DNA of 64,000 nt from Halobellus limi (GTDB taxonomy: Archaea > Halobacteriota > Halobacteria > Halobacteriales > Haloferacaceae), in the NCBI RefSeq assembly GCF_004799685.1, contig NZ_CP031311.1, positions 124,001 through 188,000 on the forward strand, read 5' to 3'. Shown one piece after another: positions 1 through 64,000 of this stretch (the stretch's first letter is position 1; each line of letters starts with the position of its first letter). Made by a program: the position numbers and the translations under genes. The notes beneath the pieces are model-generated. The model made no database searches. It was not told the origin of the DNA and was given only the letters and a program-made list of their open reading frames with translations.

Positions 1-529
1 CGAGTCCATCGAGGAGTGGTTCGACGGCCTCGCGGAGATCGAACGCCGCGCGCTCGAACGCGAGCTCGACGTCGAGTACGACGCGGTCGTCCTCGCGGAG
101 GCGGGACTCCGCCGAGCGGGCCTGCTCCACCACGTCGAGTACGCGCGGCTCGACCCCGCGACGTTCGTTCCCGCGCCGGGCCAGGGAGCCATCGCCGTCA
201 CCGCGCGCGCCGACGGCGACGCGGCCGAGGAGATCCGATCGGTCGTCGATCACCCGCGGACGCGCGTCGAGACGACCGTCGAGCGGACGGTGCTGGCGGA
301 ACTCGGCGGCGGGTGCATCGCGCCGATCGGGGTCCACGCGAAACTCCAGGGCGAGTACGTGCACACGGTCGCGCGCGTGCTCTCCGGGGACGGCGAGGTG
401 GAAGTGGCCGCGAGTCGGGACCTCCCGGTCGACGACCACGCCAACGCGGCGGCGGCGTTCGCGTCCGACCTCGCCGACCGCGGGGCCGACGACCTGATAG
501 CCGAGGCGCGCGAAGCCGCGGAGGAGTGA
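1..529 (+). CDS. hemC: Hydroxymethylbilane synthase (porphobilinogen deaminase), C-terminal part
   Basis: Reading frame 2 is open from the window edge to TGA at 527-529, so the 5' part lies outside the window. The visible 175 codons contain PGQGAIAV and the GGGCIAPIG loop, whose Cys (codon 314-316) anchors the dipyrromethane cofactor in this family. The enzyme polymerises four porphobilinogens to hydroxymethylbilane in the cytoplasm. The next gene starts 2 bp downstream and hemD overlaps that one, so hemC-cobA-hemD form a tetrapyrrole operon. The longer frame-1 ORF over the same bases is a shadow of this gene. Confidence 0.95.
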   Translation, partial: ESIEEWFDGLAEIERRALERELDVEYDAVVLAEAGLRRAGLLHHVEYARLDPATFVPAPGQGAIAVTARADGDAAEEIRSVVDHPRTRVETTVERTVLAELGGGCIAPIGVHAKLQGEYVHTVARVLSGDGEVEVAASRDLPVDDHANAAAAFASDLADRGADDLIAEAREAAEE

Positions 530-531
530 CG

Positions 532-1368
532 ATGAGCGACGTAGACTCCGCCGAGACCCGCCCCGAGGCCGACGACCCCTCGGCGGACGTCGGCACGGTG
601 TACCTCGTCGGCAGCGGCCCCGGTGACCCCGAACTACTGACCGTGAAGGCGCGTCGCCTCCTCGACGAGGCCGACGTGGTGCTGCACGACAAACTGCCCG
701 GGCCGGAGATCCTCGACACGATCCCCGAGGCGAAGCGCGAGGACGTGGGCAAGCGCGCCGGCGGCGAGTGGACGCCGCAGGAGTACACGAACCGGCGGCT
801 GGTCGAACTCGCCCGCGAGGGGAAGGACGTCGTCCGACTGAAGGGCGGCGATCCGTTCGTCTTCGGCCGCGGCGGCGAGGAGATGGAACACCTCGCGAGC
901 GAGGGGATCCCCTTCGAGGTCGTGCCGGGGATCACCTCCGCGATCGCCGGTCCCGGAACGGCGGGAATCCCGGTCACGCACCGCGATCACGCCTCTTCTG
1001 TCTCCTTTGTCACGGGTCACGAGGACCCCACGAAGGACGAGTCGGCGGTGGACTGGTCGGCGCTCGCGGCCACCGGGGGCACCCTCGTCGTCCTGATGGG
1101 CGTCGGCAAACTGCCCGACTACACCGCGGCGCTGCGAGAGGCCGGAATGGACCCGGACACGCCCGTCGCGCTGATCGAGCGGGCGACGTGGCCCGAGATG
1201 CGCGTCGCGAGCGGGACGCTCGCCGACATCGTGGACGTCCGCGACGCCGAAGGGATCGAACCGCCCGCGATCACCGTGATCGGCGAGGTGGCGGCGACGC
1301 GAGAGCGCGTCGTCGAGTTCCTGCGGAACCGAACCGGCGCGGGAGCGGCGGAGGTGCCCGAGCGGTGA
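532..1368 (+). CDS. cobA: Uroporphyrinogen-III C-methyltransferase (SUMT)
   Basis: 278 aa. It methylates uroporphyrinogen III at C-2 and C-7 with S-adenosylmethionine to give precorrin-2, the precursor of siroheme, cobalamin and, in archaea, heme. Visible motifs are VYLVGSGPGDPELLT (about 23-37), the SAM-binding GGDPFVFGRGGEE (105-117) and VPGITSAIAGPGTAGIPVTHR (131-151). The length is usual for a stand-alone SUMT with a short acidic N-terminal tail. The ATG at 532 is chosen because it follows the hemC stop by 2 bp and leaves about 20 residues before the first SUMT strand. The stop overlaps the GTG of hemD. Confidence 0.95.
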   Translation: MSDVDSAETRPEADDPSADVGTVYLVGSGPGDPELLTVKARRLLDEADVVLHDKLPGPEILDTIPEAKREDVGKRAGGEWTPQEYTNRRLVELAREGKDVVRLKGGDPFVFGRGGEEMEHLASEGIPFEVVPGITSAIAGPGTAGIPVTHRDHASSVSFVTGHEDPTKDESAVDWSALAATGGTLVVLMGVGKLPDYTAALREAGMDPDTPVALIERATWPEMRVASGTLADIVDVRDAEGIEPPAITVIGEVAATRERVVEFLRNRTGAGAAEVPER

Positions 1369-2312
1369 CCCGAGAGGTCCGCGTGGCCGTCTTCCGCCCG
1401 GACGACGAGCGGATGGCGCGGGCGGTCGAACTGCTCGACTCGCTCGGCGCGGTTCCCGTCCCGGATCCGATGCTCGCGGTCGAACCCACGGGAGCGATTC
1501 CCGGGGGCAGGGATGGCGATGACCCCGACACGGACCGTTCCGCGACCGACTCCGATACGGACCGTTCCGCGACCGACTCCGATACGGACCGTTCCGCGAC
1601 CGACTCCGATACGGACCGTTCCGCGACCGACTCCGATACGGACCGTTCCGCGACCGACTCCGATACGGACCGTTCCGCGACCGACTCCGATACGGACCGT
1701 TCCGCGACCGACCCCGACGTCGTCGTCCTGACGAGCAAGACGGGCGTCGAACTCCTCGCCGACGCCGACTGGACGCCGGGCGACGCCCTCCTCGCGTGCA
1801 TCGGGCCGCGGACGGCCGAGTCCGCCCGCGAGGCCGGCTGGACCGTCGACGTCGTCCCCGAGGAGTACACCTCCGCGGGCCTCGTCGCCGCGCTCGAAGG
1901 CGACGTCGACGGACGGACCGTCGAGGTCGCGCGCAGCGACCACGGCAGCGACGTCCTCCTCGACGGCCTCCGCGAGGCCGGTGCCGACGTCCGCGAGACC
2001 GTCCTGTACCGGCTCGTCCGCCCCGAGGGATCCGGGCAGTCGTCGGTGATGGCCGCCGGCGGCGAACTCGACGCCGTCTGCTTCACCTCGTCGCTCACCG
2101 TCGAGAACTTCCTCGCTGCCGCCGACGAACGCGGCGTCCGCGAGGCGGCCGTCGCGGGCCTGAACCGCGCCGTCGTCGGCGTCATCGGCGCTCCGACCCG
2201 CGAGACGGCGGAGGGACACGGCATCCGCGTCGACGTCGTCCCCGAGAACGCGACGTTCGAGGAACTCGCGACGGCCGTCGTCGAGGAAGCCGCGCCGACG
2301 TATCACGAGTGA
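1365..2312 (+). CDS. hemD: Uroporphyrinogen-III synthase with internal tandem-repeat linker
   Basis: 315 aa with a GTG start that overlaps the cobA stop (GTGA at 1365-1368). HemD cyclises hydroxymethylbilane with inversion of ring D. The two-lobed fold can be followed: VAVFRPDDERMARAVELL near the start, LTSKTGVELL and CIGPRTAESAREAGW in the middle, and LDAVCFTSSLTVENFL with VGVIGAPTRETAEGHGI near the end. Residues 55-117 are seven copies of DTDRSATDS (the last ends in P), inserted after the first strand-helix units. Family members are usually about 250 aa, so this repeat explains the excess length. It is acidic, hydrophilic and probably a surface loop. Confidence 0.9.
   Translation: MTREVRVAVFRPDDERMARAVELLDSLGAVPVPDPMLAVEPTGAIPGGRDGDDPDTDRSATDSDTDRSATDSDTDRSATDSDTDRSATDSDTDRSATDSDTDRSATDSDTDRSATDPDVVVLTSKTGVELLADADWTPGDALLACIGPRTAESAREAGWTVDVVPEEYTSAGLVAALEGDVDGRTVEVARSDHGSDVLLDGLREAGADVRETVLYRLVRPEGSGQSSVMAAGGELDAVCFTSSLTVENFLAAADERGVREAAVAGLNRAVVGVIGAPTRETAEGHGIRVDVVPENATFEELATAVVEEAAPTYHE
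1527..1715 (+). repeat. 27-bp tandem repeat (7 copies) inside hemD
   Basis: Seven head-to-tail copies of a 27-bp unit (gatacggaccgttccgcgac followed by cgactcc). Units 2-6 are identical; the first differs at one base (gacacg) and the last ends in acccc. The unit is a multiple of three, so copy-number change keeps hemD in frame. The near identity implies recent amplification by slippage or recombination. Confidence 0.98.
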
Positions 2313-2353
2313 GCTGCGACGCCACGGCCTCGATTCACCCCTCCCGGACGTGG

Positions 2354-2361
2354 GTTTAAAT
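2354..2361 (+). promoter_or_regulatory. TATA box for the DHH exonuclease gene
   Basis: The A/T island gtttaaat lies in a G+C-rich 72-bp gap, about 27 bp before the ATG at 2385. That is the usual spacing for a leaderless haloarchaeal transcript. Confidence 0.6.
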
Positions 2362-2384
2362 CCGAGAGCGCCCCACGACCGGGT

Positions 2385-3836
2385 ATGAGCGCGGACACGA
2401 CGACGAGCGACGACGGTCCGGTCCCCGCCCTCCGGGAACGGGCCGTCGCCTGCGCGGACCGACTGCGAGCGGCCGATCGCGTGCTGCTCGCGTCGCACAT
2501 CGACGCTGACGGCCTGACGAGCGCGGCCATCGCCGCCGCGGCGCTGGAGCGCGCGGGCATCCCGTTCGAGACCGTGTTCGCGAAGCAACTCGACGAGCGG
2601 GAGGTCGCCCGTATCGCCGCTACCGACCACGAGACGGTGCTCTTCACCGACTTCGGCAGCGGCCAGTTGGACGTCATCGCCCCATACGCTGGCGAGGGCG
2701 CGTTCACGCCGGTGATCGCCGATCACCACCAGCCGGCCGACCTCCCGGACGGCGTCGACGAACCGGCCCACCACCTGAACCCGCTGCTGTTCGGTCTCGA
2801 CGGCGCGTCGGAACTCTCGGGTGCCGGCGCGAGCTACGTCCTCGCGCGGGCGCTCGAATCACCTGAGGGCGACAACCGCGACCTCGCCGGTCTCGCCGTC
2901 GTCGGCGCGGTCGGCGATATGCAGGGCACCGACGGCGGCCTCTCGGGGGCGAACCAGGGGATCGTCGAGGAGGGCGTCGCCGCCGGCGTCGTCGAGGAGG
3001 CCACGGACCTGCTCGTCTACGGGCGGCAGACCCGACCGCTCCCGAAGTTCCTCGAGTACGCCACCAACGTCCGGATTCCCGGGATCACGAACGACGAGAA
3101 CGGAGCCATCGAGTTCCTCTCGGACCTCGATCTGGACCTGAAAGAGGGGGGCGAGTGGCGCCGCTGGGTCGATCTCACGATGGACGAGCGACAGGCGCTC
3201 GTGAGCGGTCTGCTGCAGCGGGCCATCGCCTCGGGGGTCCCGGCCGACCGGATCGACGCGCTCGTGGGCACTACCTACACCCTGACCCGCGAGGAACCCG
3301 GTACCGAACTCCGAGACGTCAGCGAGTTCTCGACGCTCCTGAACGCCACCGCGCGCTACGAGCGCGCGGACGTCGGACTCGCCGTCTGTCTGGGCGACCG
3401 CGAAGGCGCGCTCGACCGCGCGCGGACGCTCCTGCGGAATCACCGCCGCAACCTCTCGGAGGGGCTGCAGTGGGTCCAAAACGAGGGAACGACCGTCGAG
3501 GACAACGTCCAGTGGTTCGACGCCGGATCGCGGATCCGCGAGACCATCGTCGGCATCGTCGCCGGGATGGCGGTCGGGGCCTCGGGAGTCCGCGGCGACA
3601 TCCCCATCCTCGCGTTCGCCGAGAAGTCCGACGAGGAAGTGAAAGTGAGCGCCCGCGGCTCCCACGCGCTCGTCCGCGACGGCCTGGACCTCTCCGCGGT
3701 GATGCGCGAAGCGTCCCGCTCCGTCGGCGGCGACGGCGGTGGACACGACGTCGCCGCCGGCGCGACGATCCCGACCGGAACGCGCGAGGCGTTCGTCGCG
3801 GAGGCGGACCGCCTCGTCGGCGAGCAACTCGAGTGA
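2385..3836 (+). CDS. DHH-family phosphoesterase, RecJ-like single-strand exonuclease
   Basis: 483 aa. The DHH core motifs are in order: SHIDADG (37-43), TDFGS with Asp89, ADHH (112-115) and VGAVGDMQG (about 170-180). The C-terminal DHHA1 part carries GGDGGGH (448-454). These residues bind two metal ions in RecJ-type nucleases. Archaeal RecJ-like proteins degrade single-stranded nucleic acid from the 5' or 3' end, and some associate with the replisome as GAN. Which of the several haloarchaeal RecJ paralogues this is cannot be decided here. The gene appears monocistronic with its own TATA box. Confidence 0.85.
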   Translation: MSADTTTSDDGPVPALRERAVACADRLRAADRVLLASHIDADGLTSAAIAAAALERAGIPFETVFAKQLDEREVARIAATDHETVLFTDFGSGQLDVIAPYAGEGAFTPVIADHHQPADLPDGVDEPAHHLNPLLFGLDGASELSGAGASYVLARALESPEGDNRDLAGLAVVGAVGDMQGTDGGLSGANQGIVEEGVAAGVVEEATDLLVYGRQTRPLPKFLEYATNVRIPGITNDENGAIEFLSDLDLDLKEGGEWRRWVDLTMDERQALVSGLLQRAIASGVPADRIDALVGTTYTLTREEPGTELRDVSEFSTLLNATARYERADVGLAVCLGDREGALDRARTLLRNHRRNLSEGLQWVQNEGTTVEDNVQWFDAGSRIRETIVGIVAGMAVGASGVRGDIPILAFAEKSDEEVKVSARGSHALVRDGLDLSAVMREASRSVGGDGGGHDVAAGATIPTGTREAFVAEADRLVGEQLE

Positions 3837-3954
3837 GGGCCTCGACTTTCCTCTGACTTCGCCGCCTGCCCCACCAGCTACCGTTCTGACAGTCGCGTCA
3901 CCTCGTCGGACGGTTCTCGGTCTTCTTTCTGTATCGCGGTATGTAATTTACTAG

Positions 3955-4143
3955 GGTCGGCTAGGGAACACCCCTCGGGTTGGGACAGATCGCCCGGTGG
4001 AACCGATGTACCGGCTCGATTCGAGAGCCTCGACCGACGAACACCTGCATTCGGAGGAACCCCCACCGGTTGAGGCCCTCGGTGACACCCCCGTGGGTTT
4101 CAGGTCGTGCCGAATACCGCGTATCCCACAGAAACCGAGTTGA
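3955..4143 (+). other. Possible decayed 3' end of an IS200/IS605-type tnpB
   Basis: Nothing firm is recognised between 3837 and 4207. One open frame from 3955 to the TGA at 4141-4143 reads GNTPRVGTDRPVEPMY, later PPPVEALGDTPVGF, ending IPRIPQKPS. The style (Pro/Val-rich, after which TnpB proteins of haloarchaea end) resembles the variable tail beyond the zinc ribbon of such transposases, and a hairpin follows directly. There is no start codon, no zinc ribbon and no catalytic domain. This is recollection of family style, not an alignment. Confidence 0.22.
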
Positions 4144-4144
4144 A

Positions 4145-4168
4145 CAGCCACTGGAGGTTCAGTGGCTG
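4145..4168. repeat. Perfect 9-bp inverted repeat with 6-nt loop
   Basis: cagccactg and cagtggctg flank gaggtt. The hairpin could be a transposon-end structure or a terminator. No T-tract follows on either strand. Confidence 0.6.
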
Positions 4169-4207
4169 AGGGGCGTATCAACTGTTCACGGCCGCGAGAG
4201 CCGCCTT

Positions 4208-4762
4208 CTACTCGGGCCGCCACCGGCCACCGATTTCGTCGCGAGGGTAGTCACGATACGTCCCGTCCAAAAACGTGGTGACGCGACCGTCCTCTTCGCT
4301 AAGCGTGATCGCCCAGATGACGTCCTCACGGAGCGAGGTCTCCAGTGCACTCAGGTGTTTGGTTCCCATCCAGTCAGCGGGATTGAGTTCGTCGATGCCC
4401 GGCACCTCGTCCCGTGGTGGGTTGCGGACGCGCACCATCTGCTCTTGAATCGTCCCGTCGGCAGTCACCATAATCGCTCCGTCCCGCGTGACCGCCACGT
4501 CTCCGGCGACTTCTGTGAACGTATCCAGCGAGTCGGTGACGATTTTACACCGGTTGGTCGGCCACTTGTTCGCACCGAGTGGGTCCGTGTAGCCGTCGAA
4601 ACTCATCTCGGCGACGATCAGAAAGTAGAGACTGGGGCCGGAGACGTGCTGTTCGTCCCACCGATCGAACTGCAGACTCAACGATTCGGCAGCGTACCTG
4701 ATCTGATCCATAAGTGCTTGGCTCGTTGCGTATCTCTTCTTGACCCGATCGAGTGCGTCCAT
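4208..4762 (-). CDS. dacZ: DisA_N-domain protein, diadenylate cyclase-like (DacZ family)
   Basis: 184 aa from the ATG at 4762. The C-terminal half follows the DisA_N cyclase pattern: DGA (94-96), ADGTIQ (101-106), GTKHLSALETS (133-143) and LSEEDGRVTTFLDG (154-167). In c-di-AMP synthases the DGA and RH motifs bind ATP and metal; here the Arg of RH is Lys (K135-H136). c-di-AMP synthesis is therefore plausible but not certain. The open frame continues upstream to 5005, but that extension looks non-coding and the family is about this length. The gene uses more A/T-ending codons than its neighbours and lies alone, suggesting later acquisition or a divergent paralogue. Confidence 0.65.
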   Translation of the reverse strand: MDALDRVKKRYATSQALMDQIRYAAESLSLQFDRWDEQHVSGPSLYFLIVAEMSFDGYTDPLGANKWPTNRCKIVTDSLDTFTEVAGDVAVTRDGAIMVTADGTIQEQMVRVRNPPRDEVPGIDELNPADWMGTKHLSALETSLREDVIWAITLSEEDGRVTTFLDGTYRDYPRDEIGGRWRPE

Positions 4763-5083
4763 CTTGATAGCTAATACAGCTATAGACGGAAGAAGACTCG
4801 TTTGGAGACCAGCCCGCACCTGGTGGATACCGTTGTTTCGCCGCCATCGGTCCGTTCTTGACACTGTCGGCTGTAACTGTTTCAAGATATCCGCGACCCC
4901 GGGTCGCAGAATGAGAGATCTACAGCCAACAGTGTGGTTCATCCAGTTTGGAGACTCTTCGTCAGCTCCTCCTGGACCCTCAAAACAGGACGTAGTGGAC
5001 CCCATCGCCCACTCTCGGCATTTCGGATCGCACTCCCGAGCTGAGCAAATATACCCTATAATGATATACAGAATGTCGACTCG
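4763..5083. other. Intergenic region upstream of the DisA_N gene
   Basis: 321 bp of lower G+C content with no convincing gene. On the minus strand there are two A/T-rich patches: tatagggtatattt near 5045-5065, and ctatagctgtattagctatc directly before the ATG at 4762. Either could be a promoter for the cyclase-like gene. Confidence 0.4.
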
Positions 5084-6217
5084 TCACTCGTCGTAGGTGC
5101 CGCCCTCCAGGTAGTACGTCGTCCGGTCGGTCGTCGACTCGGCCACCTTCAGGAACTCGACGACGCGCTGGCCGTTCTCGCGGTAGTCCTCCTCGACTTC
5201 GACGGTCAGAGAGAGGTCGCGCAGGTGATCGAGGAGGGCGTCGATCTCGTCGTTCCCGCCGCGGACGCGGTGTCGTTCGCCCACGGTCCCGCCGGATTCG
5301 ATCTTCCGAATGGTGTCGACGGCCGGAAGCAGGATCGACTCGCCGAGATCGTGTGCGCGCTCTCTGAGCCGTTCGTCGCTCTCGTCGAACTCGGCGGCCT
5401 GAAACGCCTCGCGAGTGATCCGCGAGAAGACGAAGTCGCGTCCGAGGTCGAACGGGAGCGAGAACGCGTCGGCGAGTTCGTCGTGGTGCTTGGACTCGGT
5501 CGTGTACTTCACCATCGAGTCGCTGTCGGCGGTCTTCATCACGACGCCTTCTCGGCCCTCGGCGTCGAGTTCCTCGATCGCCGACCAGACCGCTTCGGTC
5601 GCCTCCGAGCGATCGTACCGTCCGAACAGTCGGGACTGCGGGAAGTCGTAACGCGCACAGAGGTCCCGACGCTCGGGAACTGCGATCGGGGCTGCCGATT
5701 CGCGGTCGCGGACGTCGAAGACGCGGATCGCGTGCGAATCGACCTCCTCGTAGTCGTGCGTCGTGTACGGCGTCTCCGGGCCGATCAGTTCGGCACACAG
5801 CATCTTCCCCGGATACTCCTCGAAGAACTCCCCGAGATCGAGTAGTTCGCGGACTCGCGCGGTGGTGTAGGGGCAAATGTAGCCGCCCCGCGTGAACGCC
5901 AGGGGGCCGTCGTCGCCGACGTCGACGACTCGGACGTTGAAGCCGTCGAGTTTCTCCTCGGCGAAAACCGTCGCTCCGGAGTCGAAAAACGAGGTGACGC
6001 CCGCGTCGAGGGCCAACACTCGGGGAATACTGGGATACCCGCGGACGATGGCGTCGGCCGAATCGAGGATCACGGTCCCCCGCTCGACGCCGTGGCGGGC
6101 CGACGGCAAGACGTGGGCCGTGTATTCGCCGACGGAGCGCTGCTCGAAGTGCTCGAACAGTTCGGACGGATCCGACGCCGTGGAGTCCAACCGTTCGAAG
6201 TACGCGCGTTCGTCCAT
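5084..6217 (-). CDS. Archaeal ATP-dependent RNA ligase (Rnl3 / Pab1020 family)
   Basis: 377 aa. The nucleotidyltransferase motif I is EEKLDG (87-92) with Lys89 as the AMP acceptor. Motif IV is EGVVMK (223-228) and motif V is MVKYTT (235-240). A helical C-terminal domain follows. Rnl3-type ligases join 5'-phosphate and 3'-hydroxyl RNA ends and can circularise RNA in vitro. The ATG at 6217 is chosen because the upstream in-frame extension is low-complexity Arg/Pro and overlaps the promoter. The gene is divergent from the HARP gene, whose family is also called RNA ligase partner. Confidence 0.9.
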   Translation of the reverse strand: MDERAYFERLDSTASDPSELFEHFEQRSVGEYTAHVLPSARHGVERGTVILDSADAIVRGYPSIPRVLALDAGVTSFFDSGATVFAEEKLDGFNVRVVDVGDDGPLAFTRGGYICPYTTARVRELLDLGEFFEEYPGKMLCAELIGPETPYTTHDYEEVDSHAIRVFDVRDRESAAPIAVPERRDLCARYDFPQSRLFGRYDRSEATEAVWSAIEELDAEGREGVVMKTADSDSMVKYTTESKHHDELADAFSLPFDLGRDFVFSRITREAFQAAEFDESDERLRERAHDLGESILLPAVDTIRKIESGGTVGERHRVRGGNDEIDALLDHLRDLSLTVEVEEDYRENGQRVVEFLKVAESTTDRTTYYLEGGTYDE

Positions 6218-6373
6218 ACTGTCCGTCCGGTCGATTCGGTGAAAAGACCCGGGTCCGTTCCGGGGACTGACGGTTCGGGGATTGGGCGGGCACCTCGTCG
6301 CCCGCGTCGCCGTCCGCGGGTGTCGCCGCCTGCGGGGTGACATCTTTTATCCTCCCCGTACGAATCGGCGAGT
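6218..6373. promoter_or_regulatory. Divergent promoter region, RNA ligase / HARP
   Basis: 156 bp between the two starts. On the plus strand cttttat (6344-6350) lies 24-30 bp before the ATG of the HARP gene. On the minus strand cttttcacc lies a similar distance before the ligase ATG. Both transcripts look leaderless. Confidence 0.55.
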
Positions 6374-7063
6374 ATGCCCGGGGAACTGCCGCGACAACAG
6401 TTCGTCCTCGACACGTCGCTTTTCATCACCGAGGAGATCCGTCGGGACGGCGAGTCGCTGACGGACGCCGCGCTTCGGCTGCTGGACCTCGTGGCGACCG
6501 CGCGGTTGGAGCTCAACATCTCCTGTCACATGCCTCCCTCGATCCACGACGAACTCGCGACGATGCTTCGGGACCGCGACGTCGACGAGGAGGTGTTCTC
6601 GCGGCTCGACACCTGGGTCGTCCGCAAGAGCCCCGACCGCTACGGCGTCACCATCCCGGCGAACATCGTGTACAACTTCATCGACGAGATGAGCGATCGC
6701 GTCGACCGCGGGCTCCGGGTCTCCGAGGAGGCGCTCCGAGAGGTCGAACAGCTGGACCCGAGCGAACTGACGCGGGACGGGGAAGACAGCGCCGAGGCGT
6801 ATATGACGGAGGCCGACCGCATCCTCTCCGGAATGCGCGACAAGTACCGACAGGCGCTCCGACAGGGCGTGCTCGACTCCCGTGAGGACTTCGACCTCCT
6901 CGTCCTCGCGCGGGAACTCGACGCCGGCGTCGTCACCGAAGACCGAGGGATCATCTCGTGGGCCGACGAGTTCGGTCTCCGCTACGTTCGCGGCGCGCAG
7001 TTTCCGACGCTCTTAGAGGAGTACCTCCGCGCGTCCGGGGTCGACGGGTTCGCCCCCGGATGA
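6374..7063 (+). CDS. HARP-type RNA-free ribonuclease P homologue (RNA ligase partner, UPF0278)
   Basis: 229 aa PIN-like metallonuclease. The first acidic residue is in FVLDTS (Asp13). The second acidic cluster is [22 protein letters not shown] near 175-196, read here as the family signature. Archaeal members are homologues of the Aquifex protein-only RNase P, which trims tRNA 5' leaders. In archaea that also have RNA-based RNase P their main role is unsettled. The gene is divergent from an Rnl3 RNA ligase, an association that gave the family its older name. The ATG follows a good TATA box. Confidence 0.85.
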
Positions 7064-7120
7064 AAGCCGAATCCGGGTGCTATCCTCGTTAGTTTCCCAC
7101 AAACCACCAATTCTCAGAAA

Positions 7121-7128
7121 TATTTATT
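7121..7128 (+). promoter_or_regulatory. TATA box of the small heat-shock gene
   Basis: The box tatttatt in an A/T-rich patch lies about 50 bp before the ATG. Unlike most genes here the start is preceded by a purine-rich ribosome-binding site (gaggtgacc, about 7160-7168), so this transcript probably has a leader. Confidence 0.6.
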
Positions 7129-7171
7129 ACGAACCGCGGACAATCAACAAATGCAATCGAGGTGACCAGCA

Positions 7172-7546
7172 ATGGCGCTGCCGACAGACGCAACGAGTTC
7201 CTGGACGCAGGGGCTCGGCCTCCCGTCCCGAGTTTTCGACGACGCTGGCAGTACAGACTACGAACTGTACGAGGAGGACGAAGAGTTCGTCCTCGCCGTC
7301 GAGATGCCCGGGTTCGATCGGGACGAGATCACCCTCGCCTGGGACGACGGAATGCTGAACATCGCGGCCGAACACGTCGACGAGAACCGGGGGCGGAAAC
7401 GGACGTACCACCGACGCTTCCGCTTCCCGAAGGACGTCGACGACGAGGCCATCGACGCGACGTACACGAACGGCATCCTCGAGGTGACGCTCCCCCTTGA
7501 GGAGGAAGGAACCACCCACGGCAAGACGATCCCGATCGAGGGTTGA
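7172..7546 (+). CDS. hsp20: Small heat-shock protein (Hsp20/alpha-crystallin)
   Basis: 124 aa. The alpha-crystallin domain covers about residues 28-118, with VEMPGFDRDEITLAWDDGML early and the late TYTNGILEVTLP strand that includes the G-I/V-L signature. A short acidic N-terminal arm precedes it. Such proteins are ATP-independent holdases that bind unfolding proteins in the cytoplasm. The gene is alone, with its own promoter and Shine-Dalgarno sequence. Confidence 0.93.
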   Translation: MALPTDATSSWTQGLGLPSRVFDDAGSTDYELYEEDEEFVLAVEMPGFDRDEITLAWDDGMLNIAAEHVDENRGRKRTYHRRFRFPKDVDDEAIDATYTNGILEVTLPLEEEGTTHGKTIPIEG

Positions 7547-7718
7547 TCGCTGCCGGCCGTAGCTGAAGCGAGCGGCGTCTCGGCGCGACACGCATCACCT
7601 CGTTCCTCCTCGACTCTCGACGCGAGTGGCCGCTGACGGGTCACGAGCCTGACGGGGCGCGAGCCGATCGCAGGAGAACGGAAGGACTCTTTGAGTCGAA
7701 CGTGTTCACTGTGAGACG

Positions 7719-8774
7719 ATGGCAGCCTCGGCTCTGTTCGTTCTCGGCGTCGCGGTCGCGATCTTCGTCGGCGTCAACATCGGCGGTTCCTCGACGGGCG
7801 TCGCGTTCGGTCCGGCGACGGGCAGCGACGTCCTCTCGATGCGTCTGGCGTCGGCTCTGATGGCCGTCTTCGTACTCCTCGGCGGAATCACGATCGGCAG
7901 GAACGTCGTCGAGACGCTCGGAGCGGGGTTCGTCCCGCCCGAGTACTTCACGCCCGGCGCGTCGATCGGCGTCCTGCTCTTCATCGGCGTCGGCATCCTG
8001 CTCGGAAACGTCCTGAAGGTCTCGACGAGCACCAGTCAGGCGGCCGTCGCCGCCGTCGTCGGGATGGGTGCGGCCCTCGGCGTGCTCAACTGGCGGACGG
8101 TCGGGATCGTGGTGCTGTGGTGGCTGCTCTCGACGATCCTGGCCTTCTGGCTCTGTGCGTTCGTCGGCCGGTACCTCTACGACGCCGTCGTCGACGCGCT
8201 CGATCTCGAATCCCGCGACACCCGACTCGCCGAACTCGCGGTGATCGCCATCGGCTGTTATATGGCCTTCTCCGCCGGCGCGTCGAACGTCGCCAACGCC
8301 GTCGCCCCGCTGGTCGGGTCCGGGCAGATCGGGATGGTCTCGGGCGTCGCGCTCGGCGGACTGGCGATCGGCGCGGGGGCGTTTGCGCTCGGCCCGCGCA
8401 CGATGGAGACCGTCGGCGAGGACATCACCGACCTCTCGCTGGAGGCCTCGCTGATCGCCGAAACCGTCGCGGCGTCGATCCTCACCGGCCTGAGCTGGGC
8501 CGGTATCCCGGCCAGCCTCGCGGTCGTGCTCACCTCCTGTGTGATCGGTCTCGGATGGGGGCGGGCGAGCCGTCGCGTGCCGCTCCAGGCGGTCGTCCGT
8601 CCGGAGGGGCTCACCGACGGCGAACGGTCGACCTGGGGGAGCGACCAGCTCGATCTGTTCGACCCCGCGACGACGAAGCGCATCGTCGCGACGTGGATCG
8701 CGACGCCGACGGTCGCGGGCGTGATCGCCTTCGTCGCCTTCGACGTCGCACAGCGACTCCGGCTCATCGCCTGA
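7719..8774 (+). CDS. PiT-family inorganic phosphate transporter
   Basis: 351 aa integral membrane protein with about ten hydrophobic segments in two repeats. The second PiT signature is FSAGASNVANAVAPLVGSG near 185-203. The first copy is the degenerate VNIGGSSTGVAFGPATGS near 19-36. Members carry phosphate symported with Na+ or H+. The central hydrophilic loop usual in longer PiT proteins is short. The ATG at 7719 leaves a complete first membrane segment. Confidence 0.88.
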   Translation: MAASALFVLGVAVAIFVGVNIGGSSTGVAFGPATGSDVLSMRLASALMAVFVLLGGITIGRNVVETLGAGFVPPEYFTPGASIGVLLFIGVGILLGNVLKVSTSTSQAAVAAVVGMGAALGVLNWRTVGIVVLWWLLSTILAFWLCAFVGRYLYDAVVDALDLESRDTRLAELAVIAIGCYMAFSAGASNVANAVAPLVGSGQIGMVSGVALGGLAIGAGAFALGPRTMETVGEDITDLSLEASLIAETVAASILTGLSWAGIPASLAVVLTSCVIGLGWGRASRRVPLQAVVRPEGLTDGERSTWGSDQLDLFDPATTKRIVATWIATPTVAGVIAFVAFDVAQRLRLIA

Positions 8775-8864
8775 CGGGGGCTCTCGCAACACCGCCTGGT
8801 GTTCCCGACCCGCGCGCCGACCACAGCCGCACCGTTTTTGGACGCGAACGGCGAACGTCCGATA

Positions 8865-9350
8865 ATGTCACTGAGCACGCTGAGTGCCCGGTTTCAGGGC
8901 CGACAGACGCAGTTCCACATCGAACTGCTCTACGGTGCGCTGTTCATCCTCGGCTTCGGCTACCTCGTTTTCCGCGTCGACGCCCGCGTCGCGGCGTTCG
9001 AGGGCGGACTCGTCGTCGGCTACCTGCTTCGGATCTGGGAGAAGATGTCGATCTACGAGCGACTCGTCGAGGAAGCCGTCTCCCGGGAGGCCGAAACGCA
9101 GGTGGAGGCGGAGGTGCAGGAACAGGTGGGTGAACGCGTCGGTGCGGAAGTCGAAGAGCGCGTCGATGCGGAAGTCGAAGAGCGCGTCGACGAAGAAGTC
9201 GGCGAGCAGGTCGACGAACGCGTCGAAGAGCAGGTGGACCAGCGAGTCGAAGAGCGCGTCGGCGAAGAGGTCGAAGAGAAAGTAGACGAGCGGATGGAAG
9301 AACGGATCGAGGAAGTCGTCGAAAATCGGGTCGAAGAAGCCGAGGAGTGA
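8865..9350 (+). CDS. Membrane-anchored protein with a 4-residue valine repeat helix
   Basis: 161 aa, family not recognised. Residues 18-56 hold one or two membrane segments, so the protein is probably inner-membrane anchored. From residue 80 to 156 a hydrophobic residue (18 of 20 Val, one Met, one Ile) occurs at exactly every fourth position, in units such as VEER, VDER and VGEE. The other positions are almost all Glu, Gln, Asp or Arg. A 4-residue period is neither a heptad coiled coil nor an 11-residue repeat. The DNA has matching 12-bp periodicity, so the region grew by repeat amplification. Confidence 0.75.
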   Translation: MSLSTLSARFQGRQTQFHIELLYGALFILGFGYLVFRVDARVAAFEGGLVVGYLLRIWEKMSIYERLVEEAVSREAETQVEAEVQEQVGERVGAEVEERVDAEVEERVDEEVGEQVDERVEEQVDQRVEERVGEEVEEKVDERMEERIEEVVENRVEEAEE

Positions 9351-9509
9351 CCGCCCGTTCGGACGCTCCCCCGCCGTCGGACCGATTCGAGCGGACGTTC
9401 GGGGGATTGCCATTACGGGCCTCACAGGCGTCCGTCGCAGCCGACGGTCCGGAGAGGTCGTCGCCCGCGGACGAAAACCGGTTTGTATCCTCCCCGACGA
9501 AGCACCGGT

Positions 9510-9833
9510 ATGACCGAGTTCGACCCCGAAAAGTTCGAGGACAAGTACGCGAACTACTTCCCGGAACTCCAGCGCGCGTACAAGAACGCCTTCGAGACGA
9601 TGAACGACCGGTACGACTCCGAACTGGTCCACGCGATCGACCAGCAGATCCTCAACGAATCGGAGCCGTTCTACGAGAACGGCGAGTTCCGGATCGAACT
9701 GCCGGAGAACCCGACGGACCGACTGACCGCCGTCGTCGTCGACGACGAGAAGCTCTCGGGCGTGCTGGAGGCGTACCTCGAAGAGCTCCGCCGACAGCAC
9801 CGCCGCGTCTTCGGGCTCGACGACGCCGAGTGA
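9510..9833 (+). CDS. Conserved haloarchaeal acidic protein (DUF5783-like)
   Basis: 107 aa, soluble, function unknown. It begins MTEFDPEKFEDKYANYFPEL, followed by an aromatic- and charge-rich helical region and ending in a helix with RRQHRRVFGLDD. It matches my memory of a small protein widespread in haloarchaea. The ATG at 9510 is preferred over an in-frame ATG nine codons earlier because of an A/T-rich box (gtttgtatcc, from 9481). Confidence 0.7.
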   Translation: MTEFDPEKFEDKYANYFPELQRAYKNAFETMNDRYDSELVHAIDQQILNESEPFYENGEFRIELPENPTDRLTAVVVDDEKLSGVLEAYLEELRRQHRRVFGLDDAE

Positions 9834-9923
9834 GCGGTCACAGCCGACGTCGTCGGTGCGACTAGGGGGACCGCCCCGCGGGTGAACCAAAGGCCTAAGC
9901 CCGTCGCCGCCGAAGCGAGGGGT

Positions 9924-10283
9924 ATGAGCACGGACGCTGCAAGCGGCGACGACGACCTGAAAGAGCGCGTCACGAACTTCCTGCGCCGGAACTTCCCGCA
10001 GATTCAGATGCACGGCGGCTCCGCCGCCATCCAGAACCTCGACCGCGAGAGCGGCGAGGTCACGATCATGCTCGGCGGCGCGTGTTCGGGCTGCGGCATC
10101 TCGCCGATGACGATCCAGGCGATCAAGAGCCGGATGGTCAAAGAGATTCCCGAGATCGAGACGGTCCACGCCGAGACCGGAATGGGTGGCGGCGGCCACG
10201 AGGAGGGAATGTCGCCGTCGTTCCCCGGCGAGAGTTCGAGCGAGGAGACCGAGAGCGACGAAGGTCCGCAGGCGCCGTTCTGA
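9924..10283 (+). CDS. NifU C-terminal-domain (NFU) iron-sulfur protein
   Basis: 119 aa. The NFU fold is seen at residues 10-85, with the GGACSGCG motif holding Cys54 and Cys57. Two such cysteines per monomer bridge a 4Fe-4S cluster between two subunits for delivery to target proteins. A Gly/Ser/Glu-rich tail of about 35 residues follows. The ATG at 9924 is chosen over an in-frame one 14 codons earlier because it gives the usual family start. A T-run (10301-10305) lies about 20 bp after the stop and may end transcription. Confidence 0.88.
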   Translation: MSTDAASGDDDLKERVTNFLRRNFPQIQMHGGSAAIQNLDRESGEVTIMLGGACSGCGISPMTIQAIKSRMVKEIPEIETVHAETGMGGGGHEEGMSPSFPGESSSEETESDEGPQAPF

Positions 10284-10360
10284 GGCGTCCTCTCCTCGGC
10301 TTTTTGCGATAAGCGGATCAGACCGGTGACTCTTTGACCTCCTCGCCGTGAGAGGTGAGT

Positions 10361-11908
10361 ATGACCACCGAATCACCCGAGAACGTTCTCTTCGTGGTGA
10401 TGGACACGGTCCGGAAGGACCGCCTCACGCCGTACGGGTACGACCGGCCGACGACGCCGAACCTCGAGGCCTTCGCCGAGGAGGCGACCGTCTTCGAGCA
10501 GGCCGTCGCGCCCGCGCCCTGGACGCTCCCCGTTCACGCCTCGCTGTTCACGGGGATGTACCCGTCTCGACACGGCGCGGACCAGGAGAACCCCTACCTC
10601 GAAGGCGCGACGACGCTCGCGGAGACGCTCTCTGCGGCGGGTTACGACACGGCCTGTTACTCCTCGAACGCGTGGATCACGCCTTACACGCACCTGACCG
10701 ACGGCTTCGACGATCAGGACAACTTCTTCGAGGTGATGCCCGGCGAGTTCCTCTCGGGACCGCTCGCCCGCGCGTGGAAGACGATGAACGACAACGAGGC
10801 GCTCCGGGCCGTCGCGGACAAACTCGTCAGCCTCGGGAACACCGCCCACGAGTACTTCGCCGGCGGTGGCGGCGCGGACTCGAAGACCCCCGCGGTGATC
10901 GACCGGACGCAGTCGTTCGTCGAGGACGCCGACCGGTCGTTCGCCTTCATCAACCTGATGGACGCCCATCTCCCCTATCACCCGCCCGAGGAGTTCGCCG
11001 AGGAGTTCGCCCCCGGCGTCGACTCGACGGCGGTGTGTCAGAACTCCAAGGAGTACAACTCGGGGGCCCGCGACATCGACGACGACGAGTGGGAAGCGAT
11101 CTGCGGGCTCTACGACGCCGAGATCGCCCACATCGACGATCAACTCGGCCGCCTGTTCGACTGGCTGAAGGCGGAGGGACGGTGGGACGACACGATGGTC
11201 GTCGTCTGCGCGGACCACGGCGAACTCCACGGCGAACACGATCTCTACGGGCACGAGTTCTGTCTGTACGACCCGCTCGTGAACGTTCCACTGCTGGTCA
11301 AACACCCCGACCTCGACGCCGACCGGCGCACGGATCAGGTCGAACTGCTCGACCTGTACCACACCGTCCTCGACACGCTCGACGTCGAGGGTGGGACGCC
11401 GGCCGCCCCCGGCGAGGACGCCATCGGTCTCGACCACACCCGCTCGCTCGTCTCCGATTCGTATCGGAAATTCGACGGCCTCGCTGACGCCGACCGCGAC
11501 CCCGGACAGCGCGGTGGGGGCGCGTACGCCTTCGTCGAGTACTCCCGCCCCGTCGTCGAGTTGAACCAACTGGAGGAGAAGGCCGCAGACGCCGGGATCA
11601 CGCTCCCGAGCGACTCGCGGTTCTACTCCCGGATGCGCGCCGCGCGCCGGACCGACGCCAAGTACGTCCGGATCGATCGCATCGACGACGAGGCGTACCG
11701 CCTCGACGAGGACCCCGGGGAGACGGAGAACGTGGCCGGCGGCGACGACCCGGCGATCGAGGACGTCGACGAAACGCTCTCGGCCTTCGAGTCGGCGGTC
11801 GGCGGCGCGTGGACCGACGCGCTCGACGACGACGTCTCCGACGACGCCGTCGACGAGATGGACGACGAGGCGCAGGAGCGGCTGCGGGACCTCGGGTACC
11901 TGGAATAG
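10361..11908 (+). CDS. Sulfatase / alkaline-phosphatase-superfamily hydrolase with Thr nucleophile position
   Basis: 515 aa. The N-terminal NVLFVVMDTVRKDRL gives the first metal Asp (15), and CADHGELHGEHDLYGHE gives the second metal site. The nucleophile loop reads PWTLPVHASLFTG (53-65), so the position that is Cys or Ser in formylglycine sulfatases is Thr55. The enzyme is therefore more likely a phosphoesterase or phosphotransferase, or an unusual sulfatase. Many haloarchaeal surface-polysaccharide loci hold this family, but no sugar genes are adjacent here. A GTG two codons earlier is an alternative start. Confidence 0.8.
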   Translation: MTTESPENVLFVVMDTVRKDRLTPYGYDRPTTPNLEAFAEEATVFEQAVAPAPWTLPVHASLFTGMYPSRHGADQENPYLEGATTLAETLSAAGYDTACYSSNAWITPYTHLTDGFDDQDNFFEVMPGEFLSGPLARAWKTMNDNEALRAVADKLVSLGNTAHEYFAGGGGADSKTPAVIDRTQSFVEDADRSFAFINLMDAHLPYHPPEEFAEEFAPGVDSTAVCQNSKEYNSGARDIDDDEWEAICGLYDAEIAHIDDQLGRLFDWLKAEGRWDDTMVVVCADHGELHGEHDLYGHEFCLYDPLVNVPLLVKHPDLDADRRTDQVELLDLYHTVLDTLDVEGGTPAAPGEDAIGLDHTRSLVSDSYRKFDGLADADRDPGQRGGGAYAFVEYSRPVVELNQLEEKAADAGITLPSDSRFYSRMRAARRTDAKYVRIDRIDDEAYRLDEDPGETENVAGGDDPAIEDVDETLSAFESAVGGAWTDALDDDVSDDAVDEMDDEAQERLRDLGYLE

Positions 11909-12128
11909 GGGGCCGCGGACGACGATCTTATTCTGGCTCCGGGATCGAGTCTCGTATTTCCTTCCCGTGTACTCTCTTTTTCCGGAGTTACCCGCTCCGT
12001 CTGGATGCCGTCCACTGCCGTCTGAACCGTTTTCGGAGGCCTCGTGAGATCGGACTGTCGAGTCGTCCCGGCCCGGAACCGCGCGTCATCAATTTCTAAC
12101 AGTAATATATTGTGGAAAAATTATGGGG

Positions 12129-12136
12129 TATAAATA
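12129..12136 (+). promoter_or_regulatory. TATA box of the MetE-like remnant
   Basis: tataaata in a markedly A/T-rich stretch (about 12095-12145), 38-45 bp before the ATG at 12174. The promoter looks intact although the gene is truncated. The rest of the 265-bp gap before it (11909-12173) holds a T-run at about 11971 and nothing else recognised. Confidence 0.6.
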
Positions 12137-12173
12137 ATATAACTTCCCGCCGGGGCCTCGTTCCGCACGCACT

Positions 12174-12569
12174 ATGACACTCAACGACGAACGAATCCGC
12201 ACGACGCACGTCGGGAGCCTCCCCCGTCCGGAGGAACTCCTGAAGTTCTTCGAACGACGGCAGGCCGGCAAGCCGGTCGACGCGAGCGCGTTTCAGGATG
12301 CCGTTCGCACCGCGACCGAATCGGTCGTCCGGCGCCAGGACGAGATCGGCATCGACGTCACCGTCAACTACGTTGAACCGCCCGCCGTGGTCGCCGATCG
12401 GATCGAGCGCTTCGTCGACGCCGTCGGCGATCCCACTCGGGTCGTCGCCGGCGCTGACTGCGGCCTCGGCACCTTCGCGGGCTTCGGCGCACTCCATCCC
12501 GAGATCGCCTGGCAGAAACTCGAATCGCTCGTTGAGGGCGCGGAACTCGCCTCCGAGCGCGTGTTCTGA
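12174..12569 (+). pseudogene. Internally deleted cobalamin-independent methionine synthase-like gene
   Basis: 131 aa where about 350 are expected for archaeal MetE-type proteins. Residues 1-60 match the N-terminal part (IRTTHVGSLPRPEELL, then RRQDEIGID). Residues 65-131 match the C-terminal part (VEPPAVVADRIERFVDAVGD, then GADCGLGTF and LHPEIAWQKLESL). The reading frame is kept across the join near codon 62, but the middle, with the zinc and substrate sites, is missing. It should have no methyltransferase activity. The join may come from recombination between short similar sequences, or an assembly error. Confidence 0.7.
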
Positions 12570-12813
12570 TTACTGCCTAGTAGCGCTTGACTCGTCCGGA
12601 TCTGGTCCCCACTGGCACAGAAGACGCCCTCGGAATAGGTGCAGCAGACGTGTTGCGGACGTAGTTCGTCGCTATCGCGTCGCGGTCGGAGCCGTCGCTG
12701 TACCGCGAGGCCCGCGAACGCGGGCCTCGTGGCTTTTTCCCTCCAGGTTTTTCGCGGCGGGTTCCCGCAGCGAACGCAGTGAGCGAGGAAACCCGCCGTG
12801 GAAAAAGGTGGGC
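12570..12813. terminator. Convergent intergenic region with two palindromes and a T-run
   Basis: 244 bp between convergent genes. At 12707-12728 gaggcccgcg and cgcgggcctc form a 10-bp perfect stem with a 2-nt loop, followed on the plus strand by ctttttcc. This looks like a plus-strand terminator. At 12755-12798 cggcgggttcc and ggaaacccgccg form a second stem whose flanks also pair (ttttt with aaaaa). Its loop contains cgaacgcagtgagcg, a sequence type I recall as common between haloarchaeal genes. Confidence 0.5.
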
Positions 12814-15800
12814 TCACATGAAGTCCGCGAACCCCGACTGCTTGTTCTTGTCGTTCTCGAACACGGACTCCAGGCTCTTTTCGAGCACTTCCAGCCGTTG
12901 TTTGGTGTACTCGCGGCAGCCGAACTCCTCGGCGACGTGGATCGCGGTGTCCATGTACTTGTTCACCGAGCCCTGATGCACCGTCAGATTGACGCGGCCG
13001 CCGCACTCGCGGCAGTCGCCCGTCAGCGGCATTCTCCGGTACTTCTCGTCGCAGTCGAGACACCGCGTCTCCTGTCGCGAAAATGCGCGGAGGTTCCCGA
13101 TCAGATCCGGCAGGAAGTGGTACTCGATGACGCGCTCTGCGACGTCGGTCTCGTCGACGGCGCGGAGCTTTCGGGAGAGCTCTAACTGCGCGTCCATCTT
13201 GTCCATCATCGAGCCGAGCGTTTTGTAGGCAGAGAGGTCCGGACCGAGCGCGATGTCGGAGGTGTCGTGGGTGTGATCGAAGCCGCGGTACTCCTCGTCG
13301 GTGCCGAGGGTGTCCTCGCCGAGTTGAATCAGGTCCTCGACGGCCTCGGGGTCGTCGAGTTCGAGCGTGGCCTCGTAGAACTCTCGGGGATATTGCCGCA
13401 CGATGTCCATATTGTGCGCCTCGTCGTCGATCTCGCTCGGGTCGATGCGGGAGGACATCACCAGGGGCGCGTCCATCTGGCCGCCGCGTTTGTCGGGGAG
13501 GTACTGTTTCGAGAAGTTCAGAAGGCCGTCCATCAGCAGCATCACGCAATCTTCATCACCATCACAGTTCCGCCGCTTTGCGGCGTGAAAGTACGGATGC
13601 GCGTATCCGACGGCGGCGGAAGTGAAGCCGACGACGCGGCCGACAACAGCAGCAGAAGTGTGCGGGGCCATCCCGAAGACGAGTTCGCCGACGAGGTCCT
13701 CGCGCTCGTCGACCTCGTAGAACGGCGGGAGGCCGTAGTACTGTTCGAGGAGGTCGTCGACGAAGTCCGCGGTCTTGAGCATGTGCTCGGCCGCGCCGTC
13801 GGAGAGGACGATGTCCTGGACTTTCAGCTCGACGAGCTGGTCGTCGAACTTCAGGGGTTCGCCGTCGACGTCGGTCTCGTAGCCCAGCTCGCGGAAGTCC
13901 GCGGCGGTCACGTCGAGTTCCGAGGGGCGGACCGCGGTGACGGGGAGGTCCGTCATGTCGTAGCGGACCGTGCCGTCCTTGAACGAGGTGACGCCGTTCT
14001 TCGCGCGCAGAACCCCCTTTTCCATCGGTTCGGGGGTCTTGTCCGCGGAGGTCAGTCCCTTGACCCCTTTCAGGATCTCGTAGGCGGACTCCCGCTCGCC
14101 CACCGTTTCGAGCGCGCGGCGGTACTCCTCGCCGACGTCGATCGAGAACCAGTCGGGGCTGGTGACGTCGCGGTCGCAGCGGTCGCAGTGCACGCGGCCG
14201 GACTCATCGGGCTCGACCACCCGCCCGCACTCCTCGCACTCGTAGTGCGGTTCGGTGTGCGTCCCGCAGTCGGGACAGGTCGTCCGGTAGGTGTGAGCGT
14301 CGCAGTCGGGGCAGACGCGGTCGCCGACGCGGACGTCGACGACGCCGCGGCGACCCTGCTCGTCTCTACCGCGGGCGGCCTCGCCGACGTCGCGCTGGCT
14401 CCCGCCGGCCTCGCCGATGGGGAAGAGCGTGTGAACCGCCGGCGAGAGGTCGCGGGACTCGGACTTCTCGGGCCGACCCATCCGGTTGCCGATCCGGGTC
14501 GGCGCGCGCTCGCGGACCTCGAACGGTGCGACCTCGTTCACGGCCTTCACGGCGCTCGCGCCGCCGTCCCACTCGCGGGCGGCCGGCGAGAGGTCCGCCG
14601 GCTCCCACGTCCGATCGAGCGTCGGGGGCGACGCGCCCGCGTCGACGTCCGACGCCGACTGTCCCGCGTCGAGGTCCGACTCCGGCTCGCCCTCGTCGAC
14701 GGCCGAGGTCGACCCGCCTTCCTCGACGATGTACCCGAGCGAGCGGACCAGCAGTCGCCACTCGGGGACCCGGATCGCCTCGCCGCTCTGGGTGTGCTCG
14801 ACGAGCAGGCCTTCGAGCGTCTCGGCGACGGTTTCGGTATTGGCCAGTTCGAGGACGCGATCGTCGTCGACTCGGCCGTCGCCGGCCTTTTTCGCGTCCG
14901 ACGACGGCGTCCCGTCTCCGGTTTCTGCGAGACCCCCGTCGGCCTCCCTGCCGACGAGACGACCGTCCGCGACGGCGTCGGCTAACTCCTCGAACTGCGC
15001 GACGGAGACGTCGTGCCAGAGGTAGGTGTACTCGGGATGCAGCGGGCAGTCGTACTCCGTCGCCCACTCCTCGGCCTCCGCCGGAGTCGGGCGTTCGAGA
15101 TCGATCCCGGGGTCGTCTTCGAGCGCCTGGACGGGCGCGCCCGCGGCCTCGAAGTCCTGGACCCACCACTCGTAGACGTAGGAGGCGGGCGCGAGCGGGT
15201 GGTTGTTCTCGACGAACTCCCCGAAGTTCACCAGGTACTCCCCGAGGTCGAGGATCTTCTCGACGCCGTTTCTGACTTCGAGAGCCTCCTCGGGGTCGTC
15301 GATCCGCCGGACGTCCCCGTTCGCGAGTCGGACCGTCGGTCCCTCGATGGAGTCGACGGGGATGACGCCGGCGGCCTTGCCCGGCCGTTCGGTCTTGATC
15401 TGCGTCCCGGTCGCGAGGAAGTCGTCGACGAGGTGCATCGTCGCCGGGTGGACGCCGGCGGTCGCGAACCCGTGGTTTCGCGCGCGGCCGTACCGGAGCC
15501 TGAACCCGCCCTCGGCGCTCGGGTGGCCGAACACGGGGCGGCCGGCGATGAGGTCTCTGAGGAACTTCGTCGACGGGTCGAGGCGCGGCGGCCCTGCGGG
15601 TTCGTCGTCGGCGCCGTCCGGTGTTTCGGTCTCGCCGTCGCTCTCCTCACCCCCGTCTCCGCTCTCGGTGTCCGCCGCCGATTCCTCGTCCTCGCCGCCC
15701 GCCGTATTTTCGGCATCGGCGGTCTCTGCGTCCGCCTCGTCCTTCCCGATCGTGCCGTCGATGAGGTCCTGGAGCCACGGCCAGTCGACCTCGTCGAGGC

Positions 15801-16584
15801 CGCGGGTGTAGCGCTGGATCTTCGGGGCCTTGAGCGCGATTCCCTCCGCGAGGACGAGGCACATCCCCCCTCGCGCGCTGTTGGTGTCGACGCGTTCGAG
15901 GTCGCGGAAGCCCGAGACCTCCTCGTCGCCGGTGGCCTCGCCGTCGAGCATGATCGGCATGTGCTCGGCGATGAACTTCGTCTCCTTGTCCTTCGGCGAG
16001 TACTGGAGGCCCGTCTCCTTGTCGTACAGCGAGATCTCCTCGGCGTACCGCTCTGTCTCCACCGTCCGCGCGTCGTACTCGTCGATGCCGAGCAGCGAGC
16101 GGGCGTAGTCGGCCACGAGGACCGAGAGGGCCTGTGCGGTCCCGCCCGCCGAGCGGATCGGTCCCGCGTAGTAGACGTTCACGAACTCCGTGCCGTCGTC
16201 GTTCTCTAAGATCTCGACGCGGTCGATCCCCTCGATCGGCGCGGCGACGACGCCCTCAGTGAGGAGTGCGACGGCCGTCCGGACCGCGCCCTCGACCTTC
16301 CCCGCGCGGCCGTCGTAGTCGCCGACGGTCCCCTCGACGAAGTCGGTCACGAGCTCTAAGGCGGCCTCCTCGCGGGACATCTCGCCCTCGAGTTCGCGGA
16401 CCCGCTCTGCGACGCCGGGGATGCCGAGGATGTTCTCCACCCTGTCGGCCATGTCCTTCGCGACGGGAATCTCGACCTCGGGTTCGGGGTCGTAGCCCAT
16501 CCCCTTCGCGCGCTCGGCGCGGTCGAACGCCTCGTCGAGCCGGGATTCGATCCGCTCGAAGTACCGCTCGTCCTCCTCCCGCAC
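12814..16584 (-). CDS. polC: DNA polymerase D (PolII) large subunit DP2, intein-free
   Basis: 1256 aa with a GTG start. DP2 is the catalytic subunit of the archaeal replicative polymerase D. The active-site motif NCDGDED is at about 1006-1012, with catalytic Asp1008 and Asp1010. Zinc ribbons occur in the middle (CPDC...CPDC...CEEC...CDRC) and near the end (CLDC...CREC). The N-terminal YYAGPIRSAGGTAQALSVL region is typical. Two low-complexity acidic insertions (about 290-345 and 640-680) are haloarchaeal additions. No intein interrupts the active site. Codons around it are unusually A/T-ending. The upstream PPC gene ends 2 bp before, so they are co-transcribed. Confidence 0.97.
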   Translation of the reverse strand: MREEDERYFERIESRLDEAFDRAERAKGMGYDPEPEVEIPVAKDMADRVENILGIPGVAERVRELEGEMSREEAALELVTDFVEGTVGDYDGRAGKVEGAVRTAVALLTEGVVAAPIEGIDRVEILENDDGTEFVNVYYAGPIRSAGGTAQALSVLVADYARSLLGIDEYDARTVETERYAEEISLYDKETGLQYSPKDKETKFIAEHMPIMLDGEATGDEEVSGFRDLERVDTNSARGGMCLVLAEGIALKAPKIQRYTRGLDEVDWPWLQDLIDGTIGKDEADAETADAENTAGGEDEESAADTESGDGGEESDGETETPDGADDEPAGPPRLDPSTKFLRDLIAGRPVFGHPSAEGGFRLRYGRARNHGFATAGVHPATMHLVDDFLATGTQIKTERPGKAAGVIPVDSIEGPTVRLANGDVRRIDDPEEALEVRNGVEKILDLGEYLVNFGEFVENNHPLAPASYVYEWWVQDFEAAGAPVQALEDDPGIDLERPTPAEAEEWATEYDCPLHPEYTYLWHDVSVAQFEELADAVADGRLVGREADGGLAETGDGTPSSDAKKAGDGRVDDDRVLELANTETVAETLEGLLVEHTQSGEAIRVPEWRLLVRSLGYIVEEGGSTSAVDEGEPESDLDAGQSASDVDAGASPPTLDRTWEPADLSPAAREWDGGASAVKAVNEVAPFEVRERAPTRIGNRMGRPEKSESRDLSPAVHTLFPIGEAGGSQRDVGEAARGRDEQGRRGVVDVRVGDRVCPDCDAHTYRTTCPDCGTHTEPHYECEECGRVVEPDESGRVHCDRCDRDVTSPDWFSIDVGEEYRRALETVGERESAYEILKGVKGLTSADKTPEPMEKGVLRAKNGVTSFKDGTVRYDMTDLPVTAVRPSELDVTAADFRELGYETDVDGEPLKFDDQLVELKVQDIVLSDGAAEHMLKTADFVDDLLEQYYGLPPFYEVDEREDLVGELVFGMAPHTSAAVVGRVVGFTSAAVGYAHPYFHAAKRRNCDGDEDCVMLLMDGLLNFSKQYLPDKRGGQMDAPLVMSSRIDPSEIDDEAHNMDIVRQYPREFYEATLELDDPEAVEDLIQLGEDTLGTDEEYRGFDHTHDTSDIALGPDLSAYKTLGSMMDKMDAQLELSRKLRAVDETDVAERVIEYHFLPDLIGNLRAFSRQETRCLDCDEKYRRMPLTGDCRECGGRVNLTVHQGSVNKYMDTAIHVAEEFGCREYTKQRLEVLEKSLESVFENDKNKQSGFADFM

Positions 16585-16586
16585 GG

Positions 16587-17006
16587 TTACAGCCAGAGGT
16601 CCAGGTCGGTGGTCTCGTCGTGCTCGCGGACCAGCGCGTCGTCGAACGCGCGGAGGTACACCTCGCCGGCGAAGACGGTCGCGGCGTTGAGGTGTCCCGC
16701 GAGCGCCTGCCCGCTCGGCCGAGAGAGCACCGCGTGAGTGTGAGCGAAGCGCTCTCCGTCGAGGTCGGCGACGTTACCGACGCAGGCGGCCACCTCCAGG
16801 GGTTCGTCGAAGGTCACCGACTGGTACTCTTTGTCCTCCTGGTCGTAGAACCACACCTCGGCGTCCTGGACGGCCCCCATCGCCTGGAACCACGCGGCGT
16901 CGATCCCTTCGAGGTCGGCGAACTCCTCGATCTCGGTGCGCCAGTCCGCCCCCGTTTCGAGTCGAAGCAGGAACTCCCGACTCGCGTCGACCTCGCGATA
17001 GTGCAT
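16587..17006 (-). CDS. PPC-domain (DUF296) putative DNA-binding protein
   Basis: 139 aa. The PPC/DUF296 fold is recognised from FLLRLETGADW (about 11-21), EFADLEGIDAAWFQAMGAV, RFAHTHAVLSRPSGQALAGHL and AATVFAGEVYLRAF. In plants the domain follows AT-hooks; prokaryotic forms are stand-alone trimers with a His-based metal or ligand site, and the function is unsettled. The ATG at 17006 is chosen because an A/T box (atttttg on the minus strand, about 17031-17037) lies 25-31 bp upstream and the longer frame is low-complexity. The gene leads polC in one transcript. Confidence 0.82.
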   Translation of the reverse strand: MHYREVDASREFLLRLETGADWRTEIEEFADLEGIDAAWFQAMGAVQDAEVWFYDQEDKEYQSVTFDEPLEVAACVGNVADLDGERFAHTHAVLSRPSGQALAGHLNAATVFAGEVYLRAFDDALVREHDETTDLDLWL

Positions 17007-17079
17007 ATCCACCTCGTCGGGAGACGCGGACAAAAATCCTGCTGGTCGCGGCCCCGCGGCTATCGACCGGTGGCTCCCG

Positions 17080-17085
17080 AAAAAA
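17080..17085 (-). terminator. T-run terminator after the 55-aa gene
   Basis: Six consecutive T on the minus strand, about 23 bp after the stop at 17108. Archaeal termination commonly needs only such a T-tract. Confidence 0.5.
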
Positions 17086-17107
17086 GATCGGTCACCGAGC
17101 GGACGCC

Positions 17108-17275
17108 CTACGCCCAGTCTCGAAGCGACGGCGCTTCGGACAGTCGCATCGAGAGCCACGCGTCATCGCGGGAGATGTCCGCGATGATGAACTCCGATTG
17201 GGAGGGAGTGGAGTCCACCGAGGCCATCACCTCGGCGCGCGACGCGTCGGACACAGCCGTCGCATTCGGCGTCAT
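17108..17275 (-). CDS. Small conserved haloarchaeal protein, 55 aa
   Basis: The ORF runs from ATG 17275 to TAG 17108-17110. It reads MTPNATAVSDASRAEVMASV, then EFIIADISRDDAWLSM and SEAPSLRDWA. The central IADIS-x3-AWL and final EAPSL-x-W match my recollection of a small haloarchaeal family without assigned function. A minus-strand TATA box (tttatgta, about 17299-17307) sits about 25-30 bp upstream, giving a leaderless start. Codon use is strongly G/C-ending, like real genes here. Confidence 0.7.
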   Translation of the reverse strand: MTPNATAVSDASRAEVMASVDSTPSQSEFIIADISRDDAWLSMRLSEAPSLRDWA

Positions 17276-17808
17276 GTTTGTGAGTGTGTCTCATTCATAC
17301 ATAAACCCGTCGGATCGCTGCCGTGAGTTATTTCACGATTATGTATATTATGGCGTGTGAAATAGCACGTTAGTGTATAAGTAACGACTAACGGAAAACG
17401 TATGCTGTATCTCAGCCGGCTATCCGTGCGAACGTGTAGCAACCTGCGGGGTGTCGCAGCCGCCTGAGATCGTCCGGCTGTACCGCCGCGACGGCTGTCG
17501 CGATCCCGGGGCCGCGAGCGCCGGCGGATCGGACGCGCCCGACACTGCGAGCGATGGGCACGGCCGATACGATATCGAGGGTCACGGCCGATACGATATC
17601 GAGGGTCACGGCCGATACGATATCGAGGGGCAAGCCGATACGATGATCCAGGGACACGGCCGACGGTGCGAACACCGGACCGACCGCGGTCCGGCGGCCG
17701 CTGGGTCTCTCCCGGCGGCGCGTATCGACGCACACCGACGAGAACCGTCCGCGAAGCCCTCCGAGAACCTTCAAAGAGTACAAGAGGTGTGACGCAGTAC
17801 AACGCCCC
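17276..17808. other. Intergenic region with repeats, no gene seen
   Basis: 533 bp. The left 130 bp are A/T-rich and contain the promoter of the 55-aa gene. The centre holds a 24-bp tandem repeat. The right end carries the promoter of the CBS-domain gene. Open frames here are products of the repeat and show no recognisable protein. Confidence 0.6.
17559..17654. repeat. 24-bp tandem repeat (3 exact-like copies plus 1 degenerate)
   Basis: Units start at 17559, 17583 and 17607 with cacggccgatacgatatcga plus gggt. Only the last base differs in the third copy. A degenerate fourth unit follows at 17631 and a fragment after 17655. Each unit contains the palindrome cgatatcg, so the array presents evenly spaced palindromes two or so helix turns apart. 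Confidence 0.95.
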
Positions 17809-18654
17809 ATGAACGTTGCCGACGCGATGACTCCCCGCGAGGACGTTGTCACTGTCGAACTCCCGGGGACCCGCGACGACGTGTTGGAGTACCTGCAGGA
17901 GCGCGGCTTCTCCTCGGTCCCGGTGGTCAAAGACGGCCCCGACGGCGAGGAGTACCGCGGGCTCGTCTCCCGCGAGGAACTGATCGAACGACCCGACGAG
18001 GACCAGCTCGCGGTCCTGATGCGCGAGGTCCCGACGGTCACCGCCGACACGAGCGTCGAGGAGGCGGCACACCTGATGCTCGACACCGGCTCCCGACGCG
18101 TCCCCGTCGTCGACGGCCGACTGGAGGGGATCGTCACCGTCACCGACGTCGTCCACGCCATCGCCCGCGGCGAGGTCGACACCGACGCCACCGCCGGCGA
18201 CGTCGCGACCGCGGACGTGAACACGACCTACGCCGGGACGCCGCTGCCGGTCGCCGAGCGCGAAATCTACTACGCGAACGTCCCCTACACGGTCTGTCTC
18301 GACGACGACGGCCGGATGAGCGGCATCCTCACCGAGGTCGACATCATCGAGGTCGCCCGCGTCGTCGAGGGTGAGGACGACACCGGCGACTCCGTCGCCG
18401 GCCAGGACGACGAGTGGATGTGGGAGGGAATCAAGGCCATCGGGAAGCGCTACGTCCCGACCCGGAACGTCGAACTCCCCTCCGAACCCGCCTCGAAGTT
18501 CATGTCCGACGGCCTGGTGACGGTCTCGAAGCGCAAGTCCGTCGTCGAGGTCGCCCAGGCGATGATCACCGAGGACATCGAGCAGATCCCGCTCGTCACC
18601 GGTGACGAACTGATCGGCATCGTCCGCGACGTCGACCTCCTGGAGGCGCTGTAA
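17809..18654 (+). CDS. Four-CBS-domain regulatory protein
   Basis: 281 aa made only of CBS repeats, four in tandem. Recognisable units are MNVADAMTPREDVVTV, MREVPTVTADTSVEEAAHLM with RRVPVVDGRLEGIVTVTDVV, GDVATADVNTTYAGTPLPVA with MSGILTEVDIIEVA, and SKFMSDGLVTVSKRKSVVEVA with EQIPLVTGDELIGIVRDVDL. CBS pairs bind adenine nucleotides or SAM and regulate partner proteins. The stop overlaps the glyS ATG by one base, so this gene and glyS share a transcript, a conserved arrangement in haloarchaea as far as I recall. The target is unknown. Confidence 0.9.
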   Translation: MNVADAMTPREDVVTVELPGTRDDVLEYLQERGFSSVPVVKDGPDGEEYRGLVSREELIERPDEDQLAVLMREVPTVTADTSVEEAAHLMLDTGSRRVPVVDGRLEGIVTVTDVVHAIARGEVDTDATAGDVATADVNTTYAGTPLPVAEREIYYANVPYTVCLDDDGRMSGILTEVDIIEVARVVEGEDDTGDSVAGQDDEWMWEGIKAIGKRYVPTRNVELPSEPASKFMSDGLVTVSKRKSVVEVAQAMITEDIEQIPLVTGDELIGIVRDVDLLEAL

Positions 18655-20453
18655 TGAGCGAGGAGCGAACCGAGGGGGAACGGCTCGCCGAACTGGCCAA
18701 GCGCCGGGGCTACTTCTTCGGCGCGAGCGGGGCCTACGGCGGCGCCGCCGGCTTCTACACCTTCGGTCCGCAGGGCGCGGCGCTGAAGTCGAACGTCGAG
18801 GACGCCTGGCGCGACCGCTTCACCGTCCAGGAGGGCAACTTCGAGATCGAGGCGCCGACGATCATGCCCGAACCCGTCTTCGAGGCGTCGGGTCACCTCG
18901 ACGGCTTCGACGACATGCTCGTCGAGTGTCCCGAGTGCGGGGAGTCCCACCGCGCGGACCACCTCGTCGAGGACAACACCGACGTCGAGGACGCCGAGTC
19001 GCTGCCGATCGCGGAGGTCGAAGAGCTGATCGCCGACAACGACCTCCGGTGTCCGAACTGCGGCGGTGCCCTCGCGGGCGAGGAGATCGAGGACTTCAAC
19101 CTGATGTTCGAGACGAACATCGGGCCGGGGTCGTCGACGCCGGGGTACCTCCGCCCGGAGACCGCACAGGGCATCTTCGTCGAGTTCCCGCGCATCAAGG
19201 AGTACGCGCGCAACAGCCTCCCGTTCGGCGCGACGCAGATCGGCCGCGCCTACCGAAACGAGATCTCGCCGCGGAAGAGCATCGTCCGCACGCGGGAGTT
19301 CACGCAGGCGGAGTTAGAGCAGTTCGTCGACCCCGAGCGCGACGAGCCCGACCTCGACTCGGTCGAAGACGTCGAGGTGACGCTGTACCCCGCGACCGAG
19401 CAGGGGAGCGAGGACGGCGAGTACGTCGAGACGACGGTCGGCGAGGCCGTCGACGAGAGTATCGTCGGCGACGCGTGGATCGGCTACTTCCTCGGCATCG
19501 CCCAGGAGTGGTACGAGCGCGTCGGCGTCGACATGGACCGCTTCCGCTTCCGCCAGCACCTCGCGGGCGAGCGGGCCCACTACGCCGCGGACTGCTGGGA
19601 CGCGGAAAGCGAAGTCGACGGCGACTGGATCGAGATCGCGGGCTTCGCGTATCGGGGCGACTACGACCTCTCGAAGCACGGCGAGCACAGCGACGACGAC
19701 TTCACCATCTTCCGGCAGTTCGACGAGCCGAAGACGGTCGAGAGAGCGGTCGTCGACCCCGATATGAGCGTTCTCGGCCCCGAGTTCGGCGGGGCCGCCG
19801 CCGACGTGAAGTCGGCGCTCGAAGAGCTGGCAGAGCGCGACCCCGCGGCGTTCGAGTCGGAGACGGTCGCGGTCACCGTCGGCGGCGAGACCAAGACCGT
19901 CGACGCGGACGTGGCGAACTTCCGGGTCGAAGAGCAGACCGTCTCGGGCGAGCACATCACCCCGCACGTGATCGAGCCGTCGTTCGGTGTCGACCGGACG
20001 GTGTACACGCTGCTGGCGCACGGGTACAACGAGGACGAGGTCGACGGCGAGACGCGGTCGTTCCTCTCGCTCTCGCCGACGGTCGCGCCGACGGACGTCG
20101 GCGTCTTCCCGCTGGTCTCGAACGTCGAGGAACTCACCGCGCGCGCGGAGGCGCTCGTCGACGACCTCAGGGAGTCGGGCTTCAGCGTCGTCTACGACGA
20201 CTCCGGTAGCATCGGCCGTCGGTACCGTCGCCAGGACGAGGTCGGCACGCCCTTCTGCGTCACCGTCGACCGCGACGGCCTGGAGGGCGACGGCCCCGAC
20301 ACCGTCACGATCCGCGAGCGCGACACCGCCCGGCAGGTCCGCGTTCCGATCGACGCTCTGGTCGAAGAGCTCCGCGCCGTCTCGGACGGCGAGCGCCCCT
20401 TCGACGACCTGGTCGCCGAGTACGACCTCGTCGCGCCGGGCGCGGACGCGTAG
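18654..20453 (+). CDS. glyS: Glycine-tRNA ligase (archaeal/eukaryal dimeric type)
   Basis: 599 aa class II synthetase. Motif 2 lies in RNEISPRKSIVRTREFTQAE and motif 3 in EPSFGVDRTVYTLL. Two zinc-ribbon-like pairs, CPECGES (about 91) and CPNCGG, sit in the insertion after motif 1. The C-terminal anticodon-binding domain spans about 490-590. It charges tRNA-Gly with glycine in the cytoplasm. It is co-transcribed with the CBS gene upstream and probably with the downstream kinase-like gene, whose GTG starts 4 bp after this stop. Confidence 0.96.
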   Translation: MSEERTEGERLAELAKRRGYFFGASGAYGGAAGFYTFGPQGAALKSNVEDAWRDRFTVQEGNFEIEAPTIMPEPVFEASGHLDGFDDMLVECPECGESHRADHLVEDNTDVEDAESLPIAEVEELIADNDLRCPNCGGALAGEEIEDFNLMFETNIGPGSSTPGYLRPETAQGIFVEFPRIKEYARNSLPFGATQIGRAYRNEISPRKSIVRTREFTQAELEQFVDPERDEPDLDSVEDVEVTLYPATEQGSEDGEYVETTVGEAVDESIVGDAWIGYFLGIAQEWYERVGVDMDRFRFRQHLAGERAHYAADCWDAESEVDGDWIEIAGFAYRGDYDLSKHGEHSDDDFTIFRQFDEPKTVERAVVDPDMSVLGPEFGGAAADVKSALEELAERDPAAFESETVAVTVGGETKTVDADVANFRVEEQTVSGEHITPHVIEPSFGVDRTVYTLLAHGYNEDEVDGETRSFLSLSPTVAPTDVGVFPLVSNVEELTARAEALVDDLRESGFSVVYDDSGSIGRRYRRQDEVGTPFCVTVDRDGLEGDGPDTVTIRERDTARQVRVPIDALVEELRAVSDGERPFDDLVAEYDLVAPGADA

Positions 20454-20456
20454 ACA

Positions 20457-21110
20457 GTGTCTCCCTCCCAGTCGTCGACCGGCGTGCTCGCGGGGGTGTC
20501 CCGGAGCGAGTTCAGACGGCGGCTGGTCCACGCCAGCGGGACCGGGCTCCCGCTGCTGTACGTCCTCGGCCTCGCGACGTGGACGCAACTCGGCTACGTG
20601 ATGCTGCTCGCCTCGGCGATCGCCGCGACCCTGGAGTTCTTTCGACTCGTCGTCGGCCTCGACTGGTCCGTCTACGACAACCTCACGCGCTCCTACGAGC
20701 AGTCGAACGTCGCGGGCTACGCGCTTTTCGTGTTCAGCATCACCGCAGTCGTCCTCACCTTCGCCCCGCACGTCGCGGTTCCCGCCGCGCTGATGCTGAC
20801 CATCGGCGACCCGATCTCGGGCGTGCTCGGGACGACCCGCGAGGCCGGCGAGCCGAAGCGACTGCGGACGCTCGGGGCGATGTTCGCGGTCTGTCTCGCC
20901 GTCTCGCTCCCGTTTCTCCTGCCCGCCGCGGGCGTCGCGGCCGGCCTCGCGGCGTCGGTCGCGGGGGCGCTCGGCGCGACGCTCGCCGACGGCTTCAAAC
21001 CCGTCGTCGCGGGCTACGTCGTCGACGACAACCTCTCGATCCCCCCGGCGGCGTCGGTCGCCGCGGGCGTCGTCCTCGCGGTGACGCGCGCCGCGCCGGT
21101 GTTCGGGTGA
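20457..21110 (+). CDS. Dolichol/phytol-type polyprenol kinase family membrane protein
   Basis: 217 aa, about six hydrophobic segments, GTG start 4 bp after the glyS stop. The motif TIGDPISGVLGTTR (about 114-127) and the later GATLADGFKPVVAGYVVDDNLSIPP match the SEC59/DGK1/VTE5 family. That family phosphorylates lipid alcohols such as dolichol or phytol with CTP. In haloarchaea a role in dolichyl phosphate supply for N-glycosylation or in prenyl salvage is plausible. The substrate cannot be read from the sequence. Confidence 0.8.
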   Translation: MSPSQSSTGVLAGVSRSEFRRRLVHASGTGLPLLYVLGLATWTQLGYVMLLASAIAATLEFFRLVVGLDWSVYDNLTRSYEQSNVAGYALFVFSITAVVLTFAPHVAVPAALMLTIGDPISGVLGTTREAGEPKRLRTLGAMFAVCLAVSLPFLLPAAGVAAGLAASVAGALGATLADGFKPVVAGYVVDDNLSIPPAASVAAGVVLAVTRAAPVFG

Positions 21111-21211
21111 CGGCGTTTGAGTCGGGGTTCCGTTCTCTGGGGGAGCCGACCGCGACGCTCTCCGGCCGACCCACACGACGATTTTTGTACGATCACGACG
21201 AAACGCGGGCT

Positions 21212-21697
21212 GTGACGGTCTACGAGAGCGACCTCCCGGGCGTCGGAAAGAAACACGAGATCGACCTGCCGGACGGGTCACAGCTCGTCGTCGTGACCCA
21301 CAACGAGGGGCGCCGAGAGGTGTTCTTGCGCGCGGACCCCGACAGCGACTCCGAGAAACTGTTCGAGTTGCCCGACCGCCTGGCCCGACAGGTCGGGACG
21401 ATCCTGGAGGGCGCGTACTTCCAGCCCGTCAAGTCTCAGGACATCGAGACGCTGCTCGGCGGCGACACGCTCCTCGAGTGGGTCGACGTCGGCGAGGACT
21501 CCCCGATCGCCGGGCAGACGCTCGGGGAGTCCGACCTCCGCGCGGAGACGGGAGCCTCGGTCGTCGCCGTCGAGCGCGGCACCGACGTGATCCCGTCGCC
21601 GGGGGCGGAGACGACGATCCGCGCGGGTGACCGGCTCGTCGTCGTCGGCACCCGGGAGAACTGCGAGGACTTCCAGTCGCGCGTGGACGGGACATAA
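21212..21697 (+). CDS. RCK_C (TrkA-C) regulatory subunit of cation/proton antiporter
   Basis: 161 aa with a GTG start. Residues about 75-160 form an RCK_C domain (SPIAGQTLGESDLRAETGASVVAV, then GDRLVVVG). The N-terminal 70 residues resemble the KhtT-type N domain (VGKKHEIDLPDG). It probably binds a nucleotide or ion and gates the antiporter encoded next. The GTG at 21212 is chosen because atttttgtac at 21181-21190 is a good TATA box 25-30 bp upstream. The stop overlaps the antiporter ATG by one base. Confidence 0.85.
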   Translation: MTVYESDLPGVGKKHEIDLPDGSQLVVVTHNEGRREVFLRADPDSDSEKLFELPDRLARQVGTILEGAYFQPVKSQDIETLLGGDTLLEWVDVGEDSPIAGQTLGESDLRAETGASVVAVERGTDVIPSPGAETTIRAGDRLVVVGTRENCEDFQSRVDGT

Positions 21698-22902
21698 TGG
21701 CGGCCGGGCTGTTAGAACTCGGCCAGGTGTTCGCCGTGCTCGCGATCGCCGGAGCCGCGGCGCTGCGGATCGGCCTCTCGGTGATCCCGCTGTACGTCGT
21801 GAGCGGGATGCTCGCCGGCCCGTTCGTCGCCGGTCGATTCGGCGTCCCCTACGTTTCCAATGGAGAACTCCTCACCGTCCTCGCGGAGGTCGGAATCGTC
21901 TTGCTTCTGTTCTTCCTGGGCCTGGAGTTCAGCCTGGACCGCCTGCTCGCGGCGCGCTCGCGGATCACCCGCGCGGGCGTGATCGATGCCGCGATCAACC
22001 TCCCGCTCGGGATCGCGATCGGCCTCGCGCTCGGGTGGTCGGTCGTCGAAGCACTCCTCCTCGGCGGGATCGTCTACATCTCCTCGTCGGCGATCATCAC
22101 GAAGACCCTCATCGACCTGGGGTGGATCGCCAACGACGAGGCCGACCCGATCCTCGGGACGCTCGTCTTCGAGGACCTCCTCATCGCCGTCTACCTCGCG
22201 GTCGTCACCTCGCTCGTCCTCGGCGGCGCCGACGCCGGAGTGAGCGGCCTCGGGCGCTCGCTGGCTATCGCCTTCGGCTTCCTGGGGGCGCTCCTCCTCG
22301 CCGTCCAGTACGGCACCGAGTTCTTCTCGCGCGTCCTCGACGTCTCCGATACGGAGTCGTTCGTCCTCCGGATCCTGGGCGTGGTCGTCCCGATCGCGGG
22401 GGTCGCGCTCGCGCTGGGCGTGAGCGAGGCCGTCGCGGCGTTCTTCGTCGGGATGGGCTTCTCGACCAGCGGCCACCGCGAGCGGATCGAACGGCAGCTG
22501 ACGCCCGTCCGCGACGTCTTCGCCGCCGTGTTCTTCTTCTGGATCGGCGTCGGCACCGACCCCCGATTGCTCCCCGGTATCGCCCTGCCGCTCGCGGCGG
22601 CCGTCCTCCTGACGACCCCCGCGAAACTGCTCTCGGGCTACCTGGGCGGGCGCGTCTACGACCTCTCCGAGCACCGGTCGTTCCGCGTCGGCCTCGGTCT
22701 GGTGCCGCGCGGGGAGTTCTCGCTCGTCATCGCCGCGCTCGCCGCGGGCGGGTCGACGACGGTGATGCGAGAGACGATCCCGGCGCTCGCGGTCGGGTAC
22801 GTCCTCGTGATGAGCGTCGTCGGGACGCTGCTGATGCAGCGCGCCGATCGCGTGGAGGGGCTGCTCGATCGCGTGCGCTCGGATACCGGGGCGTCGACGT
22901 GA
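21697..22902 (+). CDS. CPA2-family cation/proton antiporter (KefB/KhtU-like)
   Basis: 401 aa with about 12 membrane segments. Family hallmarks are LLLFFLGLEFSLDRLLAAR (about 68-86), AIITKTLIDLGW with DPILGTLVFEDLLIA, and RVGLGLVPRGEFSLVIAALA near 330. Such proteins exchange K+ or Na+ for H+ across the membrane. There is no fused RCK domain; the regulatory subunit is the separate overlapping gene upstream, as in KhtTU pairs. Ion homeostasis is a natural role in a salt-in halophile. Confidence 0.9.
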   Translation: MAAGLLELGQVFAVLAIAGAAALRIGLSVIPLYVVSGMLAGPFVAGRFGVPYVSNGELLTVLAEVGIVLLLFFLGLEFSLDRLLAARSRITRAGVIDAAINLPLGIAIGLALGWSVVEALLLGGIVYISSSAIITKTLIDLGWIANDEADPILGTLVFEDLLIAVYLAVVTSLVLGGADAGVSGLGRSLAIAFGFLGALLLAVQYGTEFFSRVLDVSDTESFVLRILGVVVPIAGVALALGVSEAVAAFFVGMGFSTSGHRERIERQLTPVRDVFAAVFFFWIGVGTDPRLLPGIALPLAAAVLLTTPAKLLSGYLGGRVYDLSEHRSFRVGLGLVPRGEFSLVIAALAAGGSTTVMRETIPALAVGYVLVMSVVGTLLMQRADRVEGLLDRVRSDTGAST

Positions 22903-22975
22903 GCCGACGTGATCGAACGTCGGCGTGGTCGAATCCCGAAAACGTTTAGTGCGCTCGAACGACTGGTAGCTGGCA

Positions 22976-23107
22976 ATGACGCGGCTCTCTCCCACGCGCG
23001 TTCGCGCTCCCCGGAGAGCCGTGGCTGCGGTCGTCTCGCCCCGTCCCGCGCCGTGTTCTCCCGAGACGACCGACGCCGCGCGGCGACCGCGACGACGGGC
23101 CGCCTAG
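22976..23107 (+). CDS. Possible 43-aa Arg-rich small protein
   Basis: In the 343-bp gap before argG, an ORF runs from ATG 22976 to TAG 23105-23107. It reads MTRLSPTRVRAPRRAVAAVV and ends RRPRRRAA. The box acgtttag (22942-22949) lies about 30 bp upstream, suitable for a leaderless start. Against it, the peptide is very basic for a halophile and unlike any family I know. The rest of the gap is empty apart from the argG promoter. Confidence 0.3.
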   Translation: MTRLSPTRVRAPRRAVAAVVSPRPAPCSPETTDAARRPRRRAA

Positions 23108-23212
23108 GCCCACTACTACCTCTCTTTCCACGTTGCATCGAAGGACTTCACAAGCGACTAGCGTCTCTATAGGCATCTCTGCGGTTTAATTTCCAAAATT
23201 CAAACCGTGTAA

Positions 23213-23218
23213 TTTATA
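23213..23218 (+). promoter_or_regulatory. TATA box of argG
   Basis: tttata in an A/T-rich patch (23186-23220), 28-33 bp before the ATG at 23246. This implies a leaderless argGH transcript. Confidence 0.65.
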
Positions 23219-23245
23219 CGGAAGAGCGTCCGATTCGGAGATATA

Positions 23246-24460
23246 ATGACAAGCGTGGCACTCGCGTTCTCGGGCGGCCTCGACACCACAGTCTGCGTCT
23301 CGCTCCTGCAGGAGGAGTACGGCTACGACGAAGTCGTCGGCGTGACCGTCGACGTTGGCCAGCCCGAATCGGAGTTCGAGGAGGCACAGGAGACCGCCGA
23401 CGCGCACGGCCTAGACCTGCACGTCGTCGACGCGAAAGACGAGTTCGCAGACCTCTGTTTCGACTCCGTCCGCGCGAACGCGACGTATCAGGGCTACCCG
23501 CTCGGCACGGCGCTGGCCCGCCCGGTGATCGCGAACGCGATCCTGGAAGTGGCGGAAGAGGAGGGCTGCGACGCCCTCGCTCACGGCTGCACCGGCAAAG
23601 GCAACGATCAGCTCCGCTTCGAGGTCGTCTGGCGCGCCTCCGACCTCGACGTCGTCGCGCCGGTCCGCGAACTGGAACTCACCCGCGAGTGGGAACAGCA
23701 GTACGCCGAGGAACACGACCTCCCCGTCCAGTCGGGGAATTCGGGAGTTTGGTCGATCGACACGAACCTCTGGAGCCGCTCCGTCGAGGGCGGTCAGCTG
23801 GAAGACCCCGGCTACGTCCCGCCGGAGGACATCTACGAGTGGACCGACGACCCCGCCAACGCCACCGAGACCGAGCTAGTCGAGATCACGTTCGAGGACG
23901 GCTACCCGGTCGCCCTCGACGGCGAGGACCGCTCCCCGACGGAACTCATCGAGACGCTGAACGAGCAGGCCGGCAAACACGGCGTCGGCCGCACGGATAT
24001 GATGGAAGACCGGATGCTCGGGCTGAAGGTCCGCGAGAACTACGAGCACCCGGCGGCGACGACGCTTCTGACCGCCCACGAGGCCCTCGAACAACTCGTC
24101 CTCACGAAGGACGAGCGCGACTTCAAGCGCTCGATCGACGACGAGTGGGCCCAGAAGGGCTACGAGGGCCTCGTCGACCACCCGCTCGTCGACGCCCTGG
24201 AGGGCTTCATCGACGAGACGCAGTCCCGCGTCACCGGCACCGTGACGATCAAGTTCCAGGGCGGGCAGGCCCGCCCGGTGGCCCGCGAGTCGGAGTACGC
24301 CGCCTACTCGGAGGACGCCGCCTCGTTCAACACCTCCGGCGTCGGCGACATCACCCAGCAGGACGCGACGGGCGTCGCGAAGTACCACGGGTTCCAGTCG
24401 CGCCTCGCGAACGCCGCGATCGACGCCGCCGAGAACGACGACGAAGGCGACTGGGAGTGA
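23246..24460 (+). CDS. argG: Argininosuccinate synthase
   Basis: 404 aa. It condenses citrulline and aspartate with ATP to argininosuccinate. The PP-loop SGGLDTTV is at residues 9-16 and the citrulline/aspartate site GCTGKGNDQLRFE near 115-127. The length is usual. argH starts 3 bp after the stop, so the last two steps of arginine synthesis form one operon, next to the LysW-dependent cluster for the earlier steps. Confidence 0.97.
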   Translation: MTSVALAFSGGLDTTVCVSLLQEEYGYDEVVGVTVDVGQPESEFEEAQETADAHGLDLHVVDAKDEFADLCFDSVRANATYQGYPLGTALARPVIANAILEVAEEEGCDALAHGCTGKGNDQLRFEVVWRASDLDVVAPVRELELTREWEQQYAEEHDLPVQSGNSGVWSIDTNLWSRSVEGGQLEDPGYVPPEDIYEWTDDPANATETELVEITFEDGYPVALDGEDRSPTELIETLNEQAGKHGVGRTDMMEDRMLGLKVRENYEHPAATTLLTAHEALEQLVLTKDERDFKRSIDDEWAQKGYEGLVDHPLVDALEGFIDETQSRVTGTVTIKFQGGQARPVARESEYAAYSEDAASFNTSGVGDITQQDATGVAKYHGFQSRLANAAIDAAENDDEGDWE

Positions 24461-24463
24461 AAA

Positions 24464-25945
24464 ATGACGGGCGAGGGCGCTGACCACGGCGAAGAACGCT
24501 CGGGCGTCGTCCGCCGCGACCGCTTCAGCGGCGGCCCCGCGCGCGGATTTATGTCCAGCCTCGCCGCCGACGAGCGGATCTTCGCCGCCGACCTCGCGGT
24601 CGACCGCGCGCACGTGGTGATGCTCGCCGAGCAGGACGTCGTCGACGACGACGTCGTCGGCGAGATCCTCGCCGCCCTCGACGAGATCGAGGCGGCGGGC
24701 CACGGCGCGCTCCCCGAGGGCGAGGACGTCCACGAGGCCATCGAGACGGCCGTCGTCGAACGCGTCGGCGAGGACGGGGGGAAGATGCACACCGCCCGCA
24801 GTCGGAACGACGAGGTCGCGACCTGCATCCGCCACCGCCTGCGCGAGGACCTTCTCGAATCCATCGAGGCGACGGTCGCCCTCCGCGAGGCGCTCGTCGA
24901 GGTCGCGGCCGAGCACGTCGACACCGTGATGCCCGGCTACACGCACCTCCAGCCCGCCCAGCCCACGACGGTCGCGCACTTTCTGCTCTCCTACGAGTCG
25001 GCGTTCGCCCGCGACACCGCGCGCCTGCTGGACGCCTACGACCGGACGAACCGCTCGCCGCTCGGCGCGGCGGCCTTCGCCGGGACGCCGTTCGACATCG
25101 ACCGCGAGCGGACCGCCGAGCTGCTCGGTTTCGACGGCGTCGTCGCGAACTCGATGGACGCCTCGGCGGGGAGGGACTTCCTCGCGGAGTCGACGGCGGC
25201 GCTCGCGACGCACGCGACGACGCTCTCGGGCCTCGCGGAGGACCTCGTGATCTTCGCGAACAAGGGGCACGTCGACCTCGCCGACGAGTACTCCTCGACG
25301 TCGTCGATCATGCCCCAGAAGGTGAATCCGGATACCTTAGAACTCGTCCGCGCGGTCGCGGGCGACGCGGTCGGCGGCCTCTCCGGCCTGCTGACGACGC
25401 TGAAGGGGCTCCCGCGCGCGTACAACCGCGACCTCCAGCGCGCGACGCCGCACGCCTGGGAGACGGTCGACGCGGTGTCGGAGGCGACCGCCGTCGCCGC
25501 CGGCGCGGTCGCCACCGCCGAGTGGCCCGAAGAGACGCTCGAAGCGGCGTCCGGGGAGGGCTTCTCGACGGCGACGGGCGTCGCGGACGCGCTCGCGATG
25601 GCGGGCGTGCCGTTCCGCACCGCTCACGAGGTGCTCGCGGCGGCCGCCGAGCGCGCCGACGGCGAGACGCCGGACCTCGCAACACTTGACGCGGTCGCAG
25701 GCGACGTGCTCGGCGAGTCCCTCTTCACCTACGTGAGCCGCGAGCGCGTCGAGGCCGCACTCGATCCCGTCCAGAGCGTCGCGAGCCGCGACTCGGCCGG
25801 CGGCCCCGCCCCAGAGGCCGTGGCCGCCCAGCTCGACGACGCCGAAGCGGGGATCGACGCCGACGCGGCGGCCCTCGGGGACCGCCGCGACGCGCTGGAC
25901 GCCGCCGCGGAGACGCTCGGATCGGAGGTCGACAGATATGTGTGA
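24464..25945 (+). CDS. argH: Argininosuccinate lyase
   Basis: 493 aa. It cleaves argininosuccinate to arginine and fumarate. The fumarase/aspartase signature SSIMPQKVNPDTLELVR is at about residues 282-298, containing the catalytic Ser loop. HTARSRNDEVATC (about 109-121) and TVMPGYTHLQPAQP (about 155-168) are the other conserved blocks. The C-terminal 60 residues are Ala/Asp-rich, a common haloarchaeal extension. Confidence 0.97.
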   Translation: MTGEGADHGEERSGVVRRDRFSGGPARGFMSSLAADERIFAADLAVDRAHVVMLAEQDVVDDDVVGEILAALDEIEAAGHGALPEGEDVHEAIETAVVERVGEDGGKMHTARSRNDEVATCIRHRLREDLLESIEATVALREALVEVAAEHVDTVMPGYTHLQPAQPTTVAHFLLSYESAFARDTARLLDAYDRTNRSPLGAAAFAGTPFDIDRERTAELLGFDGVVANSMDASAGRDFLAESTAALATHATTLSGLAEDLVIFANKGHVDLADEYSSTSSIMPQKVNPDTLELVRAVAGDAVGGLSGLLTTLKGLPRAYNRDLQRATPHAWETVDAVSEATAVAAGAVATAEWPEETLEAASGEGFSTATGVADALAMAGVPFRTAHEVLAAAAERADGETPDLATLDAVAGDVLGESLFTYVSRERVEAALDPVQSVASRDSAGGPAPEAVAAQLDDAEAGIDADAAALGDRRDALDAAAETLGSEVDRYV

Positions 25946-26118
25946 GCGCCGAGAGTGGGCGGTCCCCGGACCGCATCTCCGACGTCGGCCGCGACGGTCC
26001 CCTCCCGGGGACGATAACATATGAAATCAGACACCGATTTCACACGGGCGGACTGATCGACTGTTTTACGCCGTTAGTGGTTTCGCTGATCAGTTAATTT
26101 ATCCGACAACTTCGATGG

Positions 26119-26125
26119 GTTTAAG
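26119..26125 (+). promoter_or_regulatory. TATA box of the lysW-argF operon
   Basis: gtttaag lies 25-31 bp before the lysW ATG. About 25 bp further upstream is the palindrome ctgatcag (near 26088), a possible operator. The 204-bp gap separates this promoter from argH. Confidence 0.6.
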
Positions 26126-26149
26126 TCGCTTCCTCGCCCATCGACGGGT

Positions 26150-26329
26150 ATGGCAGCAACCATCACCGCCGAAGACCCGCTGACCGGAGAGGAGATCGAG
26201 ATTCCCGCCGACGTCGAGGTCGGCGAGATCGTCGACAGTCCCGCGACCGGCGCGGAGCTGGAGGTCGTCTCGACCGATCCGCTGACACTCGAAGAGGCCC
26301 CGGAGCTCGAAGAGGACTGGGGCGAATAA
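26150..26329 (+). CDS. lysW: Amino-group carrier protein LysW/ArgW, cysteine-free form
   Basis: 59 aa, from ATG 26150 to TAA 26327-26329. The C-terminal EDWGE, whose last Glu receives the substrate amino group on its gamma-carboxyl, is intact. The fold-defining ELPADVEVGEI-type segment is present (EIEIPADVEVGEIVDSPATG) and is followed by GAELEVVS. Typical LysW has two CxxC pairs binding zinc; here there is no Cys at all. The carrier protects glutamate (and perhaps 2-aminoadipate) during conversion to ornithine (or lysine). argX starts 1 bp after the stop. Confidence 0.93.
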   Translation: MAATITAEDPLTGEEIEIPADVEVGEIVDSPATGAELEVVSTDPLTLEEAPELEEDWGE

Positions 26330-26330
26330 G

Positions 26331-27203
26331 ATGAAGGTTGGGCTGCTCTACTCCCGGATTCGGAAGGACGAGAAGCTCCTCCTCACGGAGCTTCGCGAGC
26401 GCGGCCACGAGGTGGAGAAGATCGACGTCCGGAAGGAGCAGTTCAACATCGCCGAACCGCCGGAATCGTTCGACGGCGTCGATCTCGTCGTCGACCGCTG
26501 TCTGGCGACGAGTCGCAGCCTCTACACGACGCAGTTCCTCGACGCCTACGACGTCCCCGTCGTCAACAGCGCCGAGACTGCGGACGTCTGCGCCGACAAG
26601 GTGAAGAACAGCCTCGCGCTCGAACGCGCTGGCGTGCCGACGCCGAACACGGAGGTCGCCTACACCGTCGACTCCGCGATGGAGACCATCGAGGAGTTCG
26701 GCTACCCCTGCGTCCTGAAGCCCGTCGTGGGCTCGTGGGGCCGCCTGATGGCGAAGGTCGAGACCCCCTCGGCCGCCGAGGCCATCCTCGAACACAAGGC
26801 GACGCTGGGGCACTACCAGCACAAGGTGTTCTACGTCCAGGAGTTCGTCGAGAAGCCCGGCCGCGACATCCGCGTCCTGGCGGCCGACGGCGAACCGATC
26901 GCCGCGGAGACGCGCTCGTCGGACCACTGGCTCACCAACGCCTCGAAGGGCGGCGAGGTGGCCGAGTTCGAGCTCGACGACCGCGCGAGAGAACTCGTCG
27001 CCGCCGCCTCCGACGCCGTCGGCGGCGGCCTGCTCGGCGTCGACCTGATGGAGACCGGATCGGACTACACCGTCCACGAGGTCAACCACACCGTCGAGTT
27101 CAAGGCGCTGAACGACGCCGTCGACGTCGACGTCCCCGCGAGGGTCGTCGACTGGCTCGAATCGAAAGCCGAACAAGCGGCGGAGACAGAGACGACTGTA
27201 TGA
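26331..27203 (+). CDS. argX: Glutamate/2-aminoadipate-LysW ligase
   Basis: 290 aa ATP-grasp ligase of the LysX/ArgX/RimK family. It joins the alpha-amino group of glutamate (or 2-aminoadipate) to the C-terminal Glu of LysW. Visible blocks are GYPCVLKPVVGSWGRLMAKV (about 124-143), YVQEFVEKPGRDIRVLAADG (about 170-189) and the metal-binding DLMETGSDYTVHEVNHTVEFK near 240-260. Haloarchaea usually make lysine by the diaminopimelate route, so the arginine role is the likelier one. It overlaps argC by 4 bp (ATGA). Confidence 0.93.
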   Translation: MKVGLLYSRIRKDEKLLLTELRERGHEVEKIDVRKEQFNIAEPPESFDGVDLVVDRCLATSRSLYTTQFLDAYDVPVVNSAETADVCADKVKNSLALERAGVPTPNTEVAYTVDSAMETIEEFGYPCVLKPVVGSWGRLMAKVETPSAAEAILEHKATLGHYQHKVFYVQEFVEKPGRDIRVLAADGEPIAAETRSSDHWLTNASKGGEVAEFELDDRARELVAAASDAVGGGLLGVDLMETGSDYTVHEVNHTVEFKALNDAVDVDVPARVVDWLESKAEQAAETETTV

Positions 27204-28270
27204 GTGCTTCCCACACGGACGCCGGCGACGACGCGGCCTACACCGCCTCCGTCGTCGGCGGCTCGGGGTTCACCGGCGGCGAACTCCTTCGCCTCCTGTA
27301 TCAGCACCCCGAATTCGACGTCGTGCAGGCGACGAGCCGCTCGAAGGAGCGCAAGACGGTCGGGCACGTCCACCCGAACCTCCGCGAGATGGATCTGCGC
27401 TTTACCTCCCCCGAGGACCTCGAATCCGTCGACGTGCTCTTCGCGGCGACGCCGCACGGCGTCTCGATGGAGCACGTCGACGAGTTCCGAGACGCGGCGG
27501 ACACGGTCGTCGACCTCTCGGCTGACTTCCGGCTGGATTCGGAGGACCAGTACGACGAGTGGTACGACGGGCACGTCTGTCCCGAGTACCTGGAGAAGTC
27601 GGAGTACGCCCTGCCGGAGATAAACAGGGAAAATCTCCCCGGCGCGGACCTCATCGCCTCCGGCGGCTGCAACGCCACCGCGACGATCCTCGGGCTGAAG
27701 CCGCTTTTCGACGCCGGCATCCTGGAGGGCGACGAGCAGGCGGTCGTCGACGTGAAGGTCGGCTCCTCGGAGGGCGGCGCCGGCGGCGGCGACGCCTCCA
27801 GTCACCCCGAGCGCTCGGGCATCGTCCGCCCGTACGCGCCGACGGGGCACCGCCACGAGGCCGAGATCGAGCAGTTCCTCGGCCTCTCGGTCTCCTTCAC
27901 CGTCCACGCGGTCGACATGACCCGCGGCGCGAGCGCGACCTGCCACCTCTTCCCGAACGCGCCCGTCTCGAAGGGCGACCTCTGGACGGCCTACCGCGAG
28001 GCCTACGCCGACGAGCCGTTTATGCGGACCGTCGCTGGCGGTGGCGGCGTCTACCGCTACCCCGAGCCGAAGGCCGTCGCCGGGACCAACTTCGGCGAGG
28101 TCGGCTTCGAGGTCGACCCCGGCAATCGCAGACTGGTCGTCTTCTCGGCGATCGACAACATGATGAAGGGATCGGCCGGACAGGCCGTCCACGCCGCGAA
28201 CGTCGCGCTCGGCATCGAGGAGACCGCCGGCCTGGAGTTCGCCGGCCTCCACCCCGTCGGCGCACCCTGA
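27200..28270 (+). CDS. argC: LysW-gamma-glutamyl-phosphate reductase (ArgC/LysY)
   Basis: 356 aa. It reduces LysW-bound glutamyl phosphate to the semialdehyde with NADPH. The N-terminal Rossmann motif is VVGGSGFTGGELLRLL (about 15-30). The catalytic Cys is in SGGCNATATI (about 155-164), and HPERSGIVRPYAPTGHRHEAEI holds the conserved His. The ATG overlaps the argX stop. argB begins 35 bp after this stop. Confidence 0.95.
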   Translation: MSASHTDAGDDAAYTASVVGGSGFTGGELLRLLYQHPEFDVVQATSRSKERKTVGHVHPNLREMDLRFTSPEDLESVDVLFAATPHGVSMEHVDEFRDAADTVVDLSADFRLDSEDQYDEWYDGHVCPEYLEKSEYALPEINRENLPGADLIASGGCNATATILGLKPLFDAGILEGDEQAVVDVKVGSSEGGAGGGDASSHPERSGIVRPYAPTGHRHEAEIEQFLGLSVSFTVHAVDMTRGASATCHLFPNAPVSKGDLWTAYREAYADEPFMRTVAGGGGVYRYPEPKAVAGTNFGEVGFEVDPGNRRLVVFSAIDNMMKGSAGQAVHAANVALGIEETAGLEFAGLHPVGAP

Positions 28271-28305
28271 CGAGCACCGATTCTCACGCACCACGAAGGA
28301 CACGT

Positions 28306-29403
28306 ATGACCACCGAACCCACCACCCACGACGACGCACGCGACGCCCGCCAGACGCAGCAGTTCGAGACCGAGGCGGCGCGACCGCTCCGGACCGACGG
28401 CGGTCGACCCGCGGCGGACGCCGACAGCGGCGTCGCTTCCGAGCGCGTCGTCATCGACGGTGACGCCCTGACAGACGGCGGCAGCGACGCGTCGCGCCCG
28501 CCGGTCGTCGTGAAGGTCGGCGGCGCGCGCGCGGTCGATCCCGCGGGCGCGGTAGAGGACGTGGCCGAACTCGTCGCCGACGGGCGCGAGGTCGTCGTCG
28601 TCCACGGCGGCTCGACCGCCGTCGACGACACCCTCGAAGAACTGGGCGAGGAGCCCACGTACGTCGAGACGCCCGGCGGCGTCGTCGGGCGCTTCACCGA
28701 CGAGCGCACGATGGAGGTGTTCTCGATGGTGATGCCGGGGAAATTGAACACCGACCTCACGGTCACCCTTCGCAACGCCGGCGTCGACGCGCTCGGCCTT
28801 TCCGGAGTGGACGGCGGCCTCCTGACCGGACCGCGCAAGTCGGCCGTCCGGGTGATCGAGAACGGGAAAAAGAAGATCAAGCGCGGCGATCACTCGGGGA
28901 AGATCACCGAGGTGAACGGGTCGCTGCTCGAAACCCTGCTCGCCGACGGCTACACGCCGGTCGTGACCGTCCCGATGCTCGCCGACGACGGCGTCGCGGT
29001 CAACGCCGACGCCGACCGCGCCGCGGCGGCCGTCGCCGGCGCGCTCGGGGCGGAACTGGTCGTCCTCACGGACGTCGCCGGCGTCTACGCCGACCCCGAC
29101 GACGCGTCGACGCTGATCGGGTCGGTGTCGACGCCCGACGAATTTGATACACTGAAAGACGCTGCGGAAGGATTTATGACGAAGAAGGTGATGGCGGCGA
29201 AGGAGGCGCTCGACGGCGGCGCGGTGACGGTCGTCGTCGCCAACGCGAACGCCGACGACCCGATCCTGGCTGCACTCGATGGCAGTGGGACGCACATCCA
29301 CGCGAGCGCGGTCGTGGACGACGCTTCGGAGGAGACGGACGACACTTCGGGGGAGACGGACGATACGGGCGACGACGCCGACGAGACGGAGGTGACACAA
29401 TGA
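28306..29403 (+). CDS. argB: LysW-aminoadipate/glutamate kinase (ArgB/LysZ)
   Basis: 365 aa. An amino-acid kinase fold starts at about residue 66 with PPVVVKVGGARAVDP, followed by VVVHGGSTAVDD and GLSGVDGGLL. The insertion KKKIKRGDHSGKITEVNGSLL is typical of LysZ/ArgB of the carrier pathway. It phosphorylates the side-chain carboxyl of LysW-glutamate. The first 65 residues and last 25 residues are low-complexity acidic segments, and the true start might be further in. The stop overlaps argD (ATGA). Confidence 0.93.
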   Translation: MTTEPTTHDDARDARQTQQFETEAARPLRTDGGRPAADADSGVASERVVIDGDALTDGGSDASRPPVVVKVGGARAVDPAGAVEDVAELVADGREVVVVHGGSTAVDDTLEELGEEPTYVETPGGVVGRFTDERTMEVFSMVMPGKLNTDLTVTLRNAGVDALGLSGVDGGLLTGPRKSAVRVIENGKKKIKRGDHSGKITEVNGSLLETLLADGYTPVVTVPMLADDGVAVNADADRAAAAVAGALGAELVVLTDVAGVYADPDDASTLIGSVSTPDEFDTLKDAAEGFMTKKVMAAKEALDGGAVTVVVANANADDPILAALDGSGTHIHASAVVDDASEETDDTSGETDDTGDDADETEVTQ

Positions 29404-30539
29404 CCGGCGGATTCGTCTTCTCGGAGAAACCGATACAGATCGAATCGGGCGAGGGCGCGTACCTCTACGGCGAAGACGGCACCGAGTACCTCGACTTCGG
29501 GGCCTCCTACGCCGTCGCCTCGCTCGGGCACTCCCACCCCGCGGTGACGGAAGCCATCCAGGAGCAGGCCGCGAAACTGACCTACGTCCAGGCGTCGTAC
29601 CCGGTCGACGTCCGCACGGAACTGTACGAGAAGCTCGCGACGCTCGCGCCGGGCGACGCGGACAACGTCTGGCTCTGTAACTCCGGGACCGAGGCCAACG
29701 AGGCGGCGATGAAGTTCGCCCGCTCCGCGACGGGCCGCTCGAAGATCGTCGCGACCAAGCGCGGCTTCCACGGCCGGACGCTGGGGGCGCTCGCGATGAC
29801 CTGGAAGGACAAGTACAAGGAGCCGTTCGAGCCGCTGGCCGGCGGCGTCGAGTTCGTTCCCTACGGGGATGAAGAGGCGCTCGCCGACGCCGTCGACGAG
29901 GAGACGGCCGCGCTCTTCTTAGAGCCGATCCAGGGCGAGGGCGGTATCCACCCCGCCTCCGCGGAGTACCTCCGTCACGCGCGCGAGGTGACCGAGGAGG
30001 CGGGCGCGGCGCTCGTCTTCGACGAGATCCAGACCGGCGTCGGGCGCACGGGCGACCTGTGGGCCTGCGAGGGCGTCGGCGTCGAACCCGACATCCTCAC
30101 GTCGGCGAAGGGAATCGCCAACGGCCTGCCCCTGGGGACGACCCTGGTGAAGGACTGGATCGCGGAGGACCCCGGCGACCACGGGTCGACGTTCTCCGGT
30201 GGCCCCGTCGTCTGCGCCGCGGCCAACGCCACCCTCGACACGGTCGTCGAGGAGGACGTTCCGGGTCACGCCGCCGCGGTCGGCGAGTACCTCCGGAGCG
30301 AACTGGAGGCCGCCGTCGACGAACACGATCTGCCCGTCCGCGAGGTGCGCGGCGTCGGTCTGATGATCGGCATCCAGGTGAAGCGCGGCGCGAACCGCGT
30401 GCTCAAGAACCTCGCGCTGTCCGAGCAGATCCTGGCGCTGCCGGCCGGCCGGACGGTCGTCCGCCTGCTCCCGCCGCTCGTGATCGACGAGCGCCACGCC
30501 GACCAGTTCGTCGACTCCCTCGTGGAGGTGCTGCAATGA
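29400..30539 (+). CDS. argD: LysW-ornithine/lysine aminotransferase
   Basis: 379 aa class III aminotransferase. It converts LysW-glutamate semialdehyde to LysW-ornithine using glutamate. The PLP site is seen in VFDEIQTGVGRTGDLWACE (about 205-223) and the Schiff-base Lys in TSAKGIANGLPLG (about 233-245). GSTFSGGPVVCAAANATLD follows. It overlaps both neighbours by 4 bp, so the order argB-argD-argE is translationally coupled. Confidence 0.95.
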   Translation: MTGGFVFSEKPIQIESGEGAYLYGEDGTEYLDFGASYAVASLGHSHPAVTEAIQEQAAKLTYVQASYPVDVRTELYEKLATLAPGDADNVWLCNSGTEANEAAMKFARSATGRSKIVATKRGFHGRTLGALAMTWKDKYKEPFEPLAGGVEFVPYGDEEALADAVDEETAALFLEPIQGEGGIHPASAEYLRHAREVTEEAGAALVFDEIQTGVGRTGDLWACEGVGVEPDILTSAKGIANGLPLGTTLVKDWIAEDPGDHGSTFSGGPVVCAAANATLDTVVEEDVPGHAAAVGEYLRSELEAAVDEHDLPVREVRGVGLMIGIQVKRGANRVLKNLALSEQILALPAGRTVVRLLPPLVIDERHADQFVDSLVEVLQ

Positions 30540-31681
30540 GCGCCGAACTCGACGACGAGGAGGTCGCGACCGACGGCGAGTCGGTGCCGGCGGGCGAGGG
30601 CGACGCCGTCGAATTCACGATGAACCACGGCGTCTTCGAAGTCGAAGAGAACCTCACCGAGGGGCTGACCGACGCGCAGACGCTGCTCGCGGACCTGGTC
30701 TCGATCCCCTCTCCCTCGGGTGACGAGGGAGCCGCCACCGAGCGCCTGAAGGCCTTCTTCGAGGAACACGACCGCGAGGTGTGGATCGACGAGGTCGGCA
30801 ACGTCCGCGCGCCCGCGGACGACTCGGTGCTTCTGACCTCTCACATCGACACCGTCCCCGGCGACGTCCCGGTGAAGGTCGAGAACGGCGTGCTGTGGGG
30901 TCGCGGGAGCGTGGACGCCACTGGGCCGCTGGCGGCGATGGCCGTCGCGGCCGTCGAGACCGGCGTCTCCTTCGTCGGCGTCGTCCAGGAGGAGACCAGT
31001 TCCCGCGGCGCGTGGCACCTCGTCGAGGACCGCGACGCGCCCGAGGCGGTCATCAACGGCGAACCCTCCGGCTGGGACGGCATCACGCTCGGCTACCGCG
31101 GCTTCCTCTCGGGGACGTACGTCTCGACGAGCGAACTCGGCCACTCCTCGCGCCCGGAGGACAACGCGATCCAGTCGGCCGTCAACTGGTGGTCGAGCGT
31201 CGCGGAGTTCTTCGACGAGGACGAGTCCGACGGCGTCTTCGACACCGTGACGACGAAGCCGGTCCGCTTCGACGGCGGTCCCACCGAGGACGGCCTCGCC
31301 GTCGAGGCGACCGTCGACGTGCAGTTCCGCGTCCCGCCGAAGTTCACCATCGACGACATCAGGGAGGTCGCCGAGGGCGAACTCACCCGCGGCGGCGTCC
31401 ACTGGGAGAAGCCGATTCCGCCGGTGATGACCAGCCCACGGACGGAGGTCGCCCGCGCGTTCCGCGTCGGGATCCGCGAGGCCGGCGGCGAGCCGAGGCT
31501 GCTCAGAAAGACCGGGACCAGCGACATGAACATCTTCGCCGGCACGTGGGACTGCCCGATGGCGACCTACGGCCCCGGCGACTCCGAGCTGGATCACGCG
31601 CCGAACGAACACCTCGACCTCGCGGAGTACGACAGCTCGATCGACGTGCTCGTCGACGTCTGCGAGCGCCTACAGGAGTGA
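30536..31681 (+). CDS. argE: LysW-ornithine/lysine hydrolase (LysK/ArgE type)
   Basis: 381 aa M20-family metallopeptidase. It releases ornithine (or lysine) from LysW. Metal-ligand blocks are LLTSHIDTVPGD (about 101-112), WGRGSVDATGPLAAM (about 121-135), VVQEETSSRGAWHL with the general-base Glu, and NGEPSGWDGI. The C-terminal HAPNEHLDL holds the last ligand. The first 30 residues are an acidic extension. argF starts 5 bp downstream. Confidence 0.93.
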   Translation: MSAELDDEEVATDGESVPAGEGDAVEFTMNHGVFEVEENLTEGLTDAQTLLADLVSIPSPSGDEGAATERLKAFFEEHDREVWIDEVGNVRAPADDSVLLTSHIDTVPGDVPVKVENGVLWGRGSVDATGPLAAMAVAAVETGVSFVGVVQEETSSRGAWHLVEDRDAPEAVINGEPSGWDGITLGYRGFLSGTYVSTSELGHSSRPEDNAIQSAVNWWSSVAEFFDEDESDGVFDTVTTKPVRFDGGPTEDGLAVEATVDVQFRVPPKFTIDDIREVAEGELTRGGVHWEKPIPPVMTSPRTEVARAFRVGIREAGGEPRLLRKTGTSDMNIFAGTWDCPMATYGPGDSELDHAPNEHLDLAEYDSSIDVLVDVCERLQE

Positions 31682-31686
31682 GAGAG

Positions 31687-32586
31687 ATGCTCGAAACCGA
31701 CCACTTCCTCGACATCGACGACCTGACGACCGACGAACTGCAGACGGTCCTCGACCGCGCCGCCGCGATCAAGGCCGGAGAGGACGCGGTCCAACTCTCC
31801 GATCAGACGCTCGGGATGCTCTTCGAGAAGCCGAGCACCCGCACGCGGATCTCCTTCGAGACCGGGATGACACAGCTCGGCGGCCACGCCATCTTCCTCG
31901 GCCCCGACGACATCCAGCTCGGTCACGGCGAGCCCCTCTCTGACACCTCTCGGGTCCTCTCGCGGTACGTCGACGCCGTGATGGCCCGACTGTTCGACCA
32001 CGAGGACTTACTGGAGATCGCCGAGTACTCCGACGTCCCGGTCGTCAACGGCCTCACCGACGACGCCCACCCCTGTCAGACGCTCGCGGACCTGTTGACG
32101 ATCGACGAGGCCTTCGGCGGCTTCGACGACGTGCAGGCCGCCTGGGTCGGCGACGGCAACAACGTCGGCCAGTCGTTCGTGATCGGCGCGGCGATGGTCG
32201 GACTGGATCTGACGGTCGCGACGCCGGAGGACTACGGGATGGACGACGACGTCCTCGAACAGGCGGCGGACCTCGGCCACGAGCCGACGATCGTCGACGA
32301 CCCGAAGGACGCCGTCGACGACGCCGACGTCGTCTACACCGACGTGTGGATCTCGATGGGCCAGGAGGACCAGCGTCACGAGAAACTGGCGGCCTTCGAC
32401 GGCTACCAGGTGAACGAGCGCCTGCTCGCCGACTCCGACGCGCAGGTGATGCACTGTCTGCCCGCCCACCGCGGCGAGGAGATCACCGACGACGTGCTCG
32501 AATCCGACCGCGCGCTCGTCTGGGACCAGGCCGAGAACCGCCTGCACGCCCAGAAGGGGCTGCTCGTCGAACTGCTCGACGCCTGA
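31687..32586 (+). CDS. argF: Ornithine carbamoyltransferase
   Basis: 299 aa. It makes citrulline from ornithine and carbamoyl phosphate. The carbamoyl-phosphate motif is KPSTRTRISFE (about 49-59), with HPCQTLADLLT (about 130-140) and the ornithine loop HCLPAHRGEE (about 257-266). The order argF-last means the operon makes ornithine and converts it to citrulline, and argGH finish arginine. Confidence 0.96.
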   Translation: MLETDHFLDIDDLTTDELQTVLDRAAAIKAGEDAVQLSDQTLGMLFEKPSTRTRISFETGMTQLGGHAIFLGPDDIQLGHGEPLSDTSRVLSRYVDAVMARLFDHEDLLEIAEYSDVPVVNGLTDDAHPCQTLADLLTIDEAFGGFDDVQAAWVGDGNNVGQSFVIGAAMVGLDLTVATPEDYGMDDDVLEQAADLGHEPTIVDDPKDAVDDADVVYTDVWISMGQEDQRHEKLAAFDGYQVNERLLADSDAQVMHCLPAHRGEEITDDVLESDRALVWDQAENRLHAQKGLLVELLDA

Positions 32587-32777
32587 TACTGGTTACCCTC
32601 ACTTCTCACCGCCGAGCGCACCCCCGTTGCCGGCGCTCGGCGGTACGAGACGAGAGTAGTCGTTATGAATCGGCTACCGGTATCGATACCGTCCGCCATC
32701 GGTGCACCGGCGGTACCCCCACCGACGGCGACCGCTTTTATCTGCCTGTGGTCGAAGAACCGGGTAGCGACGTTCGC

Positions 32778-33263
32778 ATGATGGACGACCCGGACGCGGA
32801 CTCCGAGGCCCCGCCGCGGCGGCTCGACGCGTGGATCGACCGAACAGCGAGTCGCATCGAGGACTTCATCAACGTCGTCGAACTCGCCGCGGCGGCGATC
32901 TTCGCGCTCCTTTTCGCCATCGGCGTCGTCGACCTCGCCCTTCAGATCGTCGAGACCGCGGCCGACGGGAACATCACCGACCCGCTGGCCGTCATCGACA
33001 TCATCGACACGGGGCTGTTGCTCCTGATAATCGTCGAGGTCTACCAGACGGTCATCGCCTACACCCGGCGGAGCGAGACCCGCAGGATCGTCCGCCTGAT
33101 CATCTACACCGGGATCATCGCGATGGTCCGAAAGGTGATCATCTTCCGGACCGGCGAGTACGCGACGACCGGGGACGCGCTCCTGGCGGCGGCCGCCTAC
33201 ACGCTCGCGCTGGTCGGACTGGGCGTCATCCTCCTCGTCGAGCAGCGGGTGGTCGGCGACTGA
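32778..33263 (+). CDS. PsiE-family membrane protein
   Basis: 161 aa, four hydrophobic segments after an acidic N-terminus. The spacing and the segment RRIVRLIIYTGIIAMVRKVIIF resemble the phosphate-starvation-inducible PsiE family, whose biochemical role is unknown. A TATA-like cttttatc (about 32734-32741) lies about 40 bp before the ATG. An in-frame GTG at 32748 is an alternative start but would be too close to the box. Confidence 0.72.
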   Translation: MMDDPDADSEAPPRRLDAWIDRTASRIEDFINVVELAAAAIFALLFAIGVVDLALQIVETAADGNITDPLAVIDIIDTGLLLLIIVEVYQTVIAYTRRSETRRIVRLIIYTGIIAMVRKVIIFRTGEYATTGDALLAAAAYTLALVGLGVILLVEQRVVGD

Positions 33264-33314
33264 ACCGCGGTGATCCGACGGAGGCGACCGCGCTCGGATC
33301 GCCGCCGTCCCGCG

Positions 33315-33776
33315 TCAGCGTCCCTGCAGGCCGGCGTAGACGCCGCCGAGGACCGCGCCGTAGACCACGTGGCCGACGAGGCTCATCACGCTCACGTTCG
33401 GCAGGGGCGGGTTCGCCGGCGAGCCGACGGCCGAGAGCCAGACCGGCATCACGAGGACGGCGAGGGCGACCCACAGGACCACGCCGTAGCCGACGCCGAA
33501 GGCCAGACTCTTCGCCGTCGTCAGGTCGGCCTGCGTCGAGGCGAGCGCGGCGAAGACCATCCCCAACACCGCCCCGTGGGCCACGTGAATCGTGAACCCC
33601 GCGGCGCCGCCCGAGAGGAAGTACATCGAGGGGATCGCGACTTCGAGGACGGGGCGCATCTGCATCACCATCAGCGCGCCCATCACGATGCCCGCCACGA
33701 CGCCGGCGGCGACGCCGTACTGCCACGTGTTCTCGGTTACCTGTGCTGTCGTCGTCGTGTTCGTTTCGGTCGCCAT
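33315..33776 (-). CDS. Four-helix membrane protein (DUF6789-like)
   Basis: 153 aa with four hydrophobic segments: AAGVVAGIVMGALMVMQM, an IPSMYFLSGGAAGFTIHVAHG region, YGVVLWVALAVLVMPVWL and VGHVVYGAVLGGVYAGL. Similar haloarchaeal proteins are often labelled histidine kinase in databases, but there is no kinase domain here. Function unknown. The ATG at 33776 starts before a Thr-rich tail; longer frames overlap the upstream promoter region. Confidence 0.7.
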   Translation of the reverse strand: MATETNTTTTAQVTENTWQYGVAAGVVAGIVMGALMVMQMRPVLEVAIPSMYFLSGGAAGFTIHVAHGAVLGMVFAALASTQADLTTAKSLAFGVGYGVVLWVALAVLVMPVWLSAVGSPANPPLPNVSVMSLVGHVVYGAVLGGVYAGLQGR

Positions 33777-33908
33777 ACTAGGGGGAGACCGCGTCCGTCC
33801 GAATAACGCCACCTCGGCGGCGCGGTCCGGACGCACGAGGCCGATAGAATTATGTCATATGGTACCGTCCCTCTCTAGGTCGGATTCGGCCGTGCCGACC
33901 GTCCGAGG

Positions 33909-33916
33909 CTTTTAAT
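33909..33916 (+). promoter_or_regulatory. TATA box of the XPD/DinG-type helicase gene
   Basis: cttttaat, 24-31 bp before the GTG start at 33940. This supports both the GTG and leaderless transcription. Confidence 0.6.
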
Positions 33917-33939
33917 TCGAGGAGGGCGGAGAGACCACC

Positions 33940-36117
33940 GTGTCGACGACCGGCGAGTACGAGCGGTTCTTCCCCTACGAGGAGCCGTATCCGAACCAGC
34001 GCTCGGCGATGGCGGAGATCGCCGAGGCGTTAGACGACCAGCGGGACGTGCTCCTCGAAGGGGCGCCTGGAACCGGGAAAACGCTCTCGGCGCTCGTTCC
34101 GGCGCTCGAGTACGCCCAGCGGACCGACAAGACGGTGGTCATCACCACCAACGTCCACCAGCAGATGCGGCAGTTCGTGTCCGATGCCCGAGCCATCACG
34201 CAGGAGGAACCGGTGCGGGCGGTCGTCTTCAAGGGCAAGTCCTCGATGTGCCACATCGACGTCGAGTACCAGGAGTGTCAGACGCTGCGGGATACGACCC
34301 GGACGCTCGTGGAGAAAGAAGAAGAGCGCGCCGAACTCACAGAGCAGGCCGAGGCGCTCTTGGATCGAATTCGCGAGGGCGCGGAGGGTGCGGGCGAGGC
34401 CCGCAGCGCCGTGACCGACGAACTCGACACGGTCGAGTCCGAACTCGAAGACTTGCGCGACGGCAACGTCTGCGAGCACTACTACAACAACCTCGTCGGG
34501 TCGAACGACGAGTTCTTCGAGTGGCTCTTCGCGGACGTCCGGACGCCCGAGGAGATCTACGAGTACGCCGAGGAGCGACAGCTCTGCGGTTACGAACTGC
34601 TCAAGGAGGGGATGGAAGCCGTCGATCTGGTCGTCTGCAACTACCACCACCTGCTGGATCCGAACATCCGCGAGCAGTTCTTCCGGTGGCTGGGTCGCGA
34701 GCCCGAGGACGTCGTGACCGTCTTCGACGAGGCCCACAACATCGAGTCGGCCGCCCGCGACCACGCGAGCCGGGCCCTGACGGAGAACACCCTCGAAGAG
34801 GCGCTCTCGGAGCTGGAGGACGCCGACGACTCCCGCGCGGAACCGGCCGAGAACGTCCTCTCGGCGTTCCTGGGGGCGTTGCGGGCGACGTACGACGACG
34901 CGCTGGGGTTCGGCGAGCGCGAGCAGGTGAGCGACGACTGGCACGATCTCTCGATCGCGAACTCGGATCGGAGAGACGACCTGACGCTCGCCTTCCTGGA
35001 GCGCTACGAGGGCCGCGGCATCGACGCGGAGGTCGACCTCGCGCTCCAACTCGGGAGAACCCTCGACCGGGAGTACGAGGAAGCCTACCGCGAGGGCGAG
35101 GCGACGACGCGGACGGAGTGTCAGACCCTGCAGGCCGCGCAGTTCGTCGCCTCGTGGATGGCCGACGGCGGGAAACTCGGCCAGCACCCGCTGTGCTCGG
35201 TGCGTCGCGACTCAGGCACCGACGAGGTGTACGGGCGCGCGGAACTGTACACCTGCATCCCGAGAGAGGTCACCGAGACGCTGTTCGAGGAGGTCCACGC
35301 GAGCATCCTGATGTCGGCGACGCTGCGCCCCTTCGACGTCTTAGAGGACGTCCTCGGCGTCGAGGATCCGGCGACGATGGCCTACGGGCTCGAATACCCG
35401 GAGGACCGCCGCCGGACGCTCGCCGTGGAAGCGCCGGCGCTCTTCAGTTCCGACCGCGCGGACCCCGACACGCAGTTGGCGATCGCGGACGTACTGGCGG
35501 ACGCCGCACGCTTCACGCCCGGGAACGCGCTTCTGTTCTTCCCTTCGTACGCCGAGGCCGAGCGGTACCACGACCGTCTCCGGGGTCGGTCCGACGTAGA
35601 AAGTCAGCTCCTGCTCGACGGCTCGGACGTCGACACGGAGTCCCTCCGGCAGTCGTTCGTCGAGAGCGACGACGCGACGCTCTTCACTTCGCTGTGGGGG
35701 ACGCTCGCGGAGGGGGTGAGCTTCGACGGCGACGACGCTCGGACCGTCGCGGTCGTCGGCGTCCCGTACCCGCACCTCTCTGAGAGACTGGAGGCGATCC
35801 AGGACGCCTACGACCGCGCCTACGACGAACGGGACGGTGCGGGCTGGCGCTACGCGGTCGAGATCCCGACGATCCGGAAGACGCGGCAGGCGCTCGGACG
35901 CGTCATCCGCGCCCCCGACGACTTCGGCGTTCGGCTGCTCGTCGACAAGCGCTACACGCAGAAGAGCGTCGAGATGGGGAAGTACGGCGTTCGCGAGAGC
36001 TTCCCGCGGGAGGAGCGGGCCGAACTCGTCGACGTCGCGCCGACTAAACTGAAGTTCTCGATGCTGAACTTCTACGCCGACCTCGACGCCTACGAGGGAC
36101 CGCCGCCGCGGCCGTAG
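33940..36117 (+). CDS. XPD/Rad3/DinG-family ATP-dependent DNA helicase with Fe-S cysteines
   Basis: 725 aa with a GTG start. Walker A is EGAPGTGKT (about 40-48) and the DEAH box is VFDEAHN (about 265-271). Four cysteines between them, in MCHIDVEYQEC, VCEHYY and LCGYE, fit the 4Fe-4S domain of the XPD superfamily. Motif VI is QALGRVIRAPDDFG near 655. Such 5'-3' helicases act in repair or in clearing unusual DNA structures. A long acidic segment follows the first cysteine pair. Haloarchaea carry several members, so the specific role is open. Confidence 0.9.
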   Translation: MSTTGEYERFFPYEEPYPNQRSAMAEIAEALDDQRDVLLEGAPGTGKTLSALVPALEYAQRTDKTVVITTNVHQQMRQFVSDARAITQEEPVRAVVFKGKSSMCHIDVEYQECQTLRDTTRTLVEKEEERAELTEQAEALLDRIREGAEGAGEARSAVTDELDTVESELEDLRDGNVCEHYYNNLVGSNDEFFEWLFADVRTPEEIYEYAEERQLCGYELLKEGMEAVDLVVCNYHHLLDPNIREQFFRWLGREPEDVVTVFDEAHNIESAARDHASRALTENTLEEALSELEDADDSRAEPAENVLSAFLGALRATYDDALGFGEREQVSDDWHDLSIANSDRRDDLTLAFLERYEGRGIDAEVDLALQLGRTLDREYEEAYREGEATTRTECQTLQAAQFVASWMADGGKLGQHPLCSVRRDSGTDEVYGRAELYTCIPREVTETLFEEVHASILMSATLRPFDVLEDVLGVEDPATMAYGLEYPEDRRRTLAVEAPALFSSDRADPDTQLAIADVLADAARFTPGNALLFFPSYAEAERYHDRLRGRSDVESQLLLDGSDVDTESLRQSFVESDDATLFTSLWGTLAEGVSFDGDDARTVAVVGVPYPHLSERLEAIQDAYDRAYDERDGAGWRYAVEIPTIRKTRQALGRVIRAPDDFGVRLLVDKRYTQKSVEMGKYGVRESFPREERAELVDVAPTKLKFSMLNFYADLDAYEGPPPRP

Positions 36118-36125
36118 CGCTGGGC

Positions 36126-36173
36126 GTTTCGATGGCCGTGTTGCGGGACGTTTCGATGGCCGTGTTACGGGAC
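36126..36173. repeat. Two tandem 24-bp units upstream of the P450 gene
   Basis: gtttcgatggccgtgttgcg plus ggac is repeated once with one mismatch (g to a). It lies between the helicase stop and the P450 start and may affect the P450 promoter. No strong TATA box is seen. Confidence 0.9.
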
Positions 36174-36258
36174 CGCCGGCCGAGGGCCGCCCGCCCGCGG
36201 AACCGACCCGGTCGAAACGGCCGAACGGCTCATACGCTTCCAGTCCAACTACTCTTCG

Positions 36259-37629
36259 ATGCGTACGAAGCCCCCCGGTCCCGCGGGCGTACCGCTGTTC
36301 GGGAACAGCCGCCAGTACGCGCGCGACCCCTTCACGTTCCTCGCGAGCGTCGAGGCCGCCTACGGCGACGTCGTCCGGTTCGACCTCGGCCCGCTGGAGA
36401 CGTACCTGCTCACCAACCCGGCGGACGTAGAGCGGGTGCTCGTCGCCGACGACGCGACCTACCGGAAGCCCGACTTCCAGGACGACGCCATCGGGACGCT
36501 GCTCGGCGACGGCCTGCTGCTCAGCGAGGGCGAGACGTGGCGGAAGCAGCGGCAACTCGCCCAGCCGGCGTTCTCCCCCGATCGAGTCTCGTCGATGGAC
36601 GAACTGATCGCCCGCCACGCGCGGGAGATGGTCGACGCGTGGGAGGCCGGCGACCTGCGGGACGTCAACCTCGATATGGCTCGCGTGACCGTTCGGATCA
36701 TCGTCGAGGCGATGTTCGGTTCGAAGCTCACCGACGAGCAGACGCGGACGATCCAGGAGCACCTCGAACCGCTCGGGCAGCGCTTCGAGCCGGATCCGAT
36801 GCGGTTTCTCGTCCCCGACTGGGCCCCGACGCGGGAGAACCGCGCCTACCGCGACTCCGTTCGGACGCTCGAGGGCGTCATCGACGACGTCGTCGCCGAG
36901 CGTCGCGGCACCGAGGACGACCCCGCGGTCGATCCGGCCGCCGGCTCCGCCGACGGGGACGAACCGATGGACCTGCTGTCGATCCTGTTGCGGGCGCAGC
37001 GCCGCGGCGAGCAGAGCGACGACCAGCTCCGCGACGAACTGATGACGATGCTGCTCGCCGGCCACGACACCACCGCGCTGACGCTGACGTACACGTGGTA
37101 CCTCCTCTCGGAGCACCCCTCTGTCGAGGCCCGGGTCCAGGCCGAAGTCGACGAGGTCTGCGGCGACGCGCCGCCGACCGCGGCCGACGCGCGGGACCTC
37201 GACTACCTCGAACGGGTGATCCAGGAGGCGATGCGGCTGTACCCGCCGGTGTACGTGATCTTCCGCGAACCGAAGGTCGACGTCCGACTGGGCGGGTATC
37301 GGATCCCGCGCGGGTCGGCCGTGATGCTCTCGCAGTGGGCCACTCACCGCTCGGCGCGGTGGTACGACGATCCCGAGGCGTTCGACCCCGATCGGTGGCT
37401 CCCCGAACGCCGCGCGGACCGACCGCGGTTCGCGTACTTCCCGTTCGGCGGCGGGCCGCGCCACTGCATCGGAAAGCACCTCTCGATGCTGGAGGCGAAA
37501 CTCATCGTCGCGACCGTGGCTCGGGAATACGAACTCGACGCCGCCCGTGAGGGACCGCTCGACCTCCGCGGGTCGCTGACGATGCACCCCGAGGAACCGG
37601 TGTCGATGCGGGTCCGACCGCGGTCCTGA
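36259..37629 (+). CDS. Cytochrome P450 (CYP174-like)
   Basis: 456 aa. The heme-binding loop is FPFGGGPRHCIG with the thiolate Cys403. The I-helix oxygen-activation motif is LAGHDTTALTL and the K-helix ExxR is EAMRLYPPVYV. The N-terminus PPGPAGVPLFGNSRQYARDP has no membrane anchor, so the enzyme is soluble. An acidic insertion (about 215-240) suits a halophile. The substrate is unknown; haloarchaeal P450s of this kind may act on carotenoids or lipids. No ferredoxin gene is adjacent. Confidence 0.92.
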   Translation: MRTKPPGPAGVPLFGNSRQYARDPFTFLASVEAAYGDVVRFDLGPLETYLLTNPADVERVLVADDATYRKPDFQDDAIGTLLGDGLLLSEGETWRKQRQLAQPAFSPDRVSSMDELIARHAREMVDAWEAGDLRDVNLDMARVTVRIIVEAMFGSKLTDEQTRTIQEHLEPLGQRFEPDPMRFLVPDWAPTRENRAYRDSVRTLEGVIDDVVAERRGTEDDPAVDPAAGSADGDEPMDLLSILLRAQRRGEQSDDQLRDELMTMLLAGHDTTALTLTYTWYLLSEHPSVEARVQAEVDEVCGDAPPTAADARDLDYLERVIQEAMRLYPPVYVIFREPKVDVRLGGYRIPRGSAVMLSQWATHRSARWYDDPEAFDPDRWLPERRADRPRFAYFPFGGGPRHCIGKHLSMLEAKLIVATVAREYELDAAREGPLDLRGSLTMHPEEPVSMRVRPRS

Positions 37630-37684
37630 CGCGTTCGTGCGGCGGCCCGCGCCGGACCGTCCGTCCAGCGCCGTCGCCCGCGGC

Positions 37685-37763
37685 GCCGACGACACCTCAC
37701 GACGGGTCCTGCCGACGGTCCCTCACAGTCGGATCCCGCCGACGACACCTCACAGTCGGATCC
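37685..37763. repeat. Interleaved direct repeats after the P450 gene
   Basis: gccgacgacacctcac occurs at 37685 and 37738, and cctcacagtcggatcc at 37721 and 37748. The second copies overlap the 3' end of the phosphoesterase gene. This suggests local duplication of that gene's end. Confidence 0.85.
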
Positions 37764-38268
37764 GCGCGGCATCCTCGCGGTACCGAGAATCCCTGATTCG
37801 TAGCTCTTCGGTCGTCCACGCGACCGGTTCGATGCTCGTTCGCTCGATCAGGTCGGTGGCGTCTGCGATCCGTCCGCCGCGGGCCAGCGTCACGTGCGGG
37901 TCGTACTCTTCGCCCTCCATCCCCTCGACCGTCCCGAACGACTCACAGAGCCGACGGTGGAGCGCGTCGAGGTCGGCGCTCTCGACGACGAGGTAGACCA
38001 CCGGCCCGGGGCCGCGCGGCGGCGTCTCGAAGTAGTCGAGGCCGGTCACCCGCAGGTCGAGGCTCCCCGCGTCGTGGCTCCGCAACAGCGGTCGGAGCCG
38101 CTCGCGGAGTCGCGGCAGCGAGTCGGCGTCGTCGTCGAGCGCGGTGTCGAAGCGCTTCGCCAAAAGCGAGTGGCGCTCGCGGATCCGCTCGAAGCGCGTG
38201 AGCTCCGGGTGGAGCTCCGAGGCGAGCCGCGCGACCTGTCCCGGAACGGGGACGTTCAGACTGAACAC
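37750..38268 (-). CDS. 2H phosphoesterase / RNA 2',3'-cyclic phosphodiesterase-like (LigT family)
   Basis: 172 aa from a GTG at 38268 (FSLNVPVPG follows). Two His motifs are visible: RERHSLLAKR (about 38-47) and EYDPHVTLARGG (about 131-142). The second fits HxT; in the first the residue two after His is Leu, a deviation. Family members open 2',3'-cyclic phosphates or ligate RNA in vitro. The GTG is preferred over the ATG nine codons earlier because the protein fold begins at FSLNVPV. The last bases overlap a repeat. Confidence 0.78.
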   Translation of the reverse strand: MFSLNVPVPGQVARLASELHPELTRFERIRERHSLLAKRFDTALDDDADSLPRLRERLRPLLRSHDAGSLDLRVTGLDYFETPPRGPGPVVYLVVESADLDALHRRLCESFGTVEGMEGEEYDPHVTLARGGRIADATDLIERTSIEPVAWTTEELRIRDSRYREDAARIRL

Positions 38269-38354
38269 GCTCGGGAATGAGGTTCCGGCGGGCAAGAAGC
38301 CGTCGGGAGCGGACTCGCCGTGAGCGTTATTGTCGCTGGGAGTGATCTCCGGGT

Positions 38355-38921
38355 ATGAGAACCCCGCTCTCGACTTCCCGGCGGGAACTGCTCGCGGGAC
38401 TGGCGGGAGCGTCCGGGATCGGGCTGTTTGCGGGTTGCAGCGGCGGTTCAGAGGGTGCCGAGGGCGACGACGGCGGATCGACGGCCGAACCGGGCGACGA
38501 GGGCGACGGCGGGTCGACGGCGAGCGCCACCGGTGCTACCCCGGCGTCGGAACTCGACCTCCGAGAGGCGAACGTCGTCGATGTGGCGTTCGAGGCCGAC
38601 GGCGAGAGCTACACCTTCGACGTGGCGCTACACCACGACGACGACGGCGAAGATGGGTACGCGAACTGGTGGCAGGTCGAGCGCCTCGACGGGACGCGAC
38701 TCGGTCGACGCGAGCTACTCCACGCCCACTCCCGGCAGCCGTTCACCCGCTCGGACACCGTCGAGATCCCCTCGGACGTCTCCTGCGTCGTCGTCCGGGG
38801 TCACGACCGGACGCACGGCTACGGCGGACGGGCGGTGCTCGTGAATCTGGAGTCGGGGGCGGCGAGGGCGGTCGAGCAGGGCCCCGATCGACGCCCCGTA
38901 GACGAGAGCGACTGTCCGTAG
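38355..38921 (+). CDS. Tat-exported lipoprotein, unknown function
   Basis: 188 aa. A twin-arginine signal (SRRELLAGLAGASGIGLFAGC) has the Arg pair at 9-10 and a lipobox Cys at 28, so the protein is exported folded and lipid-anchored outside. A 35-residue Gly/Asp/Ser linker follows, then a compact C-terminal domain with a cluster of His/Asp (VALHHDDDGEDGYANWW). No known family recognised. Confidence 0.8.
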   Translation: MRTPLSTSRRELLAGLAGASGIGLFAGCSGGSEGAEGDDGGSTAEPGDEGDGGSTASATGATPASELDLREANVVDVAFEADGESYTFDVALHHDDDGEDGYANWWQVERLDGTRLGRRELLHAHSRQPFTRSDTVEIPSDVSCVVVRGHDRTHGYGGRAVLVNLESGAARAVEQGPDRRPVDESDCP

Positions 38922-38963
38922 CCCCCCTCTCGAAGGACCGCGTCGGCGACGCAGCCGGGGCGA

Positions 38964-39164
38964 TCAGATCCGATCGAGCAGCCACAGGACGATCAGGACG
39001 ATGATAACCAGCCCCACGAGTGGGCCGGCGAAGCCGAAAAGGAGTCCGAACGCGGCGTCTAAGATTTCGAGGACGAGCAGGATGACGACGAGGACCAGGA
39101 CGATCTTCAGCAGGTCCTCCACCTCCAGTGCCGCGCGGTCGCCGCCGGGGCTCGGTAAACGCAT
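38964..39164 (-). CDS. Small two-segment membrane protein, 66 aa
   Basis: MRLPSPGGDRAALEVEDLLK is followed by two long hydrophobic stretches (about 20-38 and 43-63), ending WLLDRI. Proteins of this type occur widely in haloarchaea without a known role. The ATG at 39164 is chosen because the longer in-frame starts add only a basic, low-complexity tail. It is convergent with the lipoprotein gene. Confidence 0.65.
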   Translation of the reverse strand: MRLPSPGGDRAALEVEDLLKIVLVLVVILLVLEILDAAFGLLFGFAGPLVGLVIIVLIVLWLLDRI

Positions 39165-39306
39165 ACCTGGCCCCTGACCGGCCATCCTCAAGTGCCTTCG
39201 GGTCCGCCCGATCGCCCGGAATCGAGCGTCGAGAAACGCGCTCTCGGGCGCCTTCGGCACTCGCTCGCCGGGACATCCTTAATGCCACAGGCTCACAAGG
39301 TCCCCT

Positions 39307-40488
39307 ATGGCGAACCTCTTCCGCGAACTCGGTCGACTCTCCGCGCGAGGGCTCCCGGGTTGGCTCCTCCCTGCCGCGACCGTCGCCGCCGCCCTCCTGA
39401 TCGCCGGCACCGTCTTCGGCGGCGATCCGACGGCCGCCGTCGGCCTCGCTTTCCTCGCGCTGGCGATCGCGGCGGTCTACAGCGCCGTCGAGATCGTCGA
39501 CGCCTACGAGAAGCGGGCGCTCACGGTGTTCGGCGAGTACCGGAAACTGCTCGAACCCGGGATCAACTTCGTCCCGCCGTTCGTCTCGAAGACGTACGTC
39601 TTCGACATGCGGACGCAGACGCTCGACGTGCCGAAGCAGGAGGCGATCACCCGGGACAACTCGCCCGTCGTCGCCGACGCGGTCGTCTACATCCGCGTGA
39701 TGGACGCGAAGCGGGCGTTTCTGGAGGTCGACAACTACCGGCGTGCCGTCTCGAACCTCGCGCAGACGACGCTACGGGCGGTCCTCGGCGATATGGAACT
39801 CGACGAGACGCTCTCCGAACGCGAGAAGATCAACCGCCGGATCAACGAGGAACTCGACGAGCCGACCGACGAGTGGGGGATCCGCGTCGAGAGCGTCGAG
39901 GTCCGCAGCGTCAAGCCCAGCGCGGCCGTCGAGGACGCGATGGAGGAGCAGTCCTCGGCCGAGCGTCGCCGGCGGGCGATGATCCTCGAAGCGCAGGGTG
40001 AACGGCGCTCTGCGGTCGAGCAGGCCGAGGGGGAAAAGCAGTCGAACATCATCCGCGCGCAGGGGGAAAAGCAGAGCCAGATCCTCGAAGCGCAGGGCGA
40101 CGCCATCTCGACGGTCCTGCGGGCGAAGTCCGCCGAGTCGATGGGCGAGCGCGCGATCGTCGACCGCGGACTGGAGGCGCTGACCACGATCGGGACGTCG
40201 CCGTCGACGACGTACGTCCTCCCGCAGGAACTCACGAGTCTCCTCGGCCGCTACGGTCGGGGACTGACCGACTCGGACGTCCAGGAGTCCGCCGGCTTGG
40301 AGAGTCTCGACTTCGACGCCGAGACGCGCGAACTGCTGGGTCTGGACGAGATCGACGAGATCGCCGCCGCGGTCGAGGAGATCGAGGGCGTCGACGCCGT
40401 CGGCGACCTGCCCGGCGGCGACGACGGGGAGCCGGAGGCCGAGGCGGACGTCGATCTGAACATCGAGGAGTCCTACGAGACGCAGTAG
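39307..40488 (+). CDS. SPFH/Band 7 (stomatin-like) membrane protein
   Basis: 393 aa. Two hydrophobic segments (about 18-37 and 44-62) are followed by an SPFH domain: VDAYEKRALTVFGEYRKLLEPGINFVPPFV, then MRTQTLDVPKQEAITRDNSPVV. A charged coiled-coil (about 215-270) contains repeats of AEGEKQSNIIRAQGEKQSQI type. The C-terminus is acidic. Such proteins form large membrane rings that organise proteases and lipid microdomains. The usual partner, an NfeD-type protein or protease, is not adjacent. Confidence 0.9.
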   Translation: MANLFRELGRLSARGLPGWLLPAATVAAALLIAGTVFGGDPTAAVGLAFLALAIAAVYSAVEIVDAYEKRALTVFGEYRKLLEPGINFVPPFVSKTYVFDMRTQTLDVPKQEAITRDNSPVVADAVVYIRVMDAKRAFLEVDNYRRAVSNLAQTTLRAVLGDMELDETLSEREKINRRINEELDEPTDEWGIRVESVEVRSVKPSAAVEDAMEEQSSAERRRRAMILEAQGERRSAVEQAEGEKQSNIIRAQGEKQSQILEAQGDAISTVLRAKSAESMGERAIVDRGLEALTTIGTSPSTTYVLPQELTSLLGRYGRGLTDSDVQESAGLESLDFDAETRELLGLDEIDEIAAAVEEIEGVDAVGDLPGGDDGEPEAEADVDLNIEESYETQ

Positions 40489-40563
40489 CCGCGGGAGGCC
40501 CGACGGGGATCGAGTACACGAACAATCGTTACTGTTATTCCTCGCCCTGAGAGACACTACCAT

Positions 40564-40719
40564 ATGAGCCACGAGCGCGGCCCAGGGATCTCCGGCGGCG
40601 AGCGCACACCGTCGACGCGGGACCACGGCGTACTACACCGGGTGAAACGACACCTCCTCGAGTGGCCACGCCGATACGTCGAGATGCGCGTCGACGCGAT
40701 CGAAGATAGAAGCAGTTAG
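40564..40719 (+). CDS. Possible 51-aa small protein
   Basis: ORF from ATG 40564 to TAG 40717-40719, reading MSHERGPGISGGERTPSTRD, then HRVKRHLLEWPRRYVEMRVD. An A/T patch (tactgttatt, 40530-40539) lies about 27 bp upstream. The C-terminal half could be an amphipathic helix. It is basic for a halophile and no family is known. Confidence 0.4.
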   Translation: MSHERGPGISGGERTPSTRDHGVLHRVKRHLLEWPRRYVEMRVDAIEDRSS

Positions 40720-40745
40720 GTGGCCGCCCGACGCACCACCGTCCG

Positions 40746-40904
40746 ATGCCCGTACCGCTTCATCTGGGACTCGAACATCCCAGCGCGCTGTGGATCGTCG
40801 CCGTCGGCTTCCTCGCGTTCGTCGCCGGGTTAGGCGTCAACCTGTACCGCTCGCGGCGTTCGGAGAGGTCCGCCGACGCCGTCAGTGAGGACGAGTCCGC
40901 TTAA
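40746..40904 (+). CDS. Small single-pass membrane protein, 52 aa
   Basis: ORF from ATG 40746 to TAA 40902-40904. One hydrophobic segment, ALWIVAVGFLAFVAGLGVNLY, follows EHPS and is followed by a basic-then-acidic tail. Similar short proteins with HPS before a single segment are common in haloarchaea. It starts 26 bp after the preceding 51-aa ORF. Its stop overlaps the convergent uspA stop (ttaa, 40901-40904). Confidence 0.62.
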   Translation: MPVPLHLGLEHPSALWIVAVGFLAFVAGLGVNLYRSRRSERSADAVSEDESA

Positions 40905-41362
40905 TCGCTCGTCGCCGAGTCGTCCTGCCCGCGGGTGCCCTGGACGGTCAGCACGGGGACCGGCGAGCGACGGACCACCCGCTCCGTGACGCTTCCGATC
41001 AGGTAGCGGTCGATCCCCGCTCGTCCGTGAGTCCCCATCACGACGACGTCGGCGGCCGCCTCCTCGACGAGGTCGACGATCTCGTCCTGCGGGATCCCGG
41101 TGACGACCGTCCGTTCGGTTTCTACCGCTTCCGGTAGTTCCCCGATCGTCTTCTCGATCGCCGCCGTCGCGCGTTCGTTTTCGGCCTCGCGCCAGGCGTC
41201 CGGGGCGAGACCGCTGCTCGGGCTCTCGAACCGGTTTCGGCTGTCCGCGACCGAGACCACGTGGACCGTCGCCCCCGTCGTCCGGGAGAGCGATCCGGCG
41301 TGCGCGGCCGCGGCCAGCGACGCGTCGCTGCCGTCCGTCGGCAGGAGTATCCGCTCGTACAT
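40901..41362 (-). CDS. UspA-type universal stress protein
   Basis: 153 aa single-domain UspA: ILLPTDGSDASLAAAAHA at the start and GTHGRAGIDRYLIGSVTERVVRRSPVPVL near the end, which is the G-2x-G-9x-G(S/T) ATP-binding pattern. It is translated just after the TauE/SafE permease gene (1 bp gap), so the pair is co-transcribed. Such a permease-Usp pairing is common in archaea. Confidence 0.92.
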   Translation of the reverse strand: MYERILLPTDGSDASLAAAAHAGSLSRTTGATVHVVSVADSRNRFESPSSGLAPDAWREAENERATAAIEKTIGELPEAVETERTVVTGIPQDEIVDLVEEAAADVVVMGTHGRAGIDRYLIGSVTERVVRRSPVPVLTVQGTRGQDDSATSD

Positions 41363-41363
41363 C

Positions 41364-42485
41364 TCAGACCCCCCCGAGCGCCATCAGGAACAGCGCGATC
41401 GAAATGACCGCGAACAGCCCGCCCACGAACGCCTTGATCGTCGACGTGCTGAGCGCGTTCGAGACGTACGGGGCGACCTGTCCGCCCGTCACCGTCGCCG
41501 GCACGGTGAAGACGACCATGTTCCACGGCGTCGAGGCGAGACTGAGGCTGTGGCCGCCGACGAGGCCGCCGCCGAACACGTGGACCAGCGAGGCCAGGAT
41601 GGCCGTGAGCGCGACGACGATGTGGTTCGTCCCGATAGCGACCCGGACGGGGACCTTCGTGCCGAGCATCGAGATGATCCCGAGTTCGCCGACGCCGAAG
41701 CCGGCAAGTCCCTGGAACGTCCCGCCGATGCTGTAGTTTGCGAAGCGGCGCAGGTACCCCTCGCGGGTGTACCGGTAGTCGTCGCCCTCGCGGTCGATCC
41801 GCGTCACGTTGCCGTCCTCGTCGGTTCGGACGCCGGCGGGACCGAGCTTCCCGGGATCGTTCGGCATCTCCGCGTGACCGCCGTCGATCGCGGTCTCGAC
41901 GTCGCCGTCGGCCGACGGACTCGCGTCGTCCTCGGCGTCGTCGGTGTCGTCGGTGGCGTCGCTCTCGTGATCGAGATCGGCCTTGAACAGGAGGTACGAC
42001 GCCGAAAGCAACGCGACCCCGAGCAGTCCGTGGAAGAGCGGCTCGGGGATGACGAACGACAGGAGCGCGCCGGCGACGACGAACGGGACCGCCCCGCCGA
42101 CGAGCGCGAGCGCCAGGCGGCGGTCGACGAGCCCGTACTGGATGAACGCGATCGACGAACTCGACAGGCCGAACGCCTCGCTTATGAGCCCGACCTTCAC
42201 GATCGTCGGCGGGTCCAGCGGGCTCGCGAACAGGGGGTACACGAAGATGAGGAACGGCACGAAGATCGCCGACCCGCTGATCCCGACGGTGTTGACGATC
42301 GTGGCTCCGAGCAGGAACGCCGGGAACAGCCACCAGTACTCCAGCCAGTAGCTCGCCCCCGCCTCCGACGGCGTGGGCGCGCCGAAGAACACGCCGACGA
42401 TGAAGACGATCGGTGCGAGAAAGACGAACACGTGTTGATACCGGAGGAACGACCGCTGGACACGGCTGTAGGAGGTTGATTTCAT
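41364..42485 (-). CDS. TauE/SafE-family anion permease
   Basis: 373 aa with about eight hydrophobic segments, in two halves separated by a hydrophilic loop (about 155-225) rich in Asp. Typical segments are VNTVGISGSAIFVPFLIF and GTFQGLAGFGVGELGIISML. The family exports sulfite, sulfoacetate or other organosulfur anions. The ATG at 42485 (MKSTSYSRVQ) is chosen because the longer frame crosses a promoter and small ORFs. uspA follows after 1 bp. Confidence 0.85.
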   Translation of the reverse strand: MKSTSYSRVQRSFLRYQHVFVFLAPIVFIVGVFFGAPTPSEAGASYWLEYWWLFPAFLLGATIVNTVGISGSAIFVPFLIFVYPLFASPLDPPTIVKVGLISEAFGLSSSSIAFIQYGLVDRRLALALVGGAVPFVVAGALLSFVIPEPLFHGLLGVALLSASYLLFKADLDHESDATDDTDDAEDDASPSADGDVETAIDGGHAEMPNDPGKLGPAGVRTDEDGNVTRIDREGDDYRYTREGYLRRFANYSIGGTFQGLAGFGVGELGIISMLGTKVPVRVAIGTNHIVVALTAILASLVHVFGGGLVGGHSLSLASTPWNMVVFTVPATVTGGQVAPYVSNALSTSTIKAFVGGLFAVISIALFLMALGGV

Positions 42486-42499
42486 CGGTGTCTGTTGGT

Positions 42500-42655
42500 T
42501 CAGTCGTCGAGAACAGTCGGTCGCCGTACGATCGAGAAATCGGTCGCCTCGGTCCGGGTCGACGGTTCGACCGCGCCGGATCTCGGGGCGTCCGCATCCG
42601 ATCTCCGAACCGCCACGTCGGTTCCCCCGGCCACGGGCCCACGACGGCGGCTCAT
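42500..42655 (-). CDS. Possible 51-aa leader ORF before the permease
   Basis: ATG at 42655 directly follows the TAA of an upstream 23-aa ORF; the TGA at 42500-42502 lies 14 bp before the permease ATG. It reads MSRRRGPVAGGTDVAVRRSD and ends RRPTVLDD. No family is known. It fills most of the leader. Confidence 0.35.
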   Translation of the reverse strand: MSRRRGPVAGGTDVAVRRSDADAPRSGAVEPSTRTEATDFSIVRRPTVLDD

Positions 42656-42727
42656 TTACGTGAGCCCTCCGAGTGCGTTCCGGCGGCGTTCGTTCCCGAT
42701 ACCGACGACGACCGACTCCGAATACAT
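42656..42727 (-). CDS. Possible 23-aa leaderless upstream ORF
   Basis: ATG 42727 lies about 32 bp after a good minus-strand TATA box, so transcription would start almost at this ATG. It encodes MYSESVVVGIGNERRRNALG plus GLT and stops immediately before the next ATG (TAA-ATG). It may couple translation to the following ORFs. Confidence 0.35.
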   Translation of the reverse strand: MYSESVVVGIGNERRRNALGGLT

Positions 42728-42754
42728 CGTAGCCGCCGGATAGCGACGACCGAA

Positions 42755-42763
42755 GAATAAATC
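42755..42763 (-). promoter_or_regulatory. TATA box of the permease-uspA transcript
   Basis: gatttattc on the minus strand, in an A/T-rich patch. It is the only strong promoter-like box between uvrB and the permease. It implies a leader of about 245 nt before the permease start. The rest of the 392-bp gap (42764-42877) shows nothing recognised. Confidence 0.55.
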
Positions 42764-42877
42764 TTGAGGTTCGGGTCCTTCTGTGAGATCCGCTCACGCA
42801 CGGAGCCGTGTCGTCGTCGCGACCGCACGAAGCAGCGTCGTCGTTCCGGTCGCACCTGCCCGTAGTCGCCGTCGCCG

Positions 42878-45004
42878 TCAGCCGTCTTCCGGTGGGATCC
42901 CGTCGTCGACCGAGCGGTCGGTCTCATCCAGCGGATCGACGCCGGGATCGACGCCGTCGTCGCCGCGGGACTCCTCGTCGTCCTCCCGGATCCCGAACTC
43001 CTGTCGGAGCTCTCGGATCCGATCGCGGATGTCGGCCGCGAGTTCGAATTCGAGGTTGTCGGCGGCTTCCGACATCCGCTCTTCCAGGTACGCGATCTGC
43101 TCGCGCGCCTCGTCTCCGTCGCTCGGCTCGTCGGTCGGAGAGCGCTCGCTCCGGTCGCCGCTCCCCGGGAGGTTCGTCTCGCCGACCGCCTTCTCGATCG
43201 TCTTCGGCTCGAAGCCGTGCTCCTCGTTGTACTCCCGCTGGATCCGCCGGCGGCGCTGCGTCTCCTCGATCGCGGCGGCCATCGAGTCGGTCGTCTCGTC
43301 GGCGTAGAGGACGACCTCGCCCTCGACGTTCCGCGCGGCCCGCCCCATCGTCTGGACGAGCGTCGTCTCCGAGCGGAGGAAGCCCTCCTGATCGGCGTCG
43401 AGGATGGCCACGAGCGACACCTCGGGGATGTCGAGGCCCTCCCTGAGGAGGTTGATGCCGACGAGCACGTCGATGTTCCCCAACCTGAGGTCGCGGATCA
43501 ACTCGTGGCGCTCTAGGGTGTCGGTCTCGTCGTGCATGTACGCCACGTCGACGCCGGACTCCTCTAAGAACTCCGTGAGGTCCTCGGCCATCCGCTTGGT
43601 GAGCGTCGTGACCAGCACGCGCTCCTCGCGCTCGATCCGCTCGTCGATCCGGTCCAGCAGGTCGTCGACCTGGCCCGTGGCGTCTTCGACTTCGATCGCG
43701 GGGTCGACGAGGTGGGTCGGGCGAACGATCTGCTCGACGATCTGTTCGCTCTGCTCGCGCTCGTAGTCGCCGGGCGTCGCCGACACGTAGAGCGTCCGGT
43801 CGGTCTTCTCCTCGAACTCCTCGAAGGTCAGCGGGCGGTTGTCGTACGCCGTCGGGAGTCGAAAGCCGTTCTCGACCAGCGAGTCCTTTCGCGATTTGTC
43901 CCCGGCGTACTGTCCGCGGATCTGCGGTAGGGTCTGGTGGGACTCGTCGACGACGGTGAGGAAGTCCTCGGGGAAGTAATCCAAGAGCGTGTAGGGCGCC
44001 TCGCCGGTGTCGCGGTCGGACATATGCACTGAATAGTTCTCGATGCCCGAGCAGTAGCCCGTCTCCCGGAGCATCTCGATGTCGAACGTCGTGCGCTCTT
44101 CGATCCGCTGGGCGGCGACGAGGTCGCCCTGCCGCTCGAAGTACTTCACGCGCTCTTCCATCAACTGCTCGATCTCCGAGATCGCCTCCTCTAACTGCTC
44201 CTCGGGTATCGAGTAGTGCTCGGCGGGGTGGATCAGGGTGGCGGGCTCCTCGGAGACGACTTCTCCATTCAGGGGATCGAGCTTCGTCAGCCGGTCGACC
44301 TCGTCGCCCCAGAACTCGATGCGGACGGCGTAGCGGCCGTACATCGGGTACACCTCGACGGTGTCGCCGCGGACGCGGAACGTCCCCTGTTGGAAGTCGA
44401 CGTCGTTGCGCTCGTAGTTCAGGTCGACCAGTTTCGCCAGCAGTTCGTCGCGGTCGAGCCGCTCGTTCCGCTCGACCCGCAGCGCCATATCGGTGTAGTT
44501 CTTCGGGTCGCCCAGCCCGTAGATCGCCGAGACCGAGGCGACGACGATGACGTCCTCGCGAGTCAGAAGCGACCGCGTCGCGGAGTGTCGCAGCCGGTCG
44601 ATCTCCTCGTTGATCGACATGTCCTTGTCGATGTAGGTGTCGGTCTGTTCGACGTAGGCCTCCGGCTGGTAGTAGTCGTAGTAGGAGACGAAGTACTCGA
44701 CGGCGTTGTCCGGAAAGAGGTTCTTGAACTCCTCATAAAGCTGCGCGGCGAGCGTCTTGTTGTGTGCGATGACCAGCGTGGGCTGCTGGAGCGCCTCTAT
44801 CGTCCACGAGACGGTGTTGGTCTTGCCCGATCCCGTGACGCCCAGGAGGGTCTGTTTCTCCATTCCCGACTCGAAGCCCTCGGCCAGTTGCTCGATGGCG
44901 TCGGGCTGGTCGCCCGCCGGCTCGAACGGGGCGTCGACGCGGAACGCCCGCTCTGCGGCCGGCTCGTCGGGCGAGAGCGGACTCGACCCGGAGGTGTCGC
45001 TCAT
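42878..45004 (-). CDS. uvrB: Excinuclease ABC subunit UvrB
   Basis: 708 aa. Helicase-like damage-verification subunit of nucleotide excision repair. Walker A is [13 protein letters not shown] (about 52-64), the beta-hairpin region is [11 protein letters not shown] (about 107-117), motif II is [11 protein letters not shown], motif V/VI is [29 protein letters not shown] and QTMGRAARN. The UVR domain (UvrC/UvrA contact) is near 625-665. An acidic tail ends the protein. The ATG at 45004 ([15 protein letters not shown]) is chosen over a longer frame. Confidence 0.97.
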
Positions 45005-45099
45005 CGGAACTCCGTTGGGCGTACAGGCACTTGAGGCGGTCGGTCGTGCGGTCGCCCGGCCGGTGTGCAGCCAGACGGCCGGTTCGTAGCCGGCGGCGC

Positions 45100-45798
45100 T
45101 CAACTGAGGAACAGCCGACGGTCGGCGCGCTCGTGCCGGGCCGAGAGCACGTCGACGAGCGGGGCGAACGGCTCCATCTCCGCGAGGGAGCGGCCGGCGC
45201 TGTCGTCGACGGCGTCGACCATCGCCGGGCGGAGGTCGTCGACGGTCCGCTGGAGGTCGGTGTGGCTGATGCCGAAGAGCCGCTGGGCGGCCTGCGACAG
45301 CGCGGTCGCGAACTCGTGGCAGGCGACGAGACAGGCCTCTCGGACCGGCACGTCCTCGCGCGCCGCGACGACCCCCAGGACCGCGGCGTAGTTCCCCGGC
45401 GCGTCGCTTCCGAGACGGTCGGCGTAGGCGTCGAGGAGGTCGTCGTCTCGGAGGTCGGACTGGAGCGCGAGCAGGCGCTCGCCGGTCCGCTCGCTCGACT
45501 CGCGGAACTCCGCGCTCGTCGTCGCCGCCGTCAGCCGCCGGTCGGCCGCGACGACGCCCGAGAGGTCCGGGTCGGGACCGGCGGCCGCCTCGTGGGCGTG
45601 GCGGAGCGCGACGAGGTCTCCCGGGCCGAACTGCCGCCGGAGGTACGTCTCGACGAGGTCCCGCAGGTCGTCGGCGTCGGTCACGCGGTCCTCGGCGGCG
45701 AACTGCTCTACGGCGTAGGACACGCTGTCGGTCCCGACGGGGAGCGCCGAGTCGGCGAGTCTGAACGCCGCGAGCGAGGCGGTCTCGCCGTCACTCAT
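45100..45798 (-). CDS. ureF: Urease accessory protein UreF
   Basis: 232 aa, all-helical. [22 protein letters not shown] at the start, [24 protein letters not shown] in the middle, and [20 protein letters not shown] are typical. UreF acts with UreD and UreG as the gate for nickel delivery to apo-urease. The first residues overlap the ureE end by 8 bp. Last gene of the urease operon. Confidence 0.93.
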
Positions 45799-46600
45799 CG
45801 GTGGCGTCCTCCGGTACGGTCCCGCCACCGCCGTCCTGACCGCGGCCGTGCCCGTGTTCGAGGACGTAGCGGTGACCGTGATCGTCGTCGCCGCTGCGTT
45901 CCTCCTCGTCGTGGCCGTGACTGTGTCCGTGGCCGTGGTCGTGATTGTGGGTCTGATCGTGCCCGTGTTCGTCTCCGTCGTGGTCGTGACTGTGTTCGTG
46001 GCTATGATCGTGCCCGTGTTCGGCTTCGTCGTGGCTGTGACTGTGTCCGTGGCTATGACCGTGCCCGTCGTCGTGGTCGTGGCTATGGCCGCCGCCTGCC
46101 CCCGAGTGCGTGTGGTCCGTCACAGCGGGCTGTGCGCCGGCCGAGCCGTCGTCGAACAGCGCCGGCGAGACGGTGTCGTACCGGATCGTCGCGCCGGCCG
46201 GGAGGTGCGGTCCGACCTCGGATTCCATCCGCTCTCGGTCCTCGGTCACCGGGAAGTACGCGCAGTCGCCGTCGATCGCGAGGTCCCAGTGGCGGTTCCC
46301 GGCCGCGTGACCGAGCGCCACCGCGGCCGTGAGCTCCGCGTCGGCGGCGTCGCCGAGGTCGACGACGAGGGCGGTCGCGGACGCGAGCGAGACGAGCACT
46401 GGCGATCCGTCCCCGGTGGCGAGCACGTCGCCGTCGCCGAGGATTTCGCCGACGACGATCCCGAGGTCGGTCCCGTCGTCGGTGGTCGTCCGCACGCGCG
46501 AGCGCCGGCGCTCCTCGTCGGTCAGCGTCACCGAGCGAGCGTCGGCGGGGTCTATGTCGACCTCGTCGCGGTGGCCCAGGTAGGTGTCCGCGAGCAGCAT
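45791..46600 (-). CDS. ureE: Urease nickel metallochaperone UreE with a long His-rich tail
   Basis: 269 aa. The N-terminal 70 residues are the peptide-binding domain; the central metal-binding domain contains LGHAAGNRHWDLAIDGDCAYFPV (about 97-119), with the conserved His. From about residue 162 a tail of nearly 100 residues contains about 30 His, mostly in HSHDH and HGHDH patterns. Bacterial UreE tails usually have around 10 His, so this one could store many nickel ions. It overlaps ureD by one base and ureF by eight. Confidence 0.93.
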   Translation of the reverse strand: MLLADTYLGHRDEVDIDPADARSVTLTDEERRRSRVRTTTDDGTDLGIVVGEILGDGDVLATGDGSPVLVSLASATALVVDLGDAADAELTAAVALGHAAGNRHWDLAIDGDCAYFPVTEDRERMESEVGPHLPAGATIRYDTVSPALFDDGSAGAQPAVTDHTHSGAGGGHSHDHDDGHGHSHGHSHSHDEAEHGHDHSHEHSHDHDGDEHGHDQTHNHDHGHGHSHGHDEEERSGDDDHGHRYVLEHGHGRGQDGGGGTVPEDATDE

Positions 46601-47778
46601 CAGTTCTTCCTCCGCGGGGCCGCTTCCGCCCCGACGAGTTCGATCCGCGCCGCCGACCACGCGGCGCGTAACGCGCCGCTGACGGCGTCCGCCCGGTCGC
46701 CGAGCGCTCGCACCGCGACGCCGGCTCCGTTCGGGAGCGCGGTCGCGCCGGCCGCGACGGGGTCGCCGCCGCCGGCGTCGCGGTTGTCGCCTTCGACGTC
46801 GCTACTGCCGCCCTCGACGTCGCTGCCGGCGGCGTCGTCGCCGTCACCCCCGCCACCGCCGTCAGTGCCACCCCCGTCGGCCACCCGGCCGGTCACGGCC
46901 TCGTGAAGCGTATCCGAGAGTGCCGCGGGTTCCGGCGCGTCCGTCTCCGATTCGTCGACGGCCTCCGGGTCCGGCGTCAACACGTAGAGCGTTCCGTACA
47001 CGTCGAACTCCCCGAGAACGCCGGGGGCTGAGGGGTCGTTTTCGGCGGGACAGAGGTGCGCGTCGTCGGCGACCGTGAGCCGCCCCTCCCGATAGGCGCG
47101 GAGGCGGGAGGCGTACCGGTCGAACTCGAACCGCTCGCCCCGGGCGAGGCGGCCGGGGACGACGACCTCCCCGAGGATCGCGCTGGCGTCGGACGCCAGG
47201 TCGACGGAAACCCCCTGACAGTAGCGCGCGTCGGCGTGGAGGATCAGCGGTTCGGGGACGTACTCCAGGTGGGCACCCGGTCCGACCCGGAGCGAGACCT
47301 CGACGCCGCCGTAGTTGTGTTCCATCGAGAGCACCTTCGTCGAACTCCCGGTCGAGACGTGCGCGATCGCGTCCTCGCCCGCCGTGATCGAGACGTCGTG
47401 GCGGTCGCCCTGTGCGATCCCGCCCGACGGCGACTGGACGTACACGGTCTCTCCCCGGGGATGGGGATCGTGCCCCAGCGTCCCCGAGACGTGAAAGGGG
47501 ACGCGGGCGTAGTCGCGGACCAGCCGCGTCGTGCCGTCGGCGACCGCGAACGAGAGGTCCAGTTCGCCGGATTTCCCCGGCCTCCCCACCCCGACGGAGG
47601 GGACCGATTCCGTCTCGTACCGCTCGAACGCCGGATGCGTCGGCAGCGACCCGTTCGGCGTCGTCCGGGCCGCACCGCTCCGCGCCCCGCCTCCGTCGTC
47701 GCTCCCGTCGCGGCCGCGTTCGAGCCGCCCGTCACCGCCCGATTCGGTAGGCTCGTCGCCCGTCGTCTCGGCGGCCAT
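46600..47778 (-). CDS. ureD: Urease accessory protein UreD (UreH)
   Basis: 392 aa. The beta-helical core runs from LDLSFAVADGTTRLVRDYARVPFHVSG (about 72-98) through VYVQSPSGGIAQGDRHDVSI, STGSSTKVLSM and GAHLEYVPEPLILHADARYCQG. UreD binds apo-urease and UreF-UreG and has a tunnel for nickel. The first 50 residues and a 60-residue Gly/Asp-rich insert near 295-345 are low complexity and are haloarchaeal extras. One base overlap with ureE. Confidence 0.93.
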   Translation of the reverse strand: MAAETTGDEPTESGGDGRLERGRDGSDDGGGARSGAARTTPNGSLPTHPAFERYETESVPSVGVGRPGKSGELDLSFAVADGTTRLVRDYARVPFHVSGTLGHDPHPRGETVYVQSPSGGIAQGDRHDVSITAGEDAIAHVSTGSSTKVLSMEHNYGGVEVSLRVGPGAHLEYVPEPLILHADARYCQGVSVDLASDASAILGEVVVPGRLARGERFEFDRYASRLRAYREGRLTVADDAHLCPAENDPSAPGVLGEFDVYGTLYVLTPDPEAVDESETDAPEPAALSDTLHEAVTGRVADGGGTDGGGGGDGDDAAGSDVEGGSSDVEGDNRDAGGGDPVAAGATALPNGAGVAVRALGDRADAVSGALRAAWSAARIELVGAEAAPRRKN

Positions 47779-48402
47779 CTACGCGAACAGCACTCCTTTG
47801 TGGATATGTTCGAGGACGTCTTCGACGCCCTCCCCCGTCTTGCAGTTCGTGGTGACGAACGGGCCGTCGCGGACCGCCTCGGCGTCGCGCTCCATCGCGT
47901 CGAGGTCGGCGCCCACGTGCGGCGCGAGGTCGGTCTTGTTGATCACCAGCAGGTCGCACTCGACCACGCCCGGACCGCGCTTACGGGGGATGTCCTCGCC
48001 CTCCGCGACGCTGATCACGTACAGCGAGTAGTCCGCCAGTTCCGGGTTGAACGTCGCCGCGAGGTTGTCGCCGCCGCTCTCGACGAGCACGAGGTCCAGG
48101 TCGGGGTGCTCTGCGAGGAAGTCGTCGACCTGCGCGAGGTTCATCGACGGGTCCTCGCGGATCCCGGTGTGCGGACACGCGCCGGTCTCGACGCCCGCGA
48201 CCAGGTCCTTGGGGACGAGCCCCGCGAACCGCTCGCGGAGCGCGTCGGCGTCCTCCTGGGTGAGGATGTCGTTCGCGATGACGCCCACGTCGAGGCCGCG
48301 CTCGCGGAGTTCCGGGACCAGTTCGGAGACGAGCGAGGTCTTGCCGGAGCCGACCGGGCCGCCGATCCCGACGGTCGCGACGTCGCGGTGCGTGAGGCTC
48401 AC
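47779..48402 (-). CDS. ureG: Urease accessory GTPase UreG
   Basis: 207 aa, GTG start. The P-loop is [11 protein letters not shown] (14-24). The invariant nickel site is [11 protein letters not shown] (about 74-84, Cys-Pro-His). [15 protein letters not shown] is the Walker B-like block and [14 protein letters not shown] the guanine-specificity motif. Its GTPase activity drives nickel transfer into urease. The GTGA overlap with ureA couples translation. Confidence 0.96.
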
Positions 48403-48806
48403 GCGCTCTCACCGCCCGCCGCCGTCCCTTCGTTCGCGGGGTCGTCGCCTCCGTCGGTCTCCCGCGTCCCGTCCCCGCCCGCGCCGGGATTCCGGGCGGT
48501 CTCGGTCCGGATGGGGTCGTGGACGGTCACGAGTTTCGTCCCGTCGGGGAAGACGGGTTCGACCTGGATCGTATCGATCATCGAGGGCACGCCGTCCATC
48601 ACGTCGTCCGTGCCCAGGAGCTGGGTCGCCTCCGCGCGGATCTCCGCGACGGTCCAGCCCTCGCGGGCGCGCTCGAACATCCAATCGGAGATGTAGGCGA
48701 TCGTCTCGGGGCGGTTCAGCGCGACGCCGCGCTCCTTGCGGCGTCGCGCGAGCTCTGCGACCTGAAAGACCGTCAGGCGTTCTTCGTCTTTGGGTGTCAG
48801 ATTCAT
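48399..48806 (-). CDS. ureA: Urease subunit gamma
   Basis: 135 aa. The 100-residue core is intact: [20 protein letters not shown] at the start, [21 protein letters not shown], and [20 protein letters not shown] before a tail. The Gly/Asp-rich tail of about 30 residues is beyond the usual gamma length. It starts 2 bp after the ureC stop. The alpha-beta-gamma order here is B-C-A, unlike the bacterial A-B-C. Confidence 0.95.
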
Positions 48807-48808
48807 TC

Positions 48809-50515
48809 TCAGAGCATGTACCGCTGGGTGAGCGGCAGTTCCTCGGCCGGTTCGCAGGTGACGACCTCGCCGTCGACTCGCACCTCGAACGTCTCGGGGT
48901 CGATCTCGACGTCGTCGGGGCAGTAGTCGTTGTAGTGCATCGACGACTTCTCGACCGTCCGGGTGCCGGATACCGGGACGACGTCGGTGTCGAGACCGTA
49001 CGTCTCGCCCACGCCGGCCTCGGCGGCCGCCGGACTCACGAACGCGAGCGTGTTCGCCTGGACCGCCGTGCCCATCGCGCCGGCTCTGGGGCGCTGTTTG
49101 AGCGGCTCGCAGGTCATGAGCGAGCCGTTGGCTTCGCCCATCTCCGAGTAGGCGGGGAACCCGCCCTTGAACGTGATCTCGGGTTTGATCCCGAACGACG
49201 CGGGGTCCCAGACGACGAGGTCGGCCAGTTTCCCGGGTTCGAGGCTGCCGACGTAGTCGTCGATCCCCGCGGAGATCGCGGGGTTGATCGTGTACTTCGC
49301 GAGGTACCGCTTGATCCGGTGGTTGTCGGCGTCGCTGCCCTCGTCCTCGGGCAGGGAGCCGCGCTGGCTCTTCATCTTCGAGGCCATCTGCCAGGTCCGA
49401 CAGATCAGCTCCGCCATCCGGCCCATCGCCTGGGAGTCGGTGGTCATCATCGAGATCGCGCCCTCGTCGTGGAGGACGTCCTCGGCGGCGATCGTCTCCG
49501 CGCGGATACGGGACTCCGCGAAGGCGACGTCCTCGGGCACGTCGGGGCTGAGGTGGTGACACACCATCACCATGTCCAGGTGCTCGTCGAACGTGTTGAC
49601 CGTGTAGGGAATAGAGGGGTTCGTTGAGGAGGGCAGGACGTTCGGATCGCCGACGGCGGCCATGATGTCCGGCGCGTGGCCGCCGCCGGCCCCCTCGATG
49701 TGGAACAGGTGAATCGTCCGGCCGTCGATCGCGCTCTGCGTGTTCTCCAGGAAGCCCGCCTCGTTCAGCGTGTCCGTGTGCATACACACCTGGACGTCCT
49801 CCTCGTCGGCGACCGAGAGCGCCGTGTCGATCGCCTTCGGCGTCGAGCCCCAGTCCTCGTGGAGTTTCAGCCCGCACGCGCCGGCTTCGAGTTGCTCGCG
49901 GAGCGGCCCCGGTCGGGAGGCGTTCCCCTTCGCGTAGAAGCCGACGTTCACCGGCCACTCCTCGGCGGCGCGGAGGAACTGCTCGATGTTCCGCGGCCCG
50001 GGCGTACAGGTGGTCGCCCCGCCGCCGTAGCCGCCGCCGAGCATCGTCGTGATGCCGGACGCCAGCGCGTGCTCGACCAGTTGCCCGGAGTTGAAGTGGA
50101 CGTGGATGTCGAGCCCGCCGGGCGTGACGATCTTCCCCTCGGCGGGGTAGGCGTCGGTACCGGGACCGACCACCATATCGACGCTGTCCATCGTTTCGGG
50201 GTTCCCGGCCTTGCCGATGCCCGCGATCTCTCCGTCCCGGATCCCCACGTCGGCGGCGACGATCCCCGCGACCGGGTCGAGGACGATGGCGTTCGTCAGT
50301 ACCCAGTCGAGCGCGCCCTCCTCGTTGGTCGCTCCCGGGGCCATTCCCATCCCGTCGCGCAGCGTCTTGCCGCCGCCGAAGACGGCCTCGTCGCCGGGCG
50401 TCCGGAGGTCGCGCTCGACTTCGAGGAACAACTCCGTGTCGCCGAGGCGGACCTGTCCGCCCGTCGTCGGCCCGTACAGTTCGGCGTAGTCTTCGCGGTC
50501 GAGCTCGCGCGTCAC
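48809..50515 (-). CDS. ureC: Urease subunit alpha (catalytic)
   Basis: 568 aa, GTG start. The bi-nickel ligands are all visible: His138 and His140 (GLDIHVHF), carbamylated Lys217 (GLKLHEDW), His246 (CMHTDTLNE), His272 ([13 protein letters not shown]) and Asp360 ([10 protein letters not shown]). The catalytic His320 lies in VCHHLSPD on the mobile flap. It hydrolyses urea to ammonia and carbamate. It overlaps ureB by 4 bp. Confidence 0.98.
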
Positions 50516-50904
50516 GACTCTCCGCCCCCCGTGTCCCCGAACCCGGCCTCGCGAGCGCGCCGAACCGCCTCGTCGACGCCGTCCGCCACGCTCCCGTCGA
50601 CGAGGTCGTTCATCCCGACGGCCCGTCCCTTACCGCCGATGGCCACGAGTTCGACGGTCGTCCGGTCCCCCGGCTCGAACCGCGTTGCCGTCCCGGCGGG
50701 GACGTTCAGGCGCTTACCGAACGCGGCCCGGCGGTCGAACTCCAGGGCGGCGTTGGCCTCGAAGAAGTGAACGTGCGAGCCGACCTGGACCGGACGGTCG
50801 CCGGTGTTCGCGACGTCGACGGTCGCGGTCTCGCGCCCCTCGTTTATCGTGACGGTGCCGTCGCCCGGGCGGACCTCCCCCGGTGTGAGTTCGCCGTCGC
50901 TCAC
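50512..50904 (-). CDS. ureB: Urease subunit beta
   Basis: 130 aa, GTG start at 50904 ([15 protein letters not shown] follows). The family blocks are [44 protein letters not shown] and [19 protein letters not shown]. The subunit is structural. The GTG overlaps the TGA of an 18-codon upstream ORF. First structural gene of the ureBCAGDEF operon. Confidence 0.95.
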
Positions 50905-50957
50905 GGTGCTCCCTCCGATACGGCCGGTTCGTCGGCTGCGATTCGTTCGTGCTGCAT
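50901..50957 (-). CDS. Possible 18-aa leader peptide of the urease operon
   Basis: ATG 50957 to TGA 50903-50901 encodes [18 protein letters not shown]. The TATA box is 26-32 bp before this ATG, so the transcript should start here. The TGA overlaps the ureB GTG (GTGA), the arrangement used for translational coupling. Without it, ureB would need an internal start on a leadered mRNA lacking a clear Shine-Dalgarno site. Confidence 0.45.
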   Translation of the reverse strand: MQHERIAADEPAVSEGAP

Positions 50958-50982
50958 CTACCCGATGCGTCGTCGGTCCTCG

Positions 50983-50989
50983 ATAAATA
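50983..50989 (-). promoter_or_regulatory. TATA box of the urease operon
   Basis: tatttat on the minus strand, 26-32 bp before the ATG of the leader peptide. Confidence 0.6.
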
Positions 50990-51054
50990 CGCCCGGTTAG
51001 ATGAAAAAATCGCAATCTATCCGATTGAAAATTGCTTATTTGTGTCTATATAGT

Positions 51055-51070
51055 GTATGATGGGACATAC
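51055..51070. promoter_or_regulatory. Inverted repeat gtatg-N6-catac, possible nickel-regulator operator
   Basis: gtatgatgggacatac lies in an A/T-rich stretch of the 294-bp region between the divergent urease operon and nickel permease gene. The half-sites resemble the GTATGA/TCATAC halves of bacterial NikR operators, but the spacing is much shorter. An adjacent plus-strand TATA-like box (tctatata, 51045-51052) abuts it. Regulation by nickel is a guess. Confidence 0.3.
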
Positions 51071-51251
51071 GTGATTTTTTCGAAGATATGTCAGAAAGTA
51101 ATATTACGAACAGGCACTTCTAATGGTTTCAGTTCCAACTCTGGTGAATATTGCGGGTCAGAAAACATACTTTGTAGCCGTTCGCGCAGCTTGAGGTGAT
51201 GAATTCGATCGAACGATCCGTTCGCACGACAGCCTGGGACGTGGTGCGTGG

Positions 51252-51998
51252 ATGAGCAGCGCCGTCTACGGGGCGATGGCGACCGCTGCGGTGCTCGGTG
51301 CGACGCACGCGATAGAACCCGACCACGTCGCCGGCATCTCCTCGCTCACGAGCCGCTACGGCGACTCCAGACTGTCGGCGCTGGCGGGCGCGTGTTTCAG
51401 CCTCGGCCACGTCGCGCTCGTGGTCCTCTGGCTCGGGATCGGCTATCTCCTCCTCGGACGCACGTCGTTCCCGGCCGTCCTCGACGCCGTGGGAACGGTC
51501 GGTGTCGTCGCGCTGCTCGGCGTACTGGGCGTCGCGACGGCCGGCAGCGGCCTCCGGGCGTTGCTCCGGGACCACGGACACGAAGCGGTTACCCACGATC
51601 ACGAGAGCGTGTCTCACAGCCACGATTCGGCACACAGCCACTTCCACGTTCACGGCGGTTGGGGCCACACCCACCCACACGAGAGCGGCGATCACGACCA
51701 CGGCGTCCGAACGTACCTGCGGACGGGCGTCGTCGGCGCGCTGTTCACCCTCTCGCCGCCGATGTCGATGATCGTCTTCGCGTCGACGCTGTTTCCCACC
51801 CACGGCGGCGACGTCGTCGCGCTCGCCGTCGCGGCGTATGCGGTCGCCATCGTCGGCGCGATGAGTCTCGTCGGCGCGGGCGTCGGCGCACTCTTCGGGG
51901 TCGTGAGCGTCGACGCGCGGACGGCGGGCGTCGCTCGGACCGTCGCCGGTCTCACGGTCGTCGGCTTCGCCGCCTGGATGCTCCTCGGGCTGCTGTGA
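51252..51998 (+). CDS. Nickel/cobalt permease (UreH / NicO-NiCoT type)
   Basis: 248 aa with about six hydrophobic segments. The signature HAIEPDH (19-25) fits the His-x4-Asp-His motif of NiCoT-related permeases. A hydrophilic loop (about 107-150) has about 13 His (HDHESVSHSHDSAHSH and following) and probably collects metal. Next to urease it most likely supplies Ni2+. It is divergent from ureB and upstream of urtABCDE. Confidence 0.85.
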   Translation: MSSAVYGAMATAAVLGATHAIEPDHVAGISSLTSRYGDSRLSALAGACFSLGHVALVVLWLGIGYLLLGRTSFPAVLDAVGTVGVVALLGVLGVATAGSGLRALLRDHGHEAVTHDHESVSHSHDSAHSHFHVHGGWGHTHPHESGDHDHGVRTYLRTGVVGALFTLSPPMSMIVFASTLFPTHGGDVVALAVAAYAVAIVGAMSLVGAGVGALFGVVSVDARTAGVARTVAGLTVVGFAAWMLLGLL

Positions 51999-52348
51999 GG
52001 TGTCTCGGAGTTCGGTGTGACCGCTCCCGTTCCGGCGGCCACCTGAACGGTCCGTTCCAGATGCTCCTGTGTTCTCGTGCGATCGACCAGTTCCGTCTGC
52101 TCACGACTCCGGAAGCGTCGGCAGTGGCCGGACCGCGGGAGGGTGTCGCCGAGCGCATCGTGTCATCTGTTTGTCTTTGCGTTCCCGGTTCTCGACGGGA
52201 ATTTTGCTCTTGTAAAGATATTAGGCGGATTCACATTCAGAACCTCAAGCTTACGTCCTTATATTGTACCCTATGGTGAAACGAATCTTAATATACAGTT
52301 GGAAAGGTTTTTCAATTTCCTCCGGATCGAACTGCCTGTCGAGAAATA
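51999..52348. promoter_or_regulatory. Upstream region of the urea transporter operon
   Basis: The left 180 bp are G+C-rich with no gene seen. The right 150 bp (52195-52345) are A/T-rich, with boxes cttatattg (about 52258), cttaatata (about 52287) and a T-rich patch (52307-52318). They are candidate promoter elements for the urtA transcript. No known operator was recognised. Confidence 0.4.
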
Positions 52349-52450
52349 ATGAACGAACGTTTGGCTGACCTCGGAAAAGAAAAACGGTGCACCAGCGATG
52401 AACGCATTATCTCTCTCACTTCGGGTATTTCTGGAGGCGATTCGGTATGA
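52349..52450 (+). CDS. Possible 33-aa leader ORF overlapping urtA
   Basis: ATG 52349 to TGA 52448-52450, beginning MNERLADLGKEKRC and ending SGISGGDSV. The TGA overlaps the urtA ATG (ATGA). A purine-rich ggagg (52433-52437) lies inside it, 10 bp before the urtA start, so urtA could be coupled or independently started. No family known. Confidence 0.4.
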   Translation: MNERLADLGKEKRCTSDERIISLTSGISGGDSV

Positions 52451-53763
52451 GTCGGAAGCAGCGGAACGCCGCCGAGCGGTCGACGACCCGTCGCGGATTC
52501 TTAGCGACCGGGGCGACGATCGCCGGGGCGGCCGTCGCCGGGTGTTCCGCCAGCGGCGGCGGGACGACGGGGACCGCCAGCGGCGACGACCCGATCACGA
52601 TCGGGATCCTCGAAGACCGGTCGGGCAACTTCGCGCTCGTCGGTGACCCGAAGCACAAGGCCTCGCTCCTGGCCATCGAGGAGATCAACGAGGACGGCGG
52701 CATCGACGGTCGCGAGATCGAGGTGTTCGATCCCGATCCGCAGTCGGACAACCAGCGCTACCAGCAACTGACCGAGCAGGCGATCCAGCAGGAGGAGGTC
52801 GACGCCCTGTGGGCCGGGTACTCCTCGGCGACCCGGGAGGCGATCCGGCCGATCATCGACCGCGAGGACCAGCTGTACTTCTACACCACCCAGTACGAGG
52901 GCGGCGTCTGCGACCACAACACCTTCGCGGTCGGGCCGACCGCCCGCCAGCAGCTCGGGAGTGTGCTCCCGTACCTCGTCGAGGAGTTCGGCCCGCGGAT
53001 CTACACTATCGCGGCCGACTACAACTTCGGGCAGCTCTCGGCCGACTGGGTGCGCGTGCTCGCCGACGAGAACGACGCCGAGGTGATCGGCGAGGAGTTC
53101 ATCCCGCTGTCCGAGACCGACTTCGGGTCGACGATCAACAACATCCAGGGCGCAGAACCCGACCTCGTGATGTCGATGCTCGTCGGGGCGAACCACACCT
53201 CGTTCTACGAGCAGAAGGCCTCTGCGGGACTCGACGTTCCCATCGGGACCTCGACGGCGATGGCACAGGGCTACGAACACCGCCGGCTCGAGCCGCCCGC
53301 GATGGCGAACATCTACGCCGGCGTCAACTATATGGAAGAGGTCCCGACGACGCGGAACACCGAGGAGGGGGGATTCGTCGACCGCTACTTCGAGATGTGG
53401 CCCGACGCGCCGTACCTCAACGAGGAGGCCGAGAACAACTACTTCTCCATCTACATGTACAAACAGGCGGTCGAGCAGGCCGGAACGACCGACCAGGAGG
53501 AGGTCAAGTCGGCGCTGGAGTCCGGCATCACGCACCCGGCGCCCGAAGCGCCGGAGGGCGAGGAGATCAGTCTCGTCCCCGAGACCCACCACGTCGATCA
53601 CCACATGTGGGTGATGCGGGCCGACGAGGAGCACAACGTCGAGGCCGTCGACGACCGGGTGATCCCCGAGCAGTTCCTCTCTGAGACCGTCGGCTGCGAC
53701 CTCACCGCCGAAGACGAGGAGACGCAGTACACGCCGCAGGACTTCTACGAGGAGGCGGGGTGA
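52447..53763 (+). CDS. urtA: Urea ABC transporter substrate-binding lipoprotein
   Basis: 438 aa. A twin-arginine signal (TTRRGFLATGATIAGAAVAGC) has Arg15-Arg16 and lipobox Cys33, so it is exported folded and lipid-anchored. The periplasmic-binding fold type I follows: ITIGILEDRSGNFALVGDPKH, YFYTTQYEGGVCDHNTFAVG, YTIAADYNFGQLSADWVR. Conservation of TTQYEGG and ADYNFG with urea-binding UrtA, and the urtBCDE and urease genes nearby, support urea rather than branched-chain amino acids. urtB starts 1 bp after the stop. Confidence 0.93.
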   Translation: MSRKQRNAAERSTTRRGFLATGATIAGAAVAGCSASGGGTTGTASGDDPITIGILEDRSGNFALVGDPKHKASLLAIEEINEDGGIDGREIEVFDPDPQSDNQRYQQLTEQAIQQEEVDALWAGYSSATREAIRPIIDREDQLYFYTTQYEGGVCDHNTFAVGPTARQQLGSVLPYLVEEFGPRIYTIAADYNFGQLSADWVRVLADENDAEVIGEEFIPLSETDFGSTINNIQGAEPDLVMSMLVGANHTSFYEQKASAGLDVPIGTSTAMAQGYEHRRLEPPAMANIYAGVNYMEEVPTTRNTEEGGFVDRYFEMWPDAPYLNEEAENNYFSIYMYKQAVEQAGTTDQEEVKSALESGITHPAPEAPEGEEISLVPETHHVDHHMWVMRADEEHNVEAVDDRVIPEQFLSETVGCDLTAEDEETQYTPQDFYEEAG

Positions 53764-53764
53764 G

Positions 53765-54649
53765 ATGATAAACGGGGTGAACCTCACATTCCAGTTCCTC
53801 GACAGCTTCGCGTTCATCGTGCTGGCAGCGATCGGACTGGCGGTCATCTTCGGGATGATGGGCGTGATCAACCTCGCACACGGCGAGTTCATCATGATCG
53901 GGGCCTACGGCACCACGCTGGCTGCCAACGCGGGGCTCCCGCTCGTGGCCGCGATACTCGTCGGCGTGCTGGTGACCGCGGGCATCGGCCTCCTGCTGGA
54001 GCGTACGATCGTCAAGCGGCTCTACGACCGCCCCCTCGACTCGATGGTGGCGACCTGGGCCCTCGGCCTCGCGATCACGCAGGCGGTACGCATCGTCTTC
54101 GGGAACTCCCTCTCGGGCATCGGGATGCCGTTCGGTGCGATCCAGTACGGGGAGTTCTCGTACTCGACGTACCGGGTGTTGCTCTCGGCCATCGCCCTGG
54201 CGGTCCTCCTCGGGGCGTACGTGGTGTTCACCCGGACCGAGTTCGGGGTCAGAGCGCGAGCGACCATTCAGGACGCCGACACGGCGCGCGCTATGGGCGT
54301 CGACACCGACCGGATGTACAGCGCGACGTTCGCGGTCGGGTCCGGGTTGGCCGGACTGACCGGCGCGCTGTACGCGCCCGCGATGTCGGTCGTCCCCGGA
54401 ATGGGGTCGTCGTTCCTGGTCGAGGCGTTCGTCGCGGTCGTCACCGGCGGGGGGTCCGTGCTGATCGGCACGACCCTCGCCGGCGGCGTCCTCGGAGCGG
54501 TCAGCGCGCTGTTCACGAACCTCTACGGGACGTTCATCGGGCAAGTCGCGCTACTGCTCGTCGCGATTCTGCTCCTCCGGTTCCTGCCCGCAGGCCTCTC
54601 GGGCGTCGTCGAGGACTTCCGCGAGCGCCGGGAGCGTGATTCGTCGTGA
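53765..54649 (+). CDS. urtB: Urea ABC transporter permease UrtB
   Basis: 294 aa LivH-type permease with about eight membrane segments. The conserved MGVINLAHGEFIMIGAYGT block (about 37-55) and GVRARATIQDADTARAMGVDTDRMYSATFAVGSGLAGLTGALY (about 160-202) hold the coupling helix that meets the ATPases. It forms the channel with UrtC. GTGA overlap with urtC. Confidence 0.93.
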   Translation: MINGVNLTFQFLDSFAFIVLAAIGLAVIFGMMGVINLAHGEFIMIGAYGTTLAANAGLPLVAAILVGVLVTAGIGLLLERTIVKRLYDRPLDSMVATWALGLAITQAVRIVFGNSLSGIGMPFGAIQYGEFSYSTYRVLLSAIALAVLLGAYVVFTRTEFGVRARATIQDADTARAMGVDTDRMYSATFAVGSGLAGLTGALYAPAMSVVPGMGSSFLVEAFVAVVTGGGSVLIGTTLAGGVLGAVSALFTNLYGTFIGQVALLLVAILLLRFLPAGLSGVVEDFRERRERDSS

Positions 54650-55755
54650 GCGCGATCGACGCGTTCGATCGGCTTCGGGATCCGCTCGAAGGGCCGAACA
54701 CCATCGGAAACTCCCGCGGGTTCTGGATCGGCTTCGCGGTCGCCCTCGGCGCCGCGGTCGTCTACCCGCTGATCGTCGGCAGCTACCAGGCGGGGAACAC
54801 GGCGCTGTTCCTGCTCTACGGTGTATTGGCGCTCTCGCTGTCGATCGTGTGGGGATACACCGGCGTGTTGAGCTTCGGCCAGGTCGTCTTCCTCGGCTTC
54901 GCCGGCTACACGTTCGGCATCGTGACGCTCAACGTCGACAGCACGCTGGGCATTATGGCCGCGATCCCGATCGCGGTGGCGATCGCGACCCTGGTCGCGT
55001 TCCTGCTCGGGTACTTCATGTTCTACGGGCGCGTCACCGGCGTCTTCGTCACCATCATCACGCTCGTCTCGACGATCGTGATGGCGACGTTCATGGCGCA
55101 GACGGCCGGGAGCGAATGGGCCATCGGCGACGCGGCGCTCGGCGGGTTCAACGGGATGCCGGGGATTCCGAACATCGCCCTCGGTATCGGCGAGGCCGCG
55201 ATGTCGTTCAGCGGTGAGACATTCTACTGGCTGGTGCTGGCCGTGCTCGTGGCGTCGTATCTGGGCCTGCGGATACTGGTCAACGGCCGGTTCGGCTACG
55301 CGATGGTCGGCGTTCGCGAGGACGAGGACCGCGTCGAGATGCTCGGGTACGACGTCCGCCGCGTGAAGCTCGCGGTGTTCACCCTCGGCGGTGCGCTCGC
55401 CGGCCTTTCGGGCGTCCTCTACGCCTCCTGGGGGAACTACATCGACCCGTCGGTGTTCTCGCTGGCGTTCGCGACGTTCCCCGTCGTGTGGGTCACGGTG
55501 GGCGGCCGCGAGTCCCTGCTGGGCGCGGTCCTCGCGACCGTCGCGATCGAGTGGTTCCGCCAGCAACTCGCGATCACCGGGAGCGAGTACGCCCTCGTCG
55601 TCGTCGGGCTGCTGCTGCTCGGCGTCGTGCTCTTCCTGCCCGAGGGCATCGTTCCGTACGTTCACCGGAAGGGCGTCGCGTTCGTCGAGACGCACGGTGA
55701 GGCGAGCGACGAGATCGACGACGCGACCGCGGGCGCGCGGGAGGAGGTCCAGTGA
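54646..55755 (+). CDS. urtC: Urea ABC transporter permease UrtC
   Basis: 369 aa, GTG start overlapping urtB. LivM-type permease with about nine segments. GYTGVLSFGQVVFLGFAGYTFGI (about 84-106) and FGYAMVGVREDEDRVEMLGYDVRRVKLAVFTLGGALAGLSG (about 215-255) are characteristic. The C-terminal 25 residues are a charged tail. Partner of UrtB. Confidence 0.93.
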   Translation: MSAIDAFDRLRDPLEGPNTIGNSRGFWIGFAVALGAAVVYPLIVGSYQAGNTALFLLYGVLALSLSIVWGYTGVLSFGQVVFLGFAGYTFGIVTLNVDSTLGIMAAIPIAVAIATLVAFLLGYFMFYGRVTGVFVTIITLVSTIVMATFMAQTAGSEWAIGDAALGGFNGMPGIPNIALGIGEAAMSFSGETFYWLVLAVLVASYLGLRILVNGRFGYAMVGVREDEDRVEMLGYDVRRVKLAVFTLGGALAGLSGVLYASWGNYIDPSVFSLAFATFPVVWVTVGGRESLLGAVLATVAIEWFRQQLAITGSEYALVVVGLLLLGVVLFLPEGIVPYVHRKGVAFVETHGEASDEIDDATAGAREEVQ

Positions 55756-56570
55756 TGTCCTCGGAGTACGATGCCTCCGAGGCGGACGCGGACGCCGTGT
55801 CCTCGCGGACGGATCCGGGCGTCCGCAAGACGCCCGCGGGGCAAGCGACGGGCCCCGACACGGACACGATCCTGCAAACCGAACGGCTCACCAAGCGGTT
55901 CGGCGGCCTCACCGCCATCGACAGCGTCGACTTCGGCATCGACGAGGGGGAGCTCCGGTGTCTCATCGGTCCCAACGGGGCCGGGAAATCGACGATGCTG
56001 AAGCTCGTCACCGGCCGCCACGAGGCGACCGAGGGGCGGATCTACTACGACGGGATCGACGTGACCGAACTCAGCTCCCACGAGCGCGTCCGCAGGGGCA
56101 TCGGGATCAAGTTCCAGGCCCCGTCGGTGTTCGATTCGCTCTCGGCCGCCGAGAACGTCCGGTTGCCGCTCCAGCGGACGGGCGACGGCGACCTCTCGGA
56201 ACCCATCGCCGAGGCGCTCGACCGCGTGGGTCTCTTAGACGAGCGCGAGACGCCGGCTTCGGACCTCTCACACGGCCAGCAACAGCGGCTCGAAATCGGG
56301 ATGGCGGCCGCGCTGTCCCCCTCGCTGCTGTTGCTCGACGAACCGGTCGCCGGGCTTTCGATCGAGGAGCGAGAGGAGATCGCGACGCTGGTTACGGAAC
56401 TCAACGAAGAAGGAATGACGCTCATCGTGATCGAACACGACATCGACTTCGTCGATCGGATCGCAGATCGGGTGACGGTGTTGAATCAGGGCTCGATCTT
56501 CCGAGAGGGAGACATCGACGAGATACGCGCCGACGAGGAGGTCCGCGAGATCTACCTGGGGGAGACCTGA
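55755..56570 (+). CDS. urtD: Urea ABC transporter ATP-binding protein UrtD
   Basis: 271 aa. Walker A is GPNGAGKSTMLK (about 73-84), the LivG-type Q-loop region FQAPSVFDSLSAAENV, the signature DLSHGQQQRLEIGMA (about 174-188) and Walker B LLLLDEPVAGL. The N-terminal 35 residues are an acidic extension. A GTG one codon earlier, overlapping the urtC stop, is an alternative start; the ATG is given here. Confidence 0.93.
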   Translation: MSSEYDASEADADAVSSRTDPGVRKTPAGQATGPDTDTILQTERLTKRFGGLTAIDSVDFGIDEGELRCLIGPNGAGKSTMLKLVTGRHEATEGRIYYDGIDVTELSSHERVRRGIGIKFQAPSVFDSLSAAENVRLPLQRTGDGDLSEPIAEALDRVGLLDERETPASDLSHGQQQRLEIGMAAALSPSLLLLDEPVAGLSIEEREEIATLVTELNEEGMTLIVIEHDIDFVDRIADRVTVLNQGSIFREGDIDEIRADEEVREIYLGET

Positions 56571-56571
56571 G

Positions 56572-57267
56572 ATGCTCACCTGTCGCGACCTCACGGTCGG
56601 GTACGGCGAGACGCCGATCCTCCGGGACGTGGATCTGACGGTCGACCGCGGCGAGATCGTCGGGGTCATCGGAAAGAACGGAGTCGGAAAGACGACGCTG
56701 ATGAAGGCTCTCGTCGGGCTGCTCGACCCCTCGGCGGGGTCGATCGAGTACGACGGGACCGACGTCACCGGCTGGAGCGCGGACGAGCGGGCGCGGGCGG
56801 GCATCGGCTACATCCCGCAGAGCCGCGACGTGTTTCCGGACCTGACGGTCGAGCAGAACCTGCTCGTCGGGGAGGCGATCAACGAGACCTCCGAGGAGCT
56901 GCTGTACGAGACGGTGTACGACTACTTCCCGATCTTAGAGGAGCGCGCCGACCAGCGCGCGGGATCGATGAGCGGGGGCGAACAGCAGATGCTCGCGATC
57001 GCGCGCGCGCTCGTCGGGAGCCCGGACCTCCTGTTGCTCGACGAACCCAGCGAGGGGATTCAGCCGTCGATCGTCCAGCAGATCCAGCGGGACATCCCCG
57101 AGATCAGCGACGATCTCGGGATCACCGTCCTGTTCGTCGAGCAGAACCTCGGCGTCATCGAGGCGATGTCGGACCGCTGCTACGCGATCGAACGCGGGAC
57201 GATCGTCGACGAACTCGGCGCGGGCGAACTGACCGACGACCGCCTCGCCGACTTCCTGGCGGTCTGA
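56572..57267 (+). CDS. urtE: Urea ABC transporter ATP-binding protein UrtE
   Basis: 231 aa LivF-type ATPase. Walker A is GKNGVGKTTLMKAL (34-47), the Q-loop GYIPQSRDVFPDLTVEQNL, the signature GSMSGGEQQMLAIARAL (about 132-148) and Walker B LLLLDEPSEGIQPS. It pairs with UrtD to power uptake. It starts 1 bp after the urtD stop. A T-run (57301-57304) shortly after the stop may end the operon. Confidence 0.93.
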   Translation: MLTCRDLTVGYGETPILRDVDLTVDRGEIVGVIGKNGVGKTTLMKALVGLLDPSAGSIEYDGTDVTGWSADERARAGIGYIPQSRDVFPDLTVEQNLLVGEAINETSEELLYETVYDYFPILEERADQRAGSMSGGEQQMLAIARALVGSPDLLLLDEPSEGIQPSIVQQIQRDIPEISDDLGITVLFVEQNLGVIEAMSDRCYAIERGTIVDELGAGELTDDRLADFLAV

Positions 57268-57418
57268 GCGCGAGAGCCGCCGGCGCTCGCCGAGTCGGCC
57301 TTTTCCGGATCGAACACCCACGCGCCGTGGCGCTCCGGACTGCAGTCCGGCTCCAACCTCCGGCGACCCGTCCCGCCGAGTGGGAAACGTTTTGCGGGTC
57401 GCTGGCGTGTTCTGAGGT

Positions 57419-57688
57419 ATGTCACACGAACTCCTCGAAGCGGCCAGCCAGCGACTCCGGGACGCCTCCGAAGCCGCCGACGGCGACGTCCAGCGGCGAA
57501 TCTACGAGCAGTCCGACGCGCTCGCGACGCTCGCGGCGCGGGACCGAAAGCCCGACCACGGCCGGTTGGCCCGTCACATGAACGCCCTCGCCGAACTCGC
57601 CGAGGCGACCGACGGCACGGCCCACGAGGCGGTCGTCGACGCCCGAGCGAAGGTCTCGGAGTTCCGCGAGGGAGTCGAGGGCGTCTGA
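57419..57688 (+). CDS. Conserved haloarchaeal small helical protein
   Basis: 89 aa, soluble and helical: MSHELLEAASQRLRDASEAA, EQSDALATLAARDRKPDHGRLARHMNAL, and VVDARAKVSEFREGVEGV. This arrangement is common in haloarchaea in my recollection, without known function. No metal or catalytic motif is visible. An A/T patch (aacgttttgcgg, about 57386-57397) lies about 25-30 bp before the ATG. Confidence 0.7.
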   Translation: MSHELLEAASQRLRDASEAADGDVQRRIYEQSDALATLAARDRKPDHGRLARHMNALAELAEATDGTAHEAVVDARAKVSEFREGVEGV

Positions 57689-57726
57689 CGACTGACCGAC
57701 GCCCGTCGTTCGATTTTCGCCGGTCT

Positions 57727-57741
57727 GGGGACTCGAACCCC
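57727..57741 (-). other. tRNA T-arm-like sequence, possibly a remnant
   Basis: On the minus strand ggggttcgagtcccc contains the exact tRNA B-box consensus GGTTCGANTCC with a 4-bp stem. No D-arm, anticodon arm or pairing acceptor strand is found within 80 bp, so it is not a complete tRNA. It could be an integration scar or chance. Confidence 0.2.
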
Positions 57742-57973
57742 TTCATTTCGGGTGGAGATTGCGAACGGTTCACAGGGTCGGTGCGTCGGTGTCGGTCACC
57801 GCTACCGACCCGGCGGCCACCGATCCGACCGCGTACTCTGTGGATCGAACCCGTACTCTGTGGACCGACGGCTCCGGTCGAGCGGCACCGCTGTCATCGA
57901 GTGAACACTCTCCGGTAGTGGACCTCACCGGTAGTGGATCCCCTCCGGGAGTAGATCTGTGCGCTGGGGCGGC

Positions 57974-58590
57974 TCAGCAGACGTTCTTCGGCTTGATTCC
58001 CATCGATTCGAGCGTCTCGACGTAGTCCTCGTAGGCGGCCTCGATCACCGCGTCGGCGGCGTCGCGAGCGGTCTCCCAGTCGCTCTCGGACGCGCACCCG
58101 TCTTCGAGCGCGTCGACGACGCGCTCGCGTTCGTCCTCCAGCGCCGAGCGGAGGCCGCGGAAGTCGTCGGCGGCCATCGGATCGGCGTCGCCGACGAAGA
58201 AGCCGACCATCTGCCCGGCGTGCTCCCCGGCGACGAGGTAGCGACCGAGGAGGCCGCCGAGTCGGGCGGGGGTCGACTCCTGTGCGGCGAGCGCGTCGTA
58301 CAGCCGCGGCTTCCCCCGAGTTCGGGGTCGTCGGCGACGTCCGCGGCGTGCTCGCGGGACGCCTCGGCCAGGTCGGCGAACAGGTCGGCCGCCGCAGCCG
58401 AACCCGCGTCGTCGACCCACGAATCGAGCGTCTCGGCGAGCGCGAGCGCGTCTTCCGCGGCCGCCGCGCGGACGGACTCGCCGTCCATCTCGCCGCCGGT
58501 GAGGGCGTACATCGCCTTCGAGGAACCCAGCCGGGAGAAGGCCGTCTCGTGATCGTCACGCAGTTCGGCTGCGAGGTCGGATCCGTTCAT
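57974..58590 (-). pseudogene. Ferritin-like/rubrerythrin-type helical protein, frameshifted
   Basis: Two adjacent frames together make one protein of about 205 aa. The first (from ATG 58590) reads MNGSDLAAELRDDHETAFSR through VADDPELGG, then runs into nonsense. The second continues KPRLYDALAAQESTPARLGG through GQMVGFFVGDADPMAADDF and ends MGIKPKNVC. The switch is at a run of five C (58313-58317); one more base would restore the frame. The family, recognised only from memory, is a haloarchaeal helical bundle; no iron site was verified. The shift may be real or a homopolymer sequencing error. Confidence 0.7.
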
Positions 58591-58758
58591 ACCCGCTCGT
58601 TCGGTGCCCCGTCGCTTGTAGGCATCGACCCGGGTCGTTTCGGTCCGTCGGCCCCCCTCGACGCGCCGTACAGCTCACTCCGTCGGCCCCCTCGACGCGC
58701 CGCACGGCTCGCCCCGACGCCCCGAAGGTCTTTGCTCGCGGATCGAGAACTCCGGGGC

Positions 58759-60318
58759 GTGAACCCCTCCACCGCCCTCCGAACCGGCGGCCGGTTGCTC
58801 TGGGAGCGATCGGCGTCGGTGATTCCGCTGTACCTGCTCGTCTCCGGGCTGTACGGCATCGCCCGCGTCCCGTTCCTCCTCGCCGGCCTGCTCGCGGTCT
58901 GGTACCTCGCGGCCGCCGGTCGGCTCGAACCGTTCGTCGATGCGCTCCGGCGACTGGGAGAGCAGTCGGCGCCGACCGCCCCCGACGCGACCGACGTCGA
59001 ACGGGTCGCCCCCGAACTGGGTGAGGCGGTGGCCGGCCTGCTGACGCCCGAGACGATCGCGCTCGTCGCCGTCGGCGGATTCCTCTCGCTGCTCCTGGCG
59101 GTTCTCGTCTCGGCCGTCGGCAACGCTGCCGCCGTCGGCGGCCTGTACGGCCTCCTCCGCGACGAGGACGGCGTTCGCGCGGGGGTCGACGGCGCGCGTC
59201 GGTACTGGCGGTCGATCCTCGGCGTCCGGCTGCTGTTGTTCGTCGCGCTCGCGGCCGTCGCCCTCCCGATCGTCGGCTTCTTCGCCGCCGTCGGCGGCTA
59301 TCTCACCAGCGCGGTGGCGTCCGTGTCGACGGCCGGAACGGCGCCCTCCTGGGCGGCGCTGGGAGCCGGCGCACTCGCGCTCCTGTTCGGCCTCCTCGTC
59401 GGCGCGCTGCTCGTCGCCGCGGTCTTCGTCCTCTTCGCGTTCGCCGAGCAGGCGGTCGTCGTCGACGACGTGGGCGCGGTCGAGGCGGTCCGACGGAGCG
59501 TCCGTTTTCCCCTCCGTCGACCGTGGGACGCGCTCGGTTACGTCGCCGTCGCGTTCGGCGCGCTCGTCGTCTCCGGTTCGATCGGCGGTTCGGCCGCGGC
59601 CTTCGGCGCGACACGGGTGACGGCACTCGTCGGGGCTGTACTCCTGCCTCCGGTCGTCGACGGGTTCAAGACCGCGCTGTACGCCGAACGGGAACTCCCG
59701 GCTACCGACGTCTCCCGGCCGGAGGACCGGTTGCGCTCGGCGTTCGGCGGCGGCCTCCACTCCGTCGGGAAATTCGTCCGAGACCGTCCGTTCGCGAACC
59801 TCGCGTCGCTCGTCACCATCGCGGCCGGCGGCCTCGTCGGGTGGCGCGCGACGTCGTCGCTCGGGACGTCGATACCGATCGGCGGCGACGTCGGCTCCGT
59901 CTTCGGCTCGTTCCCGCTCGGGACGTTCTTCAACCTCGCGGTGAACAACTGGCTGGTCGCCGCGGACTTAGCCTACGGCGGCCTCGCGGTCGGGATCCCC
60001 GCGCTCGTCGGGCTCGCGTTCAACGGGCTCGTCGTCGGCGCGATCGGCGGCGTCTTCGACCCCGTCGCGTTCGTCGCGCTTGTCGCCCCGCACGGGATCG
60101 TCGAGATCCCCGCGATCGTCGTCGGCGGGGCGCTGGGGCTCCGGCTGGGCGGCGTCGTCCTCGGCGTCCTCCGGGGCCGCCGCGACGGCGACGACGTGGC
60201 GGCGGCGATCCGTCGGGCCTACCGGGTGTTGCTCGGCCTCGTCCCGCTGTTCGTCCTCGCGGCGTTCGTCGAGGCGTTCCTCACGCCGGCGATCGCGAGC
60301 CTCGTCCTCGGCGGGTAG
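58759..60318 (+). CDS. SpoIIM-like polytopic membrane protein
   Basis: 519 aa, GTG start. About 10-12 hydrophobic segments with a short N-terminal domain. The C-terminal part, FGSFPLGTFFNLAVNNWLVAAD through APHGIVEIPAIVVGGALGLRLG, matches the stage II sporulation protein M (DUF95) fold found in non-sporulating archaea. The N-terminal half resembles other haloarchaeal membrane proteins of unknown function. Function unknown. The GTG is preferred because long upstream in-frame sequence overlaps the antisense ferritin-like gene. Confidence 0.7.
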   Translation: MNPSTALRTGGRLLWERSASVIPLYLLVSGLYGIARVPFLLAGLLAVWYLAAAGRLEPFVDALRRLGEQSAPTAPDATDVERVAPELGEAVAGLLTPETIALVAVGGFLSLLLAVLVSAVGNAAAVGGLYGLLRDEDGVRAGVDGARRYWRSILGVRLLLFVALAAVALPIVGFFAAVGGYLTSAVASVSTAGTAPSWAALGAGALALLFGLLVGALLVAAVFVLFAFAEQAVVVDDVGAVEAVRRSVRFPLRRPWDALGYVAVAFGALVVSGSIGGSAAAFGATRVTALVGAVLLPPVVDGFKTALYAERELPATDVSRPEDRLRSAFGGGLHSVGKFVRDRPFANLASLVTIAAGGLVGWRATSSLGTSIPIGGDVGSVFGSFPLGTFFNLAVNNWLVAADLAYGGLAVGIPALVGLAFNGLVVGAIGGVFDPVAFVALVAPHGIVEIPAIVVGGALGLRLGGVVLGVLRGRRDGDDVAAAIRRAYRVLLGLVPLFVLAAFVEAFLTPAIASLVLGG

Positions 60319-60514
60319 CGCGGACGAACGGCCTCCCGACAGGGGCGGCCGCTGCCGGACGGACCCCCGGCACCGGCACCGGGACCGCGATCGCGATCGA
60401 CAGCGCAGGTCGCTGTCGACGGTCGTAGCGCGGGCGGTTCTCTCGACCGTCTGGGAGGCGTCAGCGGGAAAATCGGAGAGGAGAAAACAGTGCGTCAGCA
60501 GCCGTTACGGTGCC

Positions 60515-61381
60515 TCACTCGGCGTCGCCCGTCTCGATCGGCGCGCCGACGAGGTTGCCCCACTCCGTCCAGGAACCGTCGTAGTTGACGACCTCGTCGT
60601 AGCCGAGCAGTTCGTGGAGCGCGAACCACGCGATCGAGGAGCGCTCGCCGATCCGGCAGTAGGCGACGGTCGTCTCGGAGCCGTCGATGCCCTGGTCGGC
60701 GTACAGTTCCTTCAGTTCCTCGGCGGACTTGAACGTCCCGTCGTCGTTGACGGTCGCCGCCCACGAGATGTTCTGCGCGCCGGGGATGTGACCGCCGCGC
60801 TGGGCCGTCTCCTGCAGTCCCGGCGGGGCGAGGATGTCGCCGCGGAACTCCTCGGGCGAGCGGACGTCCACGAGTGGGAGCCCCTCGTCGACGGCGTGGT
60901 CGACGTCGTCGCGGTAGGCGCGGATGGACTCGAACGGTCCCTTCGCGGTGTAGTCGACGGGGGAGAACTCCGGGACCTCGTCGGTGGTCGGGTAGTCGTT
61001 GTCGATCCAGTAGTCGCGGCCGCCGTTCAGGAGTTTGACGTCCTCGTGACCGTAGTACTTGAACTGCCAGTAGGTGTAGGCGGCGAACCAGTTGGAGTTG
61101 TCGCCGTACAGCACCACGGTGGAGTCCTCGGAGATGCCGTGGCTGCCGAGCAGGTCCTCGAAGTCGTCCTTGTCGAGGATGTCGCGGTTGGTCTGGTCCT
61201 GCAGTTGGCTCTCCCAGTTGAAGCCGATCGCGCCGGGGGCGTGACTCTCGTCGTACGCCTCGGTGTCGACGTCGACTTCCACCAGTCGATAGCCGGGATC
61301 GTCGCTCTCGAACTCCGCGAGGTTGTCTTCCACCCACTCGGGGGACACGAGCACGTCTTTGGCGTAACCGTCGTCTGTCAT
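60515..61381 (-). CDS. tssA: Thiosulfate sulfurtransferase (two-domain rhodanese)
   Basis: 288 aa. Two rhodanese domains; the active-site loop CRIGERSS has Cys242 in the second. The N-terminal domain retains VLVSPEWVEDNL and GYRLVEVDVDTEAY, and its loop lacks Cys (LYGDNSNWFAAY). It transfers sulfane sulfur from thiosulfate, perhaps to cyanide or thiols. It is divergent from tssB. A minus-strand TATA-like gattatagg is at about 61408-61416. Confidence 0.92.
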   Translation of the reverse strand: MTDDGYAKDVLVSPEWVEDNLAEFESDDPGYRLVEVDVDTEAYDESHAPGAIGFNWESQLQDQTNRDILDKDDFEDLLGSHGISEDSTVVLYGDNSNWFAAYTYWQFKYYGHEDVKLLNGGRDYWIDNDYPTTDEVPEFSPVDYTAKGPFESIRAYRDDVDHAVDEGLPLVDVRSPEEFRGDILAPPGLQETAQRGGHIPGAQNISWAATVNDDGTFKSAEELKELYADQGIDGSETTVAYCRIGERSSIAWFALHELLGYDEVVNYDGSWTEWGNLVGAPIETGDAE

Positions 61382-61634
61382 TGCAACACCCTCTACGTGC
61401 CCGCCCCCTATAATCCTCACAACTACGGCGTGTACTGCCCGTCCTCCCGACATCCGGAGAATATTGCTCCATCAGTCGAACCTGACAGGACGCGGCGGTC
61501 CCACGCCGGACCCACGGCCGCGGTACGGCCGCGGACCCGAGAAACAACACGCAACATTTTCTGCTTTCTCTGACACCGGGCGAACGACGGCCGGATCGCG
61601 CACGTTGAAGGGTCGGCCGCCGGTAGGTGTCGGT

Positions 61635-62417
61635 ATGTACGAACACGTCGTCGTCTCGGCCGACTGGCTGGCCGAGCGACTCGACGCGGTACGGGTGATC
61701 GACGTCCGCGACGCCTGGGAGTTCGACGGCATCGGTCACATCCCGGGCGCGGTGAACGTCCCCTTCGCGGAGTTCCGCAGCGAGGCGGGCGACGAGGGGA
61801 TGCTCCCGGGAGCTGAGGCGTGGGAGTCGCTGCTCTCGACCGCCGGCGTCGCCCCCGACGACGACGTCGTCGCCTACGACGACACCCACGGCGTCTTCGC
61901 GGCGCGCTTTCTCGTGACGGCCGAACTGTACGGCCACCCGCCGGATCGGCTCCACCTCCTCGACGGCGACTTCAGCGCGTGGAACCGCGGGCACGAGTCG
62001 ACGAGCGAGTCGTCGTCGCCGCCGGAGACCGACTACGCGATCCGCGACCCCGAGCGCTCCCCGCTCGTCGACTACGGGACGGTGCTCGACGCGCTCGACG
62101 ACGGGTCGACCGTCGTGGTCGACACGCGCGACCCCGGCGAGTACGCCGAGGGGCACCTCCCCGGCGCGGTCAACCTCGACTGGCGGGAACTCGTCGACGA
62201 CGAGACGCGCGGGCTGAAAACCGAGTCGGAACTCACCGCAATCCTCGGCGACGTCGGCGTGACGCCCGACACGCGGGTGATCCTCTACTGCAACACCGCC
62301 CGGCGGATCAGTCACACGTACGTCGTCCTGCGCTCGCTCGGGTACGACGACGTCGGCTTCTACGAGGGGAGCCTGACCGAGTGGACCGAACGCGGCGGGC
62401 CGGTCGAGACGGCGTAG
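61635..62417 (+). CDS. tssB: Thiosulfate sulfurtransferase-like rhodanese
   Basis: 260 aa, two rhodanese domains. The active loop YCNTARRIS holds Cys219. The first domain has VRVIDVRDAWEFDGIGHIPGAVNVPF and an inactive loop (YDDTHGVFAAR). It is divergent from tssA with a 253-bp gap, a pairing often seen in haloarchaea. The acceptor is unknown. Confidence 0.9.
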   Translation: MYEHVVVSADWLAERLDAVRVIDVRDAWEFDGIGHIPGAVNVPFAEFRSEAGDEGMLPGAEAWESLLSTAGVAPDDDVVAYDDTHGVFAARFLVTAELYGHPPDRLHLLDGDFSAWNRGHESTSESSSPPETDYAIRDPERSPLVDYGTVLDALDDGSTVVVDTRDPGEYAEGHLPGAVNLDWRELVDDETRGLKTESELTAILGDVGVTPDTRVILYCNTARRISHTYVVLRSLGYDDVGFYEGSLTEWTERGGPVETA

Positions 62418-62594
62418 GGACTCGGCTCGTCCACACTTCGTCCGCGTGTCGTGACCACCGCCTGGCGGCCCCGACCGATCGTCGCCCGGCCGCCCCGACC
62501 GATCGGCGATCGGCTGGAGACTCCTCGACGACCGACCGAGATCATCGGCGATCGGGTCGAATAGTTTTATCCGCGCGCTCGCGGAGACACGACT

Positions 62595-63494
62595 ATGCCG
62601 ATGCGCCAACTCCGCGCCTGCGACTTCTGCGGCGGCGACGCCGCGGGCGTCTACGAGGTGCTCCCGCCGGAACTGTCGCCGACGGAGGCCGAACAGCGCC
62701 GGGTCGTGCTCTGTGCGGACTGCCTGGAGACGCTCGAAACCGTCGTCGATCCGCTCTTGAACCGGCTGGGGATCGACGGTGACGCGGACTCCGACCCGAC
62801 CGCGACGCCGACGGAACGCGCCGGTGAGTCGACAGCGGAGCCGACGGCGCGGTCCGGTCAGTCGAGCGAGGAGCCGACGGTACGTCCCGAAGAGGCGTCC
62901 TCGCCCGCCAACGCGGCGGCAGAAGACTCCGCTTCTGAGCCCGGCTCCGACGCTTCCGGAACGACCGACTCGCCCCGCAGCTCCGGTGGCTCCGGCAAAC
63001 CGAGCGCGTTCAACGCGCCGGAGGGGTTCACCGACATCGCCGAATCCGACGAGATCGATCTGGGCGGGTCCGACGATTCTCCCGCCGACTCGGACGCCAA
63101 CGGCGTCGCCGACGCCGCACAGGCGTCCGGTTCCTCGGACTCGCGAGAACGCACGCGTCGGGCGGAGGTCGCAGACGACGCGAGCGGGGAGTCGACCGGA
63201 TCGGACGACGCGAGCGGAGAGTCGACCGGACCGGACGAGACCGCCTCTCCGGACGCGTCGAATCGGGAGACGACGCTGGGCTCAGACCGGAACGCCGTCG
63301 GCGCGGAGCCCGACGACTTCCGGACAGTGATGCGGCTGCTCGGAAACCGGGAGTTCCCGATCCGCCGGGACGAGGTCGTCGACCTCGCGGCGGGCGCGTA
63401 CGACCTCGACGAGGCTCACGTCGAGCGGATCGTCGATCACGCGATCGACCGCGGCGTGCTCGCCGACGAGGACGGCACGCTCACGCGCTCCTGA
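62595..63494 (+). CDS. Zinc-finger and winged-helix-like protein with disordered linker
   Basis: 299 aa. The N-terminal treble-clef-like zinc finger has Cys9, Cys12, Cys40 and Cys43 (ACDFCGGD and LCADC). Residues about 65-235 are a Ser/Asp/Glu/Thr-rich low-complexity linker with repeats of DDASGESTG. The C-terminal 65 residues (DFRTVMRLLGNREFPIRRDE, then DLDEAHVERIVDHAIDRGVL) look like a winged helix. It may bind nucleic acid. A second ATG lies two codons on; a TATA box (agttttatcc, about 62562-62571) is upstream. Confidence 0.7.
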   Translation: MPMRQLRACDFCGGDAAGVYEVLPPELSPTEAEQRRVVLCADCLETLETVVDPLLNRLGIDGDADSDPTATPTERAGESTAEPTARSGQSSEEPTVRPEEASSPANAAAEDSASEPGSDASGTTDSPRSSGGSGKPSAFNAPEGFTDIAESDEIDLGGSDDSPADSDANGVADAAQASGSSDSRERTRRAEVADDASGESTGSDDASGESTGPDETASPDASNRETTLGSDRNAVGAEPDDFRTVMRLLGNREFPIRRDEVVDLAAGAYDLDEAHVERIVDHAIDRGVLADEDGTLTRS

Positions 63495-63541
63495 CACTGC
63501 CTGGAGAACGTCGGACCGGACGATCGGACCGGACTGCCGGG

Positions 63542-64000
63542 CTAGAGTTTCCCCTTCGTGCTCGGGGTGTCGCTCCGGCGCGGATCCACGCGGGTCGCGT
63601 CGTCGAGCGCGCGCGCGAGCGCCTTGAACAGCGCCTCGACCTCGTGGTGGGCGTTGACGCCCTCCACGTCCGCGTGCAGCGTCAGATCCGCGTTCATCGC
63701 GAGCGAGTACGCGAAGTGCCGGGCTATGTCGCTCGTGAAGTCGCCGATCGTCTCCTGGGAGAACTCCCCCTCGAAGTCGAAGTGCGGCCGGCCGCTGACG
63801 TCGACGACGACGCCCGCGACGGCCTCGTCGAGCGGGACCCGCCGGTCGGCGTAGCGGACGATGCCGCGCTTGTCGCCGAGGGCCTCCGCGAACGCCTCGC
63901 CGAGCACGATCGCGACGTCCTCGACGGTGTGGTGGTCGTCGATCTCCAGGTCGCCGTCGCACCGGACGGTCAGGTCGAACAGGCCGTGCTTGGCGAACGC
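63542..64000 (-). CDS. hisB: Imidazoleglycerol-phosphate dehydratase, C-terminal part
   Basis: The frame is open from the window edge, so the 5' end is missing; 152 residues are visible. The metal-binding motifs [16 protein letters not shown] and [20 protein letters not shown] are clear. It dehydrates imidazole-glycerol phosphate in histidine synthesis. It is convergent with the zinc-finger gene. Confidence 0.95.

Follow-up and report, generated by a model that had tools for sequence, protein, structure and literature searches.

The genes for HARP, an RNA-free RNase P of the PIN_5 family, and for an Rnl3-type ATP-dependent RNA ligase form a tightly linked divergent pair in Halobacteria that behaves like a cassette, and within the class the ligase gene is never seen without HARP. 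We propose, at about an even chance of being right, that the two enzymes form a cut-and-seal pair, working in succession on shared RNAs, with HARP also being useful alone. Why a weak protein-only RNase P persists in many archaea alongside the ribozyme form is an open puzzle, and the one-way dependence found here, in which the ligase occurs with HARP and HARP often occurs alone, narrows the models that can be entertained. Genomes with both genes, with HARP only and with neither, even in one genus, offer a ready design for a genetic test.

HARP and Rnl3 in the window

The window, that is, the whole stretch of DNA analysed here, comprises 64,000 nucleotides from Halobellus limi. The ligase gene (5084..6217, minus strand, with its start at 6217 and its stop codon ending at 5084) encodes 377 amino acids, the HARP gene (6374..7063, plus strand) encodes 229, and the two start codons are 156 bp apart (6218..6373). 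The first-pass annotation was right in the identities and positions of both genes, which Pfam, TIGR and PDB matches bear out, and in their divergent arrangement across this gap. HARP scores 245.7 bits against PF08745 (cut-off 27) and 239.5 bits against TIGR03875, “RNA ligase partner protein” (cut-off 95.3), and all 7 of the 7 PDB sequences that it matches are named RNA-free ribonuclease P. The ligase scores 334 bits against TIGR01209 (cut-off 136.9), 74.5 bits against PF09414 and, in its C-terminal Lig_C domain, 135 bits against PF18330 (cut-off 25); its top PDB match is 5d1o, “ATP-dependent RNA ligase” (E 7.5e-75).

The HARP of Aquifex aeolicus has four catalytic aspartates (D7, D138, D142 and D161) and two spike-helix arginines (R125 and R129), according to the part of PMC8266387 available to us. 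By motif spacing, these correspond in the window protein to D13, D168, D172 and, to within one position, D190 (next to E189), and to R155 and R159. All of these residues, E189 included, are identical in the 81/81 haloarchaeal HARPs compared, 13 of which come from genomes that lack the ligase. In the ligase, the motif I lysine K89 and the motif V lysine K237 are identical in 70/70 haloarchaeal sequences compared; via alignment to the PDB match they are equated with K97 and K246 of MthRnl, for which the accessible part of PMC3514331 reports a role from mutants. The ligases of G085 (L100) and G321 carry an in-frame insertion of ~24 residues after profile position 201.

There is a single HARP gene in the source genome (3.75 Mb), which also encodes an RNase P RNA (RF00373, 104.7 bits), so HARP is not the genome's only RNase P. 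PMC12153264 and the available part of PMC10941002, in which HARP knockouts of H. volcanii and M. mazei grow normally, bear out the earlier statement that the main RNase P of the archaea tested is not HARP. Four bacterial HARPs failed in a pre-tRNA 5' cleavage assay (PMC12153264). A role in a defence system was considered and rejected, as PADLOC matched neither HARP nor the ligase. A search of IMG/VR with HARP for viral carriage gave 21 pattern matches and zero relatives, and PHROGs gave a single weak DNA-ligase match for the ligase and none for HARP.

Elsewhere in the window, a 27-bp unit is repeated 7.3 times at 98% identity at 1521-1717, in an apparent tetrapyrrole-pathway synthase region, where the open frame gains repeats of a nine-residue acidic motif. 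The ORF 8799-9350 ends in an acidic heptad-like stretch, which is encoded by degenerate repeats of 12 to 48 bp (9135-9323). The segment 50080-50224 (plus strand) scores 43.9 bits with the Rfam model of the 5' ureB small RNA, for which the gathering score is 40. This family comes from another kind of organism, and the match possibly reflects just urease-gene similarity.

Conservation of the divergent pair

Adjacency, on whose conservation the first-pass annotation had made its proposal depend, is strongly conserved in Halobacteria: 110 of the 120 pairs with both positions listed lie within 5 kb (G183, whose HARP position is not listed, is left out of this count), and 110/110 of these are divergent. 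The ten unlinked pairs comprise five on different contigs and five far apart on one contig. A partly overlapping named set, the best 80 of 165 relatives, gives a similar picture, with HARP inside the stretch (up to 3 kb on each side) in 73/80, all divergent, and seven without it. Haloarcula japonica, Natrinema gari and two Halobellus species are among the named organisms with both genes. Outside the class, 0/133 pairs fall within 5 kb, the genes sharing a contig in 47 cases, with a minimum distance of ~10.8 kb, and lying on separate contigs, in assemblies that are often fragmented, in 86; two genomes are left out of this count for want of listed positions. Close linkage is thus a haloarchaeal feature in the sample examined, and co-occurrence is nearly strict without linkage.

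The region between the genes had been described as a shared promoter of 156 bp. Both genes do flank the gap; however, each has its own A+T-rich box, and 31/110 linked pairs of the class are widely spaced, with HMM matches 639-2543 bp apart. Across the window and 12 related pairs, the intergenic regions have in common just short boxes adjoining each gene, the middle part differing in length and sequence, and a shared operator was rejected because conservation is confined to these boxes. Between 30 and 25 bp ahead of the start codon, the A+T fraction reaches 0.66-0.81 for HARP (73 named loci) and 0.71-0.75 for the ligase (70 named loci), most other positions being at ~0.2-0.5. The corresponding T-rich, TATA-like putative core promoter boxes of the window lie ~25 bp before the HARP start (6345..6350, plus strand) and ~25 bp before the ligase start (6241..6247, minus strand). 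Since the strict TATA pattern is weak before HARP (9/73 loci; shuffled mean 2.4, maximum 8), we take the A+T profile as the better promoter evidence; before the ligase the pattern is clearer (29/70 loci; shuffled mean 3.2, maximum 8). Two leaderless haloarchaeal promoters set back to back would give such a profile, and from its composition the intergenic region looks like two separate core promoters.

Genes intervene between HARP and the ligase in four inspected widely spaced loci (L098-L101), and no intervening gene was picked in two others (L096 and L097). That linked pairs can be widely spaced, some with intervening genes, argues that a shared short promoter is not what holds the pair together. 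The intervening gene in G029 is an IS605-type TnpB gene (L101:8314-9570, minus strand), inserted with the divergent order unchanged.

One-way dependence of the ligase on HARP

Among 391 genomes of the class Halobacteria, matches above the cut-off place both genes in 121, HARP only in 40, the ligase only in 0 and neither in 230, so that HARP is above cut-off in 161/391 and the ligase in 121/391. In the 311 genomes outside the class from our phylum sample of 392, both are present in 135, the ligase only in five and HARP only in two. Pooled, HARP is found in 256/261 ligase genomes and the ligase is absent from 42/298 HARP genomes, counts that are inflated by relatedness among the genomes and are to be read as descriptive, not as independent trials; nor is the Fisher value for the class counts to be taken as a probability. 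HARP positives were chosen by E-value and agree with the over-cut-off tallies, 161 and 162 in the two surveys; G362 has a partial HARP match and was scored HARP-positive, and G399 and G584 were scored HARP only, their ligase matches being below the cut-off. Two of the five ligase-only genomes, G560 and G613, are 91% and 99% complete, respectively, and three are at 54-73%. As co-occurrence is nearly strict where the genes are unlinked, it is not merely a by-product of linkage.

A search for traces of a lost ligase at 12 HARP-only loci gave one clear and one weak case. In G188 (L111), a 51-residue N-terminal ligase fragment (57% identity, E 1e-10) lies on the opposite strand just before an intact HARP gene, whose product is nearly identical to the HARPs of ligase-bearing relatives. 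G173 (L104) has, at the expected ligase start, a weak trace of 18 residues (72% identity, E 0.027), judged by its position; similarly weak hits elsewhere in L105, L106, L109 and L103 were taken as chance. Mapped on the HARP tree, which has 84 rows, the presence of the ligase changes at least six times, three of these changes being forced by well-supported branches. No case of a ligase kept after loss of HARP was seen among the 391 Halobacteria genomes.

This one-way dependence suggests a division of labour in which the ends are produced by HARP and sealed by Rnl3. That HARP is kept after ligase loss, with the reverse unseen in the class, speaks for a ligase that uses HARP-made ends and against a toxin-antitoxin system, in which HARP would act as the toxin, like VapC, and the ligase as the antitoxin. 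The latter idea, proposed in PMC12153264, draws on the PIN domain of the VapC group and on the divergent adjacency of the genes, but we find it barely credible. An active toxin gene would not be kept without its antitoxin in VapBC-like type II systems, whereas 42/298 HARP genomes lack the ligase and the catalytic residues are intact in the 13 such proteins compared; HARP also outlives ligase decay in G188, and a ligase that almost never occurs without HARP is the reverse of what the need for an antitoxin would produce.

Another reading is RNA repair: Rnl3 would mend RNAs damaged by stress or by off-target cleavage by HARP, HARP would clean the damaged ends, and any circles would arise as by-products. 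In its favour, metal-dependent nucleases leave ends of a chemistry that Rnl3 can use. Repair by Rnl enzymes has been raised in PMC12153264, and one-way dependence also fits a ligase that guards against HARP. However, HARP without the ligase is common (40/161 in the class) with its active-site residues intact, so a guard would not generally be needed, and neither protein matches an anti-phage family; we regard RNA repair as distinctly unlikely.

Cassette-like behaviour of the pair

In the genus of the window, both genes are present in 4/13 genomes and neither is present in 9/13. Two genomes of the genus, G126 and G030, have the flanking genes on both sides and lack the pair, homology to the window restarting 27 bp (G126) and 55 bp (G030) past the HARP stop codon. 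In two others, G095 and G217, the pair is there and the Hsp20 and permease genes, its neighbours on the HARP side in the window, do not occur at that place. These two genes were rejected as partners, because within the genus their occurrence is independent of that of the pair. The stretch from a RecJ-like gene to the ORF at 9483 (window 3836-9470, with L063, L064 and L147-L150) is a gene-content hot spot in the genus, in which the HARP-ligase pair and the Hsp20-permease pair appear and disappear independently.

The neighbours of the pair vary by lineage. ORFs selected from 60 loci by a rule of length and acidity were clustered in search of a third partner and, besides HARP and the ligase, no cluster occurs in more than eight loci; a conserved third gene was thus rejected, the largest other cluster covering at most 8 of the 60. 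A divergent diadenylate cyclase-like (DAC) gene lies downstream of the ligase in the window (4208-4765, minus strand, with a longer ORF to 5005). It scores 20.5 bits against a Pfam cut-off of 27, a relative beside HARP in G085 (L100) scoring 33.5, and the second arginine of the usual RHR motif seems to be replaced; the standard DAC gene of the genome is elsewhere (C1:1437849). As a partner it was rejected, being in just two of the loci then compared.

The pair is located on large plasmids (megaplasmids) of Natrinema thermotolerans and Halocatena salina, and three further plasmids carry HARP without a ligase match. Trees were built from 84 of the 161 HARPs of the class (13 of the 40 ligase-less ones) and from 67 HARP-ligase pairs, with the partially aligned HARPs of G248, G364 and G390 left out of the pair comparison and of the residue comparison. 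Fourteen genomes from three families fall into one clade of the HARP tree (support 100); on the ligase tree the same genomes need an additional change. When pairs from different genera are taken, HARP and ligase distances correlate with a rho of 0.395 (within-family permuted mean 0.159, maximum 0.300, 0/999 as high), and the correlation is weak, with a rho of 0.195, if only comparisons across families are used. The two trees agree beyond what family membership explains. In G142 the genes are on different contigs (L117 and L118), the ligase being nearer the window type (tree distance 0.84) and HARP falling in a distant clade (1.04), as if they came from different sources.

The pair behaves like a cassette, in a pattern that fits joint transfer, vertical descent with many losses being a possible alternative. 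A conserved pair can also reflect a common habitat, and it has been raised in PMC12153264 that the two enzymes do not cooperate directly, their association stemming from a common extreme habitat or joint carriage, with each acting on separate RNAs. The patchiness of the pair, its carriage on large plasmids and its coming and going at one chromosomal site in the genus are in keeping with this idea. We nevertheless consider it unlikely, given the near-strict co-occurrence even where the genes are unlinked (HARP in 135/140 ligase genomes outside the class) and given that the Hsp20 and permease genes, located at that site as well, do not follow the pair in their distribution.

Proposed mechanism and candidate substrates

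In the cut-and-seal mechanism that we favour, HARP, an oligomeric, metal-dependent nuclease, would cut the 5' side of stem-closed, tRNA-like RNAs, leaving a 5'-phosphate on the body and a 3'-hydroxyl on the leader. RNase P enzymes leave such 5'-phosphate and 3'-hydroxyl ends. The homodimeric, ATP-dependent Rnl3 would then self-adenylate on K89, transfer AMP to the 5'-phosphate and join the activated 5' end to a nearby 3'-hydroxyl, so that a circle is closed or a break is re-sealed. The ligase would need HARP because HARP supplies its ends, and HARP would have a further use without the ligase; in haloarchaea, both genes would be retained and transferred together, as a divergent unit with a separate core promoter for each gene. 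Against this mechanism stand the weak between-family correlation (rho 0.195), the different clades of the two genes in G142, the 10/120 unlinked pairs, the five ligase-only genomes and the normally growing knockouts, which include a ligase knockout of T. kodakarensis (PMC12153264). H. volcanii, our control genome, has a HARP match and no Rnl3 match, so its HARP knockout could not test the partnership. Haloarcula hispanica has no HARP according to PMC6380272.

The first-pass annotation held a joint nuclease-ligase function to be undescribed, which is out of date: Seshadri & Gopalan 2025 (mBio, PMC12153264) had already reported the co-occurrence and divergent adjacency of HARP and Rnl3 and proposed a model for C/D box sRNAs in which HARP trims the precursors at their 5' ends and Rnl3 then circularises them. 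The coupled function is a published hypothesis, and among the matches listed in the literature searched we found no experiment on the HARP-Rnl3 pair. As for the C/D substrates, the available part of PMC9014305 reports that Rnl3 joins 5'-phosphate to 3'-hydroxyl ends and is required for circular C/D sRNAs in T. kodakarensis. Against their extension to the window pair, a 2025 survey of archaeal circular RNAs (PMC12558985, available part) found circular C/D RNAs in thermophiles only, not in the haloarchaea examined. The published data, as far as these parts go, do not favour C/D RNAs as the substrate in haloarchaea, and we think that model quite improbable here. To our knowledge, no pair-bearing haloarchaeon was included in that survey.

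Whole circular tRNAs with CCA at the junction, by comparison, were found in haloarchaea only, H. volcanii included (PMC12558985, available part). A narrower version of the cut-and-seal reading, which we put forward tentatively and hold to be rather doubtful, is that the haloarchaeal pair is a mobile cassette in which Rnl3 acts obligately downstream of HARP on tRNA-type and not C/D RNAs, for example by joining the mature 5' end of a tRNA to its CCA 3' end. Since H. volcanii has circular tRNAs and no Rnl3 match, Rnl3 is not required for them there and, going by the part of the survey available, is not their sole maker, which counts against this version. As H. volcanii lacks the ligase, the normal growth of its HARP mutant would not bear on it, and we found no report of the deletion of a linked pair in the literature searched.

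A further idea, floated in PMC12153264 alongside the toxin-antitoxin one, is that Rnl3 caps pre-tRNA 5' ends with AMP under stress and HARP later removes the capped leaders. It was proposed from one Rnl3 in which adenylation is strong and ligation weak. The ligase retains its Lig_C domain and the lysines of motifs I and V, which suits a complete ligase and is compatible with adenylation too; we judge 5'-adenylation very improbable.

Comparison with known systems

The HARPs of Aquifex aeolicus and Halorhodospira halophila are the same PIN_5 nuclease as the window protein, which has the acidic residues for catalysis and the arginines of the spike helix at the corresponding sites; the window HARP differs in having ~20 additional residues near 127-147 relative to its Pfam-type PDB relative. 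A. aeolicus has no RNA-based RNase P (PMC12153264), whereas the source genome has one. The window ligase shares the nucleotidyltransferase domain, the Lig_C domain and the motif I and V lysines with MthRnl (5d1o by PDB match), Pab1020 (2vug) and TK1545 of T. kodakarensis, of which it is the haloarchaeal version.

The HARP-Rnl3 linkage of PMC12153264 concerns the same two families, co-occurring and mostly divergent neighbours, and the window pair has every feature used there, namely both genes, within 5 kb and divergent. Four points were found neither in the main text of that paper nor among the matches listed in the literature searched, although the supplement of PMC12153264 may show part of this: the difference in linkage between the class and other members of the phylum, a dependence that runs one way and is accompanied by a ligase remnant, the occurrence of the pair in some genomes and not in others at a single site within a genus, and its carriage on plasmids. 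In that work, 665/751 HARP genomes carry the ligase and all ligase genomes have HARP, whereas our survey has 5 exceptions among 261. Linkage within 5 kb was reported there for 127/164 bacterial and 163/501 archaeal pairs; in the present survey it holds for 110/120 pairs in Halobacteria and for 0/133 elsewhere in the phylum.
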